Positions 1 through 64,000 of a DNA stretch of 64,000 nt are shown piece by piece (position 1 is the stretch's first letter; the number at the start of each line of letters is the position of its first letter). Source of the stretch: Citrifermentans bremense (GTDB lineage Bacteria; Desulfobacterota; Desulfuromonadia; Geobacterales; Geobacteraceae); the NCBI RefSeq assembly GCF_014218275.1, contig NZ_AP023213.1:682001-746000 (forward strand), in the 5' to 3' direction. Under the pieces are notes generated by a model. That model made no database searches, was not told the DNA's origin, and saw nothing but the letters and a program-made list of their open reading frames with translations. The translations under genes were made by a program, and so were the position numbers.

Positions 1-2198
1 CGGATGATCAGGGTCCCCTTGCGGTCCAGAAGGCTCGACATGTTCTTCAGTTCCTTCGCCTGGCGCTCGGGCTCTCCGGCGAGGGAGTCGGTAACCATCT
101 TGGCGTAGTGCTTCTTCATCTGCAGGAAGGCGTAGACCGGGTCGATCTTGTTGGCGACTTCCTTCAGCGTCCCGACCAAGGTGAGGTAGGGGACCACGAA
201 GCGGGTGGTCGGCTTCGCCATCACGTTTCTCCCCAGGAACCAGTTCACCAGGCCGTAGTGGAACTCGAGGTTCGTGGCAAGGTCGGAGCCGCGCAGGGTG
301 GTTGCGCGCAGCACCTCGGACATCTTCTCGTAGCTCTCCAGGCGGTCTTCGCCTTTGGTGAGGAGCAGGGCGATGTTGGAGTCGTAGGCACCGGCGACCT
401 TGTACTTCATGAAGACGCCGGTGTCCGGGTTCAGCATGCTGATACCCTGGTCGTCGCGGATCTCGCCTTCGATCGGTTTGGACCAGTAGCGGATCATCCC
501 CCCCGCGTGCGGGGAGAGGGAGGCGTCGGTGGCGTTCAGGCGCGCCTCGACGGCGGCGTTGAAGCGCACGATGCGCTCCGGCTTGGGAACCCGCTTTCTG
601 TGGCGGGCGAGGATGGCCATCGCCTCGACCAGGCTCTCGACCACGAAGAAGTCGTTTGCATCGTCCGGGTTCACGAACTTCAGGACGTAGCAGAGCTCGG
701 TTACCCGGTGCTCCACCTGGATCCTCGTGTTCACCTCCATGAAGTAGTGGCGGTCGCGGTCGACTATGCACTCGAAGGTGGACGCGGAGTCAAGCCCTAC
801 CGCCTTGCCGAAGCGCTCCGATTCCTCTTCCATCCTCTTCAGCACCTTGAGGTCGCTCTCAAGGGCCTTCACCTCGGCCTTTTTACCAGCAGCCTTGGCC
901 TTTTCGATGGCGGCCATGAGCCCTTCCTGGGTCACGGACACCTCGAGGAGCTTCTGCTCGTGCATCTGCAGCGAGCAGTCGCGCCCGCCAAGAGCGAGGC
1001 ACCAGTCGCCGTTGCCGATCAGCTGGATCTCGTTGTGCCTGGTCTGCTCGATGTTGAGCTCGACCAGGATGTTCTTGTTGTCGCCGATGCCGTTTGCCTT
1101 CACCTCGTTCAGGATCTCGCGCACAAGGCCCGGGGCCTCTGCCGCTTCCTTCTCGATGGTCTTGTCGTCGGCGTTTTTCAGGTTCAAAAGGCCCGCGCCC
1201 AGAAGACGCTGCCCCTTGCCGCCGCCGCCGCCGATCGCCTTAAGACGCACCCTGCTCTGCGGGTACTTCTTCAGCATGGCGACGCACTCGGTCTGGACCT
1301 GCGCGCAGAGCTCCTCGATGGAGAAGAGGTCGACACCCTTGCTGTAGGAGGCGTAGAGGATGTGGTCGGCCAACTCCTCGAGGGAGAGCTTTTCGTTGCT
1401 GAGGACCTTCGGGTCGCAGTCGAGTCCGTCGGACTTGACCAGCGCCAGGAGCTTCTCGCGGGTGGGGTGCTTCTTGATCAGCGTGCGGGCGGTGACGTTG
1501 TCGATACCGGGGGTGACGGAGACGTTGACCGACAGCGCGGTCCTCTTCGCCTCGTCCTTTTTCCCGGCGCCGGTCTGGGTGGCGGCGCAGGGGCCGATGA
1601 AGTTGAGCCCGGCCTGCTCGATGGCGCCTACGAACTCGTCGTCCTCGGCCATGAAGCCGTAGCCGGCGAAGATGGAGTCGTAGCCGTTGTCGAGGGCGAT
1701 CCTGATGATCTGGTGGATGCGCTCGACGCGCTCCTCCTTGCTCGCGCCGCTGTAGTCGGGCACGCGGTGCACGCGCTTGGAATCGGTAAGGGTCCTAAGC
1801 TCCGGCGCTAGTGCGTTCGGGTAGACGATCGAGTCCTTCTCGGAGAGGAGGATGCCGTAGTGGGTGATCCCCATTTCCTGGTAGACGTCCATCGCCTCTT
1901 TGCGGATCGGTCCGCGGCAGACGATGAGCGGTTTGAGATCCTCGCAGGAGAAGGAGCGCACCCAGGCGGAAGGCGACAGGCTCAGGCGGCGATCCCTGTG
2001 GATCAGCGGGTTCTTGGTGTATTTTTCAGACGTGTATGCCATCGGTTTAATCTCCGTTACTTTAGATATCGCCGGCGACGGGCGCTGTCCTGCCACCCCG
2101 CAGCAGGGCTCGGCTTTCGCCCCGCCCAATCCTGCCAGCAATTCGGGCGCGATGCCCCCGGCTTGCGTAGTTCCCAGTCCCATGTCTGTGGTCGCCAT
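1..2198 (-). CDS. Acyl-CoA carboxylase, biotin carboxylase subunit (large divergent form, 3' end cut by window)
   Basis: ATP-dependent carboxylation of biotin for an acyl-CoA carboxylase, partner of the carboxyltransferase just upstream. Visible are a biotin carboxylase N-terminal domain, an ATP-grasp glycine loop (KAIGGGGGKG instead of the usual KASAGGGGKG), the conserved MEVNTRIQVEH motif and a biotin carboxylase C-terminal region. At more than 730 residues before the window edge it is far longer than a standard 450-residue subunit, and roughly 70 extra residues sit before the glycine loop. The start at 2198 has an AGGGAG Shine-Dalgarno and its ATG overlaps the upstream stop (TAATG), implying coupling. 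A second start at 2042 (MAYTSEKY) also has a fair Shine-Dalgarno (ACGGAG), so the first 52 residues are uncertain. The acyl-CoA substrate cannot be told from sequence. Confidence 0.85.
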   Translation of the reverse strand, partial: MATTDMGLGTTQAGGIAPELLAGLGGAKAEPCCGVAGQRPSPAISKVTEIKPMAYTSEKYTKNPLIHRDRRLSLSPSAWVRSFSCEDLKPLIVCRGPIRKEAMDVYQEMGITHYGILLSEKDSIVYPNALAPELRTLTDSKRVHRVPDYSGASKEERVERIHQIIRIALDNGYDSIFAGYGFMAEDDEFVGAIEQAGLNFIGPCAATQTGAGKKDEAKRTALSVNVSVTPGIDNVTARTLIKKHPTREKLLALVKSDGLDCDPKVLSNEKLSLEELADHILYASYSKGVDLFSIEELCAQVQTECVAMLKKYPQSRVRLKAIGGGGGKGQRLLGAGLLNLKNADDKTIEKEAAEAPGLVREILNEVKANGIGDNKNILVELNIEQTRHNEIQLIGNGDWCLALGGRDCSLQMHEQKLLEVSVTQEGLMAAIEKAKAAGKKAEVKALESDLKVLKRMEEESERFGKAVGLDSASTFECIVDRDRHYFMEVNTRIQVEHRVTELCYVLKFVNPDDANDFFVVESLVEAMAILARHRKRVPKPERIVRFNAAVEARLNATDASLSPHAGGMIRYWSKPIEGEIRDDQGISMLNPDTGVFMKYKVAGAYDSNIALLLTKGEDRLESYEKMSEVLRATTLRGSDLATNLEFHYGLVNWFLGRNVMAKPTTRFVVPYLTLVGTLKEVANKIDPVYAFLQMKKHYAKMVTDSLAGEPERQAKELKNMSSLLDRKGTLII

Positions 2199-3922
2199 TA
2201 GTGGAACTCCCTCTGCACGGACTGCATGGGGCCCGGCTTGTAGTGTCGCAGGAAGAAGTTCATGTTCTCCCCGAGCACTTTCCTGAGGTCGGTCGGCATG
2301 ACCAGCGAGGAGATGGAGCCAAGGGAGAGGGCCTCCTTCGGGTTCATCAGTTCCTTCTCGTAGCGGGTGTTGAGGAGCGCCTCCTCGGCCTTGAGCCAGT
2401 CGGCTGCTTCCTTCTCGGCGTCGAGTTTTGCGAGCTCAGGCTTCACGCCTGCCTCGACCCGCTCCTGGGTGCCGCGCTTGACGCGCTCGATGACCGCGTT
2501 CCTGATCTTCCTAAGCTCGTCCTTGTAGACGAACTCTTTTCCGGCCGGACCCATGACGGCGAGCCTCGTGGTGGGAAGGGCGAGGACCAGGTCGGCGCCG
2601 GTGGGGTAGTTGTTGTAGGAGGCGTAAGCGCCGCCGTAGGCGTTCCTGAGGATCAACAGGATGCGCGGGGTCCTGATGTCGACGATGGAGTCGAGCATGG
2701 CGCGGCCGGCCTGTACGATGCCGCGCGCTTCCTGCTCGCGACCCGGGAGGAAGCCCGTGGTGTCCTCCATGAAGATCATCGGGATGTTGTAGATGTTGCA
2801 GAAGCGGTTGAAACGGGCGATCTTGTAGGCGGCGTCGCAGTCGATCTGGCCGGAGTCTACGGCCGAGTTGTTGGCGACGAAGCCGACCACGTTTCCGCCC
2901 AGGCGGCCGAATGCGGTGACGACGTTGCGGGCGCGGTCGCGCTGCATCTCGAAGTAATCGCCGTGGTCGCAGATCTGCTGGATGATGATGGAGACGTCAA
3001 ACGGGGTGTTGAAGCCGGTCGGGGAGTTGAACGCCTTCTTGAGCAGCGTGTTGATCTCCCAGGTCTTCCTGTCCAAGGGATCGCTGGTCTCCTGGTGGCG
3101 CGCCATCACCGAGTTGTTGTCGGGGATGTAGTTGAGGAGCTGCAGCGCGGTCCTGAGCGCCCCAACCTCGTCCTCTACGGTGAGGTCGGCAACGCCGGAC
3201 TGGCCGTGGACCTTCGGTCCGCCCAGATCTTCCGGGGTCACGTCCTCGCCGAGCACGCTCTTGACGACGCCCGGGCCGGTGAGGCCGAAGAAGGTGTCTT
3301 TCGGCTGGATCACGAAGCTTCCCTGGCGCGGCAGGTAGGAGCCGCCGCCGGCGTTGAAGCCGAACATGCACATGATGGAGGGGACCACGCCGCTGATCTT
3401 TCTCAGCGCGGTGAACGCCTCGGCGTAGCCGTCAAGACCACCCACGCCGGCGGGGACGAAGGCGCCCGCGGAGTCGTTCATGCCGATGACCGGGATCCCT
3501 TTCTCGCCTGCCATGTAGAAGAGGCGGGCCAGCTTGTTGCCGTTGGTGGCGTCCATGGAACCGGCGCGCACGGTGAAGTCGTGGCCGTACACGGCGACGT
3601 CGCGGCCGTGGATGTTGAGGATGCCGGTCACGAGCGAAGCGCCGTCCAGGTTCTTGCCCCAGTTCTGGAACAGGATGTTCGGCTCCTCCTCGGTCAGGAC
3701 GCGGATCCTTTCCCAGACGGTCATGCGCTTCTTGAAATGCTGTTTTTCGATCTGGTCGATGCTCACCGACTTGACCGGGCGCTGGATCAGGTCGTAGCCT
3801 GCCTGCATCGCCTCTTCGTAGCCGCCAGTGGCGCGGGAGATCTCCCCCGGGATGTTGAACTCGACCTTCTCGCCGGCGTCGAACGGGTTTTTCAATGAGG
3901 GCTGAATAAAGGTATTAGACAT
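2198..3922 (-). CDS. Acyl-CoA carboxylase carboxyltransferase subunit
   Basis: Transfers the carboxyl group from carboxybiotin to an acyl-CoA. The 574-residue protein has both crotonase-like halves of the acetyl/propionyl-CoA carboxylase beta family, with glycine-rich oxyanion-hole segments ([19 protein letters not shown]) and an [10 protein letters not shown] stretch late in the protein. The start at 3922 is preferred over an ATG nine bases earlier because AGAAGG lies nine bases before it. Its ATG overlaps the last codons of a 22-codon leader ORF, and its stop overlaps the biotin carboxylase ATG, so the three ORFs look translationally coupled. No biotin carrier domain is seen here; it may lie on the partner or elsewhere. 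Confidence 0.9.
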
Positions 3923-3983
3923 TGCTGGCATCCTTCTGGTCGTTGGGATTTTGCATCTCGTGCGGGGTCACTGCGGAACTCAT
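3915..3983 (-). CDS. 22-residue leader ORF coupled to the carboxyltransferase gene
   Basis: A short ORF, too small for standard callers, begins with ATG six bases after a near-perfect CAGGAGG Shine-Dalgarno. It ends in TAA inside the first codons of the carboxyltransferase gene: the junction reads AATGTCTAA, with the downstream ATG inside the leader's last codons. The peptide is hydrophilic, has no repeats of one amino acid and no membrane segment. It is either a translational coupling device or a small conserved peptide. It is called on its ribosome binding site and its start/stop overlap; no homology is known. Confidence 0.5.
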
Positions 3984-4009
3984 CTACGTCCTCCTGTTGA
4001 TTGATATTA

Positions 4010-4028
4010 AAAAAGTGTTGTACTTTTT
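4010..4028. promoter_or_regulatory. Inverted repeat (7-5-7) upstream of the leader ORF
   Basis: AAAAAGT and ACTTTTT flank a 5-base spacer 27 bp upstream of the leader ORF start. It lies inside the predicted 5' UTR, so it could be an operator for a repressor or a weak RNA hairpin. Symmetry is seen directly; function is inferred. Confidence 0.35.
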
Positions 4029-4169
4029 GAGTATCGCTAAAAATCCCCCTGCCTCAGTTAGCGAAAACGTAAGATGCGGTCCGCAGAAGGGAGCAGTTGC
4101 ACGTTTTCGTGAAGCATCCCGCAAAGCCATGGCAGGCGGCGGGGGAAAGGCCCGTTGCTCCCGCGGAAA

Positions 4170-4177
4170 CGTATACG
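4170..4177. promoter_or_regulatory. GTATAC-core dyad in the carboxylase 5' UTR
   Basis: CGTATACG is followed by CTT, so the site matches the GTATACGC(T/C) pattern also found at 4454 and 8856. GTATAC cores are typical of several GntR-family operators, but the regulator is not in this window. Confidence 0.35.
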
Positions 4178-4411
4178 CTTCGGTGCAGACAAGGGGACTG
4201 GCGCTTCTTCTCAGGTTTTACGTGGAACGGGAGGGGGTGCTGCAGTGGAGAAAGATGTCCGGTTAGCCGAGCCGGGGGAGGATGAGCCCCAGCAGCCTGG
4301 CGCCAAGGGGTTGGTATCGTCAAACTGCATTTAATGCAGAACGAACTTGGCCTGCTGCTCTTATAGTCTCAGTAAACGAACTGTTGTTTTACTAAAAAAA
4401 TGACCGTACTG

Positions 4412-4440
4412 TACATAAAGATTTGCTTGGCAAATGTCAA
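4412..4440 (-). promoter_or_regulatory. Sigma-70-type promoter for the carboxylase operon
   Basis: On the minus strand TTGACA (4435-4440) is followed by a 17-base spacer and TATGTA (4412-4417). Transcription would start near 4405 and leave a 5' UTR of about 420 bases before the leader ORF at 3983. Apart from the dyads noted separately, no gene is seen in the 4029-4411 leader. Confidence 0.55.
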
Positions 4441-4449
4441 TAAGAAAAA

Positions 4450-4461
4450 GCGTGTATACGC
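4450..4461. promoter_or_regulatory. GTATAC-core site just upstream of the carboxylase promoter
   Basis: GCGTGTATACGC lies about 14 bp upstream of the -35 hexamer at 4435-4440, a usual activator position. It shares GTATACGC(T/C) with the sites at 4170 and 8854. Confidence 0.35.
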
Positions 4462-4508
4462 CCTTCGTATAGGGATTACAGGGGGTTGTGAAGCAGGGAA
4501 AAATTGCG

Positions 4509-4556
4509 GAAAAAAAGCGGGGGGGAGGCGGCTGACAGGGTAGCCCTGTCAGCGCC
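4509..4556 (-). terminator. Intrinsic terminator of the larA-glcD-glcF operon
   Basis: On the minus strand a GC-rich stem (GCTGACAGGG paired with CCCTGTCAGC, plus flanking pairs) includes the glcF stop codon and is followed by a C-rich stretch and seven T residues. It separates the lactate operon from the carboxylase promoter downstream. Confidence 0.75.
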
Positions 4557-5829
4557 TCATTTTGCGGGCCAAAAGTTCCACGGTATGCAATACCTTCGTT
4601 TTATCTCCGGCCTGTTTCAGGCCGTCGGAGAGCTGCATGATGCAGCCGGGGCAGCCGGTGACCACGGCGTCGGCGCCGGTTGCGATGATCGCGGCGCTCT
4701 TGCTTGCGTTGATGTCGAGCGAGCTTTCGTAGTGGTAGACGTTGAAGGTCCCGCCCAGGCCGCAGCAGCGGTCGGCCCCTTCCATCTCCACCAGTTCCAG
4801 TCCCGGCGTCTTGTTGAGGAGCGCGCGCGGCTGTTTTGTGATGCCGGCCGTCCTGTGGTGGCAGGGGTCGTGGTAGGTGATGCGCATGCCGGCGCCGGCG
4901 CCGGTCTCTTCCGGTGCGAGGCCGAGTTTCTGCAGCAAGACCGCGGCATCCACCGTCTTGTCGGCGAGTGCCTGGAGCCGCTGTTTCAGTTCGGGGTTGC
5001 GCTTGCCCACCACCAGGGGGTAGAGCTTGTGCAGCGCGCCGCCGCAGGTGGCGCAGGCGGTCATCACGTAGTCGGCCTCATGCGCCTCCATGGCGGCGAG
5101 GTTCATCTCGGCCAGTTCGCGCACCGTGTCGAGGTCGCCGCCGGACATGCCCGGAAGCCCGCAGCACTGCTGCCCCTTCGGGATGATGACGGTGCAGCCT
5201 AAGTGGCGGAACAGGGCGAGGGTTGCCTCACCGATCTCGGTGTAGACGAAGTTGGTCATGCAGCCGACGAAGAAGACGATCCTCGGTTTACCCGGCTCCC
5301 CCTGGATCACCTCGGGGTGGCGCTTCATAAACGGCTTCTTGGCGATCTGCGGGATATGGCGGCTCCCCCCGAGAAACGGCATGGGGAAACGGAGCCTGAG
5401 CCCGGAGGTGGCCGGGACCTTCCGGAAGAAGAGGGGGCCGAGGACTGCGGCTGCGAGGGCGCCGAAGTTCATCACCTTCCGGTTTTTGATCACCTGTCCC
5501 ACCGCCTTGTGGAAGGTGGTGAGACCGCGCCTTTGCGCCAGCGCCTCGCGTGCGGCGATCACTATCTCGTCGGTTGGTACCTGGTTCGGGCACTTCTCCA
5601 CGCAGCTGCCGCACAGAAGGCACTTGGACATGGCGGAGTAGGTCCCGTCGTCCAGCGTTATGTCCCCCTTGCAAAGGTGCTGCGCCAGGGCAACCTTGCC
5701 GCGGGCCGTGGCTGGCTCGCGCTGGAAGGTGCTGAAGGCGGGGCAGTGGGCGCGGCAGGCGCCGCATTTCACGCATTTCTTCATCTCTGCTGCCACCCGC
5801 TCGAGCGGGTCGATCTGCTTCTTGGTCAT
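4549..5829 (-). CDS. glcF: GlcF/LldE-type Fe-S subunit of a D-lactate or glycolate dehydrogenase
   Basis: The 426-residue protein relays electrons from the FAD subunit GlcD to the respiratory chain. Two [4Fe-4S] ferredoxin motifs are visible near the N-terminus (CVKCGACRAHC at about residue 19 and CLLCGSCVEKC at about residue 71). Two CCG cysteine-rich domains follow (VGCMTN...CCGLPG and DPCHHRT...CCGLGG), the layout of glycolate oxidase iron-sulfur subunits. It is third in the larA-glcD-glcF order, 120 bp after glcD, and is followed by a terminator overlapping its stop. With a lactate racemase in the operon, D-lactate is a likelier substrate than glycolate. No strong Shine-Dalgarno precedes the ATG. 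Confidence 0.9.
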   Translation of the reverse strand: MTKKQIDPLERVAAEMKKCVKCGACRAHCPAFSTFQREPATARGKVALAQHLCKGDITLDDGTYSAMSKCLLCGSCVEKCPNQVPTDEIVIAAREALAQRRGLTTFHKAVGQVIKNRKVMNFGALAAAVLGPLFFRKVPATSGLRLRFPMPFLGGSRHIPQIAKKPFMKRHPEVIQGEPGKPRIVFFVGCMTNFVYTEIGEATLALFRHLGCTVIIPKGQQCCGLPGMSGGDLDTVRELAEMNLAAMEAHEADYVMTACATCGGALHKLYPLVVGKRNPELKQRLQALADKTVDAAVLLQKLGLAPEETGAGAGMRITYHDPCHHRTAGITKQPRALLNKTPGLELVEMEGADRCCGLGGTFNVYHYESSLDINASKSAAIIATGADAVVTGCPGCIMQLSDGLKQAGDKTKVLHTVELLARKMRR

Positions 5830-5854
5830 CTAGGTTCTCGCTTCGGCTGCTGCA

Positions 5855-5908
5855 ATGGGCTGCATGGACCTTATGGACGGAATGGACTGGGTGGACTGCA
5901 TGGACGTT
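5855..5908. repeat. Six 9-bp tandem repeats (ATGGACnnn)
   Basis: Six consecutive 9-bp units of the form RTGGRCNNN run from 5855 to 5908 in the gap between glcF and glcD. The units are not identical but keep the TGGAC core. Copy number can be read directly. Confidence 0.75.
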
Positions 5909-5915
5909 GCACCCG

Positions 5916-5943
5916 TTGTCAATTGTCCATTGTCAATAGTCAA
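5916..5943. repeat. Four 7-bp tandem repeats (TTGTCAA)
   Basis: Four 7-bp units (TTGTCAA, TTGTCCA, TTGTCAA, TAGTCAA) lie directly after the 9-bp array and end seven bases before the glcD stop codon. Confidence 0.75.
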
Positions 5944-5949
5944 TTGGTT

Positions 5950-7329
5950 TCACACCGGCAGCATCTTGCCGGGGTTGAGGATGTTCTTCGGGTCGAGGGC
6001 CGCCTTGATCGCCTTCATCGCGGCAACCTGGTCGGCGGAAAGCTCCATCGGTATGTACGGCTGCTTCGCAAGCCCCACGCCATGCTCGCCTGACATGGTC
6101 CCGCCCAGGTCGAGCGCTGCCTGGAACACCTCCTTGATCGCCTCGTGCGCCTTCTCCAGCTCCCCCGGCACCCGCTTGTCGATCATGATGTTGACGTGGA
6201 TATTGCCGTCGCCTGCGTGGCCGAAGTTGACGATCGGGATGTCGTAGCGCTTCTGGATCACCTCGATGCGCCTGATGACGTCGGGAACCTTGCTCCTCGG
6301 CACCACAATGTCCTCGTTGAACTTGTCCGGGTTCACGTCCCTTAAGGACGGGGAGACCAGTCGGCGCACCCGCCACAGTTCCTCGCTTTCGGCGGCGTCC
6401 TTGGCGACTCGGAACTGCACGAGGCCCAGCGGCTCTATCAGTTTATGGATCTGCCCCGCCTGCTTCTCGATCAGCTCGCGGTCGCCGTCCACCTCGATCA
6501 GGAGCACCGCGCGGCCGCTGTCGGGAAGGCCCAGGTTGAAGCGGCGCTCCACGCAGGTGAGCGTCGCGTGGTCCATGAACTCAAGCGTGGTAGGTATGAT
6601 CTTGTTCTTGATGATGGTCGAAACCGCGCGGGCGGCGCCGTCGATGGAATCGAAGACGGTCAGCATGGTCTTCTTGGCGTCGGGGTAGGGGAGGAGCTTG
6701 AAGATGATCTTGGTGATCACCCCGAGGGTTCCCTCCGAGCCGCAGATCAGCTTGGTAAGGTCGTAGCCCACCACCCCCTTCACCGTCTCTCCGCCGGTGC
6801 GGATTACCTCCCCGGTGGGAAGGACCACTTCCAGCCCCATCACGAAGTCCTTGGTCACGCCGTACTTGACGGCACGTGGCCCGCCGGCACACTCGGCGAC
6901 GTTTCCCCCAAGGGTCGAGAACTTGAGCGACGCGGGATCGGGAGGGTAGAAGAGCCCCAGTTTCTCCACCGCCATCTGGAAGGTCTCGGTCACGACCCCC
7001 GGCTCCACCTCGGCAACAAGGTTGTCGGTGTCGATCCTGAGGATCCGGTTCATGCGGGTGGTCACCAGCACCACTCCCCCCCCTTTCGGGAGGGCGCCGC
7101 CGGTGAAGCCGCTGCCGGCTCCCCTGGGAAAGACGGGGAAGCCTTCCTGGTTGGCGAGCTTCAATATCCGCGATACCTCTTCGCTCCCGTCGGGATGCAC
7201 CACGCAATCGGGAAGGAATTCCATCTGGGTTGCGTCGTAGCCGTAGCAGATCAGGTCCTGAGGGGTTGCAGCGATGTTTTCGCTGCCGACGATCTCGGTA
7301 AGTTGCTGCAGTATGCGTGCGTCGAGCAT
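5950..7329 (-). CDS. glcD: GlcD-type FAD-linked D-lactate/glycolate dehydrogenase
   Basis: Oxidizes a 2-hydroxyacid (D-lactate or glycolate) to the 2-oxoacid with FAD. The 459-residue protein has the PCMH-type FAD-binding domain (RGAGSGFTGGA at about residue 70) and the FAD-oxidase C-terminal domain with NFGHAGDGNIHVN. Length is typical of GlcD. The start has AAAGGAAG seven bases upstream. It lies 53 bp after larA and 120 bp before glcF, so the three genes read as one unit that epimerizes lactate and then oxidizes the D form. Confidence 0.9.
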   Translation of the reverse strand: MLDARILQQLTEIVGSENIAATPQDLICYGYDATQMEFLPDCVVHPDGSEEVSRILKLANQEGFPVFPRGAGSGFTGGALPKGGGVVLVTTRMNRILRIDTDNLVAEVEPGVVTETFQMAVEKLGLFYPPDPASLKFSTLGGNVAECAGGPRAVKYGVTKDFVMGLEVVLPTGEVIRTGGETVKGVVGYDLTKLICGSEGTLGVITKIIFKLLPYPDAKKTMLTVFDSIDGAARAVSTIIKNKIIPTTLEFMDHATLTCVERRFNLGLPDSGRAVLLIEVDGDRELIEKQAGQIHKLIEPLGLVQFRVAKDAAESEELWRVRRLVSPSLRDVNPDKFNEDIVVPRSKVPDVIRRIEVIQKRYDIPIVNFGHAGDGNIHVNIMIDKRVPGELEKAHEAIKEVFQAALDLGGTMSGEHGVGLAKQPYIPMELSADQVAAMKAIKAALDPKNILNPGKMLPV

Positions 7330-7382
7330 CTATCTTCCTTTCGCTTCGTCTTTCGAATCTATATCTATATACATGGCCGCAG

Positions 7383-8666
7383 TCAGGCCGGGCGGTACAC
7401 CGGCAGCACGTTACCCCCCTCGGGTATCACGTAGGCGCGATAGTTTTCGGGGAGCATCGGGAGCGCGATGCCCAGCGCCTCTTCCAGCGTACCCGCCGGG
7501 GTCATCCCCATGGTCCTCACCTCTTCCCCGGGGAGCCGGGATACCAGCACCACCCGGAAGCGCTCCGCCTTCTCCTTCACCGACCAGGCCGTCTGTCCGT
7601 TGATCTCGTAGCGTTTTCTCAGTGCCGACTCCAGCTCGCCGCAGGTGGGGTAGCCGAACCAGTTGAAGAAGGTGGCGTTGCCGTAGCCGTCGCGGCACTC
7701 GGCAAGAAGCACCATGACCCCTCCCGGCTTCAGGGCTCGGCTTGCGTACTCCATCGATTTGTGCGCCTGGATCAGGTTGATGTCCTTGGGGAAGCCGCCG
7801 CAGGACACCAGCACCAGGTCGGCGAGCTCATCGACCTGCGCCGAGAAGGCGTCGGCGTAAAAGCGGCACCCAGCCAGGTGGGCGTCGCGCCAGTTTCCGG
7901 CGAAGGCGGCGACGATTTTCTTGTCCGGGCCGAGCACGGTGTTCAGGATGAGTTCGGGGGGGCGCTTGCCGCAGGCCTCAAGCATCGCCTCGTGCACCGG
8001 GTTGCCGTCGAGGTTCCCGGTGACCGCCTTGGGATGTCTGCCGCTTCCCTCCTCGGGGTTGAGGAGTGCAAAGTGGCTTGCCATGCAACTGCGCCGGCTG
8101 GAGACGCCGGGAAGCATGCTCTTTCTCCCGCCGCCAAAGCCGGCGAAGTAGTGAAAGGTGATGGCGCCGGTGAGGATGAGCCGGTCCGCCTCGGCGACGC
8201 GCCGGTTGATCTCGACGGGTACCCCGCGGGAGGTATCCCCCAGGTACACTAGCGCACCCGGGTCGTCGCAGTCGTGGTCGCTGACCTTGACCCGGTCGTA
8301 CACGCTGCCGACGATCTTTCTCTGCTCAGCCTCGGTCTGCTTGCGGTGTATCCCCAAGGCGATGACTATCTCTATGTCGCGGTCCCGGATTCCCGCCTGG
8401 CTCAGCCGGGACACCAGCAGGGGGAGGTAGACCTCGCTCCCGGTCGGCCTGGTGACGTCGGAGGTCACGATGACGACCTTTTCGCCTGGTCTGAAAGCGG
8501 AAAGGGTCTGCTCGCAGCCGTTGATTGCTTTCTCTATCAGTTGGGACGGCGTACCCTGCGGGATGAAGGGACGAGGGCGCAGCACCGAAAGAACACGGTC
8601 GGCAGAGATCTGCAGAGGGTAAGTTTGATCGCCGCATTTAAGATCGAGCATCGAGTTATGATACAT
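7383..8666 (-). CDS. larA: Nickel-dependent lactate racemase LarA
   Basis: Interconverts L- and D-lactate with the nickel-pincer nucleotide cofactor. Key family residues are present at matching spacing: SDVTRP near residue 69, H107 in the GIHRKQTE motif, H172 and K182 in FHYFAGFGGGRKS (the lysine that tethers the cofactor in known enzymes), and H198 in ASHFALL. Length (427) is normal. It opens the operon with glcD and glcF, so either lactate isomer could feed the same dehydrogenase. The maturation genes larB, larC and larE are not in this window. ATG codons at 8666 and 8651 are both possible; neither has a strong Shine-Dalgarno. Confidence 0.88.
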   Translation of the reverse strand: MYHNSMLDLKCGDQTYPLQISADRVLSVLRPRPFIPQGTPSQLIEKAINGCEQTLSAFRPGEKVVIVTSDVTRPTGSEVYLPLLVSRLSQAGIRDRDIEIVIALGIHRKQTEAEQRKIVGSVYDRVKVSDHDCDDPGALVYLGDTSRGVPVEINRRVAEADRLILTGAITFHYFAGFGGGRKSMLPGVSSRRSCMASHFALLNPEEGSGRHPKAVTGNLDGNPVHEAMLEACGKRPPELILNTVLGPDKKIVAAFAGNWRDAHLAGCRFYADAFSAQVDELADLVLVSCGGFPKDINLIQAHKSMEYASRALKPGGVMVLLAECRDGYGNATFFNWFGYPTCGELESALRKRYEINGQTAWSVKEKAERFRVVLVSRLPGEEVRTMGMTPAGTLEEALGIALPMLPENYRAYVIPEGGNVLPVYRPA

Positions 8667-8853
8667 ATTCGAACTTCAATGCGCAACTGTTTACGGGGCC
8701 TGGACTCTGTCAAGGACGCTGCATGACTGGCAGCAGACGAGAAATGCGGATTCCGGATGGCAGAGCAATCTCAGTCGAGCCGCTTTAGTTGGAACAACAT
8801 CCGGAGAAGGAGCAGCGTTGCTATGTCGTTGCTTCCCCTTTGTGACTGGCGTG

Positions 8854-8865
8854 AGCGTATACGCT
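8854..8865. promoter_or_regulatory. Perfect 12-bp palindrome with GTATAC core upstream of larA
   Basis: AGCGTATACGCT is a perfect dyad in the divergent larA/hppA gap and shares its GTATACGC core with sites near the carboxylase promoter. It resembles GntR-family operators; the regulator is not identified. Confidence 0.45.
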
Positions 8866-8885
8866 ATGGTGGCGGCTGGTTAGAC

Positions 8886-8899
8886 GGTTAGCGCTAACC
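8886..8899. promoter_or_regulatory. Perfect 14-bp palindrome in the larA/hppA gap
   Basis: GGTTAGCGCTAACC is a perfect palindrome about 37 bp upstream of the hppA -35 hexamer. Symmetry and promoter position suggest an operator. The rest of the 8667-9050 gap shows only the GTATAC palindrome and the hppA promoter; no convincing larA promoter was found. Confidence 0.4.
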
Positions 8900-8936
8900 C
8901 GCTCTAATCTTGCTGCGGCGCAGGTGATGAATTAGA

Positions 8937-8965
8937 TTGACAAAAGGTCCTCTTTTCGATAACAA
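8937..8965 (+). promoter_or_regulatory. Promoter of hppA
   Basis: TTGACA (8937-8942), a 17-base spacer and TAACAA (8960-8965) predict transcription from about 8972, giving a leader of about 80 bases before hppA. Confidence 0.5.
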
Positions 8966-9050
8966 TCACCCGTTTTTATGAATGGATTTGTACTGTGCAA
9001 AGGGAAGTCACGCCTTTTCGAGGCATATCTAAATAGGAGGATTTTTTTCA

Positions 9051-11093
<2,043 letters not shown>

Positions 11094-11112
11094 CAAAGGC
11101 TTTGGCTGAAAC

Positions 11113-11148
11113 AAAAAGGCGTCCCGGGGTTCCGGGGCGCCTTTTTTT
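11113..11148 (+). terminator. Intrinsic terminator of hppA
   Basis: A GC-rich hairpin (AGGCG-CCCGG paired with CCGGG-CGCCT) ends in seven T residues, 20 bases after the hppA stop. Confidence 0.85.
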
Positions 11149-11227
11149 GTTCTTCAGAAGCCGCCCTAAAGCGAGGGAGGATGCCCGTCGAGCCAGGAGC
11201 TTTTCTCGCTCGATTGCGATCTCACTT

Positions 11228-11535
11228 GGAATCGTTGACTTCGGTCGGGAATAAGGAAATTCGATTTGGAATTTTGCAATTCCTGTTCGGAATAGTGAAT
11301 TTTCGTTTGAGATTTTGCAATTTTGATTTGGAATAGTGCTATTCCCATCGGGAACAGTGAAAATCGATTTGGAATTATGCAATTCTGATCGCGAATAGTG
11401 CAATTTCCACGCGGAATAGTTAAATTCCACCCAGGAATTTGCAATCCGCGTCCGTAATAGTGCTATTCGTTTTGGAATAGTAAAATTTCACCCGGGAATC
11501 TTCAATTCGTGTTGGGAATAGTGCTATTCGGGCGG
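11228..11535. repeat. Array of 15 degenerate dyad repeats, period about 20.5 bp
   Basis: Fifteen units start near 11228, 11248, 11268, 11289, 11309, 11330, 11351, 11371, 11392, 11413, 11434, 11454, 11474, 11495 and 11515, spaced 20 or 21 bp. Most have the form GGAAT-N5/6-ATTCC (best units GGAATAGTGCTATTCC and GGAATTTTGCAATTCC), so each repeat is itself a dyad. The array is visibly AT-richer than its surroundings and lies between the hppA terminator and the 3' end of glgA. Outside the array, 11094-11626 shows no gene. Alternating 20- and 21-bp spacing breaks any reading frame, so it is not a coding repeat. The two-turn spacing places every dyad on about the same DNA face. Confidence 0.85.
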
Positions 11536-11626
11536 CAGTAGTAGAAACCGGCTTCCGCAGGAGAGCAATCCGCTTTTTCAGATGCCGTCGCTGCAATCGG
11601 AAAGGCGGGGAGGCTGTTCCAGAGAG

Positions 11627-13189
11627 CTAAGCAGGGAGCTGGTATTTCTCCCGCGTGTCCTCACTGCTCTTTTCTCTTCTTTTACTCCGCCTCTCTGTCA
11701 CCTGCCGGAACCTCTCCTCGCCCAGCTTCCTTCTCATCCCCTCCAGGTAGAGCCGCTCGTATTTCGCCGCCGCGTCCTCCCAGGTGAACCTCTTGCCCAT
11801 GGCATTCTGCCTGAGGGCCTTGATCCCTTGGCGGTCGTGGTACCAGGTGTGGACGGCCCAGCCGACCGTGTCGAACAGGGCGCCGGCGTTCAGGTCCCAG
11901 AACTTGAAGCCGTCCCCGCTTTTGTTGCGCGCATCGTAGTTCTGTACCGAGTCGTCAAGCCCCCCCGTTGCGCGCACGATGGGTATGGTGCCGTACCGCA
12001 TGCTGTACATCTGGTTAAGGCCGCACGGCTCGAACGCCGAGGGCATCAGGAAGAAGTCGCACCCCCCCTCTATCTGGTGCGCCAGGGCGTTGTCGTAGCC
12101 GATGCGGCAGGCGAAGCGGTCGGGGCGGCTGGCGGCCATCCCCCCGAAGTAGAAATGCGCCCAGGGCTCGCCGGCGCCCAGAAGGACGAGCTGGATATCG
12201 AGTTCGAGGATCCTGGGGAGGGCCTGGGCCAGCACGTCTATCCCCTTTTGCTTCACCAGGCGCGAAACCATCCCTATCAGCGGCACGTCATCCCGTTCGG
12301 GAAGTCCCAGCGCCCGCTGCAGCTCGCGCTTGCAAATCCCCTTTCCGGCAAGGTCGGCCGCACTGTAGTTGGCGGGAAGCAGCGGGTCGGTCTCGGGGTT
12401 CCACTCCTCGTAGTCGACTCCGTTGAGTATCCCGGAGAGCTCCCCTGCACGCTCCCGTACCACCCCTTCCAGCCCCCAGCCGTACTCAGGCGTCTGGATC
12501 TCCCGCGCGTACCCCTGGCTCACCGTGTTCAGCAGCGTCGCATGGTAGATCCCCCCTTTGAGGAGGTTCACCTGGTTCTCCTTCTCGAGCTCCAGATAGG
12601 TGAAGTGCTGCCAGCCGATGCCGAGCACGTCCATGGCCCCTTCGTAGAAGCTTCCCTGGTGCTGCATGTTGTGGATGGTGAGCAGAGACGCCGACTGGGA
12701 GAGATACTGGCCGTGGCGGTACCAAGTGTTCATGAGGACCGGGACCGCGGCTGTGTGCCAGTCGTGGGCGTGCACCAGGTCCGGGGTGAAGTGGATCATC
12801 TTGCACAGCTCAAGGCTAGCCTTGGAGAGGAAGATAAAGCGGTTGTCGTTGTCGAGATACCCCTTGTTGTCCCGCTCGTAGAGCGTGTCGCGGCCGTAGA
12901 AATCCTCGTGCTCCAGGAAGTAGACGGGAACGTCGCTGCCGGGGATGCGTCCCTCGTAGACACCGCAGTACATGTCGCCGATGATCCCCATCGGCACGAC
13001 CAGCAACCCCGGGAGCTGGCGCAGCCGGTAGCGGTCGCGGTCGACCTTGTAATAGCGGGGCATGACCACCCGGACGTCGTGCCCACGGGCCTCAAGGTAT
13101 TTCGGGAGGGCGCCGACGACGTCGGCAAGCCCTCCTTCCTTGGCGAAGGGAACGGCTTCGGATGCGGTGATGAGGATGTTCAGACGCAT
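11627..13189 (-). CDS. glgA: Glycogen synthase (ADP-glucose type) GlgA
   Basis: Adds glucose from ADP-glucose to glycogen. The 520-residue GT5 protein begins with the starch-synthase catalytic domain (ASEAVPFAKEGGLADVVGALP, with KEGGLAD in place of the more common KTGGLAD). It has the GT1-like C-terminal half with the FEPCGLNQMYSMRYGTIP nucleotide-binding motif. The last about 20 residues are charged. Other glycogen genes are not adjacent, and no terminator is visible before the dyad array. Confidence 0.93.
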   Translation of the reverse strand: MRLNILITASEAVPFAKEGGLADVVGALPKYLEARGHDVRVVMPRYYKVDRDRYRLRQLPGLLVVPMGIIGDMYCGVYEGRIPGSDVPVYFLEHEDFYGRDTLYERDNKGYLDNDNRFIFLSKASLELCKMIHFTPDLVHAHDWHTAAVPVLMNTWYRHGQYLSQSASLLTIHNMQHQGSFYEGAMDVLGIGWQHFTYLELEKENQVNLLKGGIYHATLLNTVSQGYAREIQTPEYGWGLEGVVRERAGELSGILNGVDYEEWNPETDPLLPANYSAADLAGKGICKRELQRALGLPERDDVPLIGMVSRLVKQKGIDVLAQALPRILELDIQLVLLGAGEPWAHFYFGGMAASRPDRFACRIGYDNALAHQIEGGCDFFLMPSAFEPCGLNQMYSMRYGTIPIVRATGGLDDSVQNYDARNKSGDGFKFWDLNAGALFDTVGWAVHTWYHDRQGIKALRQNAMGKRFTWEDAAAKYERLYLEGMRRKLGEERFRQVTERRSKRREKSSEDTREKYQLPA

Positions 13190-13273
13190 ATGGATCGGCT
13201 CCTGTGGCTAGTCTGTGGTGGCCAAGGCCTCAGAAAAAATACCATGCAAAATGAACGGCGCAATTGGTTCGTG

Positions 13274-14533
13274 TTAATTATTCCGACGCGGATCGGGCTC
13301 CTTCATCGCTCTGAGGGCTGCCACCCGCTCCACCACGGGAGGATGGCTGTAATAAAAACCGGCGTAGAGCGGGTGGGGGTGGAGGTTAGAGAGGTTTTCG
13401 CAGGCAAGCTTGACCAGGGCGGAGGCAAGTGCCTGCGGGGCCCGGCTTAGTGCCACTGCGAACCGGTCCGCCTCGCGTTCGTTTCTGCGCGAGAGCCAGG
13501 AGCCGACTGGGGTGAACGGGAAGGAGGCGATAGAGAGGATGAAGCTTACCAGAAGCACCTGGGCCGGGAAGGAGGCGTCTTGGTGGCCGAAGAGCCCGGG
13601 GAGCCCCCCCCAGGCGATCAACCGGTGCACCAGGAAGAAAAGCGCTAGCGCCACGCTCTCCATGAGTAGAAGCTGCTTCCAGATGTGCCCCTTCTTCCAG
13701 TGGCCGGTTTCGTGCGCGAGGATGGCCAGCAGTTCCTGGCGATCCATCTGCTTCAGCAGTGTGTCGTACAAAACGATCCGCTTCACGTGCCCTATGCCGG
13801 TGAAATAGGCGTTGGAGTGGAGGCTGCGGCGGGAGGCGTCCATCTGCAGGACCCCCTTCACCTCGATCCCCGCCCTGTACAGCATGACTCGTATCTCCGC
13901 CTCGAGCCCAGGGTCGGAGAGCGGCTCGAACTTCGAGAAGAGCGGTTCGATGACGTAGGGGGAGAGGTAGATCATGGTTATGGAGAAAAGCGCGAAGAAA
14001 GCCCAGACCCAGAGCCACCAAAGCTCGGGGGAGTGCCGGACCAGCAAAAGGGCGCCGCTCACCAGGACTCCCATGAGAAGCGCCGAGATGAGGAGCGACT
14101 TGAGGAAATCCGAGACCCAGAGGCCGGGCGTCATGGTGTTGAAACCGTAGCGCCGCTCCAGGTGGAAGGTGTTGTAGAGCGAGAACGGGATCTCCAGGAT
14201 GCTCTGCGCCAGGTAAATAATGAGCATGAAAAGCAGCCCCTGGACCAGGTAGGAGCCGGACAGGGAGGCGATGAAGCGGTCATAAAGCGGAAACAGGGGG
14301 GTGAACAGGAACGCGAGGAGCAGGGCGCTGTCGTAGACCGATTCCGCGAGCCCTACCCTGTGCTGCTCCATCGTATAGCGTGCCGATTTTTCCAGCGCCT
14401 CCTGGTCAATGGCCCCGGTAAACCCTTCAGGGACGGTGGCTCCGTGCCGCTTGAGATGGCGCAGGTTCAGGTAACGCAAAAGGTATGCGGCGGCAAAGCG
14501 CGCGAGGAACAGCGATATCAGGACTGTCTTCAT
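13274..14533 (-). CDS. M48 family (Ste24-type) membrane metalloprotease
   Basis: A zinc protease of the CAAX-prenyl-protease/Ste24 family, probably in inner-membrane protein quality control. The motif HETGHWKKGH is the zinc-binding HExxH, and a downstream glutamate lies in RRNEREADRFA. Several hydrophobic segments precede and follow it, as in Ste24. The chosen ATG at 14533 has an AGAGG sequence five bases upstream; a longer frame from 14635 runs back through the preceding terminator, so it is unlikely. Length is 419. Confidence 0.85.
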   Translation of the reverse strand: MKTVLISLFLARFAAAYLLRYLNLRHLKRHGATVPEGFTGAIDQEALEKSARYTMEQHRVGLAESVYDSALLLAFLFTPLFPLYDRFIASLSGSYLVQGLLFMLIIYLAQSILEIPFSLYNTFHLERRYGFNTMTPGLWVSDFLKSLLISALLMGVLVSGALLLVRHSPELWWLWVWAFFALFSITMIYLSPYVIEPLFSKFEPLSDPGLEAEIRVMLYRAGIEVKGVLQMDASRRSLHSNAYFTGIGHVKRIVLYDTLLKQMDRQELLAILAHETGHWKKGHIWKQLLLMESVALALFFLVHRLIAWGGLPGLFGHQDASFPAQVLLVSFILSIASFPFTPVGSWLSRRNEREADRFAVALSRAPQALASALVKLACENLSNLHPHPLYAGFYYSHPPVVERVAALRAMKEPDPRRNN

Positions 14534-14616
14534 GGCTCCCTCTATGATCGGGCCGGTATTGCCTCTCGCCGCGCCTTCAGTGAGCGGCGGGAGCATCGCG
14601 CTGCCGGGGTGCGAGT

Positions 14617-14652
14617 AAAAAAGGCCCCCCGTCATCGGCGGGGGGCCTTCTT
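14617..14652 (-). terminator. Terminator of the secreted OB-fold-like gene
   Basis: Ten paired bases (AAGGCCCCCC with GGGGGGCCTT) around a 9-base loop, followed on the minus strand by a run of T residues, lie just after the stop at 14671. Confidence 0.8.
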
Positions 14653-14670
14653 TACTCTGGAGAGAAAGCG

Positions 14671-15492
14671 TTACTTTTTAACGCTCCCTTTCTCGATGAT
14701 GGCGGTGTATTTGTAGCCGCCGCCGAAATCCTTATCCTTGGCGAGGGTGCCGGAGACCGTGATGATGTCACCTTCCTCAGCCTGGTCGGTCGTGGTGACC
14801 ACGAGGTCGTTGGTCTTCTTGCCGGCGTTGCCGGTGCCGTCCTGCAGGTGAATCCAGTTCTTGTTCATGATCCCGGAGGCGACCTTCACTACCTGCCCCT
14901 TGACGACGACCTGCTTGCCGTTCAAGGAGCCGCGTTTGGAGAAGATCTCCTCGACGGTGTATGCGTTGGCGCCGGCGGCCTTTTCCACCTTGATCGGGCC
15001 GGCAGCTGCCTTCTTCTTGGCCGGGGCAGGCTTGGCCGATGCGCTCTTCGCGCCGGCGATCTCGGGGGCGTTGCAGAAGAGAATGTTGTCGAACTTGCGG
15101 TTGAGCGCCTTGCTCTGGAATCCGCCCATGGGGAGGCAACCCTTGAAGGAGAGGGTGTCACCGACCTTGGTTTCGAGGGGGGGATAGGCCACCCAGGTCT
15201 TGGTCCCGGCGCTGTCGATGAAGGCGTAGGTGTACCCGCCACCGTCCATGGTTTCGAGGACCTTGCCTACCGGATCGGGGTTCGGTGCGGGAGCTGCAGC
15301 GGCGCCCTCCGCAGCGGGGGCTGCCGCCGCTCCGCCCATCATCATATGACCGCTCTTCACCACCGATTCCTTTATGGCCTCGACTTTTGATTTTTCGGCT
15401 TTTTCGGGGGCTTGCGGTGCGTCAGCGCAGGTGCCGGCTACCGGCAGCGCGAGTGTGAGTAAGACCGACATGATGGTTGAATAACGTTTCAT
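14671..15492 (-). CDS. Secreted protein with two NrfJ/OB-fold-like domains
   Basis: The 273-residue protein has a signal peptide (hydrophobic stretch, residues 6-20, cleavage near ...AGTCA). An alanine-rich linker and two globular parts follow. The first carries the GGYTYAFIDS...TWVAYPP pattern seen in NrfJ-related nitrite reductase accessory proteins. The second (GKQVVVKGQVVK...WIHLQDGTG...ITVSGTL) looks like a bacterial OB-fold domain. An AKPAPAKKK linker joins them. It lies 97 bp after clpB and may be read from it, but it has its own terminator. Its partner is unknown; periplasmic ligand binding is an inference. Confidence 0.7.
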   Translation of the reverse strand: MKRYSTIMSVLLTLALPVAGTCADAPQAPEKAEKSKVEAIKESVVKSGHMMMGGAAAAPAAEGAAAAPAPNPDPVGKVLETMDGGGYTYAFIDSAGTKTWVAYPPLETKVGDTLSFKGCLPMGGFQSKALNRKFDNILFCNAPEIAGAKSASAKPAPAKKKAAAGPIKVEKAAGANAYTVEEIFSKRGSLNGKQVVVKGQVVKVASGIMNKNWIHLQDGTGNAGKKTNDLVVTTTDQAEEGDIITVSGTLAKDKDFGGGYKYTAIIEKGSVKK

Positions 15493-15525
15493 CTAGGAAC
15501 TCCCCCCATAGGTAGGTACCGCAGG

Positions 15526-15555
15526 CGCGGCGCAAAACTGGAGCTTTGCGCCGCG
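15526..15555. other. 11-bp perfect hairpin between clpB and the secreted-protein gene
   Basis: CGCGGCGCAAA and TTTGCGCCGCG pair around an 8-base loop. On the minus strand no T run follows, so it may stabilize or process the transcript; a true terminator is unlikely. Confidence 0.5.
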
Positions 15556-15589
15556 TACATTATCAGTTTTGCCAAAACTAAGCAATTTA

Positions 15590-18202
15590 TTAATTGCCGT
15601 TTACGGTGTTGCCCCTTTTCCCGATGGTCAGCGAGTCTCCCTGCGTCGAGAGGTCGACCGCAACTACGTCGCCTGGGGCGAACTTGTTCTCGAGCAGCAT
15701 GAGCGCCAGCGGGTCCTGGATCTTGCGCTGCAAGGCGCGTTTGAGCGGCCTCGCCCCGTAAGCCGGATCGTAACCCTCCTGGGCCAGGAATTCCCGGGCC
15801 TGCTCGGTCACTTCCAGGCCGATTCCCTTTTCCTCCAGCCTCTTGACGAGCGACTGCAACTGGATGGAGACGATCTCCTTGATCCGTTCCAGCGGCAGCG
15901 CGTGGTAGATGACGATCTCGTCGACCCGGTTCAGGAACTCCGGCTTGAACGCCTCCCGCAGGGTCTCCATGACCTCGTTCTGCATTCTCCCGTAGTCGGT
16001 GGCGCCGTACTGCTGGATCCATTGGGAGCCTAGGTTGCTGGTCATGATGATGACCGAGTTCTTGAAATCGACCGTCCTGCCCTGGCCGTCGGTTAGCCTG
16101 CCGTCGTCTAGGATCTGCAGGAAGACGTTGAACACCTCGGGATGGGCCTTCTCGATCTCGTCGAAAAGGACGATGCAATAGGGGCGGCGGCGAACCGCCT
16201 CGGTGAGCTGCCCTCCCTCCTCGTAGCCGACGTACCCCGGAGGAGCACCGATCAGGCGCGCCACCGTGTGCTTCTCCTGGTACTCGCTCATGTCGATGCG
16301 GACGATGGCCTGGTCGTCGTCGAAGAGAAACGAGGCCAGGGCCCGGGCCGTCTCGGTCTTGCCGACGCCGGTAGGTCCCAGGAAGATGAAGGAGCCTATG
16401 GGGCGGTTCGGGTCGGAGAGGCCGCTTCTGGCGCGCCGCACCGCGTTCGCCACCAGGGTGAGCGCCTCGTCCTGGCCTACCACGCGGCTTTTCAGCCGCT
16501 CCTCCATCTTGACCAGCTTCTCGGACTCAGTCTCCAGCATCCGGTTCACCGGGATGCCGGTCCACTTCGCCACCACCTCGGCCACCATCTCGGCATCCAC
16601 CTCTTCGGGAAGCATCTTTCCTTCCTTCTGGATCTGTTCCAGGGTGAGGCGCTTGTCCTCGATCTCCTTCTCGATTGCCGGGATTTCGCCGTAGCGGATC
16701 TCAGCAGTGCGGGCCAAAAGTCCGTCGCGCTCGGCCCGTTTCGCCTCCTCGGCCTTGTCCTCCTTGCGCTGCTTCAACTCGCCCAGTTCGGCCAAGAGGT
16801 TGGTTTCCCGCTTCCAGTGGCTGTTCAATTCGTCCGACTGGGCTTTCAGCGCTGCCAGCTCCTCTTCCAGTTTTTTCAGCCTTTCCAGCGCCTTCGGGTC
16901 GTGCTCGCGCAGCATGGCCTCCCGCTCTATCTGCAGTTGTATGACGCGCCGGTCGATCTCGTCGATCTCGGTCGGCTTCGAGTCCAGCTCGATCCTGAGC
17001 CGGGAAGCCGCCTCGTCGATCAAGTCGATCGCCTTGTCGGGGAGGAAGCGATCCGTGATGTAGCGGTCCGAGAGCGTCGCGGCCGCGATGATGGCGCTGT
17101 CCTTGATCTGGACCTTGTGGTAGTTCTCGTACTTCTCCTTGAGCCCCCTTAGGATGGAGATGGTTTCCTCCACGCTCGGCTCGCCGGCGTACACCTGCTG
17201 GAAGCGCCGCTCAAGCGCCGCGTCCTTTTCTATGTGTTTGCGGTACTCGTTCAGGGTCGTGGCGCCGATGCAGTGCAGCTCGCCGCGGGCGAGGGCCGGT
17301 TTCAGCATGTTGGAGGCGTCCATCGCCCCTTCAGCTGCTCCGGCTCCCACCAGAGTGTGCATCTCGTCGATGAAGAGGATGATCTTTCCTTCCGAGCGCG
17401 CCACCTCCTTGATCACCGCCTTCAGGCGCTCCTCGAACTCGCCTCTGTACTTGGCTCCTGCGATCAGCGCCCCCATGTCCAGCGCCATGACCACCTTGTC
17501 CTTGAGCGTTTCCGGGACGTCTCCAGAAACGATACGCTGGGCGAGCCCCTCGACGATGGCGGTCTTGCCGACGCCTGGCTCCCCGATCAACACCGGGTTG
17601 TTCTTGGTGCGGCGCGACAGGACCTGGAGCACCCTCCTTACCTCGTCGTCCCGCCCGATCACGGGGTCGAGCTTCCCCTGGCGGGCCAGGTCGGTGAGGT
17701 CGCGGCAGTACTTGGCGAGCGCCTGGAACTTGCCCTCCGGGTTCTGCTCGTTCACCGCCTCGCCGCCGCGCAGCTCCTTGAGCGCGGAGAGGACCCCATC
17801 GCGGGTGACCCCGCTCTGGCTCAAGAGCCGTGAGCTGGGTGCGTCCTTGGCAGCCACGAGGGCCAGAAGCAGGTGTTCGGTGGAGACGAACGAGTCGTGC
17901 ATCGAGTCCGCCTCTTTCTGCGCCTGGTCCAGTACACGGTTCAGCGTGGCGGACATGGACACCTGAGCCGCGCCTGTGACTTTGGGCAGGCGCCTCAGCA
18001 TCTCCTCGACGCTCTCGCGCAGCCTTGGCAGCGGCGCCCCTATCTTCTTCAAAAGGTCGGGGACGAACCCACCCTCCTGGTCTATTAGGGAGAGCAGCAG
18101 GTGTTCGGCCTCGATGCTGCCGGCGGACATGCTTGCTGCTTTCTCCTGCGCCGTCACCAGCGCGTCCTGTGTTTTAACGGTCATCTTTTCCGGTCGTATC
18201 AT
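15590..18202 (-). CDS. clpB: ATP-dependent disaggregase ClpB
   Basis: Hsp100 chaperone that dissolves protein aggregates with DnaK. The 870-residue protein has a Clp N-domain (double Clp repeat, residues 1-150), a first AAA domain with [13 protein letters not shown], a charged coiled-coil middle domain (about residues 410-540) and a second AAA domain with [13 protein letters not shown]. Its length and domain order are those of ClpB. An AGGAGG lies seven bases before the ATG, and a strong promoter lies just upstream. Confidence 0.97.
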
Positions 18203-18229
18203 GGTAGTGCCTCCTAAAGTCCTAAAAGA

Positions 18230-18257
18230 AGATAAGGAGGGGGGAGGGTAGTGTCAA
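18230..18257 (-). promoter_or_regulatory. Promoter of clpB
   Basis: On the minus strand TTGACA (18252-18257), a 16-base spacer and TTATCT (18230-18235) lie about 28 bp before the clpB start. A C-rich run just before the -10 could also suit an RpoH-type -10, so the sigma factor is not certain. Confidence 0.5.
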
Positions 18258-18450
18258 GGCGGGGGAGTTTTTTTAGCTTGAGAGTGTGGGAGGGCGACTT
18301 GAATGTCTGCCGCTTTGGCAATGCTTGTGGTGCGCGGCAAGATATGGCATTATCCGCTGGGCAACCGGCGACCCGAAGCATGGTCGCGGGCGCGAGATAC
18401 CTGCATCAGGCACAAGTGATGACGCTTTGAGATTGGTAGGGGAATAAATT

Positions 18451-19014
18451 GTGGCAAAGCTGACATTGAACGACGCGGAACATGGCGTCGGGGAAGATCT
18501 GGAACTAGACGCCGGGGGCGAAGCCGCTGCCGCTGTCGACGATGACCTGGACGACCCCATTCCTGATGACGATCTTTACTACGGCGATGAGCCGGATGAT
18601 TTTTTCGACGATGACCAGGATGACGCCGAGGAGCTGGTGTGGGACGGCGACGACCTGTCGAAGCCCGTGGTTCCGACGCCCGGATGTGCCGTCAGTTTCT
18701 TCGCCGACAACAAGCGCCACCACGCCATCTGCCTCGCCATCATCGGCGACGAAGTGCTCCTGGAGCACAAAGACGCCACCCGCTGTTTCCTGTTCATCGG
18801 GAAAGTCACGGAGATCGTGCCGCGGCTGCGGCGCGGGGTCGTCTCCGCCACCATCACCGTCGGAGCCCTGAAGAAATGCCGCTACCACTCCGTCCCGAAG
18901 AAGTGGCTCCAGGAGATGATCCGGACCGGCCAGAGCTGGAAGGGGGTGGAGGGTGGAGGGAAAGTGGCGCCGCCGCCGGGCGACCTTTTGAAGGGACAGA
19001 TGGACCTGTTTTGA
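18451..19014 (+). CDS. Acidic orphan protein ending in a beta-clamp-like QMDLF motif
   Basis: The family is not recognised. The 187-residue protein starts at GTG with a TAGGGGA Shine-Dalgarno. Residues 1-70 are extremely acidic and probably disordered (long runs of Asp/Glu such as DDDLDDPIPDDD). Residues about 80-165 form a beta-rich, basic domain (VSFFADNKRHH, VTEIVPRLRRG, KKWLQEMIRTG). The last five residues, QMDLF, resemble the sliding-clamp-binding consensus QL(S/D)LF, which usually sits at termini or in linkers. It is single, transcribed divergently from clpB and convergently to ilvE, with a shared terminator. A role at the replication clamp is inference from five residues. Confidence 0.7.
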   Translation: MAKLTLNDAEHGVGEDLELDAGGEAAAAVDDDLDDPIPDDDLYYGDEPDDFFDDDQDDAEELVWDGDDLSKPVVPTPGCAVSFFADNKRHHAICLAIIGDEVLLEHKDATRCFLFIGKVTEIVPRLRRGVVSATITVGALKKCRYHSVPKKWLQEMIRTGQSWKGVEGGGKVAPPPGDLLKGQMDLF

Positions 19015-19089
19015 GGATTGGGGGAGATTAAGGACGTTTTGGAAAAGTGGCGGAGGGGCGGGAGCTCCTCTTTATTGAGCGCAATAAAA

Positions 19090-19123
19090 AAAGCCGCGCG
19101 GGGAACTCAACCCGCGCGGCTTT
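19090..19123. terminator. Bidirectional terminator between the acidic gene and ilvE
   Basis: AAAGCCGCGCGGG pairs with CCCGCGCGGCTTT around a short loop, with A-rich and T-rich flanks on both sides, between two convergent genes. Confidence 0.85.
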
Positions 19124-19135
19124 CTATTTATCAGG

Positions 19136-20206
19136 CTAGATCTTCCTGATCCAGCCGAATTTGTCTTCGATCTTGCCGGTCTGGATCCCGGTCAGTGTGT
19201 CGTAGAGCACCTGGGTGTGCTTGCCGACGCCGCCGTCGCCTACCTGGACCGTATCGCCGGCGTAGCTAAGGGTGCCGACCGGGGTGACGACCGCGGCGGT
19301 GCCGCTGCCGAACGCCTCGGTGATCTTCCCGCTTTTGAGGTCCGCCATCAGGTCCTTCACGTCGATGCGCCGCTCCTCGACCTTCAGGTTCAGCGACTTG
19401 GCCAGGGTCAGCACCGAGTCGCGGGTGATGCCGTGCAGGATGCTCCCTTCAAGCGGCGCGGTGACGATGGTGTCGCCGTAGGCGAAAAACATGTTCATGG
19501 AGCCCACTTCCTCGATGTAGCGCTTGTGCACGCCATCCAGCCAAAGCACCTGGTCGAACCCTTTCTTCTTGGCCTCCAGGCCCGCCTTGAGTGAGCTGGC
19601 GTAGTTGCCGCCGGTCTTGGCCTCGCCGGTGCCGCCGGGGGTGGCCCTGACGTATTGGTCCTCGACCATGATCTTGACCGGGTTGAAGCCGTTGGCGTAG
19701 TAGGCGCCGACCGGGGAGAGTATCACGTAGAAGTAGTAGTGGTCCGAAGGCTTGATGCCGACCAGCGGTTCCACGGCGATCATGGTGGGGCGGATGTAGA
19801 GCGAGGTCCCTTCGGCTGCCGGGACCCAGTCGCGCTCGGCGGCCACCAGCTGCTCGATCCCGCCCACGAAGAGTTCCTCGGGGATCTCGGGCATGCAGAG
19901 CCTGTCGGCGGAGTGGTTGAAGCGGCGGGCGTTCATCTCGGGGCGGAAGAGGGCGATTGAGCCGTCCTTCCACTTGTAGGCCTTGAGCCCTTCGAAGATT
20001 TCCTGTGCATAATGCAACACGAGCGCCGCCGGGTCGAGAAGGAACGGCTCGTACTTCTTGATCCTGGCGTCCACCCACCCCTGGCCGACTTTCCACTCGA
20101 CCAAAAGCATGCGGTCGGTAAAAATCTTGCCAAAGCCAAGCTGGGACTCGTCGGTGAATTTCGGCTTCTTCTCCCCCTCGCTTAGGGGCACAATCCTGAT
20201 CTCCAT
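19136..20206 (-). CDS. ilvE: Branched-chain amino acid aminotransferase IlvE
   Basis: PLP enzyme for the last step of leucine, isoleucine and valine synthesis. The 356-residue protein has the class IV aminotransferase fold of BCAT type II. The likely PLP lysine is in EAKTGGNYA, and the EVGSMNMFF motif follows. The start MEIRIVPL at 20206 is chosen because GGAGG lies nine bases upstream; in-frame starts at 20269 and 20308 exist but have weaker signals. A pair of 11-bp direct repeats lies upstream at 20281-20310. Confidence 0.93.
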   Translation of the reverse strand: MEIRIVPLSEGEKKPKFTDESQLGFGKIFTDRMLLVEWKVGQGWVDARIKKYEPFLLDPAALVLHYAQEIFEGLKAYKWKDGSIALFRPEMNARRFNHSADRLCMPEIPEELFVGGIEQLVAAERDWVPAAEGTSLYIRPTMIAVEPLVGIKPSDHYYFYVILSPVGAYYANGFNPVKIMVEDQYVRATPGGTGEAKTGGNYASSLKAGLEAKKKGFDQVLWLDGVHKRYIEEVGSMNMFFAYGDTIVTAPLEGSILHGITRDSVLTLAKSLNLKVEERRIDVKDLMADLKSGKITEAFGSGTAAVVTPVGTLSYAGDTVQVGDGGVGKHTQVLYDTLTGIQTGKIEDKFGWIRKI

Positions 20207-20280
20207 GTGGCAGAACCTCCGGTTTTCGGCGCCAGGCGTCGCTTTTAATTCGATCTTTTCGTTTACCATATTCCCCGTTG

Positions 20281-20310
20281 CCGGCGCAAGCAATTTAACC
20301 CGGCGCAAGC
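20281..20310. repeat. Two 11-bp direct repeats upstream of ilvE
   Basis: CCGGCGCAAGC occurs at 20281-20291 and again at 20300-20310, a 19-bp period, in the divergent ilvE/rpoH gap. It could be a regulator site; symmetry is direct, not inverted. Confidence 0.5.
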
Positions 20311-20344
20311 ACCTGTTTCGGCCACGGTTATTTCGCGCAGGGCC

Positions 20345-20373
20345 TTGATTTTTTATATGCTGCTTGTTATATT
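20345..20373 (+). promoter_or_regulatory. Promoter of rpoH
   Basis: TTGATT (20345-20350), a 17-base spacer and TATATT (20368-20373) lie directly before the CIRCE operator, which would cover the transcription start. Confidence 0.7.
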
Positions 20374-20374
20374 G

Positions 20375-20401
20375 TTAGCGCTCACCAGAGCAGAGTGCTA
20401 A
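20375..20401. promoter_or_regulatory. CIRCE operator (HrcA binding site) upstream of rpoH
   Basis: TTAGCGCTC-N9-GAGTGCTAA matches the CIRCE consensus TTAGCACTC-N9-GAGTGCTAA at 17 of 18 positions. It starts one base after the -10 hexamer of the rpoH promoter, a position suited to repression by HrcA. Confidence 0.88.
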
Positions 20402-20443
20402 CGGCAGGAGGCAAAACCTGCACTCACAGGGGGTAAAAGTACT

Positions 20444-21301
20444 ATGACACACACCATGCCGGTACCTATTGACAACCTGACCCTTTACCTCACGGAGATC
20501 AACCGGTTTCCGCTGCTTTCGGCGGATGAGGAAATGGATTTGGCTACCAGGTTCCGTCGCGAGGGAGACCTGGAGGCGGCGCACCGGCTGATCACCTCCA
20601 ACCTTCGTTTCGTGGTGAAAATAGCAGGCGAATACCGCTCCTACGGCATGAAGATGCTCGACCTGATCCAGGAGGGGAACATCGGGCTGATGATGGCGGT
20701 CAGGAAGTTCGACCCGGAGAAGGGGGTGCGCCTTATCTCCTACGCGGTCTGGTGGATCCGGGCCTACATCCAGAACCACATCATCTCCGCCTGGAGCCTG
20801 TTGAAGATCGGGACCACGCAGGCACAGAGAAAGCTGTTCTTCAAGCTGAACCAGGCCAAGCAGGCGATCATCAACATGACCGGCGAAGGGGACCTGCATG
20901 CTGCAGCCATCTCGCTGGACGTGAAGGACACCGAGGCACAGGAGATGGAGCAACGCCTCCGGGGTGAGCTTTCACTCGACGTGGAGATGTTCGAAGGCGA
21001 GGGGGGAGGGACCTTCCTGGAGAGCCTTCCGGATCTGCGGCAGAACCAGGAGGAGATGCTGGCCGAGCGCCAGGAGACCACGATCCTGGAGCAGAACGTC
21101 GCCAGCGCGCTGGAAAACCTGAACGAGAAAGAGCGCTTCGTCATCGAACAGCGCGTAGCCGCGGAAAACCCGATGACCTTGCAGGAAATAGCCGATCATT
21201 TCTCCATCTCGCGGGAGCGGGTGCGCCAGATCGAAGAGGGTGCGCTCAAGAAGATGAAACGCCTCCTCACCCCGCTGGTGATGGAAGCCGAGGCGGCGTA
21301 A
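20444..21301 (+). CDS. rpoH: RNA polymerase heat-shock sigma factor RpoH (sigma-32)
   Basis: Directs RNA polymerase to heat-shock promoters. The 285-residue protein has sigma region 2 with the RpoH-type segment FDPEKGVRLISYAVWWIRAYIQ, and region 4 with a helix-turn-helix (TLQEIADHFSISRERVRQIE). A CIRCE operator overlaps its start of transcription, so HrcA probably controls this sigma factor, linking two heat-shock circuits. A hairpin terminator follows. Confidence 0.95.
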   Translation: MTHTMPVPIDNLTLYLTEINRFPLLSADEEMDLATRFRREGDLEAAHRLITSNLRFVVKIAGEYRSYGMKMLDLIQEGNIGLMMAVRKFDPEKGVRLISYAVWWIRAYIQNHIISAWSLLKIGTTQAQRKLFFKLNQAKQAIINMTGEGDLHAAAISLDVKDTEAQEMEQRLRGELSLDVEMFEGEGGGTFLESLPDLRQNQEEMLAERQETTILEQNVASALENLNEKERFVIEQRVAAENPMTLQEIADHFSISRERVRQIEEGALKKMKRLLTPLVMEAEAA

Positions 21302-21333
21302 CCAGAAGCCGCCGCCACTAGCAGGCCTGATTG

Positions 21334-21370
21334 AAAAAAGGGCGCCTCCGTCAACGGAAGCGCCCTTTTT
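21334..21370 (+). terminator. Terminator of rpoH
   Basis: GGGCGC-TCCGT pairs with ACGGA-GCGCCC, preceded by six A and followed by five T residues; it could also serve plsY on the other strand. Confidence 0.85.
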
Positions 21371-21440
21371 CTATTCTGTGTCTTTATCCCTTTCCCTGTC
21401 GGCTGGTGTGCGTCCTGTGGCAGGGATTGGCTGCGTTGCG

Positions 21441-22022
<582 letters not shown>

Positions 22023-22184
22023 AGAAAGGTCCCCCTGCTGCTTAATGAAAATACGGCGGCATCCTACAGTATTTCGCCCAAAACCGCAAGGGCGGGGGCG
22101 GCACCGCAGCTGAAGTGTTTCCCGCTCCATGGGCTATCCGTTTGAAAAGACAACACCTTGGGAAGTCGTTTGGTGAGGGTTGTG

Positions 22185-22622
22185 TCAGGTGGTGGCAGCG
22201 GGGGAAGGGTTTCTTTTCGCCTCGAACCGGAGCACGGCTCCGGCCATCGCGAGAAAGACGACATCCCTGGCCAAGGCGAGCCAGGGGGAGGTTTTGCTTC
22301 CCCCGAAGCAGCCGCAGTCGATGTCGAGCCCGCGCACGATCAGGGATGCGAGCGCCACCATGAAGAGGGCGTTCATGGCTGCGACGATGAGCGCGCCGGC
22401 CCGGACCCGGTATCCCGACAGCAGCAGCACGCCGCAGATCAGTTCCAGGAAGGGAAGCACCGCCGCGATGAAGTAGCTCCAGAAGTAGGGAAGTATCTGG
22501 TAGCTGGCCACGGTCCCGGCAAAGGAGACGGGATCCGCGATCTTCGGGAGCGCGGCGTAGATGAATATCCCGCCCAGGGCGACCCTGACGGCGACAGGAA
22601 GGTATCGCTTCAGCCTGTTCAT
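22185..22622 (-). CDS. MauE/DoxX-like membrane protein
   Basis: A 145-residue protein with four hydrophobic segments and the motif DIDCGCFG. MauE-type proteins with this Cys-Gly-Cys are thought to act in disulfide or sulfur-linked oxidation of partners. Its ATG overlaps the stop of the rhodanese gene (ATGA), so the two are coupled and probably work together in periplasmic thiol or sulfur handling. Confidence 0.78.
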   Translation of the reverse strand: MNRLKRYLPVAVRVALGGIFIYAALPKIADPVSFAGTVASYQILPYFWSYFIAAVLPFLELICGVLLLSGYRVRAGALIVAAMNALFMVALASLIVRGLDIDCGCFGGSKTSPWLALARDVVFLAMAGAVLRFEAKRNPSPAATT

Positions 22623-23116
22623 CGCTCCCCCTTGGATACCGGGTAGCCGGCATCCCGCCATTCCGGCAGCCCCCCCTCGAAGACGTAGACCGAGCCGTAA
22701 CCGGCTGCGATCAGGAGCTTCGCGAGTTCCGTGCTGTCGTGGCAGGAGAAGCCGTTGCAGTAGGCGATGACGACAGCATCCTTGGGAACGTCATCAAGCA
22801 GCCGGCTCTTCTCCGTGCGCTGCTTGGCCTCCTCCAGCGGGAGCGGCCGCGCGCCGGCTATGTGCTCCTCGCGAAAGCTCGCCGTGCTGCGCGCGTCCAC
22901 CACCACAGCCTGTCCGCCGTCCAGCATCTCCTTGACCTGGGCGAGACCGACCGGCATGGGAAGCACTTCGCCCGCCTGCGCTGGGGAGGATTGACTGGTG
23001 GGGGCGCCTCGCCAGGCGTCGGCCAGCAGCGTCCGGTTCCAGATCCCTCCGAGCGCCACGGCGGCCAGGACGATGAGCGAGATTTCTATTATTGAAGCGA
23101 GGGTACTTTTGGACAT
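22619..23116 (-). CDS. Membrane-anchored rhodanese-domain protein
   Basis: A 165-residue protein with an N-terminal membrane anchor (residues 8-28) and a rhodanese domain. The active-site loop begins with cysteine in YCNGFSCHDS, which suits sulfur transfer or arsenate/phosphatase-like chemistry. VVDARSTASFREEHIAGA is the classical rhodanese entry motif. It precedes and overlaps the MauE-like gene. Confidence 0.85.
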   Translation of the reverse strand: MSKSTLASIIEISLIVLAAVALGGIWNRTLLADAWRGAPTSQSSPAQAGEVLPMPVGLAQVKEMLDGGQAVVVDARSTASFREEHIAGARPLPLEEAKQRTEKSRLLDDVPKDAVVIAYCNGFSCHDSTELAKLLIAAGYGSVYVFEGGLPEWRDAGYPVSKGER

Positions 23117-23244
23117 TGGTCTGCACTCTTTACCGCATCTGCACCCCGGTTCAGGGGCGGCTGCTCCCCGGGCCGGGGACTATTCACCTGACAGATGTTA
23201 CGCAAAAGAGATGCCGAGGTCAACAGTGTGGTGGAAAAGGTGTG

Positions 23245-23685
23245 CTAGTCGAAGCCTCGCTCGGGGGGGTAGATGTCATGCTCTTCCAGCCAATGCGCGG
23301 CGCGCGTGGTGAGGAGTTCCTCCCTAAGCGCCTGAAAGCGCTCCTGCTCCTCGGGATAGAAGGAGAGGATCTCGTTGAGCTTTCCGTGCGAATGTTTCCC
23401 CGTGAATGCCCGCACCAGCATCGCCTTCAGCCCGTCGTTGGCTATCCCCTGGATGAAAGCGTGCACCATCTGGCGCTCCTGCCCATAGTCGAAGGGGGGG
23501 ATCTCAAGGTAGCGCTCCCGGTTCGCTCCCACCTCCTCCCAGAAAGGTTCGTCGTCGTAGTCGGCCGGGACGGAGAACACCTCGCCGGTCTCGCGGTCGA
23601 GAAAGTAGATCATCTCGGTATCGCCGTTTTCGAAGGCCTCCATCAGGTCTTCCCAGACGATCTCCAGGTTGCGCATCGCGTGCAT
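23245..23685 (-). CDS. UPF0158 family protein
   Basis: A 146-residue soluble, acidic protein of the UPF0158 family, with the recognisable start ...WEDLMEAFE, the segment YFLDRETGEV and the aromatic PPFDYGQERQMVHAF. Function is not known. AGAGG precedes the first ATG. It stands alone. Confidence 0.75.
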   Translation of the reverse strand: MHAMRNLEIVWEDLMEAFENGDTEMIYFLDRETGEVFSVPADYDDEPFWEEVGANRERYLEIPPFDYGQERQMVHAFIQGIANDGLKAMLVRAFTGKHSHGKLNEILSFYPEEQERFQALREELLTTRAAHWLEEHDIYPPERGFD

Positions 23686-23771
23686 CTATACCTCTTCAAC
23701 AGCGGGTTGAAGCCCGCTTGGGATTAACAGAGAAGGAGCGCGGGCTAAATGAGCCTTTGGCGCCTGTTCGC

Positions 23772-23800
23772 TTTACCAATGGTGCTTTTTTGTATATATT
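23772..23800 (+). promoter_or_regulatory. Promoter of lpxH placing transcription start at its ATG
   Basis: TTTACC (23772-23777), a 17-base spacer and TATATT (23795-23800) predict transcription from about 23807, exactly the A of the lpxH ATG. No Shine-Dalgarno is present, so the mRNA may be leaderless. Confidence 0.5.
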
Positions 23801-23806
23801 GCGCGC

Positions 23807-24526
23807 ATGCGCAAGATCTTCATCGCCGACGCCCACCTGAAAAGACCGGAAGACCCCAATTACCGGACCCTGGTCCGGTTCCTGGAAAACCTCCCCGCCG
23901 ACACGGAGACGCTCTATCTTTTGGGGGACATCTTCGAGTTTTGGATCGGCAACCCAAGCCCCGTGTACGGCCACTACGTGGAAATCGTCGACTGCCTGCA
24001 GAAGGTGAGGGGGCGCGGCGTGCGCATCGTCTACTTCGAAGGGAACCACGATTTCCACCTGGAGCGCTTCTTCGGGGAAAAACTGCAGGCTGAGGTCCAC
24101 CGCTCCGGCGCGATGCTGGAAATCGGCGGGCAAAAGGTCTACCTGTGCCACGGGGACCAGATCAACCGCGAGGATTACCGCTACAGGGTCTTCAGGCTGC
24201 TGCTGCATAACCCTCTGGTAAAGGCGCTGGTTCCCATCTTCTCCAGAAGGCTTGCGGACCAGGCGGCGGCGACCTTGTCGCAGCGCTCAAGCAGCAAGCA
24301 CTCACACCGCGGTAGGCGCTGGGATTACGGTGCCATCCTCAACTCCTTCGCCCGCAGCCGCTTCGACTCGGGGTGCGACGCGGTGATCACCGGCCACTAC
24401 CACCTTCCCATGCTGAAGCGGGAGCCGGGGCGCCTCTTCATCTCCCTGGGCGATTGGATCACCCACTATTCCTACGCGCAGTGGCTGGACGGCGAATTCA
24501 CCCTGGAGAGCTACCGGGAGGACTAG
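23807..24526 (+). CDS. lpxH: UDP-2,3-diacylglucosamine diphosphatase LpxH
   Basis: Hydrolyses UDP-2,3-diacylglucosamine to lipid X in lipid A synthesis at the inner membrane. The 239-residue calcineurin-like protein shows metal-binding motifs FIADAHL, LGDIFEFW, GNHDFH, CHGDQIN and ITGHYHLP. The ATG has no Shine-Dalgarno and its promoter points to a leaderless transcript. The stop overlaps that of the convergent cysteine-cluster gene by four bases. Confidence 0.85.
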   Translation: MRKIFIADAHLKRPEDPNYRTLVRFLENLPADTETLYLLGDIFEFWIGNPSPVYGHYVEIVDCLQKVRGRGVRIVYFEGNHDFHLERFFGEKLQAEVHRSGAMLEIGGQKVYLCHGDQINREDYRYRVFRLLLHNPLVKALVPIFSRRLADQAAATLSQRSSSKHSHRGRRWDYGAILNSFARSRFDSGCDAVITGHYHLPMLKREPGRLFISLGDWITHYSYAQWLDGEFTLESYRED

Positions 24527-24759
24527 CCCATCCCGAAGAGCTTCAGGTAGTTTGCTACCCGCAGCTCCAGGGTGGGGGCGGCTATGGCCAGGCAGATGTC
24601 GTCGGGGCGGTAGCCGCGGCAGACCGCGGGGCGTTCCTCGTAAATGCCGCAGGAGAGGTTTTCCGTGAGGTGCGGGCATCTCTGCCCGACCTTCTTTCCA
24701 AGCGCGCTGATGTCCGGGGCGACACAGCAGGTGCCGCATCCTGAACAACCCATTTCCAT
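24523..24759 (-). CDS. YkgJ-type cysteine cluster protein
   Basis: A 78-residue protein with CSGCGTCC near the start, then CPHL, CGIY and CRGYRPDDIC, the pattern of the YkgJ family of zinc or iron-sulfur cysteine clusters. The function is unknown. ATG at 24759 or 24753 is possible; AGGTAGGGGG better suits the second. It is close to the PBP gene upstream (5 bp) and probably cotranscribed. Confidence 0.75.
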   Translation of the reverse strand: MEMGCSGCGTCCVAPDISALGKKVGQRCPHLTENLSCGIYEERPAVCRGYRPDDICLAIAAPTLELRVANYLKLFGMG

Positions 24760-24763
24760 CCCC

Positions 24764-26098
24764 CTACCTGAAAAATGCCTCCAGCGCCTGCTCGCCCACA
24801 GAGGTCGCCTTGATGCGCCACTTGTTCCCGTTTACTACCAGCGCCGCCAGAGCTATCTGCGGGTCCTCCATCGGCGCGTAGGCCGCGAACCAACTGTAAT
24901 GGCCGGCGGGATCGGTCCCGTCGATGGACCCGGTCTTGGCAGCGATGCTGACCGAGGCGAGCATCCGCCTTCCCCTCCTGTCGTGAAATGCCCGGCGCGA
25001 GGTGCCGCTTTGCACCGTGGTGGCGAGCATGCGCGCCATAGCCGATGCCGTCTCCGGCGTCATCACGGTCCGCAGCGCCTGCGGCTGGTGCGTGAACACC
25101 AGGTTCCCCTTGGCGTCGCGTATCTCGCGGGCGAAGCCCGGGGCCATCATGACGCCTCCGTTGGCGACCGCGGCCATAATGGCGGCGGCATGGAACGGAG
25201 ATGCCTTCACCTCGCGGTTCAACCCGGCTCCCATCCGCATCAGCTCGTCGACTGTGGCAGGCGTGGGAGCGGTGCTGGCCATTATCGGGGCGCCGGGGAG
25301 GAGCGCCTGGTTGAAGCCGTAACGTCCGGCGTACAGAAGCAGCGGGTCGCGTCCCACCACCTCGCCGGCGAGCCTGCCGTACACGGGGTTCACCGATTTA
25401 CCCATGGCGATGGCGAGCGGCATCTGCTGGTTGCCGCGCCCGGGGTGCACCCGCCAGTACTTGGGGCTTTCCGAGGTGAGCCTGCCGTTGAAGGCGAAGG
25501 GGGTCTCCGGCGTTACCTTCTTGCTTTCCAGCGCGGCTGTCGCGGTGACTATCTTGAAGAGCGAGGCGAGCGGGTAGAGGTGGTAGTTCCCGTCCTTCTC
25601 CCACCCGGGCTCAATCGAGGAGTGGGATACCATGGCGAGGATGCGCCCGGTCCTGGGCTCCATGGCGACGAAGAGCCCGTAGGGGACCTTGTAGTCGGTC
25701 AGCACCTTCTCGACCCGCTTCTGCACCTCATCGTTGATGGCGTACACCACCTGTCCCCCCTGCGGCAGCGGGGCGACGTAGGAATCTCCCTGCACCTGGG
25801 CCTTCGGGTAGGCCTCGGCCGCCAGGCGGAAGGCGCTCCCCTGGTCAAGGTTCTTCAGGGAAACCGTGGCCGCCGCGGCTGACGTCGTGGCAGTTTTGGA
25901 GGGTGAGGAGTTCAACAGGGAGATAATCGGGTAGGAGGCGAGCAGTACCGCGATGACCCCCAGGGCGATGCCGTAGCGCTTCTTGCGCGGCTTGTCGTCG
26001 TCCAGGATCTTCTTGAAGGCGTTGCGCCCTTCAGGTCTCTTGGCCCTGCCTGATCTATTGCTTCGCTTCTGCTTGTCTATGTCTTTGAAATCTTGCAT
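24764..26098 (-). CDS. Penicillin-binding transpeptidase
   Basis: D,D-transpeptidase that crosslinks peptidoglycan. The 444-residue protein has a basic cytoplasmic N-terminus and one membrane anchor (about residues 42-60). A transpeptidase domain follows with SLFK (catalytic SxxK), SVN and KTG (AAKTGSIDG), in the right order and spacing. There is no glycosyltransferase domain and only a short N-terminal region before the active site, so it is a small class B or PbpA-like enzyme. Confidence 0.88.
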   Translation of the reverse strand: MQDFKDIDKQKRSNRSGRAKRPEGRNAFKKILDDDKPRKKRYGIALGVIAVLLASYPIISLLNSSPSKTATTSAAAATVSLKNLDQGSAFRLAAEAYPKAQVQGDSYVAPLPQGGQVVYAINDEVQKRVEKVLTDYKVPYGLFVAMEPRTGRILAMVSHSSIEPGWEKDGNYHLYPLASLFKIVTATAALESKKVTPETPFAFNGRLTSESPKYWRVHPGRGNQQMPLAIAMGKSVNPVYGRLAGEVVGRDPLLLYAGRYGFNQALLPGAPIMASTAPTPATVDELMRMGAGLNREVKASPFHAAAIMAAVANGGVMMAPGFAREIRDAKGNLVFTHQPQALRTVMTPETASAMARMLATTVQSGTSRRAFHDRRGRRMLASVSIAAKTGSIDGTDPAGHYSWFAAYAPMEDPQIALAALVVNGNKWRIKATSVGEQALEAFFR

Positions 26099-26131
26099 AA
26101 CCCGCTTCGCAACTGAAGTTTAATCGGGCCA

Positions 26132-27484
26132 CTATATGTCAACTGCTCCCTCTTTGTCAACGCCGGCCGGGCTCTTTTCTGGAACCGCAAGATCCATCAG
26201 CGTGCGCCCCTCCAGGGCGCTTGTCAGCGCCGCGTCGACCGTCTGCACGATCTCTTCGGCCTCGTCTTCTCCCTCGATGGAAGAGTAGGCTCCTCGGTTT
26301 CTAAGTGAAAGGAGCACCTCGGAGATGGTGACCCGGTTCAGGTCCCGCGCCGGGTAGTAGCACTCCCCCTCGCCGGCGCAGACGAGAAAGCCTTCCTCGC
26401 GCAGGTGCTCCAGGGTGTCGCGCACGATGCGCAGCGGCATGTTCAGTCTGGCGGCCAGGTGCTGCTCTCCCCACCCCGGGGCTCCCTGGTAGAAAGCCTC
26501 CCCGATGTGTCTGAGCGCGGCCAGGGCCACCAGTTCCTGCAGGGTGGGGCTGATGCTCCTCCCCCGGATGTCCCGGCGGAAATAGGCCCGGTTCTGGTGC
26601 GCCGCCACCACCTCCATCCCAAAAAGGACGATGATCCAGCTGACGTAGATCCAGACCATCAGGATGGGGAGCGCCGCCAGCGTACCGTAGATGGCGTTGT
26701 AGTTGCCGGCACCCACCTGGAAGTGGATGTAGGCCCACTGGGCGAACTGCCAGAGTGTCCCGGCAAAGACCGCCCCGATCAGGGCCGAGGTGTAGCGGAC
26801 CCGTGTGTTGGGTATGAAGGTGTAGAGCAGGAAGATGGCCACCCACACGCTCAGGTACGGGGTGAGGCCTAGCATGAAAAGGAAGAGATCGCCCAGGTAG
26901 GTCCGCTCCATCAGCCACCCGATGAGCCACTTGCTCTGCAGGGTGGTGGTGATGCTGGTGGCAGCGAGCAAAAGCAGCGGCGCGCTGATCAGGACGCTCA
27001 GGTAGTCGCTGAACTTGCGGTACAGGGAACGGGTCTCCTGGACTCCCCAGGCGACGTTAAAAGCCTCCTCGACGCTTCCCAGCATGCTGATGGCGGTGAA
27101 GAGAAGCGCGGCGAGGCCGATGGCGCCGACCGAGCCCATGTTGGTGTTGCCGATGTAGGAGACCACCCGGTTCACCACCTCCTCCGAACCGGCAGTCACC
27201 TGTTTCAGGATCAGGGGGGCGAGCCGGTTCTGGGCCCCGAGCCCCTTCAGGACCGAGAAGGCAAGGGCCAGAAGCGGCACCAGCGACAAAACCGTGGTGA
27301 AGGAGAGGGCGGTGGCCCGCAGAAGCGAGTTGTTGGCCATGAAGTTGGAAAAGGTGAAGCTTAAAAACTGCAGCAGCCGGACCATCTTCCCCTTGAAGCC
27401 GCCGACGGCTGAGGGATCGTATTCCCAGATGCGCCCGGTGGAGAAGGGCCTTTTTGAGCTGGATTCTGTCATAGCCTGAAGCAC
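26132..27484 (-). CDS. YihY/BrkB membrane protein with fused winged helix
   Basis: A 450-residue protein: residues about 30-300 are the YihY/UPF0761 membrane domain with six hydrophobic segments. The C-terminal about 130 residues contain a soluble winged-helix-like part (WGEQHLAARLNMPLRIVRDT, then LREEGFLVCAGEG). The membrane family is often misnamed ribonuclease BN; its role is not known. The start is GTG at 27484 with AAGGT upstream, or ATG at 27472. It is preceded by a terminator and stands alone. Confidence 0.8.
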   Translation of the reverse strand: MLQAMTESSSKRPFSTGRIWEYDPSAVGGFKGKMVRLLQFLSFTFSNFMANNSLLRATALSFTTVLSLVPLLALAFSVLKGLGAQNRLAPLILKQVTAGSEEVVNRVVSYIGNTNMGSVGAIGLAALLFTAISMLGSVEEAFNVAWGVQETRSLYRKFSDYLSVLISAPLLLLAATSITTTLQSKWLIGWLMERTYLGDLFLFMLGLTPYLSVWVAIFLLYTFIPNTRVRYTSALIGAVFAGTLWQFAQWAYIHFQVGAGNYNAIYGTLAALPILMVWIYVSWIIVLFGMEVVAAHQNRAYFRRDIRGRSISPTLQELVALAALRHIGEAFYQGAPGWGEQHLAARLNMPLRIVRDTLEHLREEGFLVCAGEGECYYPARDLNRVTISEVLLSLRNRGAYSSIEGEDEAEEIVQTVDAALTSALEGRTLMDLAVPEKSPAGVDKEGAVDI

Positions 27485-27534
27485 CGATTACCTTGGCCGG
27501 GGGGCGGGGCCGCCCGGGAATTGACGAGCCGCCA

Positions 27535-27563
27535 AGAAAAAAGCCCACCGAAGTGGGCTTTCA
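27535..27563 (-). terminator. Terminator of the DUF948-YtxH pair
   Basis: AAGCCCAC pairs with GTGGGCTT around CCGA-type loop bases; on the minus strand a run of six T residues follows. Confidence 0.8.
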
Positions 27564-27578
27564 AAGGGGCGGTCTTTG

Positions 27579-27893
27579 TTAGAGCTCCGCTTTTTGTTTT
27601 TCCTTCTCCCGCTCCATCGCCTCTTTGCCTGCCTCTATGGCGGAGGTGATGATGCTTTTCTTCTCGAGGACCAGGTCCTTGCCGTCTTCATAGCTGGCCC
27701 TGATCTTGTCCTGCGCCTCGTTGGCGTATTCCTTGATCTTGTCGACCGCGTCGTCGGCCAACTCCTTGATCTTGCCGCGCATTTCCTCGCCGGTCTTGGG
27801 GGCAAGCAGCAAAGCCGCCCCGATCCCTACGGCGGCGCCGGCAACGAAGGAGAGAAGCATGGTACCGGTTCCGATATCTTTATCTTTGGACAT
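27579..27893 (-). CDS. YtxH domain protein
   Basis: A 104-residue protein with one N-terminal membrane segment (about residues 12-32) containing GAAVGIGAALLLAPKTGEE, the YtxH hallmark, then a long charged helix. These are stress-linked in other bacteria. GGGGGTG precedes the ATG; a longer frame back to 27989 runs into the upstream gene. It begins four bases after the DUF948 stop. Confidence 0.85.
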   Translation of the reverse strand: MSKDKDIGTGTMLLSFVAGAAVGIGAALLLAPKTGEEMRGKIKELADDAVDKIKEYANEAQDKIRASYEDGKDLVLEKKSIITSAIEAGKEAMEREKEKQKAEL

Positions 27894-27897
27894 GAAG

Positions 27898-28293
27898 TCA
27901 CCCCCTGATTTTTGATCTGACAATTCTATCAGCAATAAATTTCCCCGCAACCTTCGCGCCCGTAAGCCAGACAGTGGAGTTACGGGCAACGTCTGTTGCG
28001 ATGCCTAGTACTTTGTTGATCATCCTTATGTTGTGTCCGGCGTGGCCCAGCTCGCTCAAAAGCATGTTGACGCCGTCGGCGTTGGCTGCGGCTGAGCTCG
28101 TGACGACCTGAATGTCAGCGACCGTCTCGCGCAGATCGTTGATGAGCGGCTTCAGCTCCTTTTGCAGCGAGTCAGTGGCCTCTTGCAGTGAGACAGCGGC
28201 CTTTTTCATTTCAGCAAGGACAGGTATCAGGCACATTGCCAGCACCACGAGTGTCACCGCTGTCACTGCCGAGGTTATCTGTAGTAAGAGCAT
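27898..28293 (-). CDS. DUF948 family membrane-anchored coiled-coil protein
   Basis: A 131-residue protein with an N-terminal membrane segment (residues 5-27) and a helical tail (VSLQEATDSLQKELKPLIND). The domain is DUF948, usually paired with YtxH proteins as here. AGGAGG lies six bases before the ATG. The pair is co-transcribed and ends at a terminator. Confidence 0.8.
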   Translation of the reverse strand: MLLLQITSAVTAVTLVVLAMCLIPVLAEMKKAAVSLQEATDSLQKELKPLINDLRETVADIQVVTSSAAANADGVNMLLSELGHAGHNIRMINKVLGIATDVARNSTVWLTGAKVAGKFIADRIVRSKIRG

Positions 28294-28354
28294 GCAATCC
28301 TCCTGGTACTGTTGGAACTGGTTGTCGGCGTGGTAAGGCTCAATGGAAGGGGGC

Positions 28355-28390
28355 AAAAAAGGTCGGGGAGGCCGCAAGCGCGGCCTCCCC
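28355..28390 (-). terminator. Terminator of the dodecaheme cytochrome gene
   Basis: GGGGAGGCCGC pairs with GCGGCCTCCCC around a 4-base loop; six T residues follow on the minus strand. Confidence 0.88.
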
Positions 28391-28407
28391 GGTTGCTGCA
28401 GGAGTCG

Positions 28408-29265
28408 TTACTTCTTGGCCGGTTTGGCCGGTTTGGCCGCGGGCTTGGCGGCAGCCGGTGCTGCTGCCGGCTCGCTCCAGCGGTTCAGGTCGTGAGCGAT
28501 GCTGTGGCACTCGCCGCATTTCGGGAACTTAGCCATGATGGCGGCCGGGTGCGGTTTGACGTGGCACTGGGTGCACTGCGGCACGGTCTTGTGCTTGTTC
28601 TGGTGGCAGTAGACGCATGCGAGCTTGCTGTGCTTCGCCGGGCTTGCAGCCAGCAGGGTGAACGCCTTCTTGTGGCAGGCGGCGCACATCTTCGACGGGG
28701 TGTCGGACTTGTAGGTCACGTCGGTCGGCTTGTGGGCCTGGTGGCAGACCTTGCAGTCTTTCTGCACGATGTCGGCGGAGTGCGACTTGTGGCACTGGGT
28801 GCAGTCCGGGATCCTGCCGTGGACGTTGTGGCAGAAGGAGCAGTTAAGAGCGGTGTGCTTGCTCTTGAACTGGCGCAGCTGCTCGATCTGGTTGGTATGG
28901 CAGGTGAGGCACGGATCGGTGACGTTGTTGCCGAACTTTATGTTCTTCGGAGTATGGGGGTTGGAGTGGCAGCCGAGGCAGCCCTGGAGCTTGTAGTGCG
29001 GCTTGCCTTCATGGCACTGGCTGCACTGCGGGATCGGCTTCTTGACCTTGGGCGGGTGGCCTACGTGACAGTCCTGGCAGGTCACTTCGGTCTTGTGCTT
29101 GCCGCCTGCCTGGGCGATGGCCTTGGGTGCCGCGTCATGGCATTTCGCACAGTCTGCATTGGTCAGTGTTGCAGCAGCAGGTGCAGTATCGGCTGCAGCT
29201 GCCGTTCCCACAAACGCGAACAGCGCTAAGGCCGATATTAGATTCAAAATCTTTGCTACTCTCAT
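28408..29265 (-). CDS. Twelve-heme periplasmic c-type cytochrome
   Basis: A 285-residue secreted protein with a signal peptide (about residues 1-24) and twelve CXXCH motifs (CAKCH, CQDCH, CSQCH, CLGCH, CLTCH, CSFCH, CTQCH, CKVCH, CAACH, CVYCH, CTQCH, CGECH). Many free histidines could be distal heme ligands. One heme per about 20 residues is very dense. The C-terminus is an alanine-proline-lysine tail (AAKPAAKPAK). Such proteins carry electrons across the periplasm in metal-reducing bacteria; the partner is not shown. It is a single-gene unit with its own promoter and terminator. Confidence 0.93.
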   Translation of the reverse strand: MRVAKILNLISALALFAFVGTAAAADTAPAAATLTNADCAKCHDAAPKAIAQAGGKHKTEVTCQDCHVGHPPKVKKPIPQCSQCHEGKPHYKLQGCLGCHSNPHTPKNIKFGNNVTDPCLTCHTNQIEQLRQFKSKHTALNCSFCHNVHGRIPDCTQCHKSHSADIVQKDCKVCHQAHKPTDVTYKSDTPSKMCAACHKKAFTLLAASPAKHSKLACVYCHQNKHKTVPQCTQCHVKPHPAAIMAKFPKCGECHSIAHDLNRWSEPAAAPAAAKPAAKPAKPAKK

Positions 29266-29309
29266 TGCCCCCTCCTTAGGTTTAAAACAGAGTTAATTAT
29301 AAGCATGGA

Positions 29310-29339
29310 TTTATATAACGTCTCAAGGGGAGTTGTCAA
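29310..29339 (-). promoter_or_regulatory. Promoter of the cytochrome gene
   Basis: On the minus strand TTGACA (29334-29339) is followed by TATAAA (29310-29315) at 18 bp or TATATA at 16 bp. Transcription would begin about 35-40 bases before the ATG. The remainder of 29266-29619 shows only a direct repeat. Confidence 0.55.
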
Positions 29340-29399
29340 GATATTAGGGAGTAAAAGGAGCCGTAGATCGTGCTTCTTGGCGCCGATTTCGGGGAAGGA

Positions 29400-29444
29400 A
29401 CAGGAATAGCCGGAGGGAAAATCAGAGCGGACAGGAATAGCCGG
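29400..29444. repeat. 14-bp direct repeat upstream of the cytochrome promoter
   Basis: ACAGGAATAGCCGG occurs at 29400-29413 and 29431-29444, 31 bp apart (about three helical turns) and about 60-105 bp upstream of the -35. Its GGAATAG core also occurs in the 11228-11535 array. Confidence 0.55.
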
Positions 29445-29619
29445 TTGCCGGGAACGTTCTTCAGCTTCTGACAAGCTGGATGACATAGGCGAAGAGGTTT
29501 CTTCCGGGTGCTAGTTCAGCGCTTGTTACGGGTGACGATGGGCAGTATATTCCGGACCGGAAAATACAATCCGCGCACTGTCCTGATAGCATCCGCAGCG
29601 GGAATTAACACCTCCCGAT

Positions 29620-30456
29620 TCAGATGGTGGGGTGTGCCAGCGTGCCGCGGATCGGGATGCGGAAGGCGCCGGGGGAACTCTGGTACTTGGTGAGGAGCAG
29701 GAAAACGAACTTCTGGCGCTCCAGGAAGGAGGGCTTGGGCATCATCTCCATGGTTAGGTTGAGCGGCGAAGCCCCAACGGGCTTGCCGAGTTGGGTGTCC
29801 CCCGAGATGCGCACGTAGATGCCGTCGCCGTTCAGGGTGAAGCTTTTGAGGGTAGCGCGCCCCTTGTCGATGCTGAGCGCGCCGCGCACCTCGCGGTAGG
29901 CCGCGTCGGGAAGCGGCATGGTACCCACCTTGACCCCCGCGACCTCGGCGCCTTTCACCTCCAGCTGCATCTCCCCGTGGCCCCCCCCTTTGCCGGGCGT
30001 GAGCTTCCCGGTGAGACGCATCTCTCCCTTGACGTTGGCCTCGGCCACATTCTTGAAGAAGGGGATCTCCTCCAGGCGCACGCCCCGGCAGTTGAGGTCC
30101 CAGCCTGGTTTTTTGCCGAGAGTGACTTCCCCCTTCACCTCTCCCGCGCCGATCCCCCCGCTGCAGGCGACTGCGACCTTGCCGGTCAAAAGCGGGAGCA
30201 GTTCAAGACGCACCTTGGCGTCGCGCAGCTGCAGCAGCGCCCCCTTCTCCGAGCCGAGCTCCAGGGTCCGGGCCGAGAACCCCACTGGAAGGCTCTTGCC
30301 GAAGCCGGTGCAGCGCAGGGTGTACCCGGCATTCGCGCAGATCCGGGTGAGGAGCCCCTCGACCGAGCGGCTCGGTACGAAGAGGATGGTCAGAAAGAGA
30401 AAGCATGCGATCGCCACAGGGATGCCGCAGGCGAGATAAAGGGTGCGTCTTTTCAT
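29620..30456 (-). CDS. gspN: Type II secretion protein GspN
   Basis: A 278-residue protein with one N-terminal membrane segment and a long periplasmic part rich in beta structure, the shape of GspN. It is the last gene of the gsp operon and overlaps gspM by four bases. GspN is dispensable in many type II systems. Confidence 0.8.
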   Translation of the reverse strand: MKRRTLYLACGIPVAIACFLFLTILFVPSRSVEGLLTRICANAGYTLRCTGFGKSLPVGFSARTLELGSEKGALLQLRDAKVRLELLPLLTGKVAVACSGGIGAGEVKGEVTLGKKPGWDLNCRGVRLEEIPFFKNVAEANVKGEMRLTGKLTPGKGGGHGEMQLEVKGAEVAGVKVGTMPLPDAAYREVRGALSIDKGRATLKSFTLNGDGIYVRISGDTQLGKPVGASPLNLTMEMMPKPSFLERQKFVFLLLTKYQSSPGAFRIPIRGTLAHPTI

Positions 30457-30998
30457 TTCGTCCCCGCCGGCGCAGGTTTGATGAGCGCGATGGTTAGCGC
30501 CAGGTCGAGCTTTGCCGGGTCGTCGAAGCGCTGCTTGATCAGGGCCTTCTTGACCGTCACCGGGCGCGCCCCCTTCTCCAGGCGGTGGATCAGGTTCACC
30601 GCCTCGTTGGCGCTAAGCCCCTCCATGCGAACTTCGGCGGCGTCCTCGACGTAGCCGGGGATCTCCTCCCCCTTCACCGGCTTGATCTGGCTGCTGCGCC
30701 CCTTGATGCCGATTTCCTCCACGATCTTGGCCGGGGAGTCATCGGGCTTGGTGGCGAGGAGCCGGTTGGCCAGGCGCTCGGCGCCGGCGCTGGCGCTCTG
30801 GTAACGTAGCTTCAACTGCATCATCTCGGCGATGTCGGCCTCGCGGGCCGCGCGCTTTCTCTCCAGCGCCTTGATCTTGCCGTTCATGGCGGAAACGGCG
30901 ACGATCACCGCCAGCACCACGGCGACGGCTATACCCAGGCGTTGCCTGCTGCGGGAATCCAGCCCCTGCAGAGCATTGATGATCTCTTCCCGGCTCAT
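30453..30998 (-). CDS. gspM: Type II secretion inner-membrane protein GspM
   Basis: A 181-residue protein with a short cytoplasmic N-terminus, one membrane segment (about residues 20-40), a coiled coil and a ferredoxin-like periplasmic domain, as in GspM. It partners GspL at the inner-membrane platform. Overlaps both neighbours by four bases. Confidence 0.82.
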   Translation of the reverse strand: MSREEIINALQGLDSRSRQRLGIAVAVVLAVIVAVSAMNGKIKALERKRAAREADIAEMMQLKLRYQSASAGAERLANRLLATKPDDSPAKIVEEIGIKGRSSQIKPVKGEEIPGYVEDAAEVRMEGLSANEAVNLIHRLEKGARPVTVKKALIKQRFDDPAKLDLALTIALIKPAPAGTK

Positions 30999-32281
30999 CG
31001 GGTCACCTCCTTCATGGTACCGCTCAGCGTGAAGGAGACGCTGCCGTCCGGGCGCGACTTGGTTTCGCTCACCTCGGCCTTATCCAGCAGGGCGGCCGCA
31101 CGGCTCTTGAAATCGTTGGCGGCCTGGAAGCTCTTGGCGTCCCCCTTGAGGCGCACCTCGGTCCCGGTAACTTCGGCCTCGTAGATACCCCCGACGTCAT
31201 CGTTCTTGGCCTGGGCAAGGTCCTTGAAAAGCTGCAGCACGTTGCTGGAGGTCTTGGCCCCTTCCAGCCTCTTGATCTCGGAGCGGATCTCGGACACCTC
31301 GTCGACCGCCTTCTTCCTGGTGGGGAAGACCTCCTTGTAGATCGCGGCGATGGAGCGGTCCAGGGAGGCCAGGTCCTTTTTCACCAGGTAGTAGCGCACC
31401 CCGCTCTCGGCGATGATGAGGAGCACCAGGGCCGCCGCGAGCATCATGGTCACACGCAGGCGCTGGTACAGCTTTTCGCTTCCAGCCGTGTAGGCAAGCG
31501 GGCCGCGGCGCAGGTTGATGGCGGAACCGTCCGCCGCCGCGGCGGCGACGGCATAGGCGCCGGCCAGGTCATGAGCCGCATGGCTGTTGTCGGCAAAAGC
31601 CTCGAAGAGCCCGGGGGCAGCTGAGAGTCCTCCCCCTCCTTGCGTGTCTGCCGCGTGGGTGATGATCTTTTCCACTTTGACGGTGCGGGCGAGTTCCACC
31701 GCAGCGACGGTCCTGGAGATCTCGGCATCGCCGGAGTTAGGCGGAAGGGCCCGGAAGAAGATGGCGCCGCCGTCCTTGTATGCTGAGAGGGCCTCGCCGT
31801 CGCTCACCGCCACCGTACCGTGGGCTGGCGCGAGCCGGTTCCAGTGGAAAAGCGATGCGGTCACCATCTCCGGCTCCAGCCCGGCATCCTTCAGGGTCTC
31901 GATCATCCCGGAGAGCTCGCCCGCGTGCCCCCAGATGGCGAGCACCTTTCCCTCGGGAAGCGGCAGCGCGTCGAAGACCAGGTCGTCGGTGTCCAGAGCG
32001 GTCTCGCCCTTCAACTCAAGGGGGAGGAGGTCTCGCACCTTGGAGCGGTCCGTAATCGGGAGCTCCAGTTCCCGCATGAAGAGCTGGGAGGGGGGAACGG
32101 CCAGGATCACCCGGTGCTCCCCTTCGGCGATCAGGCTCGTCTTCAGGATGCGGGAAAGCTCCCCTTCCTCGCCCTGCAGGGGGTGGCGCTCCGCGGAGAG
32201 GAAGTTCACCCCCCCCTTGCGGGGCTTGAAGGAGGCGAGGACCAGCTCGGTCCTTTTAAGCTGCACGATCAGCATATCCAT
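30995..32281 (-). CDS. gspL: Type II secretion protein GspL
   Basis: A 428-residue protein with a large actin-like cytoplasmic domain (about residues 1-290), one membrane segment (VTMMLAAALVLLIIAESG) and a small periplasmic domain. It recruits the GspE ATPase to the membrane. The ATG at 32281 overlaps the gspK stop and has GGAGAGAG upstream; an ATG-like start 15 bases earlier is less likely. Confidence 0.85.
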   Translation of the reverse strand: MDMLIVQLKRTELVLASFKPRKGGVNFLSAERHPLQGEEGELSRILKTSLIAEGEHRVILAVPPSQLFMRELELPITDRSKVRDLLPLELKGETALDTDDLVFDALPLPEGKVLAIWGHAGELSGMIETLKDAGLEPEMVTASLFHWNRLAPAHGTVAVSDGEALSAYKDGGAIFFRALPPNSGDAEISRTVAAVELARTVKVEKIITHAADTQGGGGLSAAPGLFEAFADNSHAAHDLAGAYAVAAAAADGSAINLRRGPLAYTAGSEKLYQRLRVTMMLAAALVLLIIAESGVRYYLVKKDLASLDRSIAAIYKEVFPTRKKAVDEVSEIRSEIKRLEGAKTSSNVLQLFKDLAQAKNDDVGGIYEAEVTGTEVRLKGDAKSFQAANDFKSRAAALLDKAEVSETKSRPDGSVSFTLSGTMKEVTR

Positions 32282-33219
32282 CAATACTCTCTCCAATAAA
32301 GAACTTCTGGCGTCGTCCCGCCGGTGCGGACGACGGCCTCGGCCACGGCTACGCTTTCTCCAACTTTTCCCTCGGAGCGGATCCGGTACACGTTCCCCAT
32401 GTAGCAGACCTTCAGGGAGATGAACGCGGCTATCGAATCTACGCCGGGGATCTTGTTGAGATCCCCATCCTTGATGGGATGGGTTTTGCGGTAGTCGATT
32501 ATCCTGTCCACGAGGTCATCGGTCATCTTGTCATCAATGGCTGCGAGCAAATCCCGATTCGCTGTATTGACGTTGATCTTCGTTCCTGCCTCATGCTCCC
32601 CGTTGGTGCTGGCGCCGTAGGTGGTCACCAAAGCTCTGAGCTTCATCAACACTTCCGGCGTATACCCCTTTACTAACGCCAATTCATCCACCGTCTCCAA
32701 AGGCCTGTTCTTCGCGGCGTAAGGGAGCTTGAGGTTACCGTAGTAGCTGCTTTCGGCACCGCCGGGAAGTGGAGTGTCGTTCTCGTCCACCCAGTCCATA
32801 AGGGATTCGCCGAGGTCGGTAGGGAGCTTCAACCTGGTCAGCAGGCGCACCAGCATCAGCGTCTGCTCGTTCGAGGTGCCGTTGGTTGTGGTAGCTGAAT
32901 TCAGGTTCAGCTTCCCGCTCTCCTCCTCGATGGTGATGGTCACCGTACCGTTGTCGGTCTCGAAGGACTGCGGTTTTGCCCAGGGCTCAAGAAGGGAGCT
33001 GTACGCTGCGCCGAGCCTCATGGCGCTGGAGACCTGCAGCAGCTTGATCCCGCCCGCCACCCCCGATTCCGCCAGTATCCCCGCCTGCTGCGAGGCGACG
33101 AAGTTGTGGCTGTGTGAGGTGTCGACGTAGACTTCGTTCACGAACTCCACCAGGAGCGCCACGAGCAGGGTAGTGACGATCAGGGTTATCACCAGGGCGA
33201 ACCCTTTTTCCCCCCTCAT
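32281..33219 (-). CDS. gspK: Type II secretion minor pseudopilin GspK
   Basis: The 312-residue tip pseudopilin has a type IV prepilin-like start (MRGEKGFALVITLIVTTLLVAL) and a large globular domain. It is much larger than the other pseudopilins. The start at 33219 overlaps the gspJ stop as ATGA; a longer frame to 33354 lacks a prepilin leader. Confidence 0.88.
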   Translation of the reverse strand: MRGEKGFALVITLIVTTLLVALLVEFVNEVYVDTSHSHNFVASQQAGILAESGVAGGIKLLQVSSAMRLGAAYSSLLEPWAKPQSFETDNGTVTITIEEESGKLNLNSATTTNGTSNEQTLMLVRLLTRLKLPTDLGESLMDWVDENDTPLPGGAESSYYGNLKLPYAAKNRPLETVDELALVKGYTPEVLMKLRALVTTYGASTNGEHEAGTKINVNTANRDLLAAIDDKMTDDLVDRIIDYRKTHPIKDGDLNKIPGVDSIAAFISLKVCYMGNVYRIRSEGKVGESVAVAEAVVRTGGTTPEVLYWREY

Positions 33220-33821
33220 CGCGTGAGCCTCTGCGAGGCGATGGTGCTGAGCTCCTCGCCTCCCTTGAGCGTGATGGTGGCCCTCACCTGTTTGGGAAGG
33301 AAGCCATTCAGCGCGGTGTCCCAGCTCTTCACCCACTTGTTGCCGTCCCAGCACTCGACCAGGAACCCCTCGATCTCGTCCACCACGGGGTAGGGGGCGG
33401 ACTTCACCTTTACGTCCAGATAGGGGTCACGCGCCTCGCGCTGCAGCGAAAGCGCCTGATCTTCACCCTTTTCCAGAACCGAGTAGCGCAGCACCACGAT
33501 GCCCGAAGCGGGGGCAGGATCGACGCGGGGAGGGGCGATGGCGGTGAACTGCAAAAGCGAAGCGGGCTTTCCGAAGCTGTCCCGGTCCTCGACCACGAAA
33601 TGCAGCCTCTCGTTGTTTTTGTTGAAGAAGCAGGAGGAGAGCTCGTCGTGCAGCTTCCCGAGCGTGGTGGAGAGTTCCCGGCGCTGCTCGATCCGCTGTC
33701 CCCCCTTCTCCCGCGCGGCAACGACCGAAAAGTAGGTGCCGTAGAGGGCGCCGGCGAGGATAACCAGGAGCGCCAGCGCGATCAGGAGCTCTATGAGGGT
33801 GAAACCCCTGTTATTGCGCAT
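33216..33821 (-). CDS. gspJ: Type II secretion minor pseudopilin GspJ
   Basis: A 201-residue pseudopilin with cleavage motif G-FTLIELL and a hydrophobic N-terminal helix. It forms the tip complex with GspI and GspK. The chosen ATG at 33821 lies inside the last codons of gspI, so the two overlap by 11 bases. Confidence 0.88.
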   Translation of the reverse strand: MRNNRGFTLIELLIALALLVILAGALYGTYFSVVAAREKGGQRIEQRRELSTTLGKLHDELSSCFFNKNNERLHFVVEDRDSFGKPASLLQFTAIAPPRVDPAPASGIVVLRYSVLEKGEDQALSLQREARDPYLDVKVKSAPYPVVDEIEGFLVECWDGNKWVKSWDTALNGFLPKQVRATITLKGGEELSTIASQRLTR

Positions 33822-34155
33822 TTTGCGGTGCGTATTGCACAAGCGTAAGCCTCTTGGCGTCGTCGTCCCAGGTCACCGTGAGGCGGATCTGGTTCAGTCC
33901 CGGGAGCTCGGTCTTGGTGATCTCGCGCACCCACTTGTGCCCCGGGTGGTTCGGCGCGAAGTCCCCCTTGTCTTCGGCGACCTTGGCGAACTCGGGATCC
34001 TCGAGCTTTGCGCGCCCCAAAAGGACGGCGGTCGTTTCTTCGGCGTCGTTACCCACCTGGGACAGGTGGTGGTTCAGCGAGGAGATCACGGTGAGGAGCA
34101 CCCCGGCCGTGATGGCGAGCGCGATCATCACCTCCAGGAGAGTAAATCCTCTCAT
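33811..34155 (-). CDS. gspI: Type II secretion minor pseudopilin GspI
   Basis: A 114-residue pseudopilin with a very short leader (MRG-FTLLEVMIAL). It nucleates the pseudopilus tip. Four-base overlap with gspH. Confidence 0.88.
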   Translation of the reverse strand: MRGFTLLEVMIALAITAGVLLTVISSLNHHLSQVGNDAEETTAVLLGRAKLEDPEFAKVAEDKGDFAPNHPGHKWVREITKTELPGLNQIRLTVTWDDDAKRLTLVQYAPQNAQ

Positions 34156-34718
34156 GCGCCAACCTCCTGGTACCCTTCGAGCACCTTCACCTTACCGCCG
34201 GAAGGGTAGGCGATGACGGTGTACTGCTTCTCCCCACCCTTCAGGTGAATGGTCATGCCGTCGGCGATTCCGCCGGGGCCGAAGGTGACAGTCGCTTCGC
34301 CCTCTGTCAGAAGGCCCAGCGACGGGACGTTCACGTCCTCGATGTCGATCCCCTCTTCGACCAACCGCCGGTTCATGAACTGGTCATCCGGCTGCAACTC
34401 CTCCCCGGAGGGGGAAACCCGGGTGATGCGGGTGCTGTTGTCGTTGAGGTCCAAGTGCAGGCGGTAGACCTTCTTGGTGATGATGGCCTGGTCGTTCAGG
34501 AACCTGATCCCGCTGCCGAGGTTGCGCGCCGAGTTTTTCAGCTTGGTTGCCTCGGTGTCGGGCAGGCGCGGAAAGACGAGTCCCGCTGCGAGAGAGATGA
34601 TGAAGATCACCACCATGAGCTCCAGGAGCGTGAACCCGGCACTGCAGCGGCTTAGAATTTTACCCGTACCCTTACCCGCCAAAGTTTCGCTGCCCCCGTT
34701 AACCTTCCTCTCCCGCAA
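34152..34718 (-). CDS. gspH: Type II secretion minor pseudopilin GspH
   Basis: A 188-residue pseudopilin with the motif G-FTLLELMVVIFI after an unusually long leader. The start is TTG at 34718 with GGAG upstream, or TTG at 34682, which would give a more usual 16-residue leader. The globular domain is GspH-like. It begins ten bases after gspG. Confidence 0.82.
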   Translation of the reverse strand: MRERKVNGGSETLAGKGTGKILSRCSAGFTLLELMVVIFIISLAAGLVFPRLPDTEATKLKNSARNLGSGIRFLNDQAIITKKVYRLHLDLNDNSTRITRVSPSGEELQPDDQFMNRRLVEEGIDIEDVNVPSLGLLTEGEATVTFGPGGIADGMTIHLKGGEKQYTVIAYPSGGKVKVLEGYQEVGA

Positions 34719-34727
34719 CCCTGCTCC

Positions 34728-35171
34728 CTACTTCATGTTCCAGCTCTGGATGTCGGCGTTGTTCCCTTCGCCGCCGCGCGCGCCGTCGGCGCCGAAGGAG
34801 GAGAGGTCGTAGTCGCCGTGCTCGCCGGGGGAGAGATAGACGTAGTCGCTGCCCCAGGGATCCTTGGGAACATTCTTGTTCTCCAGGTACCCTTCCGCTT
34901 TGTAGTTGTTGGGGATCTTCCCGGTGGTGGGCTTCGCCACCAGCGCCTGCAGCCCCTGTTCCGTGCTGGGGTAGCTGCCGCTGTCGAGCTTGTACAGCTT
35001 GAGCGCCGTCTCGATGTTGCGGATTTGCACCTTGGCGTCGGCGATCTTCGCGTCGTCGCTGCGGCCGATGATCTTCGGTCCGACCATGACGGCAAGGATG
35101 CTCAGGATAACGATGACCACCATCAGTTCGATGAGGGTGAAGCCGCGGCTGTCTTTAAGAGTTTTGAACAT
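34728..35171 (-). CDS. gspG: Type II secretion major pseudopilin GspG
   Basis: The 147-residue main pseudopilus subunit has cleavage motif [11 protein letters not shown] and the GspG C-terminal pattern ([26 protein letters not shown]). AGGAGG precedes the ATG. It is the first of five pseudopilin genes; 147 bp separate it from gspF, and no promoter was clearly seen in that gap. Confidence 0.95.
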
Positions 35172-35318
35172 TGCTAAACCTCCTGTATTCGCAAATGACA
35201 TTATTGATCAGCAGTTGCACTCTCCCCACTTTGAGAAAAGGGGAGGGGATTCATGTCGGATGAAAGAGGGAATACTTGCCTCGTATGCAAGTTCCGACAG
35301 AAAGCCTGTGCCTTGCCG

Positions 35319-36521
35319 TTATTTCACCAGCTCGTTCAACTGCATGATGGGGAGGAGCACCGCTATGACCATGAAGCCGATGGTGAGACCCATTCCCAGG
35401 ATAAGGAGCGGCTCCAGCATCGCCATGGACCTCGTGACCGTGGCGTTGAACTCCTTCTGGAAGGCGTCGCCTGCCTTGATCAGCATCCCGTCCAGCTCGC
35501 CGCTCTTCTCGCCCACGGCCGTCATGTGGGTCAAAAGCGGCGGAAAGAGCGGGCTCGCCTTGAGCGACGCGGAGAGGCTTCCCCCTTGCATCAGGCTCTC
35601 CCTGGCCTCGACCAGAAACGCCTTGTACTCCCGGTTCACCACCGCCTCGCCGGTTATGTCCATCGCCTTGATGATCGGGACGCCGCTTTGCAGCAACAGC
35701 CCAAGCACCTTGGCAAATCGCGACAAGACCAGGCGCTGCCAAAGCTGCCCAGCCACGGGGAGCTTCAAAAGCAGGCGGTCGCGCTTTCTAACCAGCTCCT
35801 CGTTCTTGACCAGCCGCTTGTACCCCGCGTAGAGCGCGATCCCTGCGGCCAAAAGGACCCACCACCCCTTCCTTACCACGGCGCTCGCCTTGATGAGGAT
35901 GATGGTAACCATGGGAAGGGTAGCCTTGTTGGTCTCGAAGACGGCGGCGATCTTGGGGACCACGAAGCCCAAAAGCACCAGCATGACCCCGGTTCCCACG
36001 ACCACCATGATGGCGGGGTAGATGAGCGCGGTGATGACCCGGCTTCTCACCTCGGCCTGGTCCTCCTGGAACTCGGCCAGCCGCTCCAGCACCACTTCCA
36101 GGGCGCCGCTCGCCTCGCCGGCCGCAACCATCCCGATGTAGCTCTCGGAGAAGACTGAGGGTTCGGCGGCCATCGCCTGTGCCAGCCCCTGTCCCTCGGC
36201 GAGGCGGTCCCGCACCCGGCCGAGTACCTTCTTCAATTCGCCCGGCGCTTCCTGTTCCCAAAGGGTCGCCACCGCCTCGTAGACCGGGACGGAGCTCCCG
36301 AGGAGCGTGGCGAGCCTGCGGGTCGCAAGCGAAAGGTCGGGGACGCTCACGCCGGCGCTGAAGAGTTTTCGCTTGCCCCCTTCGACGGCGGGAGCGATCT
36401 CCTTGGCGTAGAGCCCCTTCTGTTTCAACTGCAGCCGCGCTTCGGTTTCGCTGGCAGCATCCACGGTGCCGGAGACCTCGGCCCCCTTCTGGTTGAACGC
36501 GCTATAGCGAAAGGTCGGCAT
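35319..36521 (-). CDS. gspF: Type II secretion inner-membrane platform protein GspF
   Basis: A 400-residue protein with two GspF domains and three membrane segments (VITALIYPAIMVVVGTG and two others). It anchors the assembly platform over the GspE ATPase. Starts inside the end of gspE (20-base overlap). Confidence 0.93.
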   Translation of the reverse strand: MPTFRYSAFNQKGAEVSGTVDAASETEARLQLKQKGLYAKEIAPAVEGGKRKLFSAGVSVPDLSLATRRLATLLGSSVPVYEAVATLWEQEAPGELKKVLGRVRDRLAEGQGLAQAMAAEPSVFSESYIGMVAAGEASGALEVVLERLAEFQEDQAEVRSRVITALIYPAIMVVVGTGVMLVLLGFVVPKIAAVFETNKATLPMVTIILIKASAVVRKGWWVLLAAGIALYAGYKRLVKNEELVRKRDRLLLKLPVAGQLWQRLVLSRFAKVLGLLLQSGVPIIKAMDITGEAVVNREYKAFLVEARESLMQGGSLSASLKASPLFPPLLTHMTAVGEKSGELDGMLIKAGDAFQKEFNATVTRSMAMLEPLLILGMGLTIGFMVIAVLLPIMQLNELVK

Positions 36522-38064
36522 AATCGTCCTGGGTCACCCTCAGGACCTCCTCGATGGTGGTGATCCCCTCGGCCGCCTTGGCAAGCCCGTCCTCGCGCAG
36601 GGTGCGCATCCCCTTGGAGACCGCGTACTCCTTGATGGCGCCGGAGGAGGCCTGACGGATGATCATGGAGCAGAGCTCGGCGTCGATGGGAAGCAGCTCG
36701 TAGATGCCGACCCGCCCGATAGTCCCCAGATTGAAGCACTTCTCGCAGCCGCGGCCGCGGTACAAAAGCGGCGGGAGCTGGACCCCGGGGTAGCTTCTGT
36801 CCGGGACGTAGGACTCCTTGCAGTGCGGGCAGATGACGCGGACGAGCCTTTGGGCGAGCACGGCCGACAGCGAAGAGGCGACCATGAACGGCTCGATCCC
36901 CATGTCGATCAGGCGGGTCACCGCGGTGGCGGCGTCGTTTGTGTGCAGCGTCGAGAGGACCAGGTGGCCGGTGAGGGACGCCTGCATGGCGATTTCGGCG
37001 GTCTCTGCGTCGCGGATCTCCCCGATCATCACGATGTCCGGGTCCTGCCTCAGTATGGAACGGAGCCCCGCCGCGAAGGTGAGGTCGATCTTCGGGTTCA
37101 CCTGGATCTGCCCCACACCCTTCAACTGGTACTCGATCGGGTCCTCGACAGTGATGATGTTCTTCTCCGGCGAGTTGATCTGGGAGAGCGCCGCGTAGAG
37201 CGTGGTGGTCTTGCCGCTGCCGGTAGGCCCGGTGACCAGGATGATGCCGCTGGTCCTCGACAGGAGCCGGTCCATCAGCTTGTCGTTGCCTTCGGAAAGG
37301 CCGATCTCCTTCAAGGAGAGCACGCCGCGCTGCTTGTCCAAAAGCCTCAATACCACCCGTTCCCCGAAGAAGGTTGGGATGAGCGAGACGCGGATGTCGA
37401 CGTCGCGCCCGGCCACCTTGACCCTGATGCGCCCGTCCTGCGGCAGCCTCTTTTCGGCGATGTTGAGCCCGGACATGATCTTCACGCGGGAGGTGAGCGC
37501 CTCCTGGATCACCTTCGGGGGGGAGAGCATCTTGTAGAGCAGGCCGTCGATCCGGAAGCGGACCTCGAGCTCGCGCTCGAAAGGCTCGATGTGGATATCG
37601 CTTGCGCGCTCCTTCACCGCCTGGAACAGGATCGAGTTCAAAAGCCTGATCACCGGCGCCTCGTCGGTCAACTCCATCAGGTCGCGCGGCTCGTTGAAGC
37701 TGGTGGCGAGGGTCGAGAGCTCCTCACCTTCGAGTTCCTCGACCACCTCCTGGGCGGAGCCGGAGAGCCGTGAGTAGAGGCGGTTCACCGCGTCGAGGAG
37801 GGCCGGGCGCGGGACCGCGACCACGGAGACCGGCTGCGAGAAAAGCCCCGCCATCTCGTCCAGTGCCAGCAGGTTCGTCGGGTCGGCGCTGGCGGCGACG
37901 ATGGCGCCGTTCTCCTCGTGCAAGGGCAGCAGCAGGTTGTTGCGGGCGAAGTTGAGCGGGACCCGGTTCACCAGGGCCCCGTCCACCTTGGAGTCGTCGA
38001 TCTCGGCCTGGTAGGGGAGGCCGAGCCGTGTCGCTATCTCTTCTATGTCTAAGCTTTCTGCCAT
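36502..38064 (-). CDS. gspE: Type II secretion ATPase GspE
   Basis: The 520-residue cytoplasmic ATPase drives pseudopilus assembly. Walker A is GPTGSGKTTTLYAAL, and a tetracysteine zinc motif (CPHC...CEKC, about residues 410-445) is the GspE hallmark; a Walker B DPDIVMIGEIRD and a GHLVLSTLHTNDA box follow in order. The N-terminal GspE domain begins with a FARNNLLLP segment. Confidence 0.95.
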   Translation of the reverse strand: MAESLDIEEIATRLGLPYQAEIDDSKVDGALVNRVPLNFARNNLLLPLHEENGAIVAASADPTNLLALDEMAGLFSQPVSVVAVPRPALLDAVNRLYSRLSGSAQEVVEELEGEELSTLATSFNEPRDLMELTDEAPVIRLLNSILFQAVKERASDIHIEPFERELEVRFRIDGLLYKMLSPPKVIQEALTSRVKIMSGLNIAEKRLPQDGRIRVKVAGRDVDIRVSLIPTFFGERVVLRLLDKQRGVLSLKEIGLSEGNDKLMDRLLSRTSGIILVTGPTGSGKTTTLYAALSQINSPEKNIITVEDPIEYQLKGVGQIQVNPKIDLTFAAGLRSILRQDPDIVMIGEIRDAETAEIAMQASLTGHLVLSTLHTNDAATAVTRLIDMGIEPFMVASSLSAVLAQRLVRVICPHCKESYVPDRSYPGVQLPPLLYRGRGCEKCFNLGTIGRVGIYELLPIDAELCSMIIRQASSGAIKEYAVSKGMRTLREDGLAKAAEGITTIEEVLRVTQDDYADLSL

Positions 38065-38128
38065 GTCGGGCCTGTTCGCTTGAAGGTAGATGCTGCGTTG
38101 CGGCGAGAGGGTCAGCTCCGCGCCGGTA

Positions 38129-40045
38129 TTAGGGCTTGTCCTCGGTCACCGACTTCGGCTTGTCTTTGAGAGCCTGTTCCAAGTCGATCGGGCCTGTGTT
38201 CTTCACCGCTTCGCTGAAGCTGTTTCTCTGGTTGACCGAAACCTCGGCCATGTCGCGCGCGTCCTTGATGATGCGCGGGGTGAGCATGATGAGGAGGTTC
38301 GTCTTGTCGTGCGTCGTCTTCTTGGTCTTGAAAAGCCAGCCCAGGAGCGGGATGTCGCCCAGAAGCGGGATCTTGCTCTCGGTCACCTGGTCGGTGTCCT
38401 GGATCAGCCCGCCGATGATCACCGTGTCCGTGTTCTTCACCACGACGGAGGTTTTCGCCGAGCGTTTGGTGCTCCCGAGGTTCGGGGCGGTGGCCGTGCC
38501 GAAGTCCTTCACCGCCGAGATTTCCTGGTAGATGTCGAGCTTTATGTACTCGCCCTCGCTGATCTGGGGCTTGATCTTCAGGATGATACCGGTGTCTTTT
38601 CTCTCGATCGACTGCTGCGACAGGCCACCGGCGACCAGGCTGGTGCCGGAGAGGAAGGGGACGTTCTCGCCCACGAATATCTCCGCTTCCTTGTTGTCGC
38701 TTGTCATGATGTTCGGGGTGGACAGGACGTTCAGCGCACCGTTGCTGGCCAGCGCCTTGAGCGTCGCGGGGAACAGGGCGACGCCGGGGTCGGGCGTAAT
38801 TCCTAGGTCGGTTGCGATTTTCAGGGCGCCGCTCAGGCCGGCGACGGCGCCGAAGGGGTCGAAGGTCCCTACGGTAGAGAGCGTGCCGTTGGAGGCTCCC
38901 GCCACTACCCCCCATTGCAGGCCGAGTTCCTTCGCCTTGTTGGCCGAGACCTCGGCGATCATCGCCTGCACGAAGACCTGGCGGCTGCGGCGGTCCAGCT
39001 TCTGGATCACCTGTAAGAGGTTCTGGTAATCGGTGGGGGAGGCCATGATGACCAGGGAGTTGGTCGACTTGTCCGGGGTGATGGTGATCTTTCCACCCTC
39101 GAAGACGGCCTGCTGCGGCGCCGTGGCGGCAGCGCCCGCTACGGGCGTCGGGGTGGCCGGGGCCCCCTTGATGAGCCCCTCCAGCACCTTGGCGACCTCG
39201 GCGGCCTCGGCGTTTTCCAGGTAGTAGACGTTGACCTTGCTGCTGGTGGTGGGCGGGACCACGTCGACCATCGCGATCAGTTTCTTCACGTCGGCCTTGT
39301 CCTTGTCGCTGCCGAAGATGATCAGGGCGTTCAGCCTGTTGTCGGCCACTACAGTCGAGGACGCGGAGGCGGGCGCAGCACCCGGGGTTGTCACTCTGGA
39401 GGACTTGCCGCTCAGCCAGTCCTTGACCAGCGTCGCCACGCTTTCGGCGGCGGCGTTCTTGAGAAAGACCAACTCGGCCCCCTCGCGCACCTGGTCCGTG
39501 TCGATGTGCTTGAGGATGCCCAGTATCTTCTGGATGTTGAACGCGGAGTCAACGACCAGGATCATGTTCGCCGCGCCGAAGGCGGAGATCTGTCCGTCCT
39601 TGGAGACCAGCGGCTGCAGGAAGGCGACGGCGTCCTGGGGTGCCACGTGCTCCAGCTGGATCACGCGGGCCTGGTAGCTGTCGTTCACCACCCCCCGTTC
39701 ACCCTCGGAGAGGACCTTCATCCCCGACTGCCTGGCGCTGGCCGTGGGAACGATCTTCAGCACCTTTCCCGCCGGAACCACGGTGAACCCCTTGAGTTCG
39801 AGGACCGATGTGAAGACGTTGTAAGCTTCCTCGTTGGAGAGCTTCGCCGGGGAGAACACCGAGATCTTCCCCTTCACCCGGTCGTCCATGATGAAGTTCT
39901 TCCCGGTCAGGTCGCTGACGAATTTCACCATGGTGGCGATATCCACGTCGGTGAAGTTCAGTACCACACCCTTGGCGAAGACCAAGGTCGGTGCGGCGAG
40001 CAGGAACATGAGCATGGCTGTGATGAGCGCACATCTTCTTTTCAA
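38129..40045 (-). CDS. gspD: Type II secretion outer-membrane secretin GspD
   Basis: The 638-residue protein forms the outer-membrane channel. A signal peptide (about residues 1-24) precedes the N0-N3 domains and the secretin core with VPFLSGT and a TNLLIMLTPRII end segment. No pilotin gene is near. The gap to gspE is 64 bp. Confidence 0.95.
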   Translation of the reverse strand: MKRRCALITAMLMFLLAAPTLVFAKGVVLNFTDVDIATMVKFVSDLTGKNFIMDDRVKGKISVFSPAKLSNEEAYNVFTSVLELKGFTVVPAGKVLKIVPTASARQSGMKVLSEGERGVVNDSYQARVIQLEHVAPQDAVAFLQPLVSKDGQISAFGAANMILVVDSAFNIQKILGILKHIDTDQVREGAELVFLKNAAAESVATLVKDWLSGKSSRVTTPGAAPASASSTVVADNRLNALIIFGSDKDKADVKKLIAMVDVVPPTTSSKVNVYYLENAEAAEVAKVLEGLIKGAPATPTPVAGAAATAPQQAVFEGGKITITPDKSTNSLVIMASPTDYQNLLQVIQKLDRRSRQVFVQAMIAEVSANKAKELGLQWGVVAGASNGTLSTVGTFDPFGAVAGLSGALKIATDLGITPDPGVALFPATLKALASNGALNVLSTPNIMTSDNKEAEIFVGENVPFLSGTSLVAGGLSQQSIERKDTGIILKIKPQISEGEYIKLDIYQEISAVKDFGTATAPNLGSTKRSAKTSVVVKNTDTVIIGGLIQDTDQVTESKIPLLGDIPLLGWLFKTKKTTHDKTNLLIMLTPRIIKDARDMAEVSVNQRNSFSEAVKNTGPIDLEQALKDKPKSVTEDKP

Positions 40046-40118
40046 GAAAAACCCCCCTGCAAGGCTAGGTAATCAATCCATTACTTCGAGCACCGGGAAA
40101 AGCAGGCCCGGCCCTTTT

Positions 40119-41006
40119 TCATCTGATGTCGTAATTAAAGGTGGTCGGCTGCCCGTCGCGGATCAGGTCCAGCTTGATCCTGCTCTGCCCCTTGAGCGAG
40201 GCGAAGGACTGGATCGCCTTCTCCGGGGAATCGATGGGGAAGTCGTTCATCCTCAACAGCACGTCGCCGTTTCTGATGCCGATGGTCCCGAAGATCCCCT
40301 GTGGCTTCACCTCGGAGGCGCGGAACCCCTCGACTTTGCCGTCCTTCATGCTGGGCAGAAGGCGCGCGTCGGTCATGGCCTGCCCTATGTTGTCCAGCGC
40401 GGCGTTCAGGGCGCGCTGGTCCACCACGTAGTTGCCGGAACCGGTCGCCGCCGCGAGTCCGCCCTGAGGTGGGGAGGAGACGGGCGCGGCCGGCTGCGCC
40501 GCCGCTGCGGCCGCCGCTGTAGGGGTAAGAATTTTGACCCTCTTGCCGTCGATCAGGATCTCGACCACGTCCTTTTTCACCGAGACGAGCGGCCCCGCCG
40601 AGAACACCGTCTCCCCCAGCCGGAACACCCGCTCCTCGCGAGTGGTCCCCTTCTGCACCAGGGCAAAGCTTTCCCGGAACGAGCCGACCGCCGTACCCAG
40701 CAGGGTGAGGTCGCCGACCGACGGGGCGAGGGGCGCAGCCTGCCCCGGAGCCGCAGCCGGCTGCAGGATGGCGCTGAGCTTTCCCTGGGTTGCCTTGCCG
40801 AAGAGCCCGCGCTCCAATATCGGTGCGAAAGCGAGCAGGTCCTGGCCGTCCGCGGGGGCTTCGGCCGTCGCCTGCGCCTGCTTCTGGGCCGTCCTGGGAT
40901 AAAGCCCGGAGATCTTGAAGCTGAGCAGGTCCGCAGCTATCAGTGCCGAGACCGCGATGAGCGCAAGGCCAAGCGATATGTTGAGGGGGAGAATCCAGCG
41001 CGGCAT
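40119..41006 (-). CDS. gspC: Type II secretion protein GspC with PDZ domain
   Basis: The 295-residue inner-membrane clamp protein has one N-terminal membrane segment, a homology region (LLGTAVGSFRESFALVQK) and a C-terminal PDZ domain (IFGTIGIRNGDVLLRMND). It links the platform with the GspD secretin. It opens the operon. Confidence 0.88.
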   Translation of the reverse strand: MPRWILPLNISLGLALIAVSALIAADLLSFKISGLYPRTAQKQAQATAEAPADGQDLLAFAPILERGLFGKATQGKLSAILQPAAAPGQAAPLAPSVGDLTLLGTAVGSFRESFALVQKGTTREERVFRLGETVFSAGPLVSVKKDVVEILIDGKRVKILTPTAAAAAAAQPAAPVSSPPQGGLAAATGSGNYVVDQRALNAALDNIGQAMTDARLLPSMKDGKVEGFRASEVKPQGIFGTIGIRNGDVLLRMNDFPIDSPEKAIQSFASLKGQSRIKLDLIRDGQPTTFNYDIR

Positions 41007-41047
41007 GAAAGACCCTTTGTCTGCTGAGTAGTTAAAACTAAGCGAAT

Positions 41048-41076
41048 ATATTAGATGGCCTTGAGTTATGCAACAA
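41048..41076 (-). promoter_or_regulatory. Promoter of the gsp operon
   Basis: On the minus strand TTGTTG (41071-41076), 17 bases and TAATAT (41048-41053) lie about 42 bp before gspC. Within 41007-41455, a poorer TTGCCG-18-TAAACT near 41414 may serve mqnB; nothing else is seen. Confidence 0.5.
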
Positions 41077-41455
41077 AAAACGGGGCGCCATACCGCCTTG
41101 CGGACGCTTCGCGCCGGCTGCCGCGGCGCCTTCCCGCACCCTTCCGGCCAGGTTCGAAAAACCCTTAATTAATCTTCACGGGTTGGCCTTTCTCATTGGT
41201 GCGCCTGCAGTGTCAGCAAGAGCCGTGCCGCTGCGCCTGGAGCGGCTTCAGCCTGAAAGCGTCACCGCCTATTGCGCGTTTTTTAAAGGGAACCGTTTGG
41301 GTTGGTAAAAATTAACCATCGGAATTGACTCACGATGCCGCCCTCGTTTTTGACGCGCGACAGATCTTTGACGTAGCCGGCCCGGGAGGTTGCCGTCCGC
41401 TTCCCTGCTGTGCTAAACTGCGCGTGCCCCATCGAGCACCCTTTGGAGAAAGCGC

Positions 41456-42181
41456 ATGAAGCCAATCATCGTAACCGCATCGACTATGCTGGAACTCTCC
41501 GAGCTTATCGCCGGCACCTCCGCCGTCGCCGTCCCCCATGTCGGGCACCTGCAGGTCTACCGCGCCCGGTATTGCGACCGCGACCTCGTCATCGCCGCAA
41601 CCGGCATCGGGAAAGTGAACGCGGCGTGCGCGACCACGCTGTTGTTGGAGCGCTTCGGTGCCAAAATGCTGATCAACACCGGTTGCGGCGGTGCCTTTCC
41701 CGGCTGCGGCCTGGGCATCGGGGACCTGGCCGTAGCTCAGAGCGAAAGTTTCGCGGACGAAGGGGTGCAGACGCCAAACGGGTGGCACAGCCTGGAGCTG
41801 ATCGGTATTCCCGTGTTCCAGGAAGGCGGGAGGAGGTTCTTCAACACCTTCCCGCTGGACCCGGACCTGGCACGGAGGGCGGGGGAACGGGCCCTGGAGC
41901 TTGGCTTTGCTGCGGTCAGCGGCCCTTTCCTGACCGTCTCCACCTGCAGCGGCAGCACCGAGCAGGGGGAGGAGCTTTTGCGTCGCTTCCAGGGCGTTTG
42001 CGAGAACATGGAGGGGGGATCCGTGGCGCAGGTGGCGCTACAGTACGCGGTGCCGCTGCTCGAGGTGCGCGGCATCAGCAACCTGGTCGAGGACCGGGAC
42101 CTCGCGCGCTGGGACCTGAAGCTGGCGGTCTCCCGGGCGCAGAGTTTCCTTGTATCCTATCTTGAGCATCCCAAGCTCTAG
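41456..42181 (+). CDS. mqnB: Futalosine hydrolase MqnB
   Basis: Hydrolyses futalosine to dehypoxanthine futalosine in the futalosine route to menaquinone. The 241-residue nucleosidase-family protein shows GIGKVNAA, TGCGGAFPG and ENMEGGSVAQVA, typical of PNP/MTAN-type enzymes, and its pairing with mqnD argues for MqnB. Confidence 0.85.
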   Translation: MKPIIVTASTMLELSELIAGTSAVAVPHVGHLQVYRARYCDRDLVIAATGIGKVNAACATTLLLERFGAKMLINTGCGGAFPGCGLGIGDLAVAQSESFADEGVQTPNGWHSLELIGIPVFQEGGRRFFNTFPLDPDLARRAGERALELGFAAVSGPFLTVSTCSGSTEQGEELLRRFQGVCENMEGGSVAQVALQYAVPLLEVRGISNLVEDRDLARWDLKLAVSRAQSFLVSYLEHPKL

Positions 42182-42372
42182 GTGACGCACTTTCGGCGTC
42201 TCATCCGGCCGGCGGCGCTGTGAAAAGCGTGGCGACAGCATGGGTCAAAGCCAACCGCCTCAGAAAATTGCAACCTTCTCTTGCACTCCAGTCATAGAAT
42301 AAGTATATTAAAAAGTTCCGCAACAACCGGTGATCCCGGCCCGTGACAGAGAATACATGGAGCAAAGCCAGA

Positions 42373-43239
42373 ATGAACAACGTTGACCCCGAGCAGATTG
42401 AGAGAACTTCCTCTCCGATACTGTCGCTGGGATTCTCTCCCTGTCCCAACGATACCTTCATCTTCGACGCGCTGGTGCATGGAAGGGTGAGCTGCGGCTA
42501 CGCATTCAGAGAGCGTTTGGAGGACGTGGAAACCCTGAACCGCATGGCGCTCTCCGCCACCCTCGATGTGTCGAAGGTCTCCTATCATCTGCTGGGACAC
42601 ATCCTGGATGACTACCTGCTCCTGAGAAGCGGCGGGGCGCTGGGGCGCGGCTGTGGGCCGCTGCTCGTGGCGCGCGAGAAGCTCGACCCGGGGAGCATTG
42701 CAGGGAAGAAGATCGCCCTCCCCGGGCGTTACACCACTGCGGCCTTGCTGCTGAGGCTTTTCAACCCGTCCCTCTCCGAATTCGTCTACCTCCCCTTCGA
42801 CAGGATCATGGCTGCGGTGGCCGACGGCTCGGTCGCCGCCGGGGTCATAATTCACGAGTCGCGCTTCACCTACCAGGGCTATGGGCTGGAGAAAATCCTG
42901 GACCTCGGGCAGTGGTGGGAAGAGGAAACCGGGCACCCGATCCCGCTCGGCGGCATCGCGGCCCGCCGCGACCTGGGGCGGGAGACCCTCCTGGCGTTGG
43001 AGCGTGCGATCGCTGAGAGCGTGGACCTCGCCTTCAAGAACCCTGGTCTCGCGCGCCCCTACATCCGGGCCCATTCCCAGGAGATGAGCGACGAGGTCTG
43101 TGACGCCCATATCGGCCTCTACGTGAACGACTTTTCCCGCGGGCTGGGCGAAGAAGGAGAGGCGGCGGTACGGCTGCTTTTAGGCCGCGCCGAGGCGGCA
43201 GGCATCATACCCCCCTTGCGGGAGCCGCTCCTGGCCTAG
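42373..43239 (+). CDS. mqnD: 1,4-dihydroxy-6-naphthoate synthase MqnD
   Basis: Makes 1,4-dihydroxy-6-naphthoate for menaquinone synthesis. The 288-residue periplasmic-binding-protein-like fold starts LSLGFSPCPNDTFIFDALVHG, a clear MqnD signature. ATG at 42373 is chosen (GGAG upstream); a GTG at 42343 is possible. It follows mqnB by 191 bp. Confidence 0.9.
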   Translation: MNNVDPEQIERTSSPILSLGFSPCPNDTFIFDALVHGRVSCGYAFRERLEDVETLNRMALSATLDVSKVSYHLLGHILDDYLLLRSGGALGRGCGPLLVAREKLDPGSIAGKKIALPGRYTTAALLLRLFNPSLSEFVYLPFDRIMAAVADGSVAAGVIIHESRFTYQGYGLEKILDLGQWWEEETGHPIPLGGIAARRDLGRETLLALERAIAESVDLAFKNPGLARPYIRAHSQEMSDEVCDAHIGLYVNDFSRGLGEEGEAAVRLLLGRAEAAGIIPPLREPLLA

Positions 43240-43325
43240 TTCGCCGCGGTAAGGAGAATTAAAGTTATTTTTTCCCCTGTCGATACGTTGAACCGGCAGC
43301 GCTGGCTGTCTGGAGGTTGGTTAGG

Positions 43326-45506
43326 ATGTTAAAGACGTTGAAATGGAAGCGGCATGCGCTGCTGGCAGCCGTTTTATCCCTGCTCTTCTGGCTCGGGGAC
43401 ACGCTGGTCGACTCCTTCGTCTTCGGCAGGAGGTCGTTCGCCGAACAGTTCCTGGACCCGGAGCCGTTCGAGATATCCCTGCGCGTCTTCTACGCCACAC
43501 TGGCCGCGGTCTTCTTCACCTTCCTGTTCATCCTCTGGGAGAAGGGGCGCAAGGTGGAAACGGCCCTGCGGCATTCAGACGACCTCTCCAAGATCTTCTT
43601 CGGTTCCTCCCGCGACGCCATCTGCGTCATCGAGACCGACACCCTGTCCGTTTCCGACGCCAACAGCGTTTTCCTGCAGAAATACGCGCTCAAGGATGCG
43701 CAGTCCGTAGGCAGTTTCCCCGAACTCCTTGCCCGCAACGGGCTCACCGAGCAGGTCCTGGGGCAGGTAGCGGCCTGCGCCGGGGGCGCCGCTCCGGTCA
43801 GCTTCGAGATCAGCTACCGCGGGGGCGATGGCGGCACCTGCTACGAGGAAGTCTCACTTCACCCGGTGGGCGAAAAGCAGCAGGATGTTGAGACGGTGCT
43901 TTACGTGGCGAGGGACATCACGGTGCGCAGGCGGTCGCAGAAGATGCTCGAGGCCTCCGAGGCGAGGTACCGCGCCATCTTCGAGAACACCGGAACGGCC
44001 ATGGCCATCATCGAGCCGGGCGGGACGCTGCAGACGGTGAACCGCGGCTTCGAGGCCGTCAGCGGGTTCAGCCGCAGCGAGATCGAGGGGAAAAGGGTCT
44101 GGACCGAATTTCTCCAAAGCCCGGAGGGGGCCGGGCTCGACCAGGGAACGGGAGCTGAGCGCCGCACCTTCGAGGCGCTTTTGCGGGACAGGGACGGCAT
44201 GCTGCGCAGCATGGCCGGGAACTGGGCGCCGGTCGAGGGTACCCAGCAGGCCGTCCTCTCCTTGCTCGACATCAGCGCGCACAAGGAGGCGGAGGAGGAG
44301 CTCAGGAAGAGCCGCGCGACACTCGCGGTCGCCCAGCGCATAGCCCGCCTGGGCAACTGGGATTGGGACCTCTGCAGCAACGCGCTCAGCTGGTCCGAGG
44401 AGATGTACCGGATTTTCGGCATGGACCAGACGGAATTCACCCCCAGCTACGAATGGTTCCTGCAGACGGTGCACCCGCAGGACCTGGAGCGGGTGGTCCG
44501 CTCGATAAACGACGCCATCTACAACAGCAAGCCCTACCAGCTCGACTACCGCATCATGCTCCCGAGCGGGGCCGTACGCACCCTTTCGGCCAGCGCCGAG
44601 GTGACCTACGACGCGCAGGGGACCCCGCTGCGCATGGTGGGAACCAACCAGGACATCACCTGGCGCATCGAGGCGGAAGAGGCGCTGAAAAGCTCGGAGG
44701 AGAAGTTCTCCAAGGCTTTCCACGCAAGCCCCGACTCCATCGTCATCACCCGTGCCGTGGACGGAACCTACATCGACGTGAACGAGGCGTTCCAGGAGAT
44801 CACCGGCTACTCGCGCAGCGAGGTGATCGGCAAGAGCTCCACCGAAATCGGGCTCTGGGCCGACCCCGATGCGCGCATGGTGATGCTCAAGCTTTTGAAC
44901 GAGCACGAGCACGTGCGCAACCTGGATGTCCGGTTCCGGGTGAAGTCGGGGGAGGTCCGCGAGATGCTCTGGTCTGCCGACGTCATAGAGTACGACGGGG
45001 AGGCCTGCCTGATCGCCATCTCACGGGACGTCACGGATCAAAGGCAGATGGAGAAGGAGCTGCTGGAAAGCGACGCCCGCCTCTACATGAAGCACGAGGA
45101 GCTGAAGAACGTCTTCCACCAGATGGAGGTGATCCGGCGCGAGTGGGAGGAGATCATGGACTGCATCAGCGACATGTTCATCCTCGCGGACCAGTTCGGC
45201 AAGATCCGCAGGTTCAACCGCGCCGTCGAGACCTTCACCGGCAAGGCGCACCGCGACATCGTGGGGAGGGACTGCCTCGCCTTCCTGGAAGAGCACGGCC
45301 TGGGAGAGCACCTCGAATCGCCGGGGCTGGAGCTGCTGCACAAGGAATCGGGCAAGTGGCTCGTAGTGAAACGCCATGCCTTCCCCAACGCCGAGGTCGA
45401 CGGCTCTTCGCGCGAGGTCGTCATCATTAGTGACACCACCGGCATAAGGCGCAGGAACGGTTACGAGGCCCCGCAGGCGGAACCGGAGCTTTCTGTCGTT
45501 AATTAG
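43326..45506 (+). CDS. Membrane PAS-only sensor protein without output domain
   Basis: A 726-residue protein with two N-terminal membrane segments (about residues 10-30 and 55-75) and five PAS domains (about residues 80-200, 205-320, 325-450 with a PAS_3 fold, 455-575 and 605-715). The protein ends shortly after the fifth PAS; no histidine kinase, GGDEF or other output domain is visible, and the sequence after the stop does not look like one. The ATG at 43326 has GGAGG nine bases upstream. It may dock onto a separate kinase. It lies behind mqnD. Confidence 0.8.
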   Translation: MLKTLKWKRHALLAAVLSLLFWLGDTLVDSFVFGRRSFAEQFLDPEPFEISLRVFYATLAAVFFTFLFILWEKGRKVETALRHSDDLSKIFFGSSRDAICVIETDTLSVSDANSVFLQKYALKDAQSVGSFPELLARNGLTEQVLGQVAACAGGAAPVSFEISYRGGDGGTCYEEVSLHPVGEKQQDVETVLYVARDITVRRRSQKMLEASEARYRAIFENTGTAMAIIEPGGTLQTVNRGFEAVSGFSRSEIEGKRVWTEFLQSPEGAGLDQGTGAERRTFEALLRDRDGMLRSMAGNWAPVEGTQQAVLSLLDISAHKEAEEELRKSRATLAVAQRIARLGNWDWDLCSNALSWSEEMYRIFGMDQTEFTPSYEWFLQTVHPQDLERVVRSINDAIYNSKPYQLDYRIMLPSGAVRTLSASAEVTYDAQGTPLRMVGTNQDITWRIEAEEALKSSEEKFSKAFHASPDSIVITRAVDGTYIDVNEAFQEITGYSRSEVIGKSSTEIGLWADPDARMVMLKLLNEHEHVRNLDVRFRVKSGEVREMLWSADVIEYDGEACLIAISRDVTDQRQMEKELLESDARLYMKHEELKNVFHQMEVIRREWEEIMDCISDMFILADQFGKIRRFNRAVETFTGKAHRDIVGRDCLAFLEEHGLGEHLESPGLELLHKESGKWLVVKRHAFPNAEVDGSSREVVIISDTTGIRRRNGYEAPQAEPELSVVN

Positions 45507-45611
45507 AAAACCACGGCAACACGGCAGGTTAGGTCGCTCCCGCCTCCCCTGAGCTTGACTTCAGCGCCTGATCGTGCTATACGGGTGCCTCGCCCAACAA
45601 AGGAGGTGCGC

Positions 45612-46076
45612 ATGGCATCACCCGAGCGGAGCGGCAGGGCGGCACGCATTTGCGCGTTGCTCTTGATGCTCCTCCCGATCCACACGCTTCCCCTGCTGGC
45701 TGCAGAAAAAGTTGAAAAACCCGCTGTAGAGACATCCGTTGAAAAAGTAGAACCGCAGCAAAAATCGGTGGTAAATAAGCTGGTCGGCATAGCCTCGTAC
45801 TATGCCAAGAAGTTCCACGGGAGACGGACCACGTCCGGGGAGCGGTACCATCCTGAGAAGATGACCGCTGCCCACCAAAGCCTCCCGTTGGGGACCAGGG
45901 TTCTGGTAAGGAACCTTGCCAACGATAAGGAAGTCACGGTTGTAGTCAACGACCGCTGTCGCAAGAAGTCCGTGCCGTTCATCGACTTGTCACGGGCCGC
46001 GGCAAGGAAACTGGGTTTTCTCGGTTCGGGGGTGACCAAAGTGGCCATCATCCCCCTGCCCGAGGGCGAATCCTAG
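45612..46076 (+). CDS. Secreted RlpA-like double-psi beta-barrel protein
   Basis: A 154-residue exported protein with a signal peptide and an RlpA/DPBB domain (GIASYYAKKFHGRRTTSGERYHPEKMTAAH split by the barrel strands, ending with VNDRCRKK and IDLSRAAARKLG). RlpA proteins cut denuded glycan strands at the septum; no SPOR domain is present here. AAAGGAGG precedes the ATG. Confidence 0.82.
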   Translation: MASPERSGRAARICALLLMLLPIHTLPLLAAEKVEKPAVETSVEKVEPQQKSVVNKLVGIASYYAKKFHGRRTTSGERYHPEKMTAAHQSLPLGTRVLVRNLANDKEVTVVVNDRCRKKSVPFIDLSRAAARKLGFLGSGVTKVAIIPLPEGES

Positions 46077-46106
46077 GAAAATTCATACATCTGGGCGAAC
46101 AGACGG

Positions 46107-46137
46107 AAAAGGCCGGGACTAAAAGTCCCGGCCTTTT
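46107..46137 (+). terminator. Terminator of the RlpA-like gene
   Basis: AAAAGGCCGGGACT pairs perfectly with AGTCCCGGCCTTTT around a three-base loop. Confidence 0.88.
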
Positions 46138-46215
46138 CTCGTTGGTGACGGCAGTTCCGGGCGCTTTCCTGCCAAGCCGCCTCCGTCCGGTCGGGCGCAA
46201 GCGGGGGAGCTTGCG

Positions 46216-46248
46216 AAAAAAAAGGCAGCCCGTCTTGGGGCTGCCTTT
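46216..46248 (-). terminator. Terminator of the TPR protein gene
   Basis: On the minus strand GGCAGCCC pairs with GGGCTGCC around six bases and is followed by eight T residues. Confidence 0.85.
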
Positions 46249-46279
46249 GGCGCTGACAGTTGCCGCGTTTGCGGCGCTG

Positions 46280-48217
46280 CTAATCTTCCTTGCTCTTTTT
46301 CTTGGATTTTTTCTTTTTGCTTTTCTTGGCAGGCTTGTCGTCGCTGTCCTTCTTGGACTTCTTCCCCGCTTTCGCTTTTTTCCCCTTCTTCCCTTTCTTG
46401 CTCTTGCTCCCGCTACTGGACTTGTGCTTGTGGTAGCTCCTGGGCTCGGGGGTGAACTCGTCCTTGATGTTGCTCAGGAGGACCTGGGCTTCCTCCAGGT
46501 CGGGGTCCACCTTCCTCGCCGCCTCCAGCGACTCCTTTGCCTCGGCAAGGTGGCCGTCCTTCATCTGGACCCGTCCCATGGCGTTCAACGCCTTGGCGTG
46601 GTCGGGCTTGAGGGTCACCGCCTCCTTGTACTGGGCCGTGGCAGCGGCATAGTCCTTCTGGAACTCGTAGACGAGGCCTAGCTTGTAGTGCGCGTTGGGG
46701 TCGTTGGGGGATAGCTCCACCCCGTCCTTCAACAGCTTCGCCAGGGCGTCGTAGTTCTTGTTCTTTACGTAGATGGCGGTGAGGGCGGTGCGTGCTTCCT
46801 GGTCGTCTTTTTTCAGCCTGAGCACTTCCTGGTATTCGGCTGCGGCCTCGTCCATCATGTTTCTTTTGCGCTGCAGGTTGGCCAGCTCGCGGTGGGCCTC
46901 CAGCGATTCGCCGTCCAGCTTGAGGGCCCCCTGGTACGCTTCGGCTGCGGCGTCCAGATCCTTGCTGTTGACGTAGGCGCGGGCGAGTTTCAGCTGCAGG
47001 GTGGCGTCGGCGGGGTTGGTCTTGATCAGAGCCTGGTACTGCTCCAGCGCCTGGTTGAAGCTGCCGCGCAGCGTGTAGATGTCGGCCAGCCGCTGCCGCG
47101 CCTGCTGGTTGTCGGGGTTGGTGGCCAGCACCTGGCGGTACTCTACCACCGCCTCGTCGAGCAGCGCCTTGCGTTCGTAGATCCCGGCCAGGTTGAAGTG
47201 GAGCTCGGCGTTCTCCCCCTTGTTTCTCAGCGCGTCGCGGTAGTACGACATCGCCTCGTCCTCGCGTCCCACCGCAAGCAGGGTGTCGCCCAGGCGCTGC
47301 TGGGCCACCGCGTCGTCGGGCTCGGCGGCGATCCTCAGGCGGTACTCGCTGATGGCCATCTCGTAGTCTTTCCCCTGGCGGTATTTTTCCGCCAGCGCCA
47401 TGTGGTCTACCTTGGGGAGCTCCTTGAGCTTCGAGCTGGCGCCGGCGAGCCCACGCTCGTACTCCGCGCTCTTCGCGTCCCCCTTGCGGGAGTACGCCTC
47501 GGCGAGCAGGCGGTGGATCTCCTTGTTGCCGGGCTCTGCTATGGCCGCGAGCTTCAACTCGCCGACGGCCTTGTCGGCCTCGCCCCGCTCCAGGAGAAGG
47601 GCGCCCAGACCGGAGCGCGCCTGTGCGTTGTCAGGCTGCAGCACCAGGGCTCTTCGGTAGGCGTCCTCCGCCTTCTGCTTTTGTCCCGCCGCGTTGTAGG
47701 ATGCGGCCACGCCGGTATAAAGCGCGGCGTCGTCGGGGAAAGCGGCTATCGCCTCGTTGTAGTGGAAGATGGCGAGCAGGTGCATCTGCTTTTCCGCCAT
47801 GACCCGGGCAAGGCCCGCGTGGTAGCGGGGGTCGCCGGTCTTGAGCCCCGCGGCGAGCTCGACGGCTGCCTCCTCGCCCGCCCCCTTCTGCAGGTGCAAA
47901 AGCCCGAGGTTGCCGCTGGCGGGGTAGAACTCGGGGTCGAGGGAAAGGGCCTCGCGGTACTCGCTTATGGCCGCGTCGACGTTGCCGCTTCTCTCGAAGG
48001 TGAGTCCCTTCAGGTAGTGCCCGGCCGGGCCGGTAGGGCACAGCTCAGCCACCCGCTTTTCTGCTTCCTTCCTCTTCTGCTCACCTGCCTGCGGAGAGAG
48101 CTCGACGATGATGCGTTTGGCGTCTCGGCAGCTGTTGCCCGAAGGAAACGGCCAGTTGAACCCTGTGGTGAACAGGGTCACTGCAAGAAGCGAGGATAGC
48201 GCTGCATATCTTTTCAT
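46280..48217 (-). CDS. Exported TPR-repeat protein with lysine-rich tail
   Basis: A 645-residue protein with an N-terminal signal peptide-like stretch, about fifteen tetratricopeptide repeats (e.g. AISEYREALSLDPEFY, AEAYQGALKLDGESLE) and a C-terminal tail of about 50 residues dominated by lysine, serine and aspartate. TPRs form a protein-binding solenoid; the target is unknown. The ATG at 48217 has AGGG upstream; longer frames are rejected because they lack a signal peptide. Confidence 0.8.
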   Translation of the reverse strand: MKRYAALSSLLAVTLFTTGFNWPFPSGNSCRDAKRIIVELSPQAGEQKRKEAEKRVAELCPTGPAGHYLKGLTFERSGNVDAAISEYREALSLDPEFYPASGNLGLLHLQKGAGEEAAVELAAGLKTGDPRYHAGLARVMAEKQMHLLAIFHYNEAIAAFPDDAALYTGVAASYNAAGQKQKAEDAYRRALVLQPDNAQARSGLGALLLERGEADKAVGELKLAAIAEPGNKEIHRLLAEAYSRKGDAKSAEYERGLAGASSKLKELPKVDHMALAEKYRQGKDYEMAISEYRLRIAAEPDDAVAQQRLGDTLLAVGREDEAMSYYRDALRNKGENAELHFNLAGIYERKALLDEAVVEYRQVLATNPDNQQARQRLADIYTLRGSFNQALEQYQALIKTNPADATLQLKLARAYVNSKDLDAAAEAYQGALKLDGESLEAHRELANLQRKRNMMDEAAAEYQEVLRLKKDDQEARTALTAIYVKNKNYDALAKLLKDGVELSPNDPNAHYKLGLVYEFQKDYAAATAQYKEAVTLKPDHAKALNAMGRVQMKDGHLAEAKESLEAARKVDPDLEEAQVLLSNIKDEFTPEPRSYHKHKSSSGSKSKKGKKGKKAKAGKKSKKDSDDKPAKKSKKKKSKKKSKED

Positions 48218-48329
48218 GTATGGCCCTTTGTTTTCAATGTTGTAAAGGAGGCGCCGAGTCGGGCGCCACAGGCTTCCCGGCGAGCGTGCCGGGCGCTGCG
48301 GGGCGTGAGGGCCCCCGTGCGGTTGGCGG

Positions 48330-48358
48330 ATTATACACATCGGCACTATTAAATTCAA
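48330..48358 (-). promoter_or_regulatory. Promoter of the TPR protein gene
   Basis: On the minus strand TTGAAT (48353-48358), 17 bases and the perfect TATAAT (48330-48335). Transcription would start near 48323, about 105 bases before the ATG. The rest of 48218-48585 holds only the hsp20 promoter. Confidence 0.7.
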
Positions 48359-48448
48359 TTGCAAAACGCCAATCATTAACGATGACGGAGCTTTGCGCCC
48401 GGCAACCCTTGCAAACAGTGGGGGGGTGCCAGGTTAGGGCGGATTACC

Positions 48449-48477
48449 TTGACTTTCATGATAAAGATGGTTAAATC
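48449..48477 (+). promoter_or_regulatory. Promoter of hsp20-lon-thiL
   Basis: TTGACT (48449-48454), 17 bases and TAAATC (48472-48477). The match is moderate, and no CIRCE element is present here. Confidence 0.45.
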
Positions 48478-48585
48478 TTCTGCACCCGGTCAGCCGTGGC
48501 CACCACGGGGCCGGTCTTTTTGTATGTGCTAACGGCCCGGAGCGCGTCCTGCCACCAGGCGTCGACCGGCCGCCTAGAGGGCCAA

Positions 48586-49029
48586 ATGGCGGTGATTCCC
48601 AAAGAACCTTTGGAGTGGCTGGGGCTGTTCCGCCAGCAGATGGACGAGATCTTCCGCTACCTCACCACGCTGGAAGGGCGGGAGGGGGGCGCCGAGAAGG
48701 AGCACTCCCCCCTGGTGGATATCTACGAGACGGACAGTTCCTTCGTGGTCGAGGCGGAACTTCCCGGCTGCGACCTGAAGGACATCTCCCTGAGTATCTG
48801 CTGCTCCACCCTGGTGGTGGAAGGGGTCACCCGCGAGGGGGCGCTTCCCGGCGTCAACTACAGCTGCCTCGAGCTCTTTACCGGCCGCTTTTGCCGCGCC
48901 GTCGAACTCCCGCCCGGAGCCGATCTGGACCGGGTCACGGCGCGCTACCGGCGGGGGCTGCTCACCGTGGTCATCCCCTGGTGCAAGGGGGAAAAGCCGC
49001 ATATTCGGGAGATCCAGATAGAAGAGTAA
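48586..49029 (+). CDS. Small heat-shock protein, Hsp20/alpha-crystallin family
   Basis: A 147-residue holding chaperone that binds unfolding proteins. The alpha-crystallin domain is visible (VDIYETDSSFVVEAELPG... to RRGLLTVVIP), but the C-terminal IXI motif appears as IREIQIEE. AGAGGG precedes the ATG; the in-frame extension to 48496 is unlikely. It is ten bases before lon, suggesting a stress operon. Confidence 0.85.
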   Translation: MAVIPKEPLEWLGLFRQQMDEIFRYLTTLEGREGGAEKEHSPLVDIYETDSSFVVEAELPGCDLKDISLSICCSTLVVEGVTREGALPGVNYSCLELFTGRFCRAVELPPGADLDRVTARYRRGLLTVVIPWCKGEKPHIREIQIEE

Positions 49030-49039
49030 GGAGAGGTAC

Positions 49040-51493
49040 ATGGAAAACAGGCAGGAGACCGAAGAACTTAACATACCGGATGTTCTGCCGCTGCTCCCGG
49101 TGAGGGACGTGGTTGTCTATCCCTACATGATTCTGCCGCTTTTCGTCGGCCGCGAGATCTCCATCAGCGCCGTCGATTACGCCCTTTCCAAGGACCGGAT
49201 GATCTTCCTGGCGACCCAGAGGGACGTGGGCGACGAGGATCCGGCCCCTGAGGCGATCTACGAAGTAGGCACCGTGGCCATGATCATGCGCATGCTGAAG
49301 CTCCCGGACGGGAGGGTGAAGATCCTGGTCCAGGGACTCACCAAGGCGCGCATCACTGAGTACCTGGCGGAGAAGCCCTTCTACTCGGTCCGCATCGACA
49401 GGATCGTCGAGCCGGCGCTGCAGGAGAACACCCTGGAGGCCGAGGCGCTGATCCGCACCGTGAAGGAAGAGCTGGGTAAGATCGTGGCGCTGGGCAAGGC
49501 CGTCTCCCCCGAGGTGATGGTCATAGTCGAGAACATGCAGGAGCCGGGCTCCCTGGCCGACCTCGTCGCCAGCAACATAGGGCTCAAGGTCGAGGAGGCG
49601 CAGGGGCTCTTAGAAGTGATAGACCCCCTGGAGCGCCTGAAGCGGGTGAACGACCTGCTGAACAAGGAAAGCGAGCTCTTGAACATGCAGGCCCGCATCC
49701 AGTCCGCCGCCAAAGAGGAGATGGGGAAGAGCCAGCGCGAGTACTACCTGCGCGAGCAGCTGCGTGCCATCCAGCAGGAATTGGGCGAGACCGACGCGAG
49801 AAGCGAGGAGATCGCCGAGCTCAGGAAGTCGATCGAGAGCGCCAAGATGCCCCAGTCGGTGGAGAAGGAGGCCCTGAAGCAGTTGGGGCGCCTGGAGCAG
49901 ATGCACCCCGACGCCGCAGAGGCGGGGATGCTGCGCACCTTCCTCGACTGGATGGTGGACATCCCCTGGGGGAAATCAACCAAGGACTCCCTGGAGATCA
50001 ACCGCGCCTCCGAGATCCTCAACGAGGACCACTACTTCCTGGAAAAGGTGAAGGAACGCATCCTCGAGTTCCTGGCGGTGAGAAAGCTCAAGAAGAAGAT
50101 GAAGGGGCCCATCCTCTGCTTCGTCGGTCCCCCGGGGGTGGGTAAGACTTCGCTCGGCAAGTCCATCGCCCGCGCCATGGGTAGGAAGTTCGTGCGCATC
50201 TCGCTTGGGGGCGTGCGCGACGAGGCCGAGATCCGCGGGCACCGCCGCACCTACGTGGGGGCGCTTCCCGGGCGCATCATCCAGGGGCTCAAGCAGGCCG
50301 GCTCCAACAACCCGGTCTTCATGCTGGACGAGCTGGACAAGCTGGGCTCCGATTTCCGCGGAGACCCCTCCTCCGCGCTTTTGGAGGTGCTCGACCCGGA
50401 GCAGAACAACAGCTTCTCGGACCACTACATAAACCTCCCCTTCAACCTCTCCAACGTGATGTTCATCGCCACGGCGAACCAGATGGACACCATCCCCGGC
50501 CCCTTGCGGGACAGGATGGAGGTGATCAGCCTCTCCGGCTACACCGAGGAGGAAAAGCTCGGCATCGCCAAGCGTTACCTGGTGCCGCGCCAAGTGAAGG
50601 AAAACGGCATCACCGAGGAGACGGTCACCTTCTCCGACGAGGCGCTTAAGACAGTGATCTCCAAGTACACCCGCGAGGCGGGTCTCAGGAACCTGGAGCG
50701 CGAGATCGGGAGCATCTGCCGCAAGGTGGCCAGGAAGGTAGCCGAAGGGAAGGGTGAGCACTTTACCATCACCGCCGGTACCGTCGCCAAGTACCTTGGG
50801 CCGCCGAAGTTCCTGCGCGAAGAGGAGATGGAGAGAAACGAGGTGGGTGTCGTGACCGGGCTTGCCTGGACCCCGGTAGGTGGCGAGGTACTCTTCGTCG
50901 AGGCGACGGTAATGAAAGGTAAGGGGGGATTGACCCTCACCGGGCAACTGGGCGACGTGATGAAGGAATCGGTGCAGGCGGCCCTCTCCTACATCCGCTC
51001 GAAGACCGCCGACTTCGACATCCCCGAGGACTTCAACTCCACCACCGACATCCATGTCCACGTTCCCGCGGGAGCCATCCCCAAGGACGGCCCCTCCGCA
51101 GGTGTAACCATGGCGACAGCCCTGGTCTCGGCGCTCACCAAGATCCCGGTGAGAAAAGAAGTCGCCATGACCGGGGAGATCACGCTGCGCGGCAAGGTCC
51201 TCCCCATTGGCGGGTTGAAGGAGAAGATCCTCGCCGCGGCGCGGCTGGGGGTTACCACCATAGTGATCCCGGTGCAGAACCAGAAGGACCTCGAGGACGT
51301 GCCGAAGACCATCCTCAAGAAGCTGAAGATCGTCCCGGCATCCAACATCGACGACGTCCTCGCCGTGGCGCTGGAGGTCTATCCCCCTCCCGCGGCCTCG
51401 AAACCGAAGCCCTCTAAGACCGAGCCACCCAAGGCCAAGGTTCCCAGGAGCCGGGTCTCCGTCCCCCCCACCGGGGTGAGGGGCAAGGCTTGA
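49040..51493 (+). CDS. lon: ATP-dependent protease Lon
   Basis: The 817-residue AAA+ serine protease degrades misfolded proteins. The N-terminal substrate domain, Walker A GPPGVGKTSLGKS, and the Ser-Lys protease dyad motif PKDGPSAGV followed by the lysine in TLRGKVLPIGGLKEK are visible in order. Length is typical. A basic tail (KPKPSKTEPPKAK) is unusual but short. It is cotranscribed with hsp20 and overlaps thiL by four bases. Confidence 0.96.
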   Translation: MENRQETEELNIPDVLPLLPVRDVVVYPYMILPLFVGREISISAVDYALSKDRMIFLATQRDVGDEDPAPEAIYEVGTVAMIMRMLKLPDGRVKILVQGLTKARITEYLAEKPFYSVRIDRIVEPALQENTLEAEALIRTVKEELGKIVALGKAVSPEVMVIVENMQEPGSLADLVASNIGLKVEEAQGLLEVIDPLERLKRVNDLLNKESELLNMQARIQSAAKEEMGKSQREYYLREQLRAIQQELGETDARSEEIAELRKSIESAKMPQSVEKEALKQLGRLEQMHPDAAEAGMLRTFLDWMVDIPWGKSTKDSLEINRASEILNEDHYFLEKVKERILEFLAVRKLKKKMKGPILCFVGPPGVGKTSLGKSIARAMGRKFVRISLGGVRDEAEIRGHRRTYVGALPGRIIQGLKQAGSNNPVFMLDELDKLGSDFRGDPSSALLEVLDPEQNNSFSDHYINLPFNLSNVMFIATANQMDTIPGPLRDRMEVISLSGYTEEEKLGIAKRYLVPRQVKENGITEETVTFSDEALKTVISKYTREAGLRNLEREIGSICRKVARKVAEGKGEHFTITAGTVAKYLGPPKFLREEEMERNEVGVVTGLAWTPVGGEVLFVEATVMKGKGGLTLTGQLGDVMKESVQAALSYIRSKTADFDIPEDFNSTTDIHVHVPAGAIPKDGPSAGVTMATALVSALTKIPVRKEVAMTGEITLRGKVLPIGGLKEKILAAARLGVTTIVIPVQNQKDLEDVPKTILKKLKIVPASNIDDVLAVALEVYPPPAASKPKPSKTEPPKAKVPRSRVSVPPTGVRGKA

Positions 51494-52464
51494 GACTGGC
51501 GGAACTGGGCGAATTCGGCCTGATCGACCGCATCAAGAAAAACGTCGCCGCGTCCCCCTCGGTGCTTCTGGGCATCGGGGATGACGCGGCGGCTCTCGTT
51601 CCTGCCCCAGGATGCGTCACCCTGATCACCTGCGACATGCTCCTCGAAGCCGTCCACTTCGACCTCTCCTTTTGCGACCCGGAAAGCCTCGGCAGGAAAT
51701 CGCTTTCGGTTAACCTCTCGGACCTTGCGGCGATGGGTGCCCGCCCGCGCCAGTTTCTGCTCGGCATCGCCCTCCCCAAGGAAGTCCCGATCGAGTTCAT
51801 GGACCATTTCATGGCGGGGATCCTGGAGCAGGCCGAGCGCTTCGGCGCCACGCTGGTCGGAGGGGACACCTGCGCCTCCAAGGGGGGACTCGCCATCTCC
51901 ATTACGGCCTTGGGCGAGCAGCGCCCGGAGCTGGTCTTGAAGCGCAGCGGGGCGCGCCCGGGGGACCTGATCTGCCTCACCGGGACCGTGGGGGACGCCG
52001 CGGCAGGGCTTGAGGCGCTGCGGCGCGGAATGCGGGACGGTTTCCTGGTGTCGCGCCAGTTGGACCCGACACCCAGGGTCGCCGCCGGCGTCGCGGTCGC
52101 CGAGGGGAGACTTGCCACCGCGATGATCGATGTAAGCGACGGCGTTTTGGGGGATCTGGGGCACATCCGCGAGATGTCGGGGGTGGGCGCGAAACTGGAG
52201 CTGGCCAGGCTGCCGCTCTCCGACGAGTACCTGGCCTTTTGTCCCGACGACCCTTACGCGCTGGCGCTCACCGGCGGGGAGGACTACGAGCTTTTGTTCT
52301 GCATCGACCCGGGAAAGAGAAGTGAAGTGGAGGCGCTCTTCGCGCGGCTGGATTTGAGGCTCTCGGTGATCGGGGAGATCACCGCCGTGCGGGAGACGAC
52401 CCTCGTCACCCCCGACGGCGGCGCCTACGCCCCCGGTCGCGGAGGCTTCGATCATTTCGGGTGA
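51490..52464 (+). CDS. thiL: Thiamine-monophosphate kinase ThiL
   Basis: Phosphorylates thiamine phosphate to thiamine diphosphate. The 324-residue protein has the GIGDDAA motif and the VGGDT and SDGVLGDLGH segments of the ThiL/AIRS family. It starts at TTG inside the last codons of lon (four-base overlap) and ends seven bases from the convergent YjbQ gene. Confidence 0.9.
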   Translation: MRLAELGEFGLIDRIKKNVAASPSVLLGIGDDAAALVPAPGCVTLITCDMLLEAVHFDLSFCDPESLGRKSLSVNLSDLAAMGARPRQFLLGIALPKEVPIEFMDHFMAGILEQAERFGATLVGGDTCASKGGLAISITALGEQRPELVLKRSGARPGDLICLTGTVGDAAAGLEALRRGMRDGFLVSRQLDPTPRVAAGVAVAEGRLATAMIDVSDGVLGDLGHIREMSGVGAKLELARLPLSDEYLAFCPDDPYALALTGGEDYELLFCIDPGKRSEVEALFARLDLRLSVIGEITAVRETTLVTPDGGAYAPGRGGFDHFG

Positions 52465-52470
52465 TGGGTG

Positions 52471-52869
52471 CTACTCCCCGCAGAGTTTCACCGCGACGCG
52501 GCGCTCCCTGGGGCCGTCGAACTCGCAGAAGTAAAGCGCCTGCCAGGTCCCCAATAGCAGCTTGCTCCGGTCCACCATGAGCCTTTCCGAGCAGCCGATC
52601 ATGCTGGCTTTCACGTGCGCTGCCGAGTTCCCTTCGGCGTGGGTGAAGTAGTGCGCGTCCGGCACCATGCGGTCCAGGCAGTTGCTGATGTCGCGCTTGA
52701 CCGCCGGGTCGGCCCCTTCGTTGACCGTGACCGCCGCGGTGGTGTGCAGGACGAAGACGTCGCAGCATCCGGTGCCGATGCGCGAGGCGGCGATGATCTC
52801 CTCCACCCGCGCCGTGATGTCGATCAGCTCCGTCTTCTCCCTGCTTTTCAGCGTCAGGTAATGTATCAT
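52471..52869 (-). CDS. yjbQ: YjbQ/UPF0047 family protein
   Basis: A 132-residue YjbQ family protein (DVFVLHTTAAVTVNEGAD, DAHYFTHAEGNSAAHVKAS, and GTWQALYFCEFDGPRERRV). YjbQ proteins can show weak thiamine-phosphate synthase activity; placement facing thiL across 6 bp makes a thiamine role plausible here. A purine-rich GGGGGAGA lies directly before the ATG. Confidence 0.85.
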   Translation of the reverse strand: MIHYLTLKSREKTELIDITARVEEIIAASRIGTGCCDVFVLHTTAAVTVNEGADPAVKRDISNCLDRMVPDAHYFTHAEGNSAAHVKASMIGCSERLMVDRSKLLLGTWQALYFCEFDGPRERRVAVKLCGE

Positions 52870-52973
52870 TCTCCCCCCCCCTTTTTCTTTCCATTGATCC
52901 CATAACAGGCGCGCTGCGGGCTATGCCGCGGCTGTTCCGGTCATCTCAGCCCTTGCCCCGGCAGCAGCGAACG

Positions 52974-53468
52974 CTAGCGGTCCTTCTTGAAAATGTTGCT
53001 CCTCATCTTGCCCAGGTACTTGTTGAGCGGGTTGGTGCGGGCGAGGAAAGGGAGTACCGGCTTGTCCCTTTGCCCCAGGGCCTGCAGCATCCTGGTGATG
53101 CCTGGGTGGCGCCCGACCCTGAGCCCCAGGTTGAAGATGCGCACCGCCTCTTTCTTCCGCCCGGCAACCAGGTAGATGGTTCCCAGCCGCAGGAAGTGGT
53201 TCGGGTTCCTCGGCTCGCTCCTGATCGCCTCCTGGCAGAGCGCGACGCCGGCCTTGTCGTTGCCGGTGTACTGGGTGAGCGCCAGGGCGAACTGCGAAAG
53301 GTGCTCAGGTGAGCGTTTCTGGTCCAGCGCGGCCCTGAGGAGCCGGAACGCCGCCGCGAAGTTCCTCGCCTGAAGCGCCTCGGTTCCCTGCCGGTACAAC
53401 TCTTCAGCATCGGCCGCTCCGGGCTTCCCGGTGGCCGCTGTTTTCTGGTGGATCTCGGATCTGTTCAT
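52974..53468 (-). CDS. Small TPR-like protein
   Basis: A 164-residue soluble protein of repeated helices resembling TPRs (YRQGTEALQARNFAAAFRLL, FALALTQYTGNDKAGVALCQ, HFLRLGTIYLVAGRKKEAVR). Partner unknown. The ATG at 53468 has GGGGCGGG upstream. Confidence 0.72.
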   Translation of the reverse strand: MNRSEIHQKTAATGKPGAADAEELYRQGTEALQARNFAAAFRLLRAALDQKRSPEHLSQFALALTQYTGNDKAGVALCQEAIRSEPRNPNHFLRLGTIYLVAGRKKEAVRIFNLGLRVGRHPGITRMLQALGQRDKPVLPFLARTNPLNKYLGKMRSNIFKKDR

Positions 53469-53535
53469 GGTCCCGCCCCCGGTTTCCGTTGACCGCCGCG
53501 GCAGGCAAGGCAACCGCCCCCTGCCGCGTTAGGAA

Positions 53536-53564
53536 TGTATACTATAGCATTTAATCTGGGCAAA
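53536..53564 (-). promoter_or_regulatory. Probable promoter of the small TPR gene
   Basis: On the minus strand TTTGCC (53559-53564), 17 bases, then TATACA (53536-53541), about 68 bp before the start. Confidence 0.35.
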
Positions 53565-53625
53565 GACAGCCTTGGCGCGGGGTGCCGCCGCCCCTGGAGC
53601 GCTTTTAGCTAATGAGCGGTCGGGG

Positions 53626-53654
53626 TTGAAAAAAATAAGGATTTATGCTCTAAT
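53626..53654 (+). promoter_or_regulatory. Promoter of folK placing transcription start at its GTG
   Basis: TTGAAA (53626-53631), a 17-base spacer and TCTAAT (53649-53654) predict transcription from about 53661-53663, which is the GTG of folK. No Shine-Dalgarno is visible, so a leaderless mRNA is possible. Confidence 0.5.
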
Positions 53655-53662
53655 CCCACGCT

Positions 53663-54151
53663 GTGGAAGAGTGCGCTTACATAGGGTTGGGGAGCAACCT
53701 GGGTGACCGCGAGTTGAAGCTCCTGATGGCAGTAGCGGAGCTGGGGAAGCTCCCGGGAACCAGGGTCACCGGCGTGTCCCAGTTCTACGAGACCGAGCCT
53801 GTGGGGGGAGTTCCACAGGACAACTTCTACAACGCCGTGGCGCGCATAGTCACCACGCTTTCGCCGTTTCTGCTTCTCGACGAACTGAAGCGGGTAGAGA
53901 CCGAGGTCTTCCAGCGCAAGAGTTCGAAGCGCTGGGGCCCCCGCAGCATGGACCTGGACATCCTCCTCTACGGGGAGCTGGTGCTCGACTCGGAGCAGCT
54001 CACCATCCCGCACCCGCGCCTGGCGGAGCGGCGCTTTGCGCTGCAGCCTTTGGCCGACCTCGCCCCCGACCTGGTGCATCCCGTCCTTGGCAAAAGCGTC
54101 GCGCAACTTTTGGCAGCACTCACCACGACCGAGAAGGTGGTCAAGCTTTAG
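53663..54151 (+). CDS. folK: 6-hydroxymethyl-7,8-dihydropterin pyrophosphokinase FolK
   Basis: Pyrophosphorylates the pterin in folate synthesis. The 162-residue protein has the FolK motif YIGLGSNLGDRE, the SQFYETEPVG signature, and RWGPRSMDLDILLYG with the catalytic DLD. The GTG start has no Shine-Dalgarno. It leads a short operon with the YHS-like gene and the aldolase. Confidence 0.93.
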   Translation: MEECAYIGLGSNLGDRELKLLMAVAELGKLPGTRVTGVSQFYETEPVGGVPQDNFYNAVARIVTTLSPFLLLDELKRVETEVFQRKSSKRWGPRSMDLDILLYGELVLDSEQLTIPHPRLAERRFALQPLADLAPDLVHPVLGKSVAQLLAALTTTEKVVKL

Positions 54152-54160
54152 GGGGAAGCC

Positions 54161-54397
54161 GTGAAGATATTGATCTGGGTGCTCCTTGGCTACCTGGCGT
54201 ACCGGATGTTCAAGGGGAAGTCCGAGGCGAAGATCGCCAAAAAGGAGCCGGCCGTGGCGGAGACCTTCCAGGATCCGGTCTGCGGTGTGTACATATCGGA
54301 GGCCGACGCGGTGGTCGGCAACCTCGAAGGAAAACGCTATCACTTCTGCTCCATGGACTGCCTAAGGCGGTTCGAGCAGATTCAGCAGCAGCGGTAA
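54161..54397 (+). CDS. PP0621-like small membrane protein with YHS-type cysteine motif
   Basis: A 78-residue protein with an N-terminal membrane segment ([14 protein letters not shown]) and a small metal-binding-like domain [10 protein letters not shown]...[12 protein letters not shown], of the YHS/TRASH type. A role in metal sensing is only a guess. GTG start nine bases after folK. Confidence 0.7.
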
Positions 54398-54419
54398 CAA
54401 CAAACCAAGCGGAGGAAAG

Positions 54420-55064
54420 ATGAAGTTTTTTATCGACACAGCGGACGTTAAGGAAATTCGGGAGGCAAACGAGCTCGGGCTGGTAGACGGTGTTACCACC
54501 AATCCGTCCCTGATCGCCAAGAGCGGCCGGCGCTTCGAGGAAGTCATCAAGGAAATCACCGAGATCGTCGACGGCCCCATCTCGGCGGAGGTGATCTCGC
54601 TCGAGCACGACGGCATGATCGCCGAGGCGACCGAGCTGGCCAAGATCCACCCGAACATCGTCATCAAGCTGCCGATGACCCCGGAAGGTCTCAAAGCCAC
54701 GAAGACGCTGCACAAGCGCGGCATCAAGACCAACGTGACGCTGATTTTCACCCCGATGCAGGCCCTTCTGGCCGCCAAGGCCGGCGCCACCTACGTCTCC
54801 CCGTTCGTCGGGAGGCTGGACGACATCTCCCAGGACGGCATGGGGATCATCCAGGAAATCAGGACCATCTTCGACAACTACGGCATGGACGCCGAGATCA
54901 TCGTGGCCAGCATCAGGAACCCGATCCACGTGCTCGACTCCGCGCTGATCGGGGCCGACATCTGCACCATCCCGTACTCCGTGATGCTGCAGCTCGCCAA
55001 GCACCCGCTGACCGACGCCGGGATCAAGAAGTTCCTGGAGGACTGGGAGAAGGTTCCCAAGTAG
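54420..55064 (+). CDS. Fructose-6-phosphate aldolase/transaldolase-like protein
   Basis: A 214-residue transaldolase of the short FSA/TalC type; [16 protein letters not shown] and [12 protein letters not shown] are clear, with the Schiff-base lysine in IVIKLPMT. It makes or cleaves fructose-6-phosphate in the nonoxidative pentose phosphate route. It is third in the folK unit and is followed by hairpins. Confidence 0.9.
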
Positions 55065-55090
55065 TCTTCTTTTACGGATAAAGAAACAAT

Positions 55091-55128
55091 CCCCCTGGAC
55101 GCCCTTGTCAAACAGGGTATCCAGGGGG
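55091..55128 (+). terminator. Hairpin after the aldolase gene
   Basis: CCCCCTGGA pairs with TCCAGGGGG around a longer loop; no strong T run follows, so it may be a weak terminator. Confidence 0.5.
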
Positions 55129-55141
55129 AAAGTGAGCGATG

Positions 55142-55170
55142 GGGCGGGTCCTGGACCCGCCCTTGTTTTA
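55142..55170. terminator. Second hairpin with T-rich tail
   Basis: GGGCGGGTCC pairs with GGACCCGCCC and is followed by TTGTTTT; it lies between the aldolase and the convergent DedA gene. Confidence 0.7.
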
Positions 55171-55190
55171 CCCGGCTACCTGGTCCGGGC

Positions 55191-55802
55191 TCAGTCGGCG
55201 CCGCAGTTGCCGTTTCTGCGCTGCCACCGGACGTAGACGGCGATGATGACGGCGCTCAGCGCCACCACGCCTAGAACCGCCTGGTGCGAGTACTTCATGA
55301 TCAGCTCCTGGTTGCTGCCGATGACGTACCCTATGAAGGTGAGTACGGTGCACCAGATGCCGGCGCCGAGCAGGGTGTAGAGGGAGAACCTCAGGTGGTT
55401 CATCCCGGAGAGCCCCGCCGGGAGCGAGATCAGGTGCCTGACCACCGGCAAGAGCCTCCCTATGAAGGTCGATATCTCGCCGTGCTTCAAAAAGAACCGC
55501 TCCACCTTGGCGAACTTCTCCTCGGTGATGAAGACGTACTTTCCGTACTTGAGCACCAGGGGGCGCCCCAGGTAGTGCGCGGCGTAATAGTTCGCGTAGG
55601 CGCCTACCAGGCTACCCGCGGTGCCGCAGAGTATCGCCACGGTCATGTTCATCTGTCCCTGCTGGGCCAGGTACCCTGCCGGCGGCATCACCAGTTCGCT
55701 CGGTATGGGGATGATGGAACTTTCCATCGCCATCAGGAGAAAGATGCCGGGATACCCCAGCGCCCCGATGGTCTGTAACAGCCAATCCACTACTGCATGC
55801 AT
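55191..55802 (-). CDS. DedA family membrane protein
   Basis: A 203-residue DedA/SNARE-associated family protein with five to six membrane segments, including FVIKHLISLPAG-like loop sequence VRHLISLPAGLSG and the GRLLPVVRH motif. Members move lipid carriers or affect membrane homeostasis. It stands alone. Confidence 0.88.
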   Translation of the reverse strand: MHAVVDWLLQTIGALGYPGIFLLMAMESSIIPIPSELVMPPAGYLAQQGQMNMTVAILCGTAGSLVGAYANYYAAHYLGRPLVLKYGKYVFITEEKFAKVERFFLKHGEISTFIGRLLPVVRHLISLPAGLSGMNHLRFSLYTLLGAGIWCTVLTFIGYVIGSNQELIMKYSHQAVLGVVALSAVIIAVYVRWQRRNGNCGAD

Positions 55803-55920
55803 TTATTGCTCTCCTTTTTCGCTTTCATCCGCGGCGCCATTCTAGTACAGATCGCGGCAAAAAAACGACAAAATTAATTATTTTTCAGAAGGCGCCGCCT
55901 TTTTGATCATCCAGGGGACC

Positions 55921-57567
55921 ATGGAAAAAGAAATCTACATAATCGGCCACAGGAATCCCGACACCGACTCGGTCGCCTCGGCCATCGCCTATGCCCGTCT
56001 GAAGCGGGAGCTGGGCGAGGAGAGGGTCACCGCCGCCATGGCCGGAGCGCTCAACCCTCAGACCACCTGGCTTCTTTCCCGGCTCGGGATCAAGGCGCCG
56101 CTCTACCTGGCCGACGTGCATCCCAAGGTTCGCGACGTGATCCGGCGCACCGCCGTCTCGGTCGCCGAGACGGCGCCGCTTCTCACTGCCCTCGAACTCT
56201 TCCATCACCACGGTATCCGGGTGCTGCCGGTCCTCGACCAGAGGGGGGCGCCGACCGGGGTGATACCGCTTTTGAAGATCGCGGAGCGCTCGCTGGCGAC
56301 CGGACCCGCGTCGCTGAGACTCGTCACCGCGTCGCTCGACTCGCTCGCCGCCTGCCTCGAGGCGAGCTTTCTCGCCGGCTCCGGCGACGGTGCGGTGGAG
56401 ACGCTGCACCTCTTCGTGGGGGCTATGGCTGAGGAGTCCTTCACCGCCAAGATATCCGGGTTCGACCCGGTGAACCTCGTGGTTGTGACCGGCGACAGGC
56501 GCTCCATCCAGCTATCCGCCATCGAGCGGGGGGTGCGTCTTCTGGTCGTTACCGGGGGGCTCGCGGTCGACGCGGATGTGGTGCGCCTGGCGGAGCAAAA
56601 CGGCGTGGCGCTTCTCTCCACACCTTTGGACACCGCGGCGACCGTGTCGCGGGCGCGGCTTGCGACCCCCGCCGGGCACTTGGCCGACACCGGCTTCGAG
56701 AGCGTCTCCGTGGGGGCCCCGCTTGGGCGCCTGAGAGAGAAGCTCCTGCACTCCGGCGAGACCGCCGTGCTGGTCCTCGAGGAGGACGGGACGCTTGCCG
56801 GCGTCGCCACCAAGTCCTCGCTCTTCGAGCCGCTTCCTTACGCGCTGATACTGGTGGACCACAACGAGCTCTCGCAGTCGGTGCCCGGGGCGGAGGACCT
56901 GGAGATACTCGAGGTAGTCGACCACCACAAGCTCGGGAACCCTCCGACGAGCAACCCCATACCCTTCATCACCGCCCCGGTCGGGAGCACCTGCACCATC
57001 GTCGCCTCGCTTTACGAGGAGCACCGGGTAACCCCCTCCGCGGAGACCGCGGCGCTGCTCCTGGCGGGGATACTCTCCGACACCGTCATCCTCAAGTCCC
57101 CCACCACCACGGCAAAGGACCGCGACACGGTTTCCCGGCTCGCCGTGCTGGCGGGGCTCGACTGGCAGGCCTTCGGCGCCGAGATCTTCGCCGCCTCGGG
57201 GGCGCTCTCAGGCTACGGGAGCCCCGACCGGGTGGTGGGCTCCGACTTCAAGCTCTTCAGCCAGGGGGAGATCCGCTTCGGCGTGGGGCAGGTCGAGGTG
57301 TTCGGCTTCGCCGAGTTCGAGGAGATGAAGACCGAATTGAGGGGCGCGCTCTCCTCGCTGCGTGAGAAGGAAGGGCTTGAGGTGGCGGGGCTCATGGTCA
57401 CCGACATCTCCAGCGAGAGCACCATGTTCCTCATGGACGGCGGGCAGGGATACAGCCGCTTCATGGGGTACCCCCAGCCCGAGCCCCAGGTCTTCGAGAT
57501 GAAAGGGGTCATGTCGCGCAAGAAACAGCTGGTGCCGCACCTGATCAAGGTGCTGGGAGGACGCTAA
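55921..57567 (+). CDS. Manganese-dependent inorganic pyrophosphatase with CBS domains
   Basis: A 548-residue family II PPase. It has a DHH domain at the start (GHRNPDTDSV), two CBS segments (about residues 65-120 and 250-305) flanking a DRTGG-like insert (about 125-245), the VDHHKLGNP motif (about 340) and a C-terminal DHHA2 domain. CBS-type enzymes are tuned by adenine nucleotides. AGGGGACC precedes the ATG. The homocysteine methyltransferase follows two bases after the stop. Confidence 0.92.
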   Translation: MEKEIYIIGHRNPDTDSVASAIAYARLKRELGEERVTAAMAGALNPQTTWLLSRLGIKAPLYLADVHPKVRDVIRRTAVSVAETAPLLTALELFHHHGIRVLPVLDQRGAPTGVIPLLKIAERSLATGPASLRLVTASLDSLAACLEASFLAGSGDGAVETLHLFVGAMAEESFTAKISGFDPVNLVVVTGDRRSIQLSAIERGVRLLVVTGGLAVDADVVRLAEQNGVALLSTPLDTAATVSRARLATPAGHLADTGFESVSVGAPLGRLREKLLHSGETAVLVLEEDGTLAGVATKSSLFEPLPYALILVDHNELSQSVPGAEDLEILEVVDHHKLGNPPTSNPIPFITAPVGSTCTIVASLYEEHRVTPSAETAALLLAGILSDTVILKSPTTTAKDRDTVSRLAVLAGLDWQAFGAEIFAASGALSGYGSPDRVVGSDFKLFSQGEIRFGVGQVEVFGFAEFEEMKTELRGALSSLREKEGLEVAGLMVTDISSESTMFLMDGGQGYSRFMGYPQPEPQVFEMKGVMSRKKQLVPHLIKVLGGR

Positions 57568-57568
57568 C

Positions 57569-59386
57569 ATGGGCGGATCTTTTCTGGAGCGGGTGGCGCA
57601 TGAGGTGCTGATCGGCGACGGCGCCATCGGAACCATGCTTTATGCCAAGGGGGTGGCGCTCGACGCCAACTTCGAGCACCTGAACCTGGTGCGGCCGCAG
57701 CTGGTACTCGACCTGCACGCCGAGTACCTTTCGGCGGGAGCACAGGTGATCGAGACCAACACCTTCGGCGCCAACTACGCCAAGCTCTCCGCCATAGGCA
57801 TCGGCGGCAAGGTGGCGGAGATAAACCGCCAGGGGGCGATCCTCGCCCGCCGCGCCGCCAACGGGCGCGACGTCTTCGTCGCCGGTTCCATGGGCCCCCT
57901 GGGTCGCGGCAAGCAGGAGCAGAGCGACGAGCAGGTGCAGGAGTCTTTCCGGCTCCAGGCCGCCGCCCTGGCCGAGGGTGGGGTGGATCTCCTGATCCTG
58001 GAGACGTTCTCCGAGCTGGACGAGCTGGAAACGGCGCTTGCCGCGGCACGCGAGACCGGGCTACCCGTGGTGGCGAACCTCGCCTTCGGGGAAGGTTCGA
58101 GACTTGCCGGCGGCATCGAGGCCGAGGACGCGGCGCTGAGGCTCGCCGCGGCGGGCGCGAGCCTCGTGGGCGCCAACTGCGGCGCGGGCCCCCTGGAGCT
58201 TCTGGCCACCTTGAAGCGGATGGCCGCGGTCACCGACCTGCCGCTGGCAGCCTACCCCAACTCCGGCTTTCCCGAGTACGTCGACGGGCGCTACATCTAC
58301 CGGACCACGCCCGACTACTTCGCCGCCCGGGCCGAGGAGATGGTGGCGGCAGGCGCCGTGCTGGTGGGGGGGTGCTGCGGCACCACTCCGGAGCATATCC
58401 GGGTCATGGCCCAGCGCCTGAAGGGAGCTCGCCCTGCCGCTCGCGTCGCCGTCGGAGCCGTGAGCCGCACCCCTGTTGCGGAAAAGGCCCAGGCGCTCGG
58501 GTCCAGTTTTCTCGACCGCTGGGGCAAGGAGATGGTGGTCACGGTCGAGCTCGACCCCCCCAGGGGTCTCGACTGCAGCAGGATTCTGGCCGGAAGCCGC
58601 GCCCTCAAAGAAGCAGGGGCCGACGCCATCAACCTCGCCGAGAACCCGCTGGCGCGGGTGCGCATGGGGAACCTGGCGCTCGCCTCCTTGATCAGGCGCG
58701 AGGTGGGGATCGAGGTCATCGCCCACATCACCTGCCGCGACCGGAACCTGATCGGGCTGCAATCGGACCTGATGGGGGCGAGCCTTCTCGGGGTGAGTTC
58801 GATCCTCGCCGTAACCGGCGACCCGGCAAGTCTCGGCGAGGAGGCAGGGGCCTCCTCCGTCTTCGATCTCAACTCGTTCACACTGATCAAGCTTTTGAGC
58901 GACCTCAACCGCGGCGTCAACGCGCTGGGAAACCCGATCGGCGCCGGCACCGGCTTCACCATCGGGGCCGCGTTCAACCCCAACACCCAGAAGATGGAGG
59001 TGCAGGTGGCGAGGCTCGCCAAAAAAGTCGCCAACGGCGCCTGTTTCGCCCAGACCCAGCCGATCTACGACCTGGAGCGGTTCGAGCAGATGATGGAGCA
59101 GACGGCGCACCTGGGGATACCGGTACTTCCCGGTGTCCTCCCGCTGGTGAGCGGGCGCAACGCCGAGTTCCTGCACAACGAAGTCCCCGGCATCACCATC
59201 CCCGACAGCATTCGGGAGCGGATGGCCGGGAAGGTGGGGGAGGAAGGGGTGCGCGAGGGGCTCGCCATCGCCCGCGAGTTCATCGAGGCGACCATGGGGA
59301 AGGTGGGTGGATACTACCTGATACCCCCATTCGGGAAATACGAGATCGCCGTCGAGCTGGTGAAGTTCATAAAATCCAGAGGCTGA
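57569..59386 (+). CDS. Bifunctional homocysteine S-methyltransferase / methylenetetrahydrofolate reductase
   Basis: A 605-residue fusion. Residues about 1-290 are a homocysteine S-methyltransferase domain with zinc cysteines in GANCGAGP and GGCCGTTP; residues about 310-600 are a MetF-type methylenetetrahydrofolate reductase (VELDPPRGLDCSR, HITCRDRN, FAQTQPIYD). It provides methyl-folate and uses it for methionine. Shine-Dalgarno GGAGG precedes the start. No cobalamin domain is seen. A repeat-rich 200-bp gap follows. Confidence 0.93.
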   Translation: MGGSFLERVAHEVLIGDGAIGTMLYAKGVALDANFEHLNLVRPQLVLDLHAEYLSAGAQVIETNTFGANYAKLSAIGIGGKVAEINRQGAILARRAANGRDVFVAGSMGPLGRGKQEQSDEQVQESFRLQAAALAEGGVDLLILETFSELDELETALAAARETGLPVVANLAFGEGSRLAGGIEAEDAALRLAAAGASLVGANCGAGPLELLATLKRMAAVTDLPLAAYPNSGFPEYVDGRYIYRTTPDYFAARAEEMVAAGAVLVGGCCGTTPEHIRVMAQRLKGARPAARVAVGAVSRTPVAEKAQALGSSFLDRWGKEMVVTVELDPPRGLDCSRILAGSRALKEAGADAINLAENPLARVRMGNLALASLIRREVGIEVIAHITCRDRNLIGLQSDLMGASLLGVSSILAVTGDPASLGEEAGASSVFDLNSFTLIKLLSDLNRGVNALGNPIGAGTGFTIGAAFNPNTQKMEVQVARLAKKVANGACFAQTQPIYDLERFEQMMEQTAHLGIPVLPGVLPLVSGRNAEFLHNEVPGITIPDSIRERMAGKVGEEGVREGLAIAREFIEATMGKVGGYYLIPPFGKYEIAVELVKFIKSRG

Positions 59387-59395
59387 ATCAACTGC

Positions 59396-59533
59396 GGAAC
59401 ACAGAGGACTCGGAGGTTCACGGGGGGGCACAGAGAGAGCCGAAAGACTTTTGGTTTATACCAAAAAGGCCTTTTGCTTTTGCCGTTCCTCAGATTTTCC
59501 TCTGTGTACCTCTGTGCCCTCTGTGGTGAGTGC
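59396..59533. repeat. Inverted CTCTGTG-type repeat element
   Basis: ACACAGAGGACTCGGAGG-like sequence near 59399 faces CCTCTGTGTACCTCTGTG-like sequence near 59492 in inverted orientation, with TTGGTTTATACCAA (59451-59464) between. Related copies lie near 61285 and 62490. The element occupies most of the 59387-59587 gap. Confidence 0.6.
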
Positions 59534-59587
59534 CTTTAATTTTGTCGTATTTGACCTGCATCAATTTAATAACGGACAAAGGAGCAG

Positions 59588-60295
59588 ATGATGACCGAAG
59601 CGATGATCAAGAAAGATATCCTCAACAAAGGCGCAATCCTCCAGCGCGACCGCGAAACCTACGCCATCGCGCCGCACATCCCGGGTGGCTTCACCGATAC
59701 GGCGACGCTCAGGAGGATCTGCGACGTGGCGGACAAGTACAAACTGGAGCTGAAGATCACCTCGGCGCAGCGCATCGCCATGATCGGCGCGAAAGAAGAG
59801 GACCTGGACGCCATCTGGAGCGACCTGGCGCAGAACCCCGGCGCGGCCATCGGCCTTTGCGTCAGGAGCGTCAAGATCTGCCCGGGGACCCAGCACTGCA
59901 AGAGGGCGGTCCTCGATTCCGCATCGCTCGGGCTCAAGCTGGACCAGATCTACCACGCCATGGAACTTCCCAACAAGATGAAGATGGGGGTCTCCGGCTG
60001 CCTCCTCTCCTGCTCGGAATCCGGCGTCAAGGACATCGGGATCGTCGGGCACAACAAGGGATGGCGCATCTTCGTGGGCGGCAACGCCGGCCCCCGGCCG
60101 CGCCTGGGCGAGATGCTGGTGGACAACGTGCAGACTGAGGAAGAGGTGCTGGAGATCGTCGCCAAGGTCGTCGAGGTTTACAAGAACGACCCGCAGCAGG
60201 GGCGCATCGGCAAGATCATCGAGGATATCGGGATCGAGGCCTTCCGCGCCAGGGTTTTCGGAACCGCTGCCGCGACTGCAGGGAGCGCCAAGTAA
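59588..60295 (+). CDS. Small siroheme/[4Fe-4S] nitrite-sulfite reductase-like protein
   Basis: A 235-residue protein with a ferredoxin-like half and the cysteine pattern CPGTQHC...SGCLLSC of siroheme-[4Fe-4S] reductases. At about one third the size of full sulfite reductases it resembles the single-domain redox proteins found in many anaerobes. Its substrate is not known. ATG at 59588 or 59591. Confidence 0.75.
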   Translation: MMTEAMIKKDILNKGAILQRDRETYAIAPHIPGGFTDTATLRRICDVADKYKLELKITSAQRIAMIGAKEEDLDAIWSDLAQNPGAAIGLCVRSVKICPGTQHCKRAVLDSASLGLKLDQIYHAMELPNKMKMGVSGCLLSCSESGVKDIGIVGHNKGWRIFVGGNAGPRPRLGEMLVDNVQTEEEVLEIVAKVVEVYKNDPQQGRIGKIIEDIGIEAFRARVFGTAAATAGSAK

Positions 60296-60342
60296 CATGG
60301 ACGCAATGACGCAGAACCAGGCGTTATGCGCGGGAGGTTGCC

Positions 60343-61110
60343 GTGGCGCTTATTGAGGACGCCGCCTTCACCCGGATCAAGAACCGGGTGGGGAGGGCGA
60401 TAGCTGAATTCGACCTGATCTCCGAGGGGGACCGGGTCGCGGTTGCGGTATCGGGAGGGAAGGATTCCTACACCATGCTGCACATGCTGGAGACCCTGAG
60501 AAGGCGCGCGCCGGTACGCTACGAACTGGTGGCGATCAACATCGACTCCGGCTACCGCGGCTACCGCGCCGACATCATCGAGGAACACCTGCGCGAGCAC
60601 GGCTTCACCTATCACATGGAGAAGACCGACCACTACGACATCATCTCGGAGAAGCGGCGCCCCAACTCCTCGTACTGCTCCATCTGCGCGAGGCTCAAGC
60701 GGGGGACGCTCTACACCCTGGCCCAGCAGTACGGCTGCAACAAGCTGGCGCTCGGGCACCACATGGACGACTTCATCGAGACGCTGCTCCTGAACCAGTT
60801 CTTCGTGGGCTCCTTGAAGGCGATGGCGCCGAGCATGCTGGCCGACAACGGCGTCACCACCGTGATCAGGCCCTTGGTCTACGTCCCCGAGAAGGAGATA
60901 ATCCCGTTCTCCCGCAACAACCGCTTCCCCGTGGTCTGCTGCTGTTGCCCGGTCTGCGGCACCGCCGATTTGCAGCGAAAGAAGATGAAGGAGTTGCTGG
61001 AGACCCTGGAGCGTGACAACCCCCTGGTGAAGAAGAGCCTTTTGACCGCGCTCTCCAACGTGCATCCGCGCCACTTGCTGGACAAGGGGTTGACCAGGAA
61101 GCCCTCCTGA
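60343..61110 (+). CDS. ttcA: tRNA 2-thiocytidine biosynthesis protein TtcA
   Basis: Thiolates cytidine-32 in some tRNAs. The 255-residue PP-loop ATPase has the SGGKDSYTM P-loop, CSICARLKR, and a second cysteine cluster CCCCPVCG, the TtcA cysteines that hold an Fe-S cluster. Start GTG with GGGAGG. The siroheme gene ends about 47 bp before it. Confidence 0.88.
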   Translation: MALIEDAAFTRIKNRVGRAIAEFDLISEGDRVAVAVSGGKDSYTMLHMLETLRRRAPVRYELVAINIDSGYRGYRADIIEEHLREHGFTYHMEKTDHYDIISEKRRPNSSYCSICARLKRGTLYTLAQQYGCNKLALGHHMDDFIETLLLNQFFVGSLKAMAPSMLADNGVTTVIRPLVYVPEKEIIPFSRNNRFPVVCCCCPVCGTADLQRKKMKELLETLERDNPLVKKSLLTALSNVHPRHLLDKGLTRKPS

Positions 61111-61193
61111 CGCAGGTCGGCGACGATGTCCTTCACGGTCAGGTAACCGCAGTAGATGACAATGGGAACTGCTCCTATGACCATCGGTTCCAT
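60982..61193 (-). CDS. Possible small gene overlapping the 3' end of ttcA on the opposite strand
   Basis: An ATG at 61193 has a very good Shine-Dalgarno (GGAGG, seven bases upstream). The first about 30 codons encode a hydrophobic stretch followed by charged helix (IVIYCGYLTVKDIVADLRQE). The frame then runs into the antisense of ttcA, stays open past 60982 and ends at 60879. It may be a small membrane protein whose 3' end has been lost, or a chance frame. The end given here is approximate. Confidence 0.3.
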
Positions 61194-61284
61194 GTTTGCA
61201 CCTCCATCCTTTGATGATGCAACCATATCAGGGGGCAGTGACAAAATAAGTCGCAAATGCCGAAGTGGCAACGTAGGGTGGAGG

Positions 61285-61340
61285 CGATGTTTTCCTCTGT
61301 GCCCCCTGTGTGCCTCCGGGACCTCCGTGTTCCGGGGTAG
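61285..61340. repeat. CTCTGTG-type repeat copy
   Basis: CCTCTGTGCCCCCTGTGTGCC near 61292 resembles the repeats at 59396 and 62487; it lies just before the polyferredoxin-like gene. Confidence 0.5.
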
Positions 61341-61369
61341 GCCTCTATATAAAAAGCGAAGGTGAGGAA

Positions 61370-62365
61370 ATGGCTGAGAAAAAAGTACAACGGGTAAGAA
61401 TCGCGGTTCAATGGGGTTTTCTTCTTTTCTCTCTCTACCTGGGGGTGACCTTCTACCGCTTCGTGCAGCACTTCCGCTCCGGCGGCGCCACCCCCTTCGT
61501 GGAGCGCCCGGACGGGGTCGAGGCCTTTCTCCCCATCTCCGGCCTGGTCAGCCTCAAGGGGTGGCTCACCTCAGGTTCCATTAACTCGGTCCATCCCGCG
61601 GCGCTGGTGGTTCTCCTTTCCGTCATCGCGGTATCGGTCCTTCTGAAGCGCTCCTTCTGCTCCTGGATCTGCCCGGTATCCACCATCACTGAGCTCTGCT
61701 GGAAGCTGGGGCACAAGCTCTTCGGGCGCAACTTCCGGGTCTGGCTCTGGCTTGACTGGCTTTTGCGCCCCATAAAGTACCTGCTGGTCCTCTTCTTCCT
61801 CTTCTCGATCCTGGTGCTGATGGCGCCGGACAGTGTCGCCTCCTTCATCGTCTCCGACTACAACAAGACGGCCGACGTGAAGATGCTCGACTTCTTCCTG
61901 AACCTTTCCGGACTGCCGCTGGCCTTCATCTCGGGTTTCCTGCTCTTGTCCTTCTTTTTCCGGAACCCGTTCTGCCGCTTCCTCTGCCCGTACGGCGCGC
62001 TCCTCGGTGTGCTCTCCCGCCTGGCTCCCGCCAAGGTGGAAAGGATGCAGAGCGCCTGCATCTCATGCGGCAGCTGCAACAAGGCCTGCCCGTCCCACCT
62101 CGACGTCATGAACGCGAAGCGGGTCTGCTCCGAGGAGTGCATCGGCTGCCTGCGCTGCGTGAGCTCCTGCCCGAAACCCGAGGCGCTGCAGGTGCGCGTC
62201 AAGGGAGGGAAGGTGGTCCCGGGCATGGTGTTCGCGGCGCTGGTGGTAGTGATTTTCGTTGGCGGGACCCTGGTGGGGAGGGTGACCGGGCACTGGCACA
62301 GCGAGATCCCCAAGGCCGACTACCAGAGGCTGATCAACAACGGCCCGCCGATAGAGCATCCCTGA
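61370..62365 (+). CDS. NapH/YccM-type membrane polyferredoxin
   Basis: A 331-residue protein with about five membrane segments. Two CPxxx cysteine pairs (CSWICPVSTITE, CRFLCPYGALLG) are followed by two [4Fe-4S] ferredoxin motifs (CISCGSCNKACP and CIGCLRCVSSCP). It is typical of quinone-linked electron transfer proteins. AGGTGAGG precedes the ATG. Confidence 0.82.
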   Translation: MAEKKVQRVRIAVQWGFLLFSLYLGVTFYRFVQHFRSGGATPFVERPDGVEAFLPISGLVSLKGWLTSGSINSVHPAALVVLLSVIAVSVLLKRSFCSWICPVSTITELCWKLGHKLFGRNFRVWLWLDWLLRPIKYLLVLFFLFSILVLMAPDSVASFIVSDYNKTADVKMLDFFLNLSGLPLAFISGFLLLSFFFRNPFCRFLCPYGALLGVLSRLAPAKVERMQSACISCGSCNKACPSHLDVMNAKRVCSEECIGCLRCVSSCPKPEALQVRVKGGKVVPGMVFAALVVVIFVGGTLVGRVTGHWHSEIPKADYQRLINNGPPIEHP

Positions 62366-62426
62366 CCCACCACTGGTGAGCCAGATGGAAATCCCCCTAG
62401 ATCCCACTTTTCAAAGTTGGACTTTG

Positions 62427-62470
62427 TAAACGAAGAGGGGACGGTATCGCTACCGTCCCCTCTTCGTTTA
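62427..62470. other. Perfect 20-bp stem hairpin
   Basis: TAAACGAAGAGGGGACGGTA pairs perfectly with its complement around a TCGC loop, between two convergent genes. No long T run follows on either strand. A smaller dyad CAAAGT-TGG-ACTTTG lies directly before it (62412-62426). It may act as terminator in both directions or protect the 3' ends. Confidence 0.7.
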
Positions 62471-62479
62471 TTCAAGCTT

Positions 62480-62530
62480 TAAAGCCTTTCCTCAGATTCT
62501 CCTCTGTGTCCTCTGTGGTGAAAGCCTTTC
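62480..62530. repeat. CTCTGTG-type repeat copy
   Basis: TCCTCTGTGTCCTCTGTGGTGA near 62500 matches the repeat at 59491-59531 closely; it lies between the hairpin and the dksA stop. Confidence 0.6.
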
Positions 62531-62537
62531 GTCTGGT

Positions 62538-62957
62538 TTAACCTTCTTCTTCCTCGCCCAGTGCAATCTCGCGGTAGGCGCGGTCTTCTTCGAAACGCTT
62601 GGTCTGTGCCTGCTGCTTCTCGAGATCTGCCTTGCATTTGACGCAGTGGCGTGCAAAGGGGACGATCTTGAGCCTTCCGATGGGAATCTCTTCCTCGCAC
62701 TCCTCGCAGATGCCGTATTCACCTTCTTCGAGCCGCAGCAGCGCCTCGTCGATGTGGCGCAGCTTTTCACGCTCCCGGTCCCCCAGCAAAAGGCCGAGCT
62801 CGCGGTCGCGCTCGCTGGAAGCCTGGTCGTAGATATCGCCGCTCGGTTCGTTAACGGGGATATCGGAACCAGACTTCACAGTCTTGTTGATCTCTTTAAG
62901 CGTCTCCTCTTTCATTTTGAGGAGCATCGCTTTCATTTCTTCCGGTTTTTCATTCAT
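62538..62957 (-). CDS. dksA: DksA/TraR family RNA polymerase-binding protein
   Basis: A 139-residue DksA-type protein with a coiled-coil (about residues 1-80) and a four-cysteine zinc finger CEEC...CVKC. It binds in the RNA polymerase secondary channel, usually with ppGpp. The ATG at 62957 is chosen; the longer frame begins with TTG. The rimO gene ends 81 bp upstream. Confidence 0.88.
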   Translation of the reverse strand: MNEKPEEMKAMLLKMKEETLKEINKTVKSGSDIPVNEPSGDIYDQASSERDRELGLLLGDREREKLRHIDEALLRLEEGEYGICEECEEEIPIGRLKIVPFARHCVKCKADLEKQQAQTKRFEEDRAYREIALGEEEEG

Positions 62958-63038
62958 GTAAAAATACACTCCGTACTGTTGGTGTCCCTCAAAGCGACGC
63001 AATAATACAGCAATAGAGGTTCATGTCAAGTAGAAAGC

Positions 63039-64000
63039 CTAGTCTACGATTTCCCCTATCAGGTCGTAATCAGAGGAATCTGTGATCTTCAATCTTACTA
63101 TGTCACCGACATTGGCATTGCCTGCGGTGATATATACGAGACCGTCGACATCGGGTGCCTGTCTTGAAGATCTACCTTTGAGCAAGAGCTCGGTTTCTTC
63201 GCTGTAGCCCTCGACAAGTACATCCTCTTCGCTGTCCACGAGCGTCCTGTTGTGCTTGAAGGAAACCCGCGCCTGGGTCCGCATCAGCTTCTTGTGGCGC
63301 TCCCTCTTGACCCGCTCGGATACCTGGTCGGGCATATCGGCAGCGGGGGTCCCTTCCTCCTTGGAGTAGCAGAAGACCCCAAGGCGGTCGAAGCGGGTCT
63401 CTTCGACGAACTGCAGCAGCTTCTTGAAGTCCTCCGTGGTCTCGCCAGGGAAGCCGACGATGAGCGAGGTCCTGATGGCGATGTCCGGTATCTCCCGGCG
63501 CAGCTTGGCGATCAGGGTCCTGATGTGGTTCTCGCCGCTTCTGCGCTTCATGTTGGTGAGCACCGGGTCGCTTATGTGCTGGATGGGGAGGTCGAGGTAC
63601 TTGCAGACCTTGGGCTCGTCCTTGATCAGCTGGATCAGCGAGTCGGTCACCCCGTCAGGATAGGCGTAGAGAAGCCTGATCCACTTGAGCTTCTCCATCT
63701 TGGCCAGCTCCTTGATCAGTAGCTCCAGCGTGGGCTTGTCCTCAAGGTCGCGTCCGTAGGCGGTGATGTCCTGGGCGATCAGGTTCAGCTCCTTCACCCC
63801 TCCCTCGACCAGCGCCCTGGCCTCGGCCAGGAGCGTCGCCAGAGGGCGCGAGCGGTGGGCGCCGCGCAAGGACGGGATGACGCAGTAGGAGCAGTTGTTG
63901 GAGCACCCTTCGGCTATCTTCAGGTAGGCCGTGTAGTGCGGCGAGGACTGCAGCCGCGGGACCTCGTCGTTGTAGACGAAGTTGGGGTCGCCGGTGTAGC
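63039..64000 (-). CDS. rimO: Ribosomal protein S12 methylthiotransferase RimO (5' end beyond window)
   Basis: Radical-SAM enzyme that methylthiolates Asp-89 of ribosomal protein S12. The visible part continues open to the window edge, with the CxxxCxxC radical SAM motif CSNNCSYC (about 63880), then [19 protein letters not shown] and a C-terminal TRAM domain. The true start is upstream of 64000; an internal ATG at 63869 is rejected. The motif set separates it from MiaB. Confidence 0.88.

Follow-up and report, generated by a model that had tools for sequence, protein, structure and literature searches.

Minisatellite or VNTR arrays are tandem, homogenised and variable between species. CRISPR loci are also regular arrays, in which partly palindromic units are separated by unique spacers, and in ToxIN, a type III toxin-antitoxin system, each gene is adjoined by a tandem repeat of its own. 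REP and BIME sequences are described as short intergenic palindromes that sometimes occur as inverse pairs and are tied to RAYT transposases (PMC3733652). In a related bacterium, Geobacter metallireducens, there are multicopy intergenic elements with heptanucleotide, TCTCCGT or CCYTC repeats and paired sites; these classes are putative regulator sites with short repeats, which likens them to the array considered here, but they are not arrays of 20-21-bp dyads (PMC2700814). In the open-licence literature, judged by title or the start of the abstract, nothing was found that describes such arrays or their link to genes with a fibronectin type III (FN3) domain. The array is a member of a class of intergenic DNA arrays that is apparently undescribed.

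The array lies in a 64,000-nucleotide stretch of Citrifermentans bremense DNA (the window) and sits 3' of both members of a convergent gene pair. The features are as follows.

9051 to 11093, plus strand: hppA, a membrane pyrophosphatase of 680 aa, whose open reading frame ends upstream of the array (the gene name is that of the initial annotation)
11113 to 11146, plus strand: terminator-like hairpin with a 15-pair stem and a T run, in the gap between hppA and the array
11228 to 11550, no strand: tandem array of a 16-bp loosely dyadic core and a 4-5-bp linker (profile chaining, self-match, tandem repeat finder)
11228, 11248, 11268, 11289, 11309, 11330, 11351, 11371: starts of array units 1 to 8 (profile chaining)
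11392, 11413, 11433, 11454, 11474, 11494, 11515, 11535: starts of array units 9 to 16, the last weak (profile chaining)
11330 to 11345, no strand: best unit, GGAATAGTGCTATTCC, with TG flanked by 7-bp arms (pattern match, 0 mismatches)
11515 to 11530, no strand: second-best unit, GGAATAGTGCTATTCG (pattern match, 1 mismatch)
11627 to 13189, minus strand: glgA, glycogen (starch) synthase, convergent with hppA (Pfam Glyco_transf_5, E 6.3e-80)

The array that the initial annotation placed at 11228-11535 is real. When a symmetrical profile of 16 columns is chained along the region, 16 units result, with a weak one at the end (11535-11550); their spacings are 20, 20, 21, 20, 21, 21, 20, 21, 21, 20, 21, 20, 20, 21 and 20, so 15/15 are 20 or 21 bp. 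Self-match is 0.553 at lag 62, 0.539 at lag 41 and 0.502 at lag 21, far above the best lag of 500 dinucleotide shuffles (mean 0.327, sd 0.012, maximum 0.378), and the tandem repeat finder returns periods of 61-62 and 21. The AT-richness that had been claimed is seen in 100-bp windows, with a GC of 0.32-0.43 within the array and 0.53-0.71 in the surroundings, and the array does begin past the hppA terminator hairpin. Since the spacing obtained by profile chaining is mixed, the annotation was also right to set aside a coding heptapeptide repeat; two minus-strand ORFs of 121 and 92 aa that span the array are judged spurious. The array shares with CRISPR a regular succession of partly palindromic units, but these are contiguous, with 4-5-bp linkers and no unique spacers of CRISPR length. 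As for the claim that each unit is a GGAAT-N5/6-ATTCC dyad, a modest dyadic tendency stands, with 2 of 1000 shuffles equalling or beating the dyad chain score, but the motif itself fits a minority of the units: that at 11330-11345 is the single clean dyad, and many others are half-conserved. Next to the array, the glgA frame of this genome is 520 aa long, while its relatives align only to about residue 497, leaving a differing C-terminus (11627-11700).

Orthologues of hppA are present in 19/19 genomes of the genus, and glgA follows hppA in 15 of these; G008, G015 and G004 (no glgA in the stretch read) and G016 (the contig ends) are omitted from the count. The 15 intervals are as follows.

Full array, 9 genomes: own, G006, G014, G013, G009, G002, G001, G007, G017
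Three-unit remnant, 1 genome: G012
No array, 5 genomes: G003, G011, G005, G010, G018

The core letters vary among these arrays (AATAGTGCTATT in some, AATAAGCTTATT in G009). The cores alternate in G001, and neighbouring units are inverted in G013, G002, G007 and G017. Because the units diverge, a DNA similarity search with the window array matches in few genomes (7 of 58, own included). A covariance model of three units, called R1 and trained on 49 windows from known arrays, matches under strict filters in 14 of the 58 genomes, that is, in 14/19 of the genus (own included) and 0/39 others. The window array is therefore not unique to one strain, and the search of related genomes that the initial annotation had advised does find further arrays. 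The own genome gives no second array with the window unit: a pattern search returned 34 matches, 11 of them inside the array, against 35 for a reversed control pattern.

Presence that varies between close species, as in the 15 intervals above, can be expected of a functionless minisatellite, which slippage and unequal exchange would expand, homogenise and delete in harmless, gene-free gaps, the FN3 genes described below merely being there. This is the main rival explanation, and the position of the hppA array, outside both genes and past the terminator, agrees with it. We consider it unlikely, in part because of the spacing. Beyond hppA, 16 stretches that hold additional or suspected loci of this kind were examined. 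Over the 9 arrays at hppA and 16 others, 25 arrays of 11 to 27 units in all, 346 spacings were counted: 226 of 20 bp, 107 of 21, 7 of 22, 5 of 19 and 1 of 18. The count penalised all spacings from 15 to 27 bp equally and needed both units to score above 3, so that about 60 spacings flanked by weaker units are omitted; the profile behind it had a mild bias towards 20-21 bp from its training, which somewhat favours the share of 333/346 at these two lengths. The letters drift, but the period remains close to two turns of the helix, which is the period that the annotation had noted for the window array; in a minisatellite, drift should scatter the lengths of such diverged units. True minisatellites and these arrays are alike in being tandem, homogenised and variable between species, but a period kept near two turns through strong divergence sets the arrays apart, as does their recurrent association with a single gene family across three phyla.

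A two-turn period would also add up bends, so one could consider an intrinsically curved DNA element. Curvature, computed with wedge parameters, exceeds that of shuffles at z above 1.64 in 8 of the 25 arrays, but the mean z is 0.90 and that of the window array 0.11, and this explanation appears very improbable. Another reading, raised in the initial annotation, is an RNA with many short hairpins, which, if the array is transcribed, might serve as a sponge, decoy or stability element. Most of the 25 genus arrays do outfold their shuffles, but they do so on both strands (for the own array, z is -5.0 on the plus and -3.1 on the minus strand), as expected of any repeated dyad, and hairpins have no need of 20-21-bp phasing. 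The claim is further weakened by the arms of 393 units, whose positions show no covariation beyond column composition; the symmetry is therefore that of two similar half-sites, not of pairing kept pair by pair. In addition, no promoter match was found across 10900-11900, an Rfam search of 8900-13300 at E up to 10 left the own array without a match, and a search of 14 FN3 or hppA loci gave only two riboswitches, placed outside the arrays. We regard a hairpin RNA as improbable. The two riboswitches, near FN3 loci, are of the c-di-GMP-I (L214:265-340) and cobalamin (L279:2200-2362) types.

At many loci of the genus, the array directly follows the 3' end of a gene for a protein of about 216 aa, which in several Geomonas species is named "fibronectin type III domain-containing protein". 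The family is multicopy, with members of about 215 aa that have a helical N-terminus and a C-terminal FN3 domain; a profile of 27 members finds at least 7-14 copies per genome in 19/19 genus genomes, and at least 8 in the own genome. Outside the genus, G024 has 15 members and G020 has 1; at E 1e-6, the remaining 174 of the 195 class genomes have none. The flanks of 95 FN3 loci were scanned on both sides (30 from a first search, 5 from family profile searches and 60 down the ranked profile list; 94 are distinct, as L252 repeats L193), with a self-match of at least 0.5 in a 160-bp window as the threshold for an array. Downstream arrays occur at 69 of the 95, and the best lag is 20-21, 40-42, 61-62 or 80-84 in 69/69. 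Upstream, 12 of the 95 reach 0.5, 7 with an array-type lag, and 6 of these have no downstream array. An array-type period is thus found on either side of 75 of the 94 distinct loci, and 19 are above threshold on neither. About 10 of the first 30 loci were already known for their arrays; where the locus was chosen without such knowledge, a downstream array follows in 44 of 64. As a control, 31 of 200 random 900-bp segments of the window reach 0.5, and 3 have an array-type lag, in each case 84, a codon multiple. The array begins at a median of 160 bp from the end of the FN3 gene and has a median length of 430 bp. The ORF that follows is convergent for 30, co-directional for 31 and absent for 8 of these 69 arrays, which is no preference for convergent neighbours.

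In the own genome, arrays follow 5 of the 8 FN3 genes, one more is weak (0.46) and two genes have none. All 8 genes lie outside the window, so the window array has no FN3 gene adjacent to it. A sample of about 0.86 Mb of this genome (19%, window included) holds three non-coding arrays, at hppA-glgA, L310:19461-19801 and L318:12121-12661; nine weaker clusters (0.50-0.58, lag 84 or 21) stand outside this count, and two others (L324, L338) lie inside ORFs. The arrays in L310 and L318 have a 21-bp period, other unit letters and no adjoining FN3 gene. Because this sample holds non-coding arrays without an FN3 neighbour, the FN3-array link is strong but not exclusive. Still, arrays at 75 of 94 FN3 loci against three non-coding ones in 19% of a genome are hard to reconcile with a minisatellite beside which FN3 genes happen to lie. 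The segregation site that had been suggested also finds no support, with three arrays in the sample, five more beside FN3 genes and related species that can lack the hppA array.

The letters of the units are completely different between FN3 paralogues and often common to orthologues of sister species (L160/L161, L150/L151). Many FN3-linked arrays are near-perfect repeats, with self-match up to 1.00, and so young, a point in favour of a minisatellite. By the likeness of its units to those of FN3-linked arrays, the window array is filed as a putative orphan of the FN3-linked class. In G004, hppA is followed by an FN3 gene and then an array, which shows that a complete pair can reside at the hppA site. 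Decayed starts of FN3 genes were suspected by eye beside L126 and L113, and tblastn gave no support for them. A dispersed repeat of type AACAGGGATGAAGGGGATGAAGGGGAT, with CGCAAAGACGC-like stretches, was seen by eye near array ends at L145, L149, L155 and L160.

For one FN3 subfamily (L097, L099, L086, L090, L087), the gene past the array varies by species: it encodes an Mrr-type endonuclease at L099 (Pfam) and at L086 and L090 (sequence likeness), a DNA methylase at L097 and a Y1 transposase at L087. The site past the array looks like a variable, defence-rich hotspot. The L087 array is 214 bp from the transposase gene, and with elements that are multi-site, palindromic and of variable presence, one could think of a REP/BIME-like family of mobile palindromes moved by a transposase. 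However, this transposase is the only one among 7 array-flank proteins given to Pfam, and in the own array the one place where GTAG was spotted by eye is the weak last unit, so that such mobility is quite improbable. The REP and BIME sequences described in the literature and the present arrays are alike as short intergenic palindromes associated with one gene family; the arrays differ in that no general tag or transposase partner is seen, the 20-21-bp phasing is contiguous, the letters change from array to array, and the partner is the FN3 protein (PMC3733652).

The FN3 protein itself is modelled by AlphaFold as helices to residue 107 followed by an FN3 fold (mean pLDDT 89.5, pTM 0.52). Its PDB matches, by sequence and by fold, concern mainly the FN3 part among the matches listed, and in the search on the N-terminal domain the 50 fold matches listed fit the FN3 part. 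No family in NCBIfam or PADLOC explains it, Pfam gives weak FN3-like matches, and in PHROGs a minor tail protein of phages matches it, mainly in the FN3 part, with E down to 1.3e-7. The protein was considered as the DNA binder of the arrays and set aside, as it has no charge signature for the role (genus mean pI 7.6, net charge of the N-terminal half -4.0); a protein that reads the arrays would therefore probably be another one. One could also imagine a type III toxin-antitoxin-like pair of repeat RNA and FN3 protein: as in ToxIN, each gene has its own tandem repeat beside it, and in Bacteroidota and Verrucomicrobiota the array is upstream of the gene. The arrays depart from ToxIN in protein fold (a helical domain plus FN3, with the 50 fold matches listed on the FN3 part), in repeat number and length (many more, shorter repeats) and in lying on either side of the gene, downstream in the window's genus; orphan arrays exist as well. 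Beside the window array there is no ToxN-like endoribonuclease, its neighbours being hppA and glgA, and FN3 proteins match FN3-containing structures among those listed. Such a pair has the slimmest chance of the explanations considered.

A scan of other phyla with a pattern of three AATARNNYTATT dyads gave 33 stretches; chance could account for most of them, since any 21-bp tandem repeat that contains the motif matches. On viral contigs, the same pattern gave 2 stretches, and pairs of AATAGTACTATT gave 0. Beyond the genus, only two Bacteroidota genomes gave further leads. In these (L257, L258), a 205-aa FN3-like gene has a 21-22-bp array directly upstream, and a further array (L125/L259) adjoins a 46-residue remnant of an FN3 gene start (tblastn, E 6e-12 for L125). 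The genus and Bacteroidota family profiles align with a probability of 97.8 and an E of 9e-13 over 112 columns, which include the end of the helical domain. In the Bacteroidota class, the family occurs in 6 of 198 genomes, with an upstream array at 7 of 8 loci (L258, L260, L261, L262, L263, L265, L266; best lags 42, 66, 84, 86); L265 is doubtful (AT-rich, 0.61), and L264, of another subfamily, has no upstream array. Elsewhere, 20-21-bp arrays were seen in Bacillus, Chitinophagaceae, Hormoscilla (on three contigs), Spirochaetaceae, Chloroherpeton and Nitrosocosmicus (L106, L119, L122, L115, L103, L108, L120); the A2 profile found no FN3 neighbour at any of these seven, a weak negative since it also missed the FN3-like gene at L128.

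In Verrucomicrobiota, 141 genomes from the class to which a Chthoniobacteraceae genome belongs were searched, and FN3 matches occur in 25. They yielded 30 loci, 19 of which were examined; L281-L291, mostly partial or inside long proteins, were omitted, and the set is a subset, as further family matches exist for which no locus was retrieved. Three of the 19 are cut by a contig end. The 16 with 1 kb upstream all show an upstream self-match of 0.65-0.93 at lag 42, 43, 44, 63 or 84, and 15 of them are clear arrays; L280, where a pair of long copies lies at 640 bp from the gene, is doubtful. As a control, the gene plus its downstream flank reaches 0.6 in 0/16, and downstream passes of 0.5 among the 19 are limited to L273 (lag 72), L277 (84) and L296 (36). 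The best lags are multiples of 3 in 14 of the 16 loci, and one reading frame stays open through several of the arrays with a 21-bp period, so the Verrucomicrobiota 21-bp arrays may be coding. At L268, L270, L275 and L294, a short frame read by eye, with peptides such as MANYDTPGLTYDSG or MAPKPITWNGKDDQGK, seems to sit between array and FN3 gene. Arrays thus adjoin most genes of one FN3-domain family in three phyla, as named from the record titles of the centre genomes. They are mostly 3' of the gene in Desulfobacterota (6 loci have them 5' only) and 5' in Bacteroidota and Verrucomicrobiota, so there is no single positional rule.

Across these unrelated letters, the unit tends to a dyad with arms of about 6 bp, a 4-nt centre and a linker of 4-5 bp. 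Arm complementarity in this 6-4-6 layout was compared with columns permuted within the unit, which keeps the repeat and destroys the dyad; after arrays below 0.5 at the lags used were removed, 14, 45 and 5 were left of 16, 69 and 7 for Verrucomicrobiota, the genus and Bacteroidota, respectively. The mean z is 3.94 in Verrucomicrobiota (11/14 above 1.64) and 1.60 in the genus (18/45), and 2 of 5 Bacteroidota arrays exceed 1.64. The recurrence is a trend, clearest in Verrucomicrobiota, and orthologous loci are not independent. A dyad layout above repeat-preserving permutations also counts against a functionless minisatellite. Taking the single best dyad per unit, p is below 0.05 in 3 of 32 FN3-linked arrays (self-match 0.8 or more). 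Paired dyads one unit apart give 7 of the 32, with a summed score of 296.5 against a mean of 267.4 (sd 4.7, maximum 283.5) in 300 shuffles.

Arrays of one genome also resemble each other. Eight-mer similarity is 0.288 for different sites of the same genome (17 pairs, many from G001 and G009), 0.294 for the same site in different genomes (60 pairs) and 0.129 where both differ (223 pairs), and the within-genome likeness has a p of 0.005 when genome labels are shuffled within sites. In addition, an FN3 subfamily with at least 54% identity to L099, many arrays of which share the window-type unit, is present in 10 genomes, and 10/10 of these have R1 matches, against 4 of the 9 genomes without it, own included (Fisher p 0.011); shared ancestry and the R1 training set weaken this association. 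The likeness argues for a trans factor or for copying: a shared reader and copying between arrays would both explain it.

What reading suits the window array best? RNA hairpins, curvature, CRISPR and REP elements suit it less well than a same-face protein array, which is the best reading, with the binding protein hypothetical. A period that stays close to two turns although the sequence changes strongly speaks for an element that acts as duplex DNA, and the dyads speak for a dimeric reader. We propose, at a probability of roughly 0.4, that the hppA-glgA array is an orphan of the phased-array class, and that a dimeric trans-acting protein reads it as duplex DNA from one face. The array would offer a row of same-face sites on which this protein may assemble side by side, and the resulting nucleoprotein patch beside genes could locally shape transcription or chromosome folding, with an effect on hppA, glgA or the nucleoid. 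The reader would be common to the arrays of one genome, which in this proposal is why its unlinked arrays resemble each other, and the hppA-glgA copy might have been left behind, or seeded, without its FN3 gene. Counterpoints to same-face reading are the 19 of 94 FN3 loci that are arrayless by threshold and the at least three own-genome arrays without an FN3 neighbour. Held just as tentatively is the wider idea of a cross-phylum element made of a small FN3 gene and its own phased dyad array, in which selection would keep the period and dyad shape, not the letters, while arrays may also live alone, and one protein shared across the genome would read them in trans.

A non-coding element with nearly free letters and a period close to two helical turns, beside one FN3 family in three phyla, would escape ordinary sequence searches. 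With the phased arrays, bacterial DNA recognition by shape or phase can be tested directly, and they open a first way to study a common but uncharacterised family of FN3 proteins.
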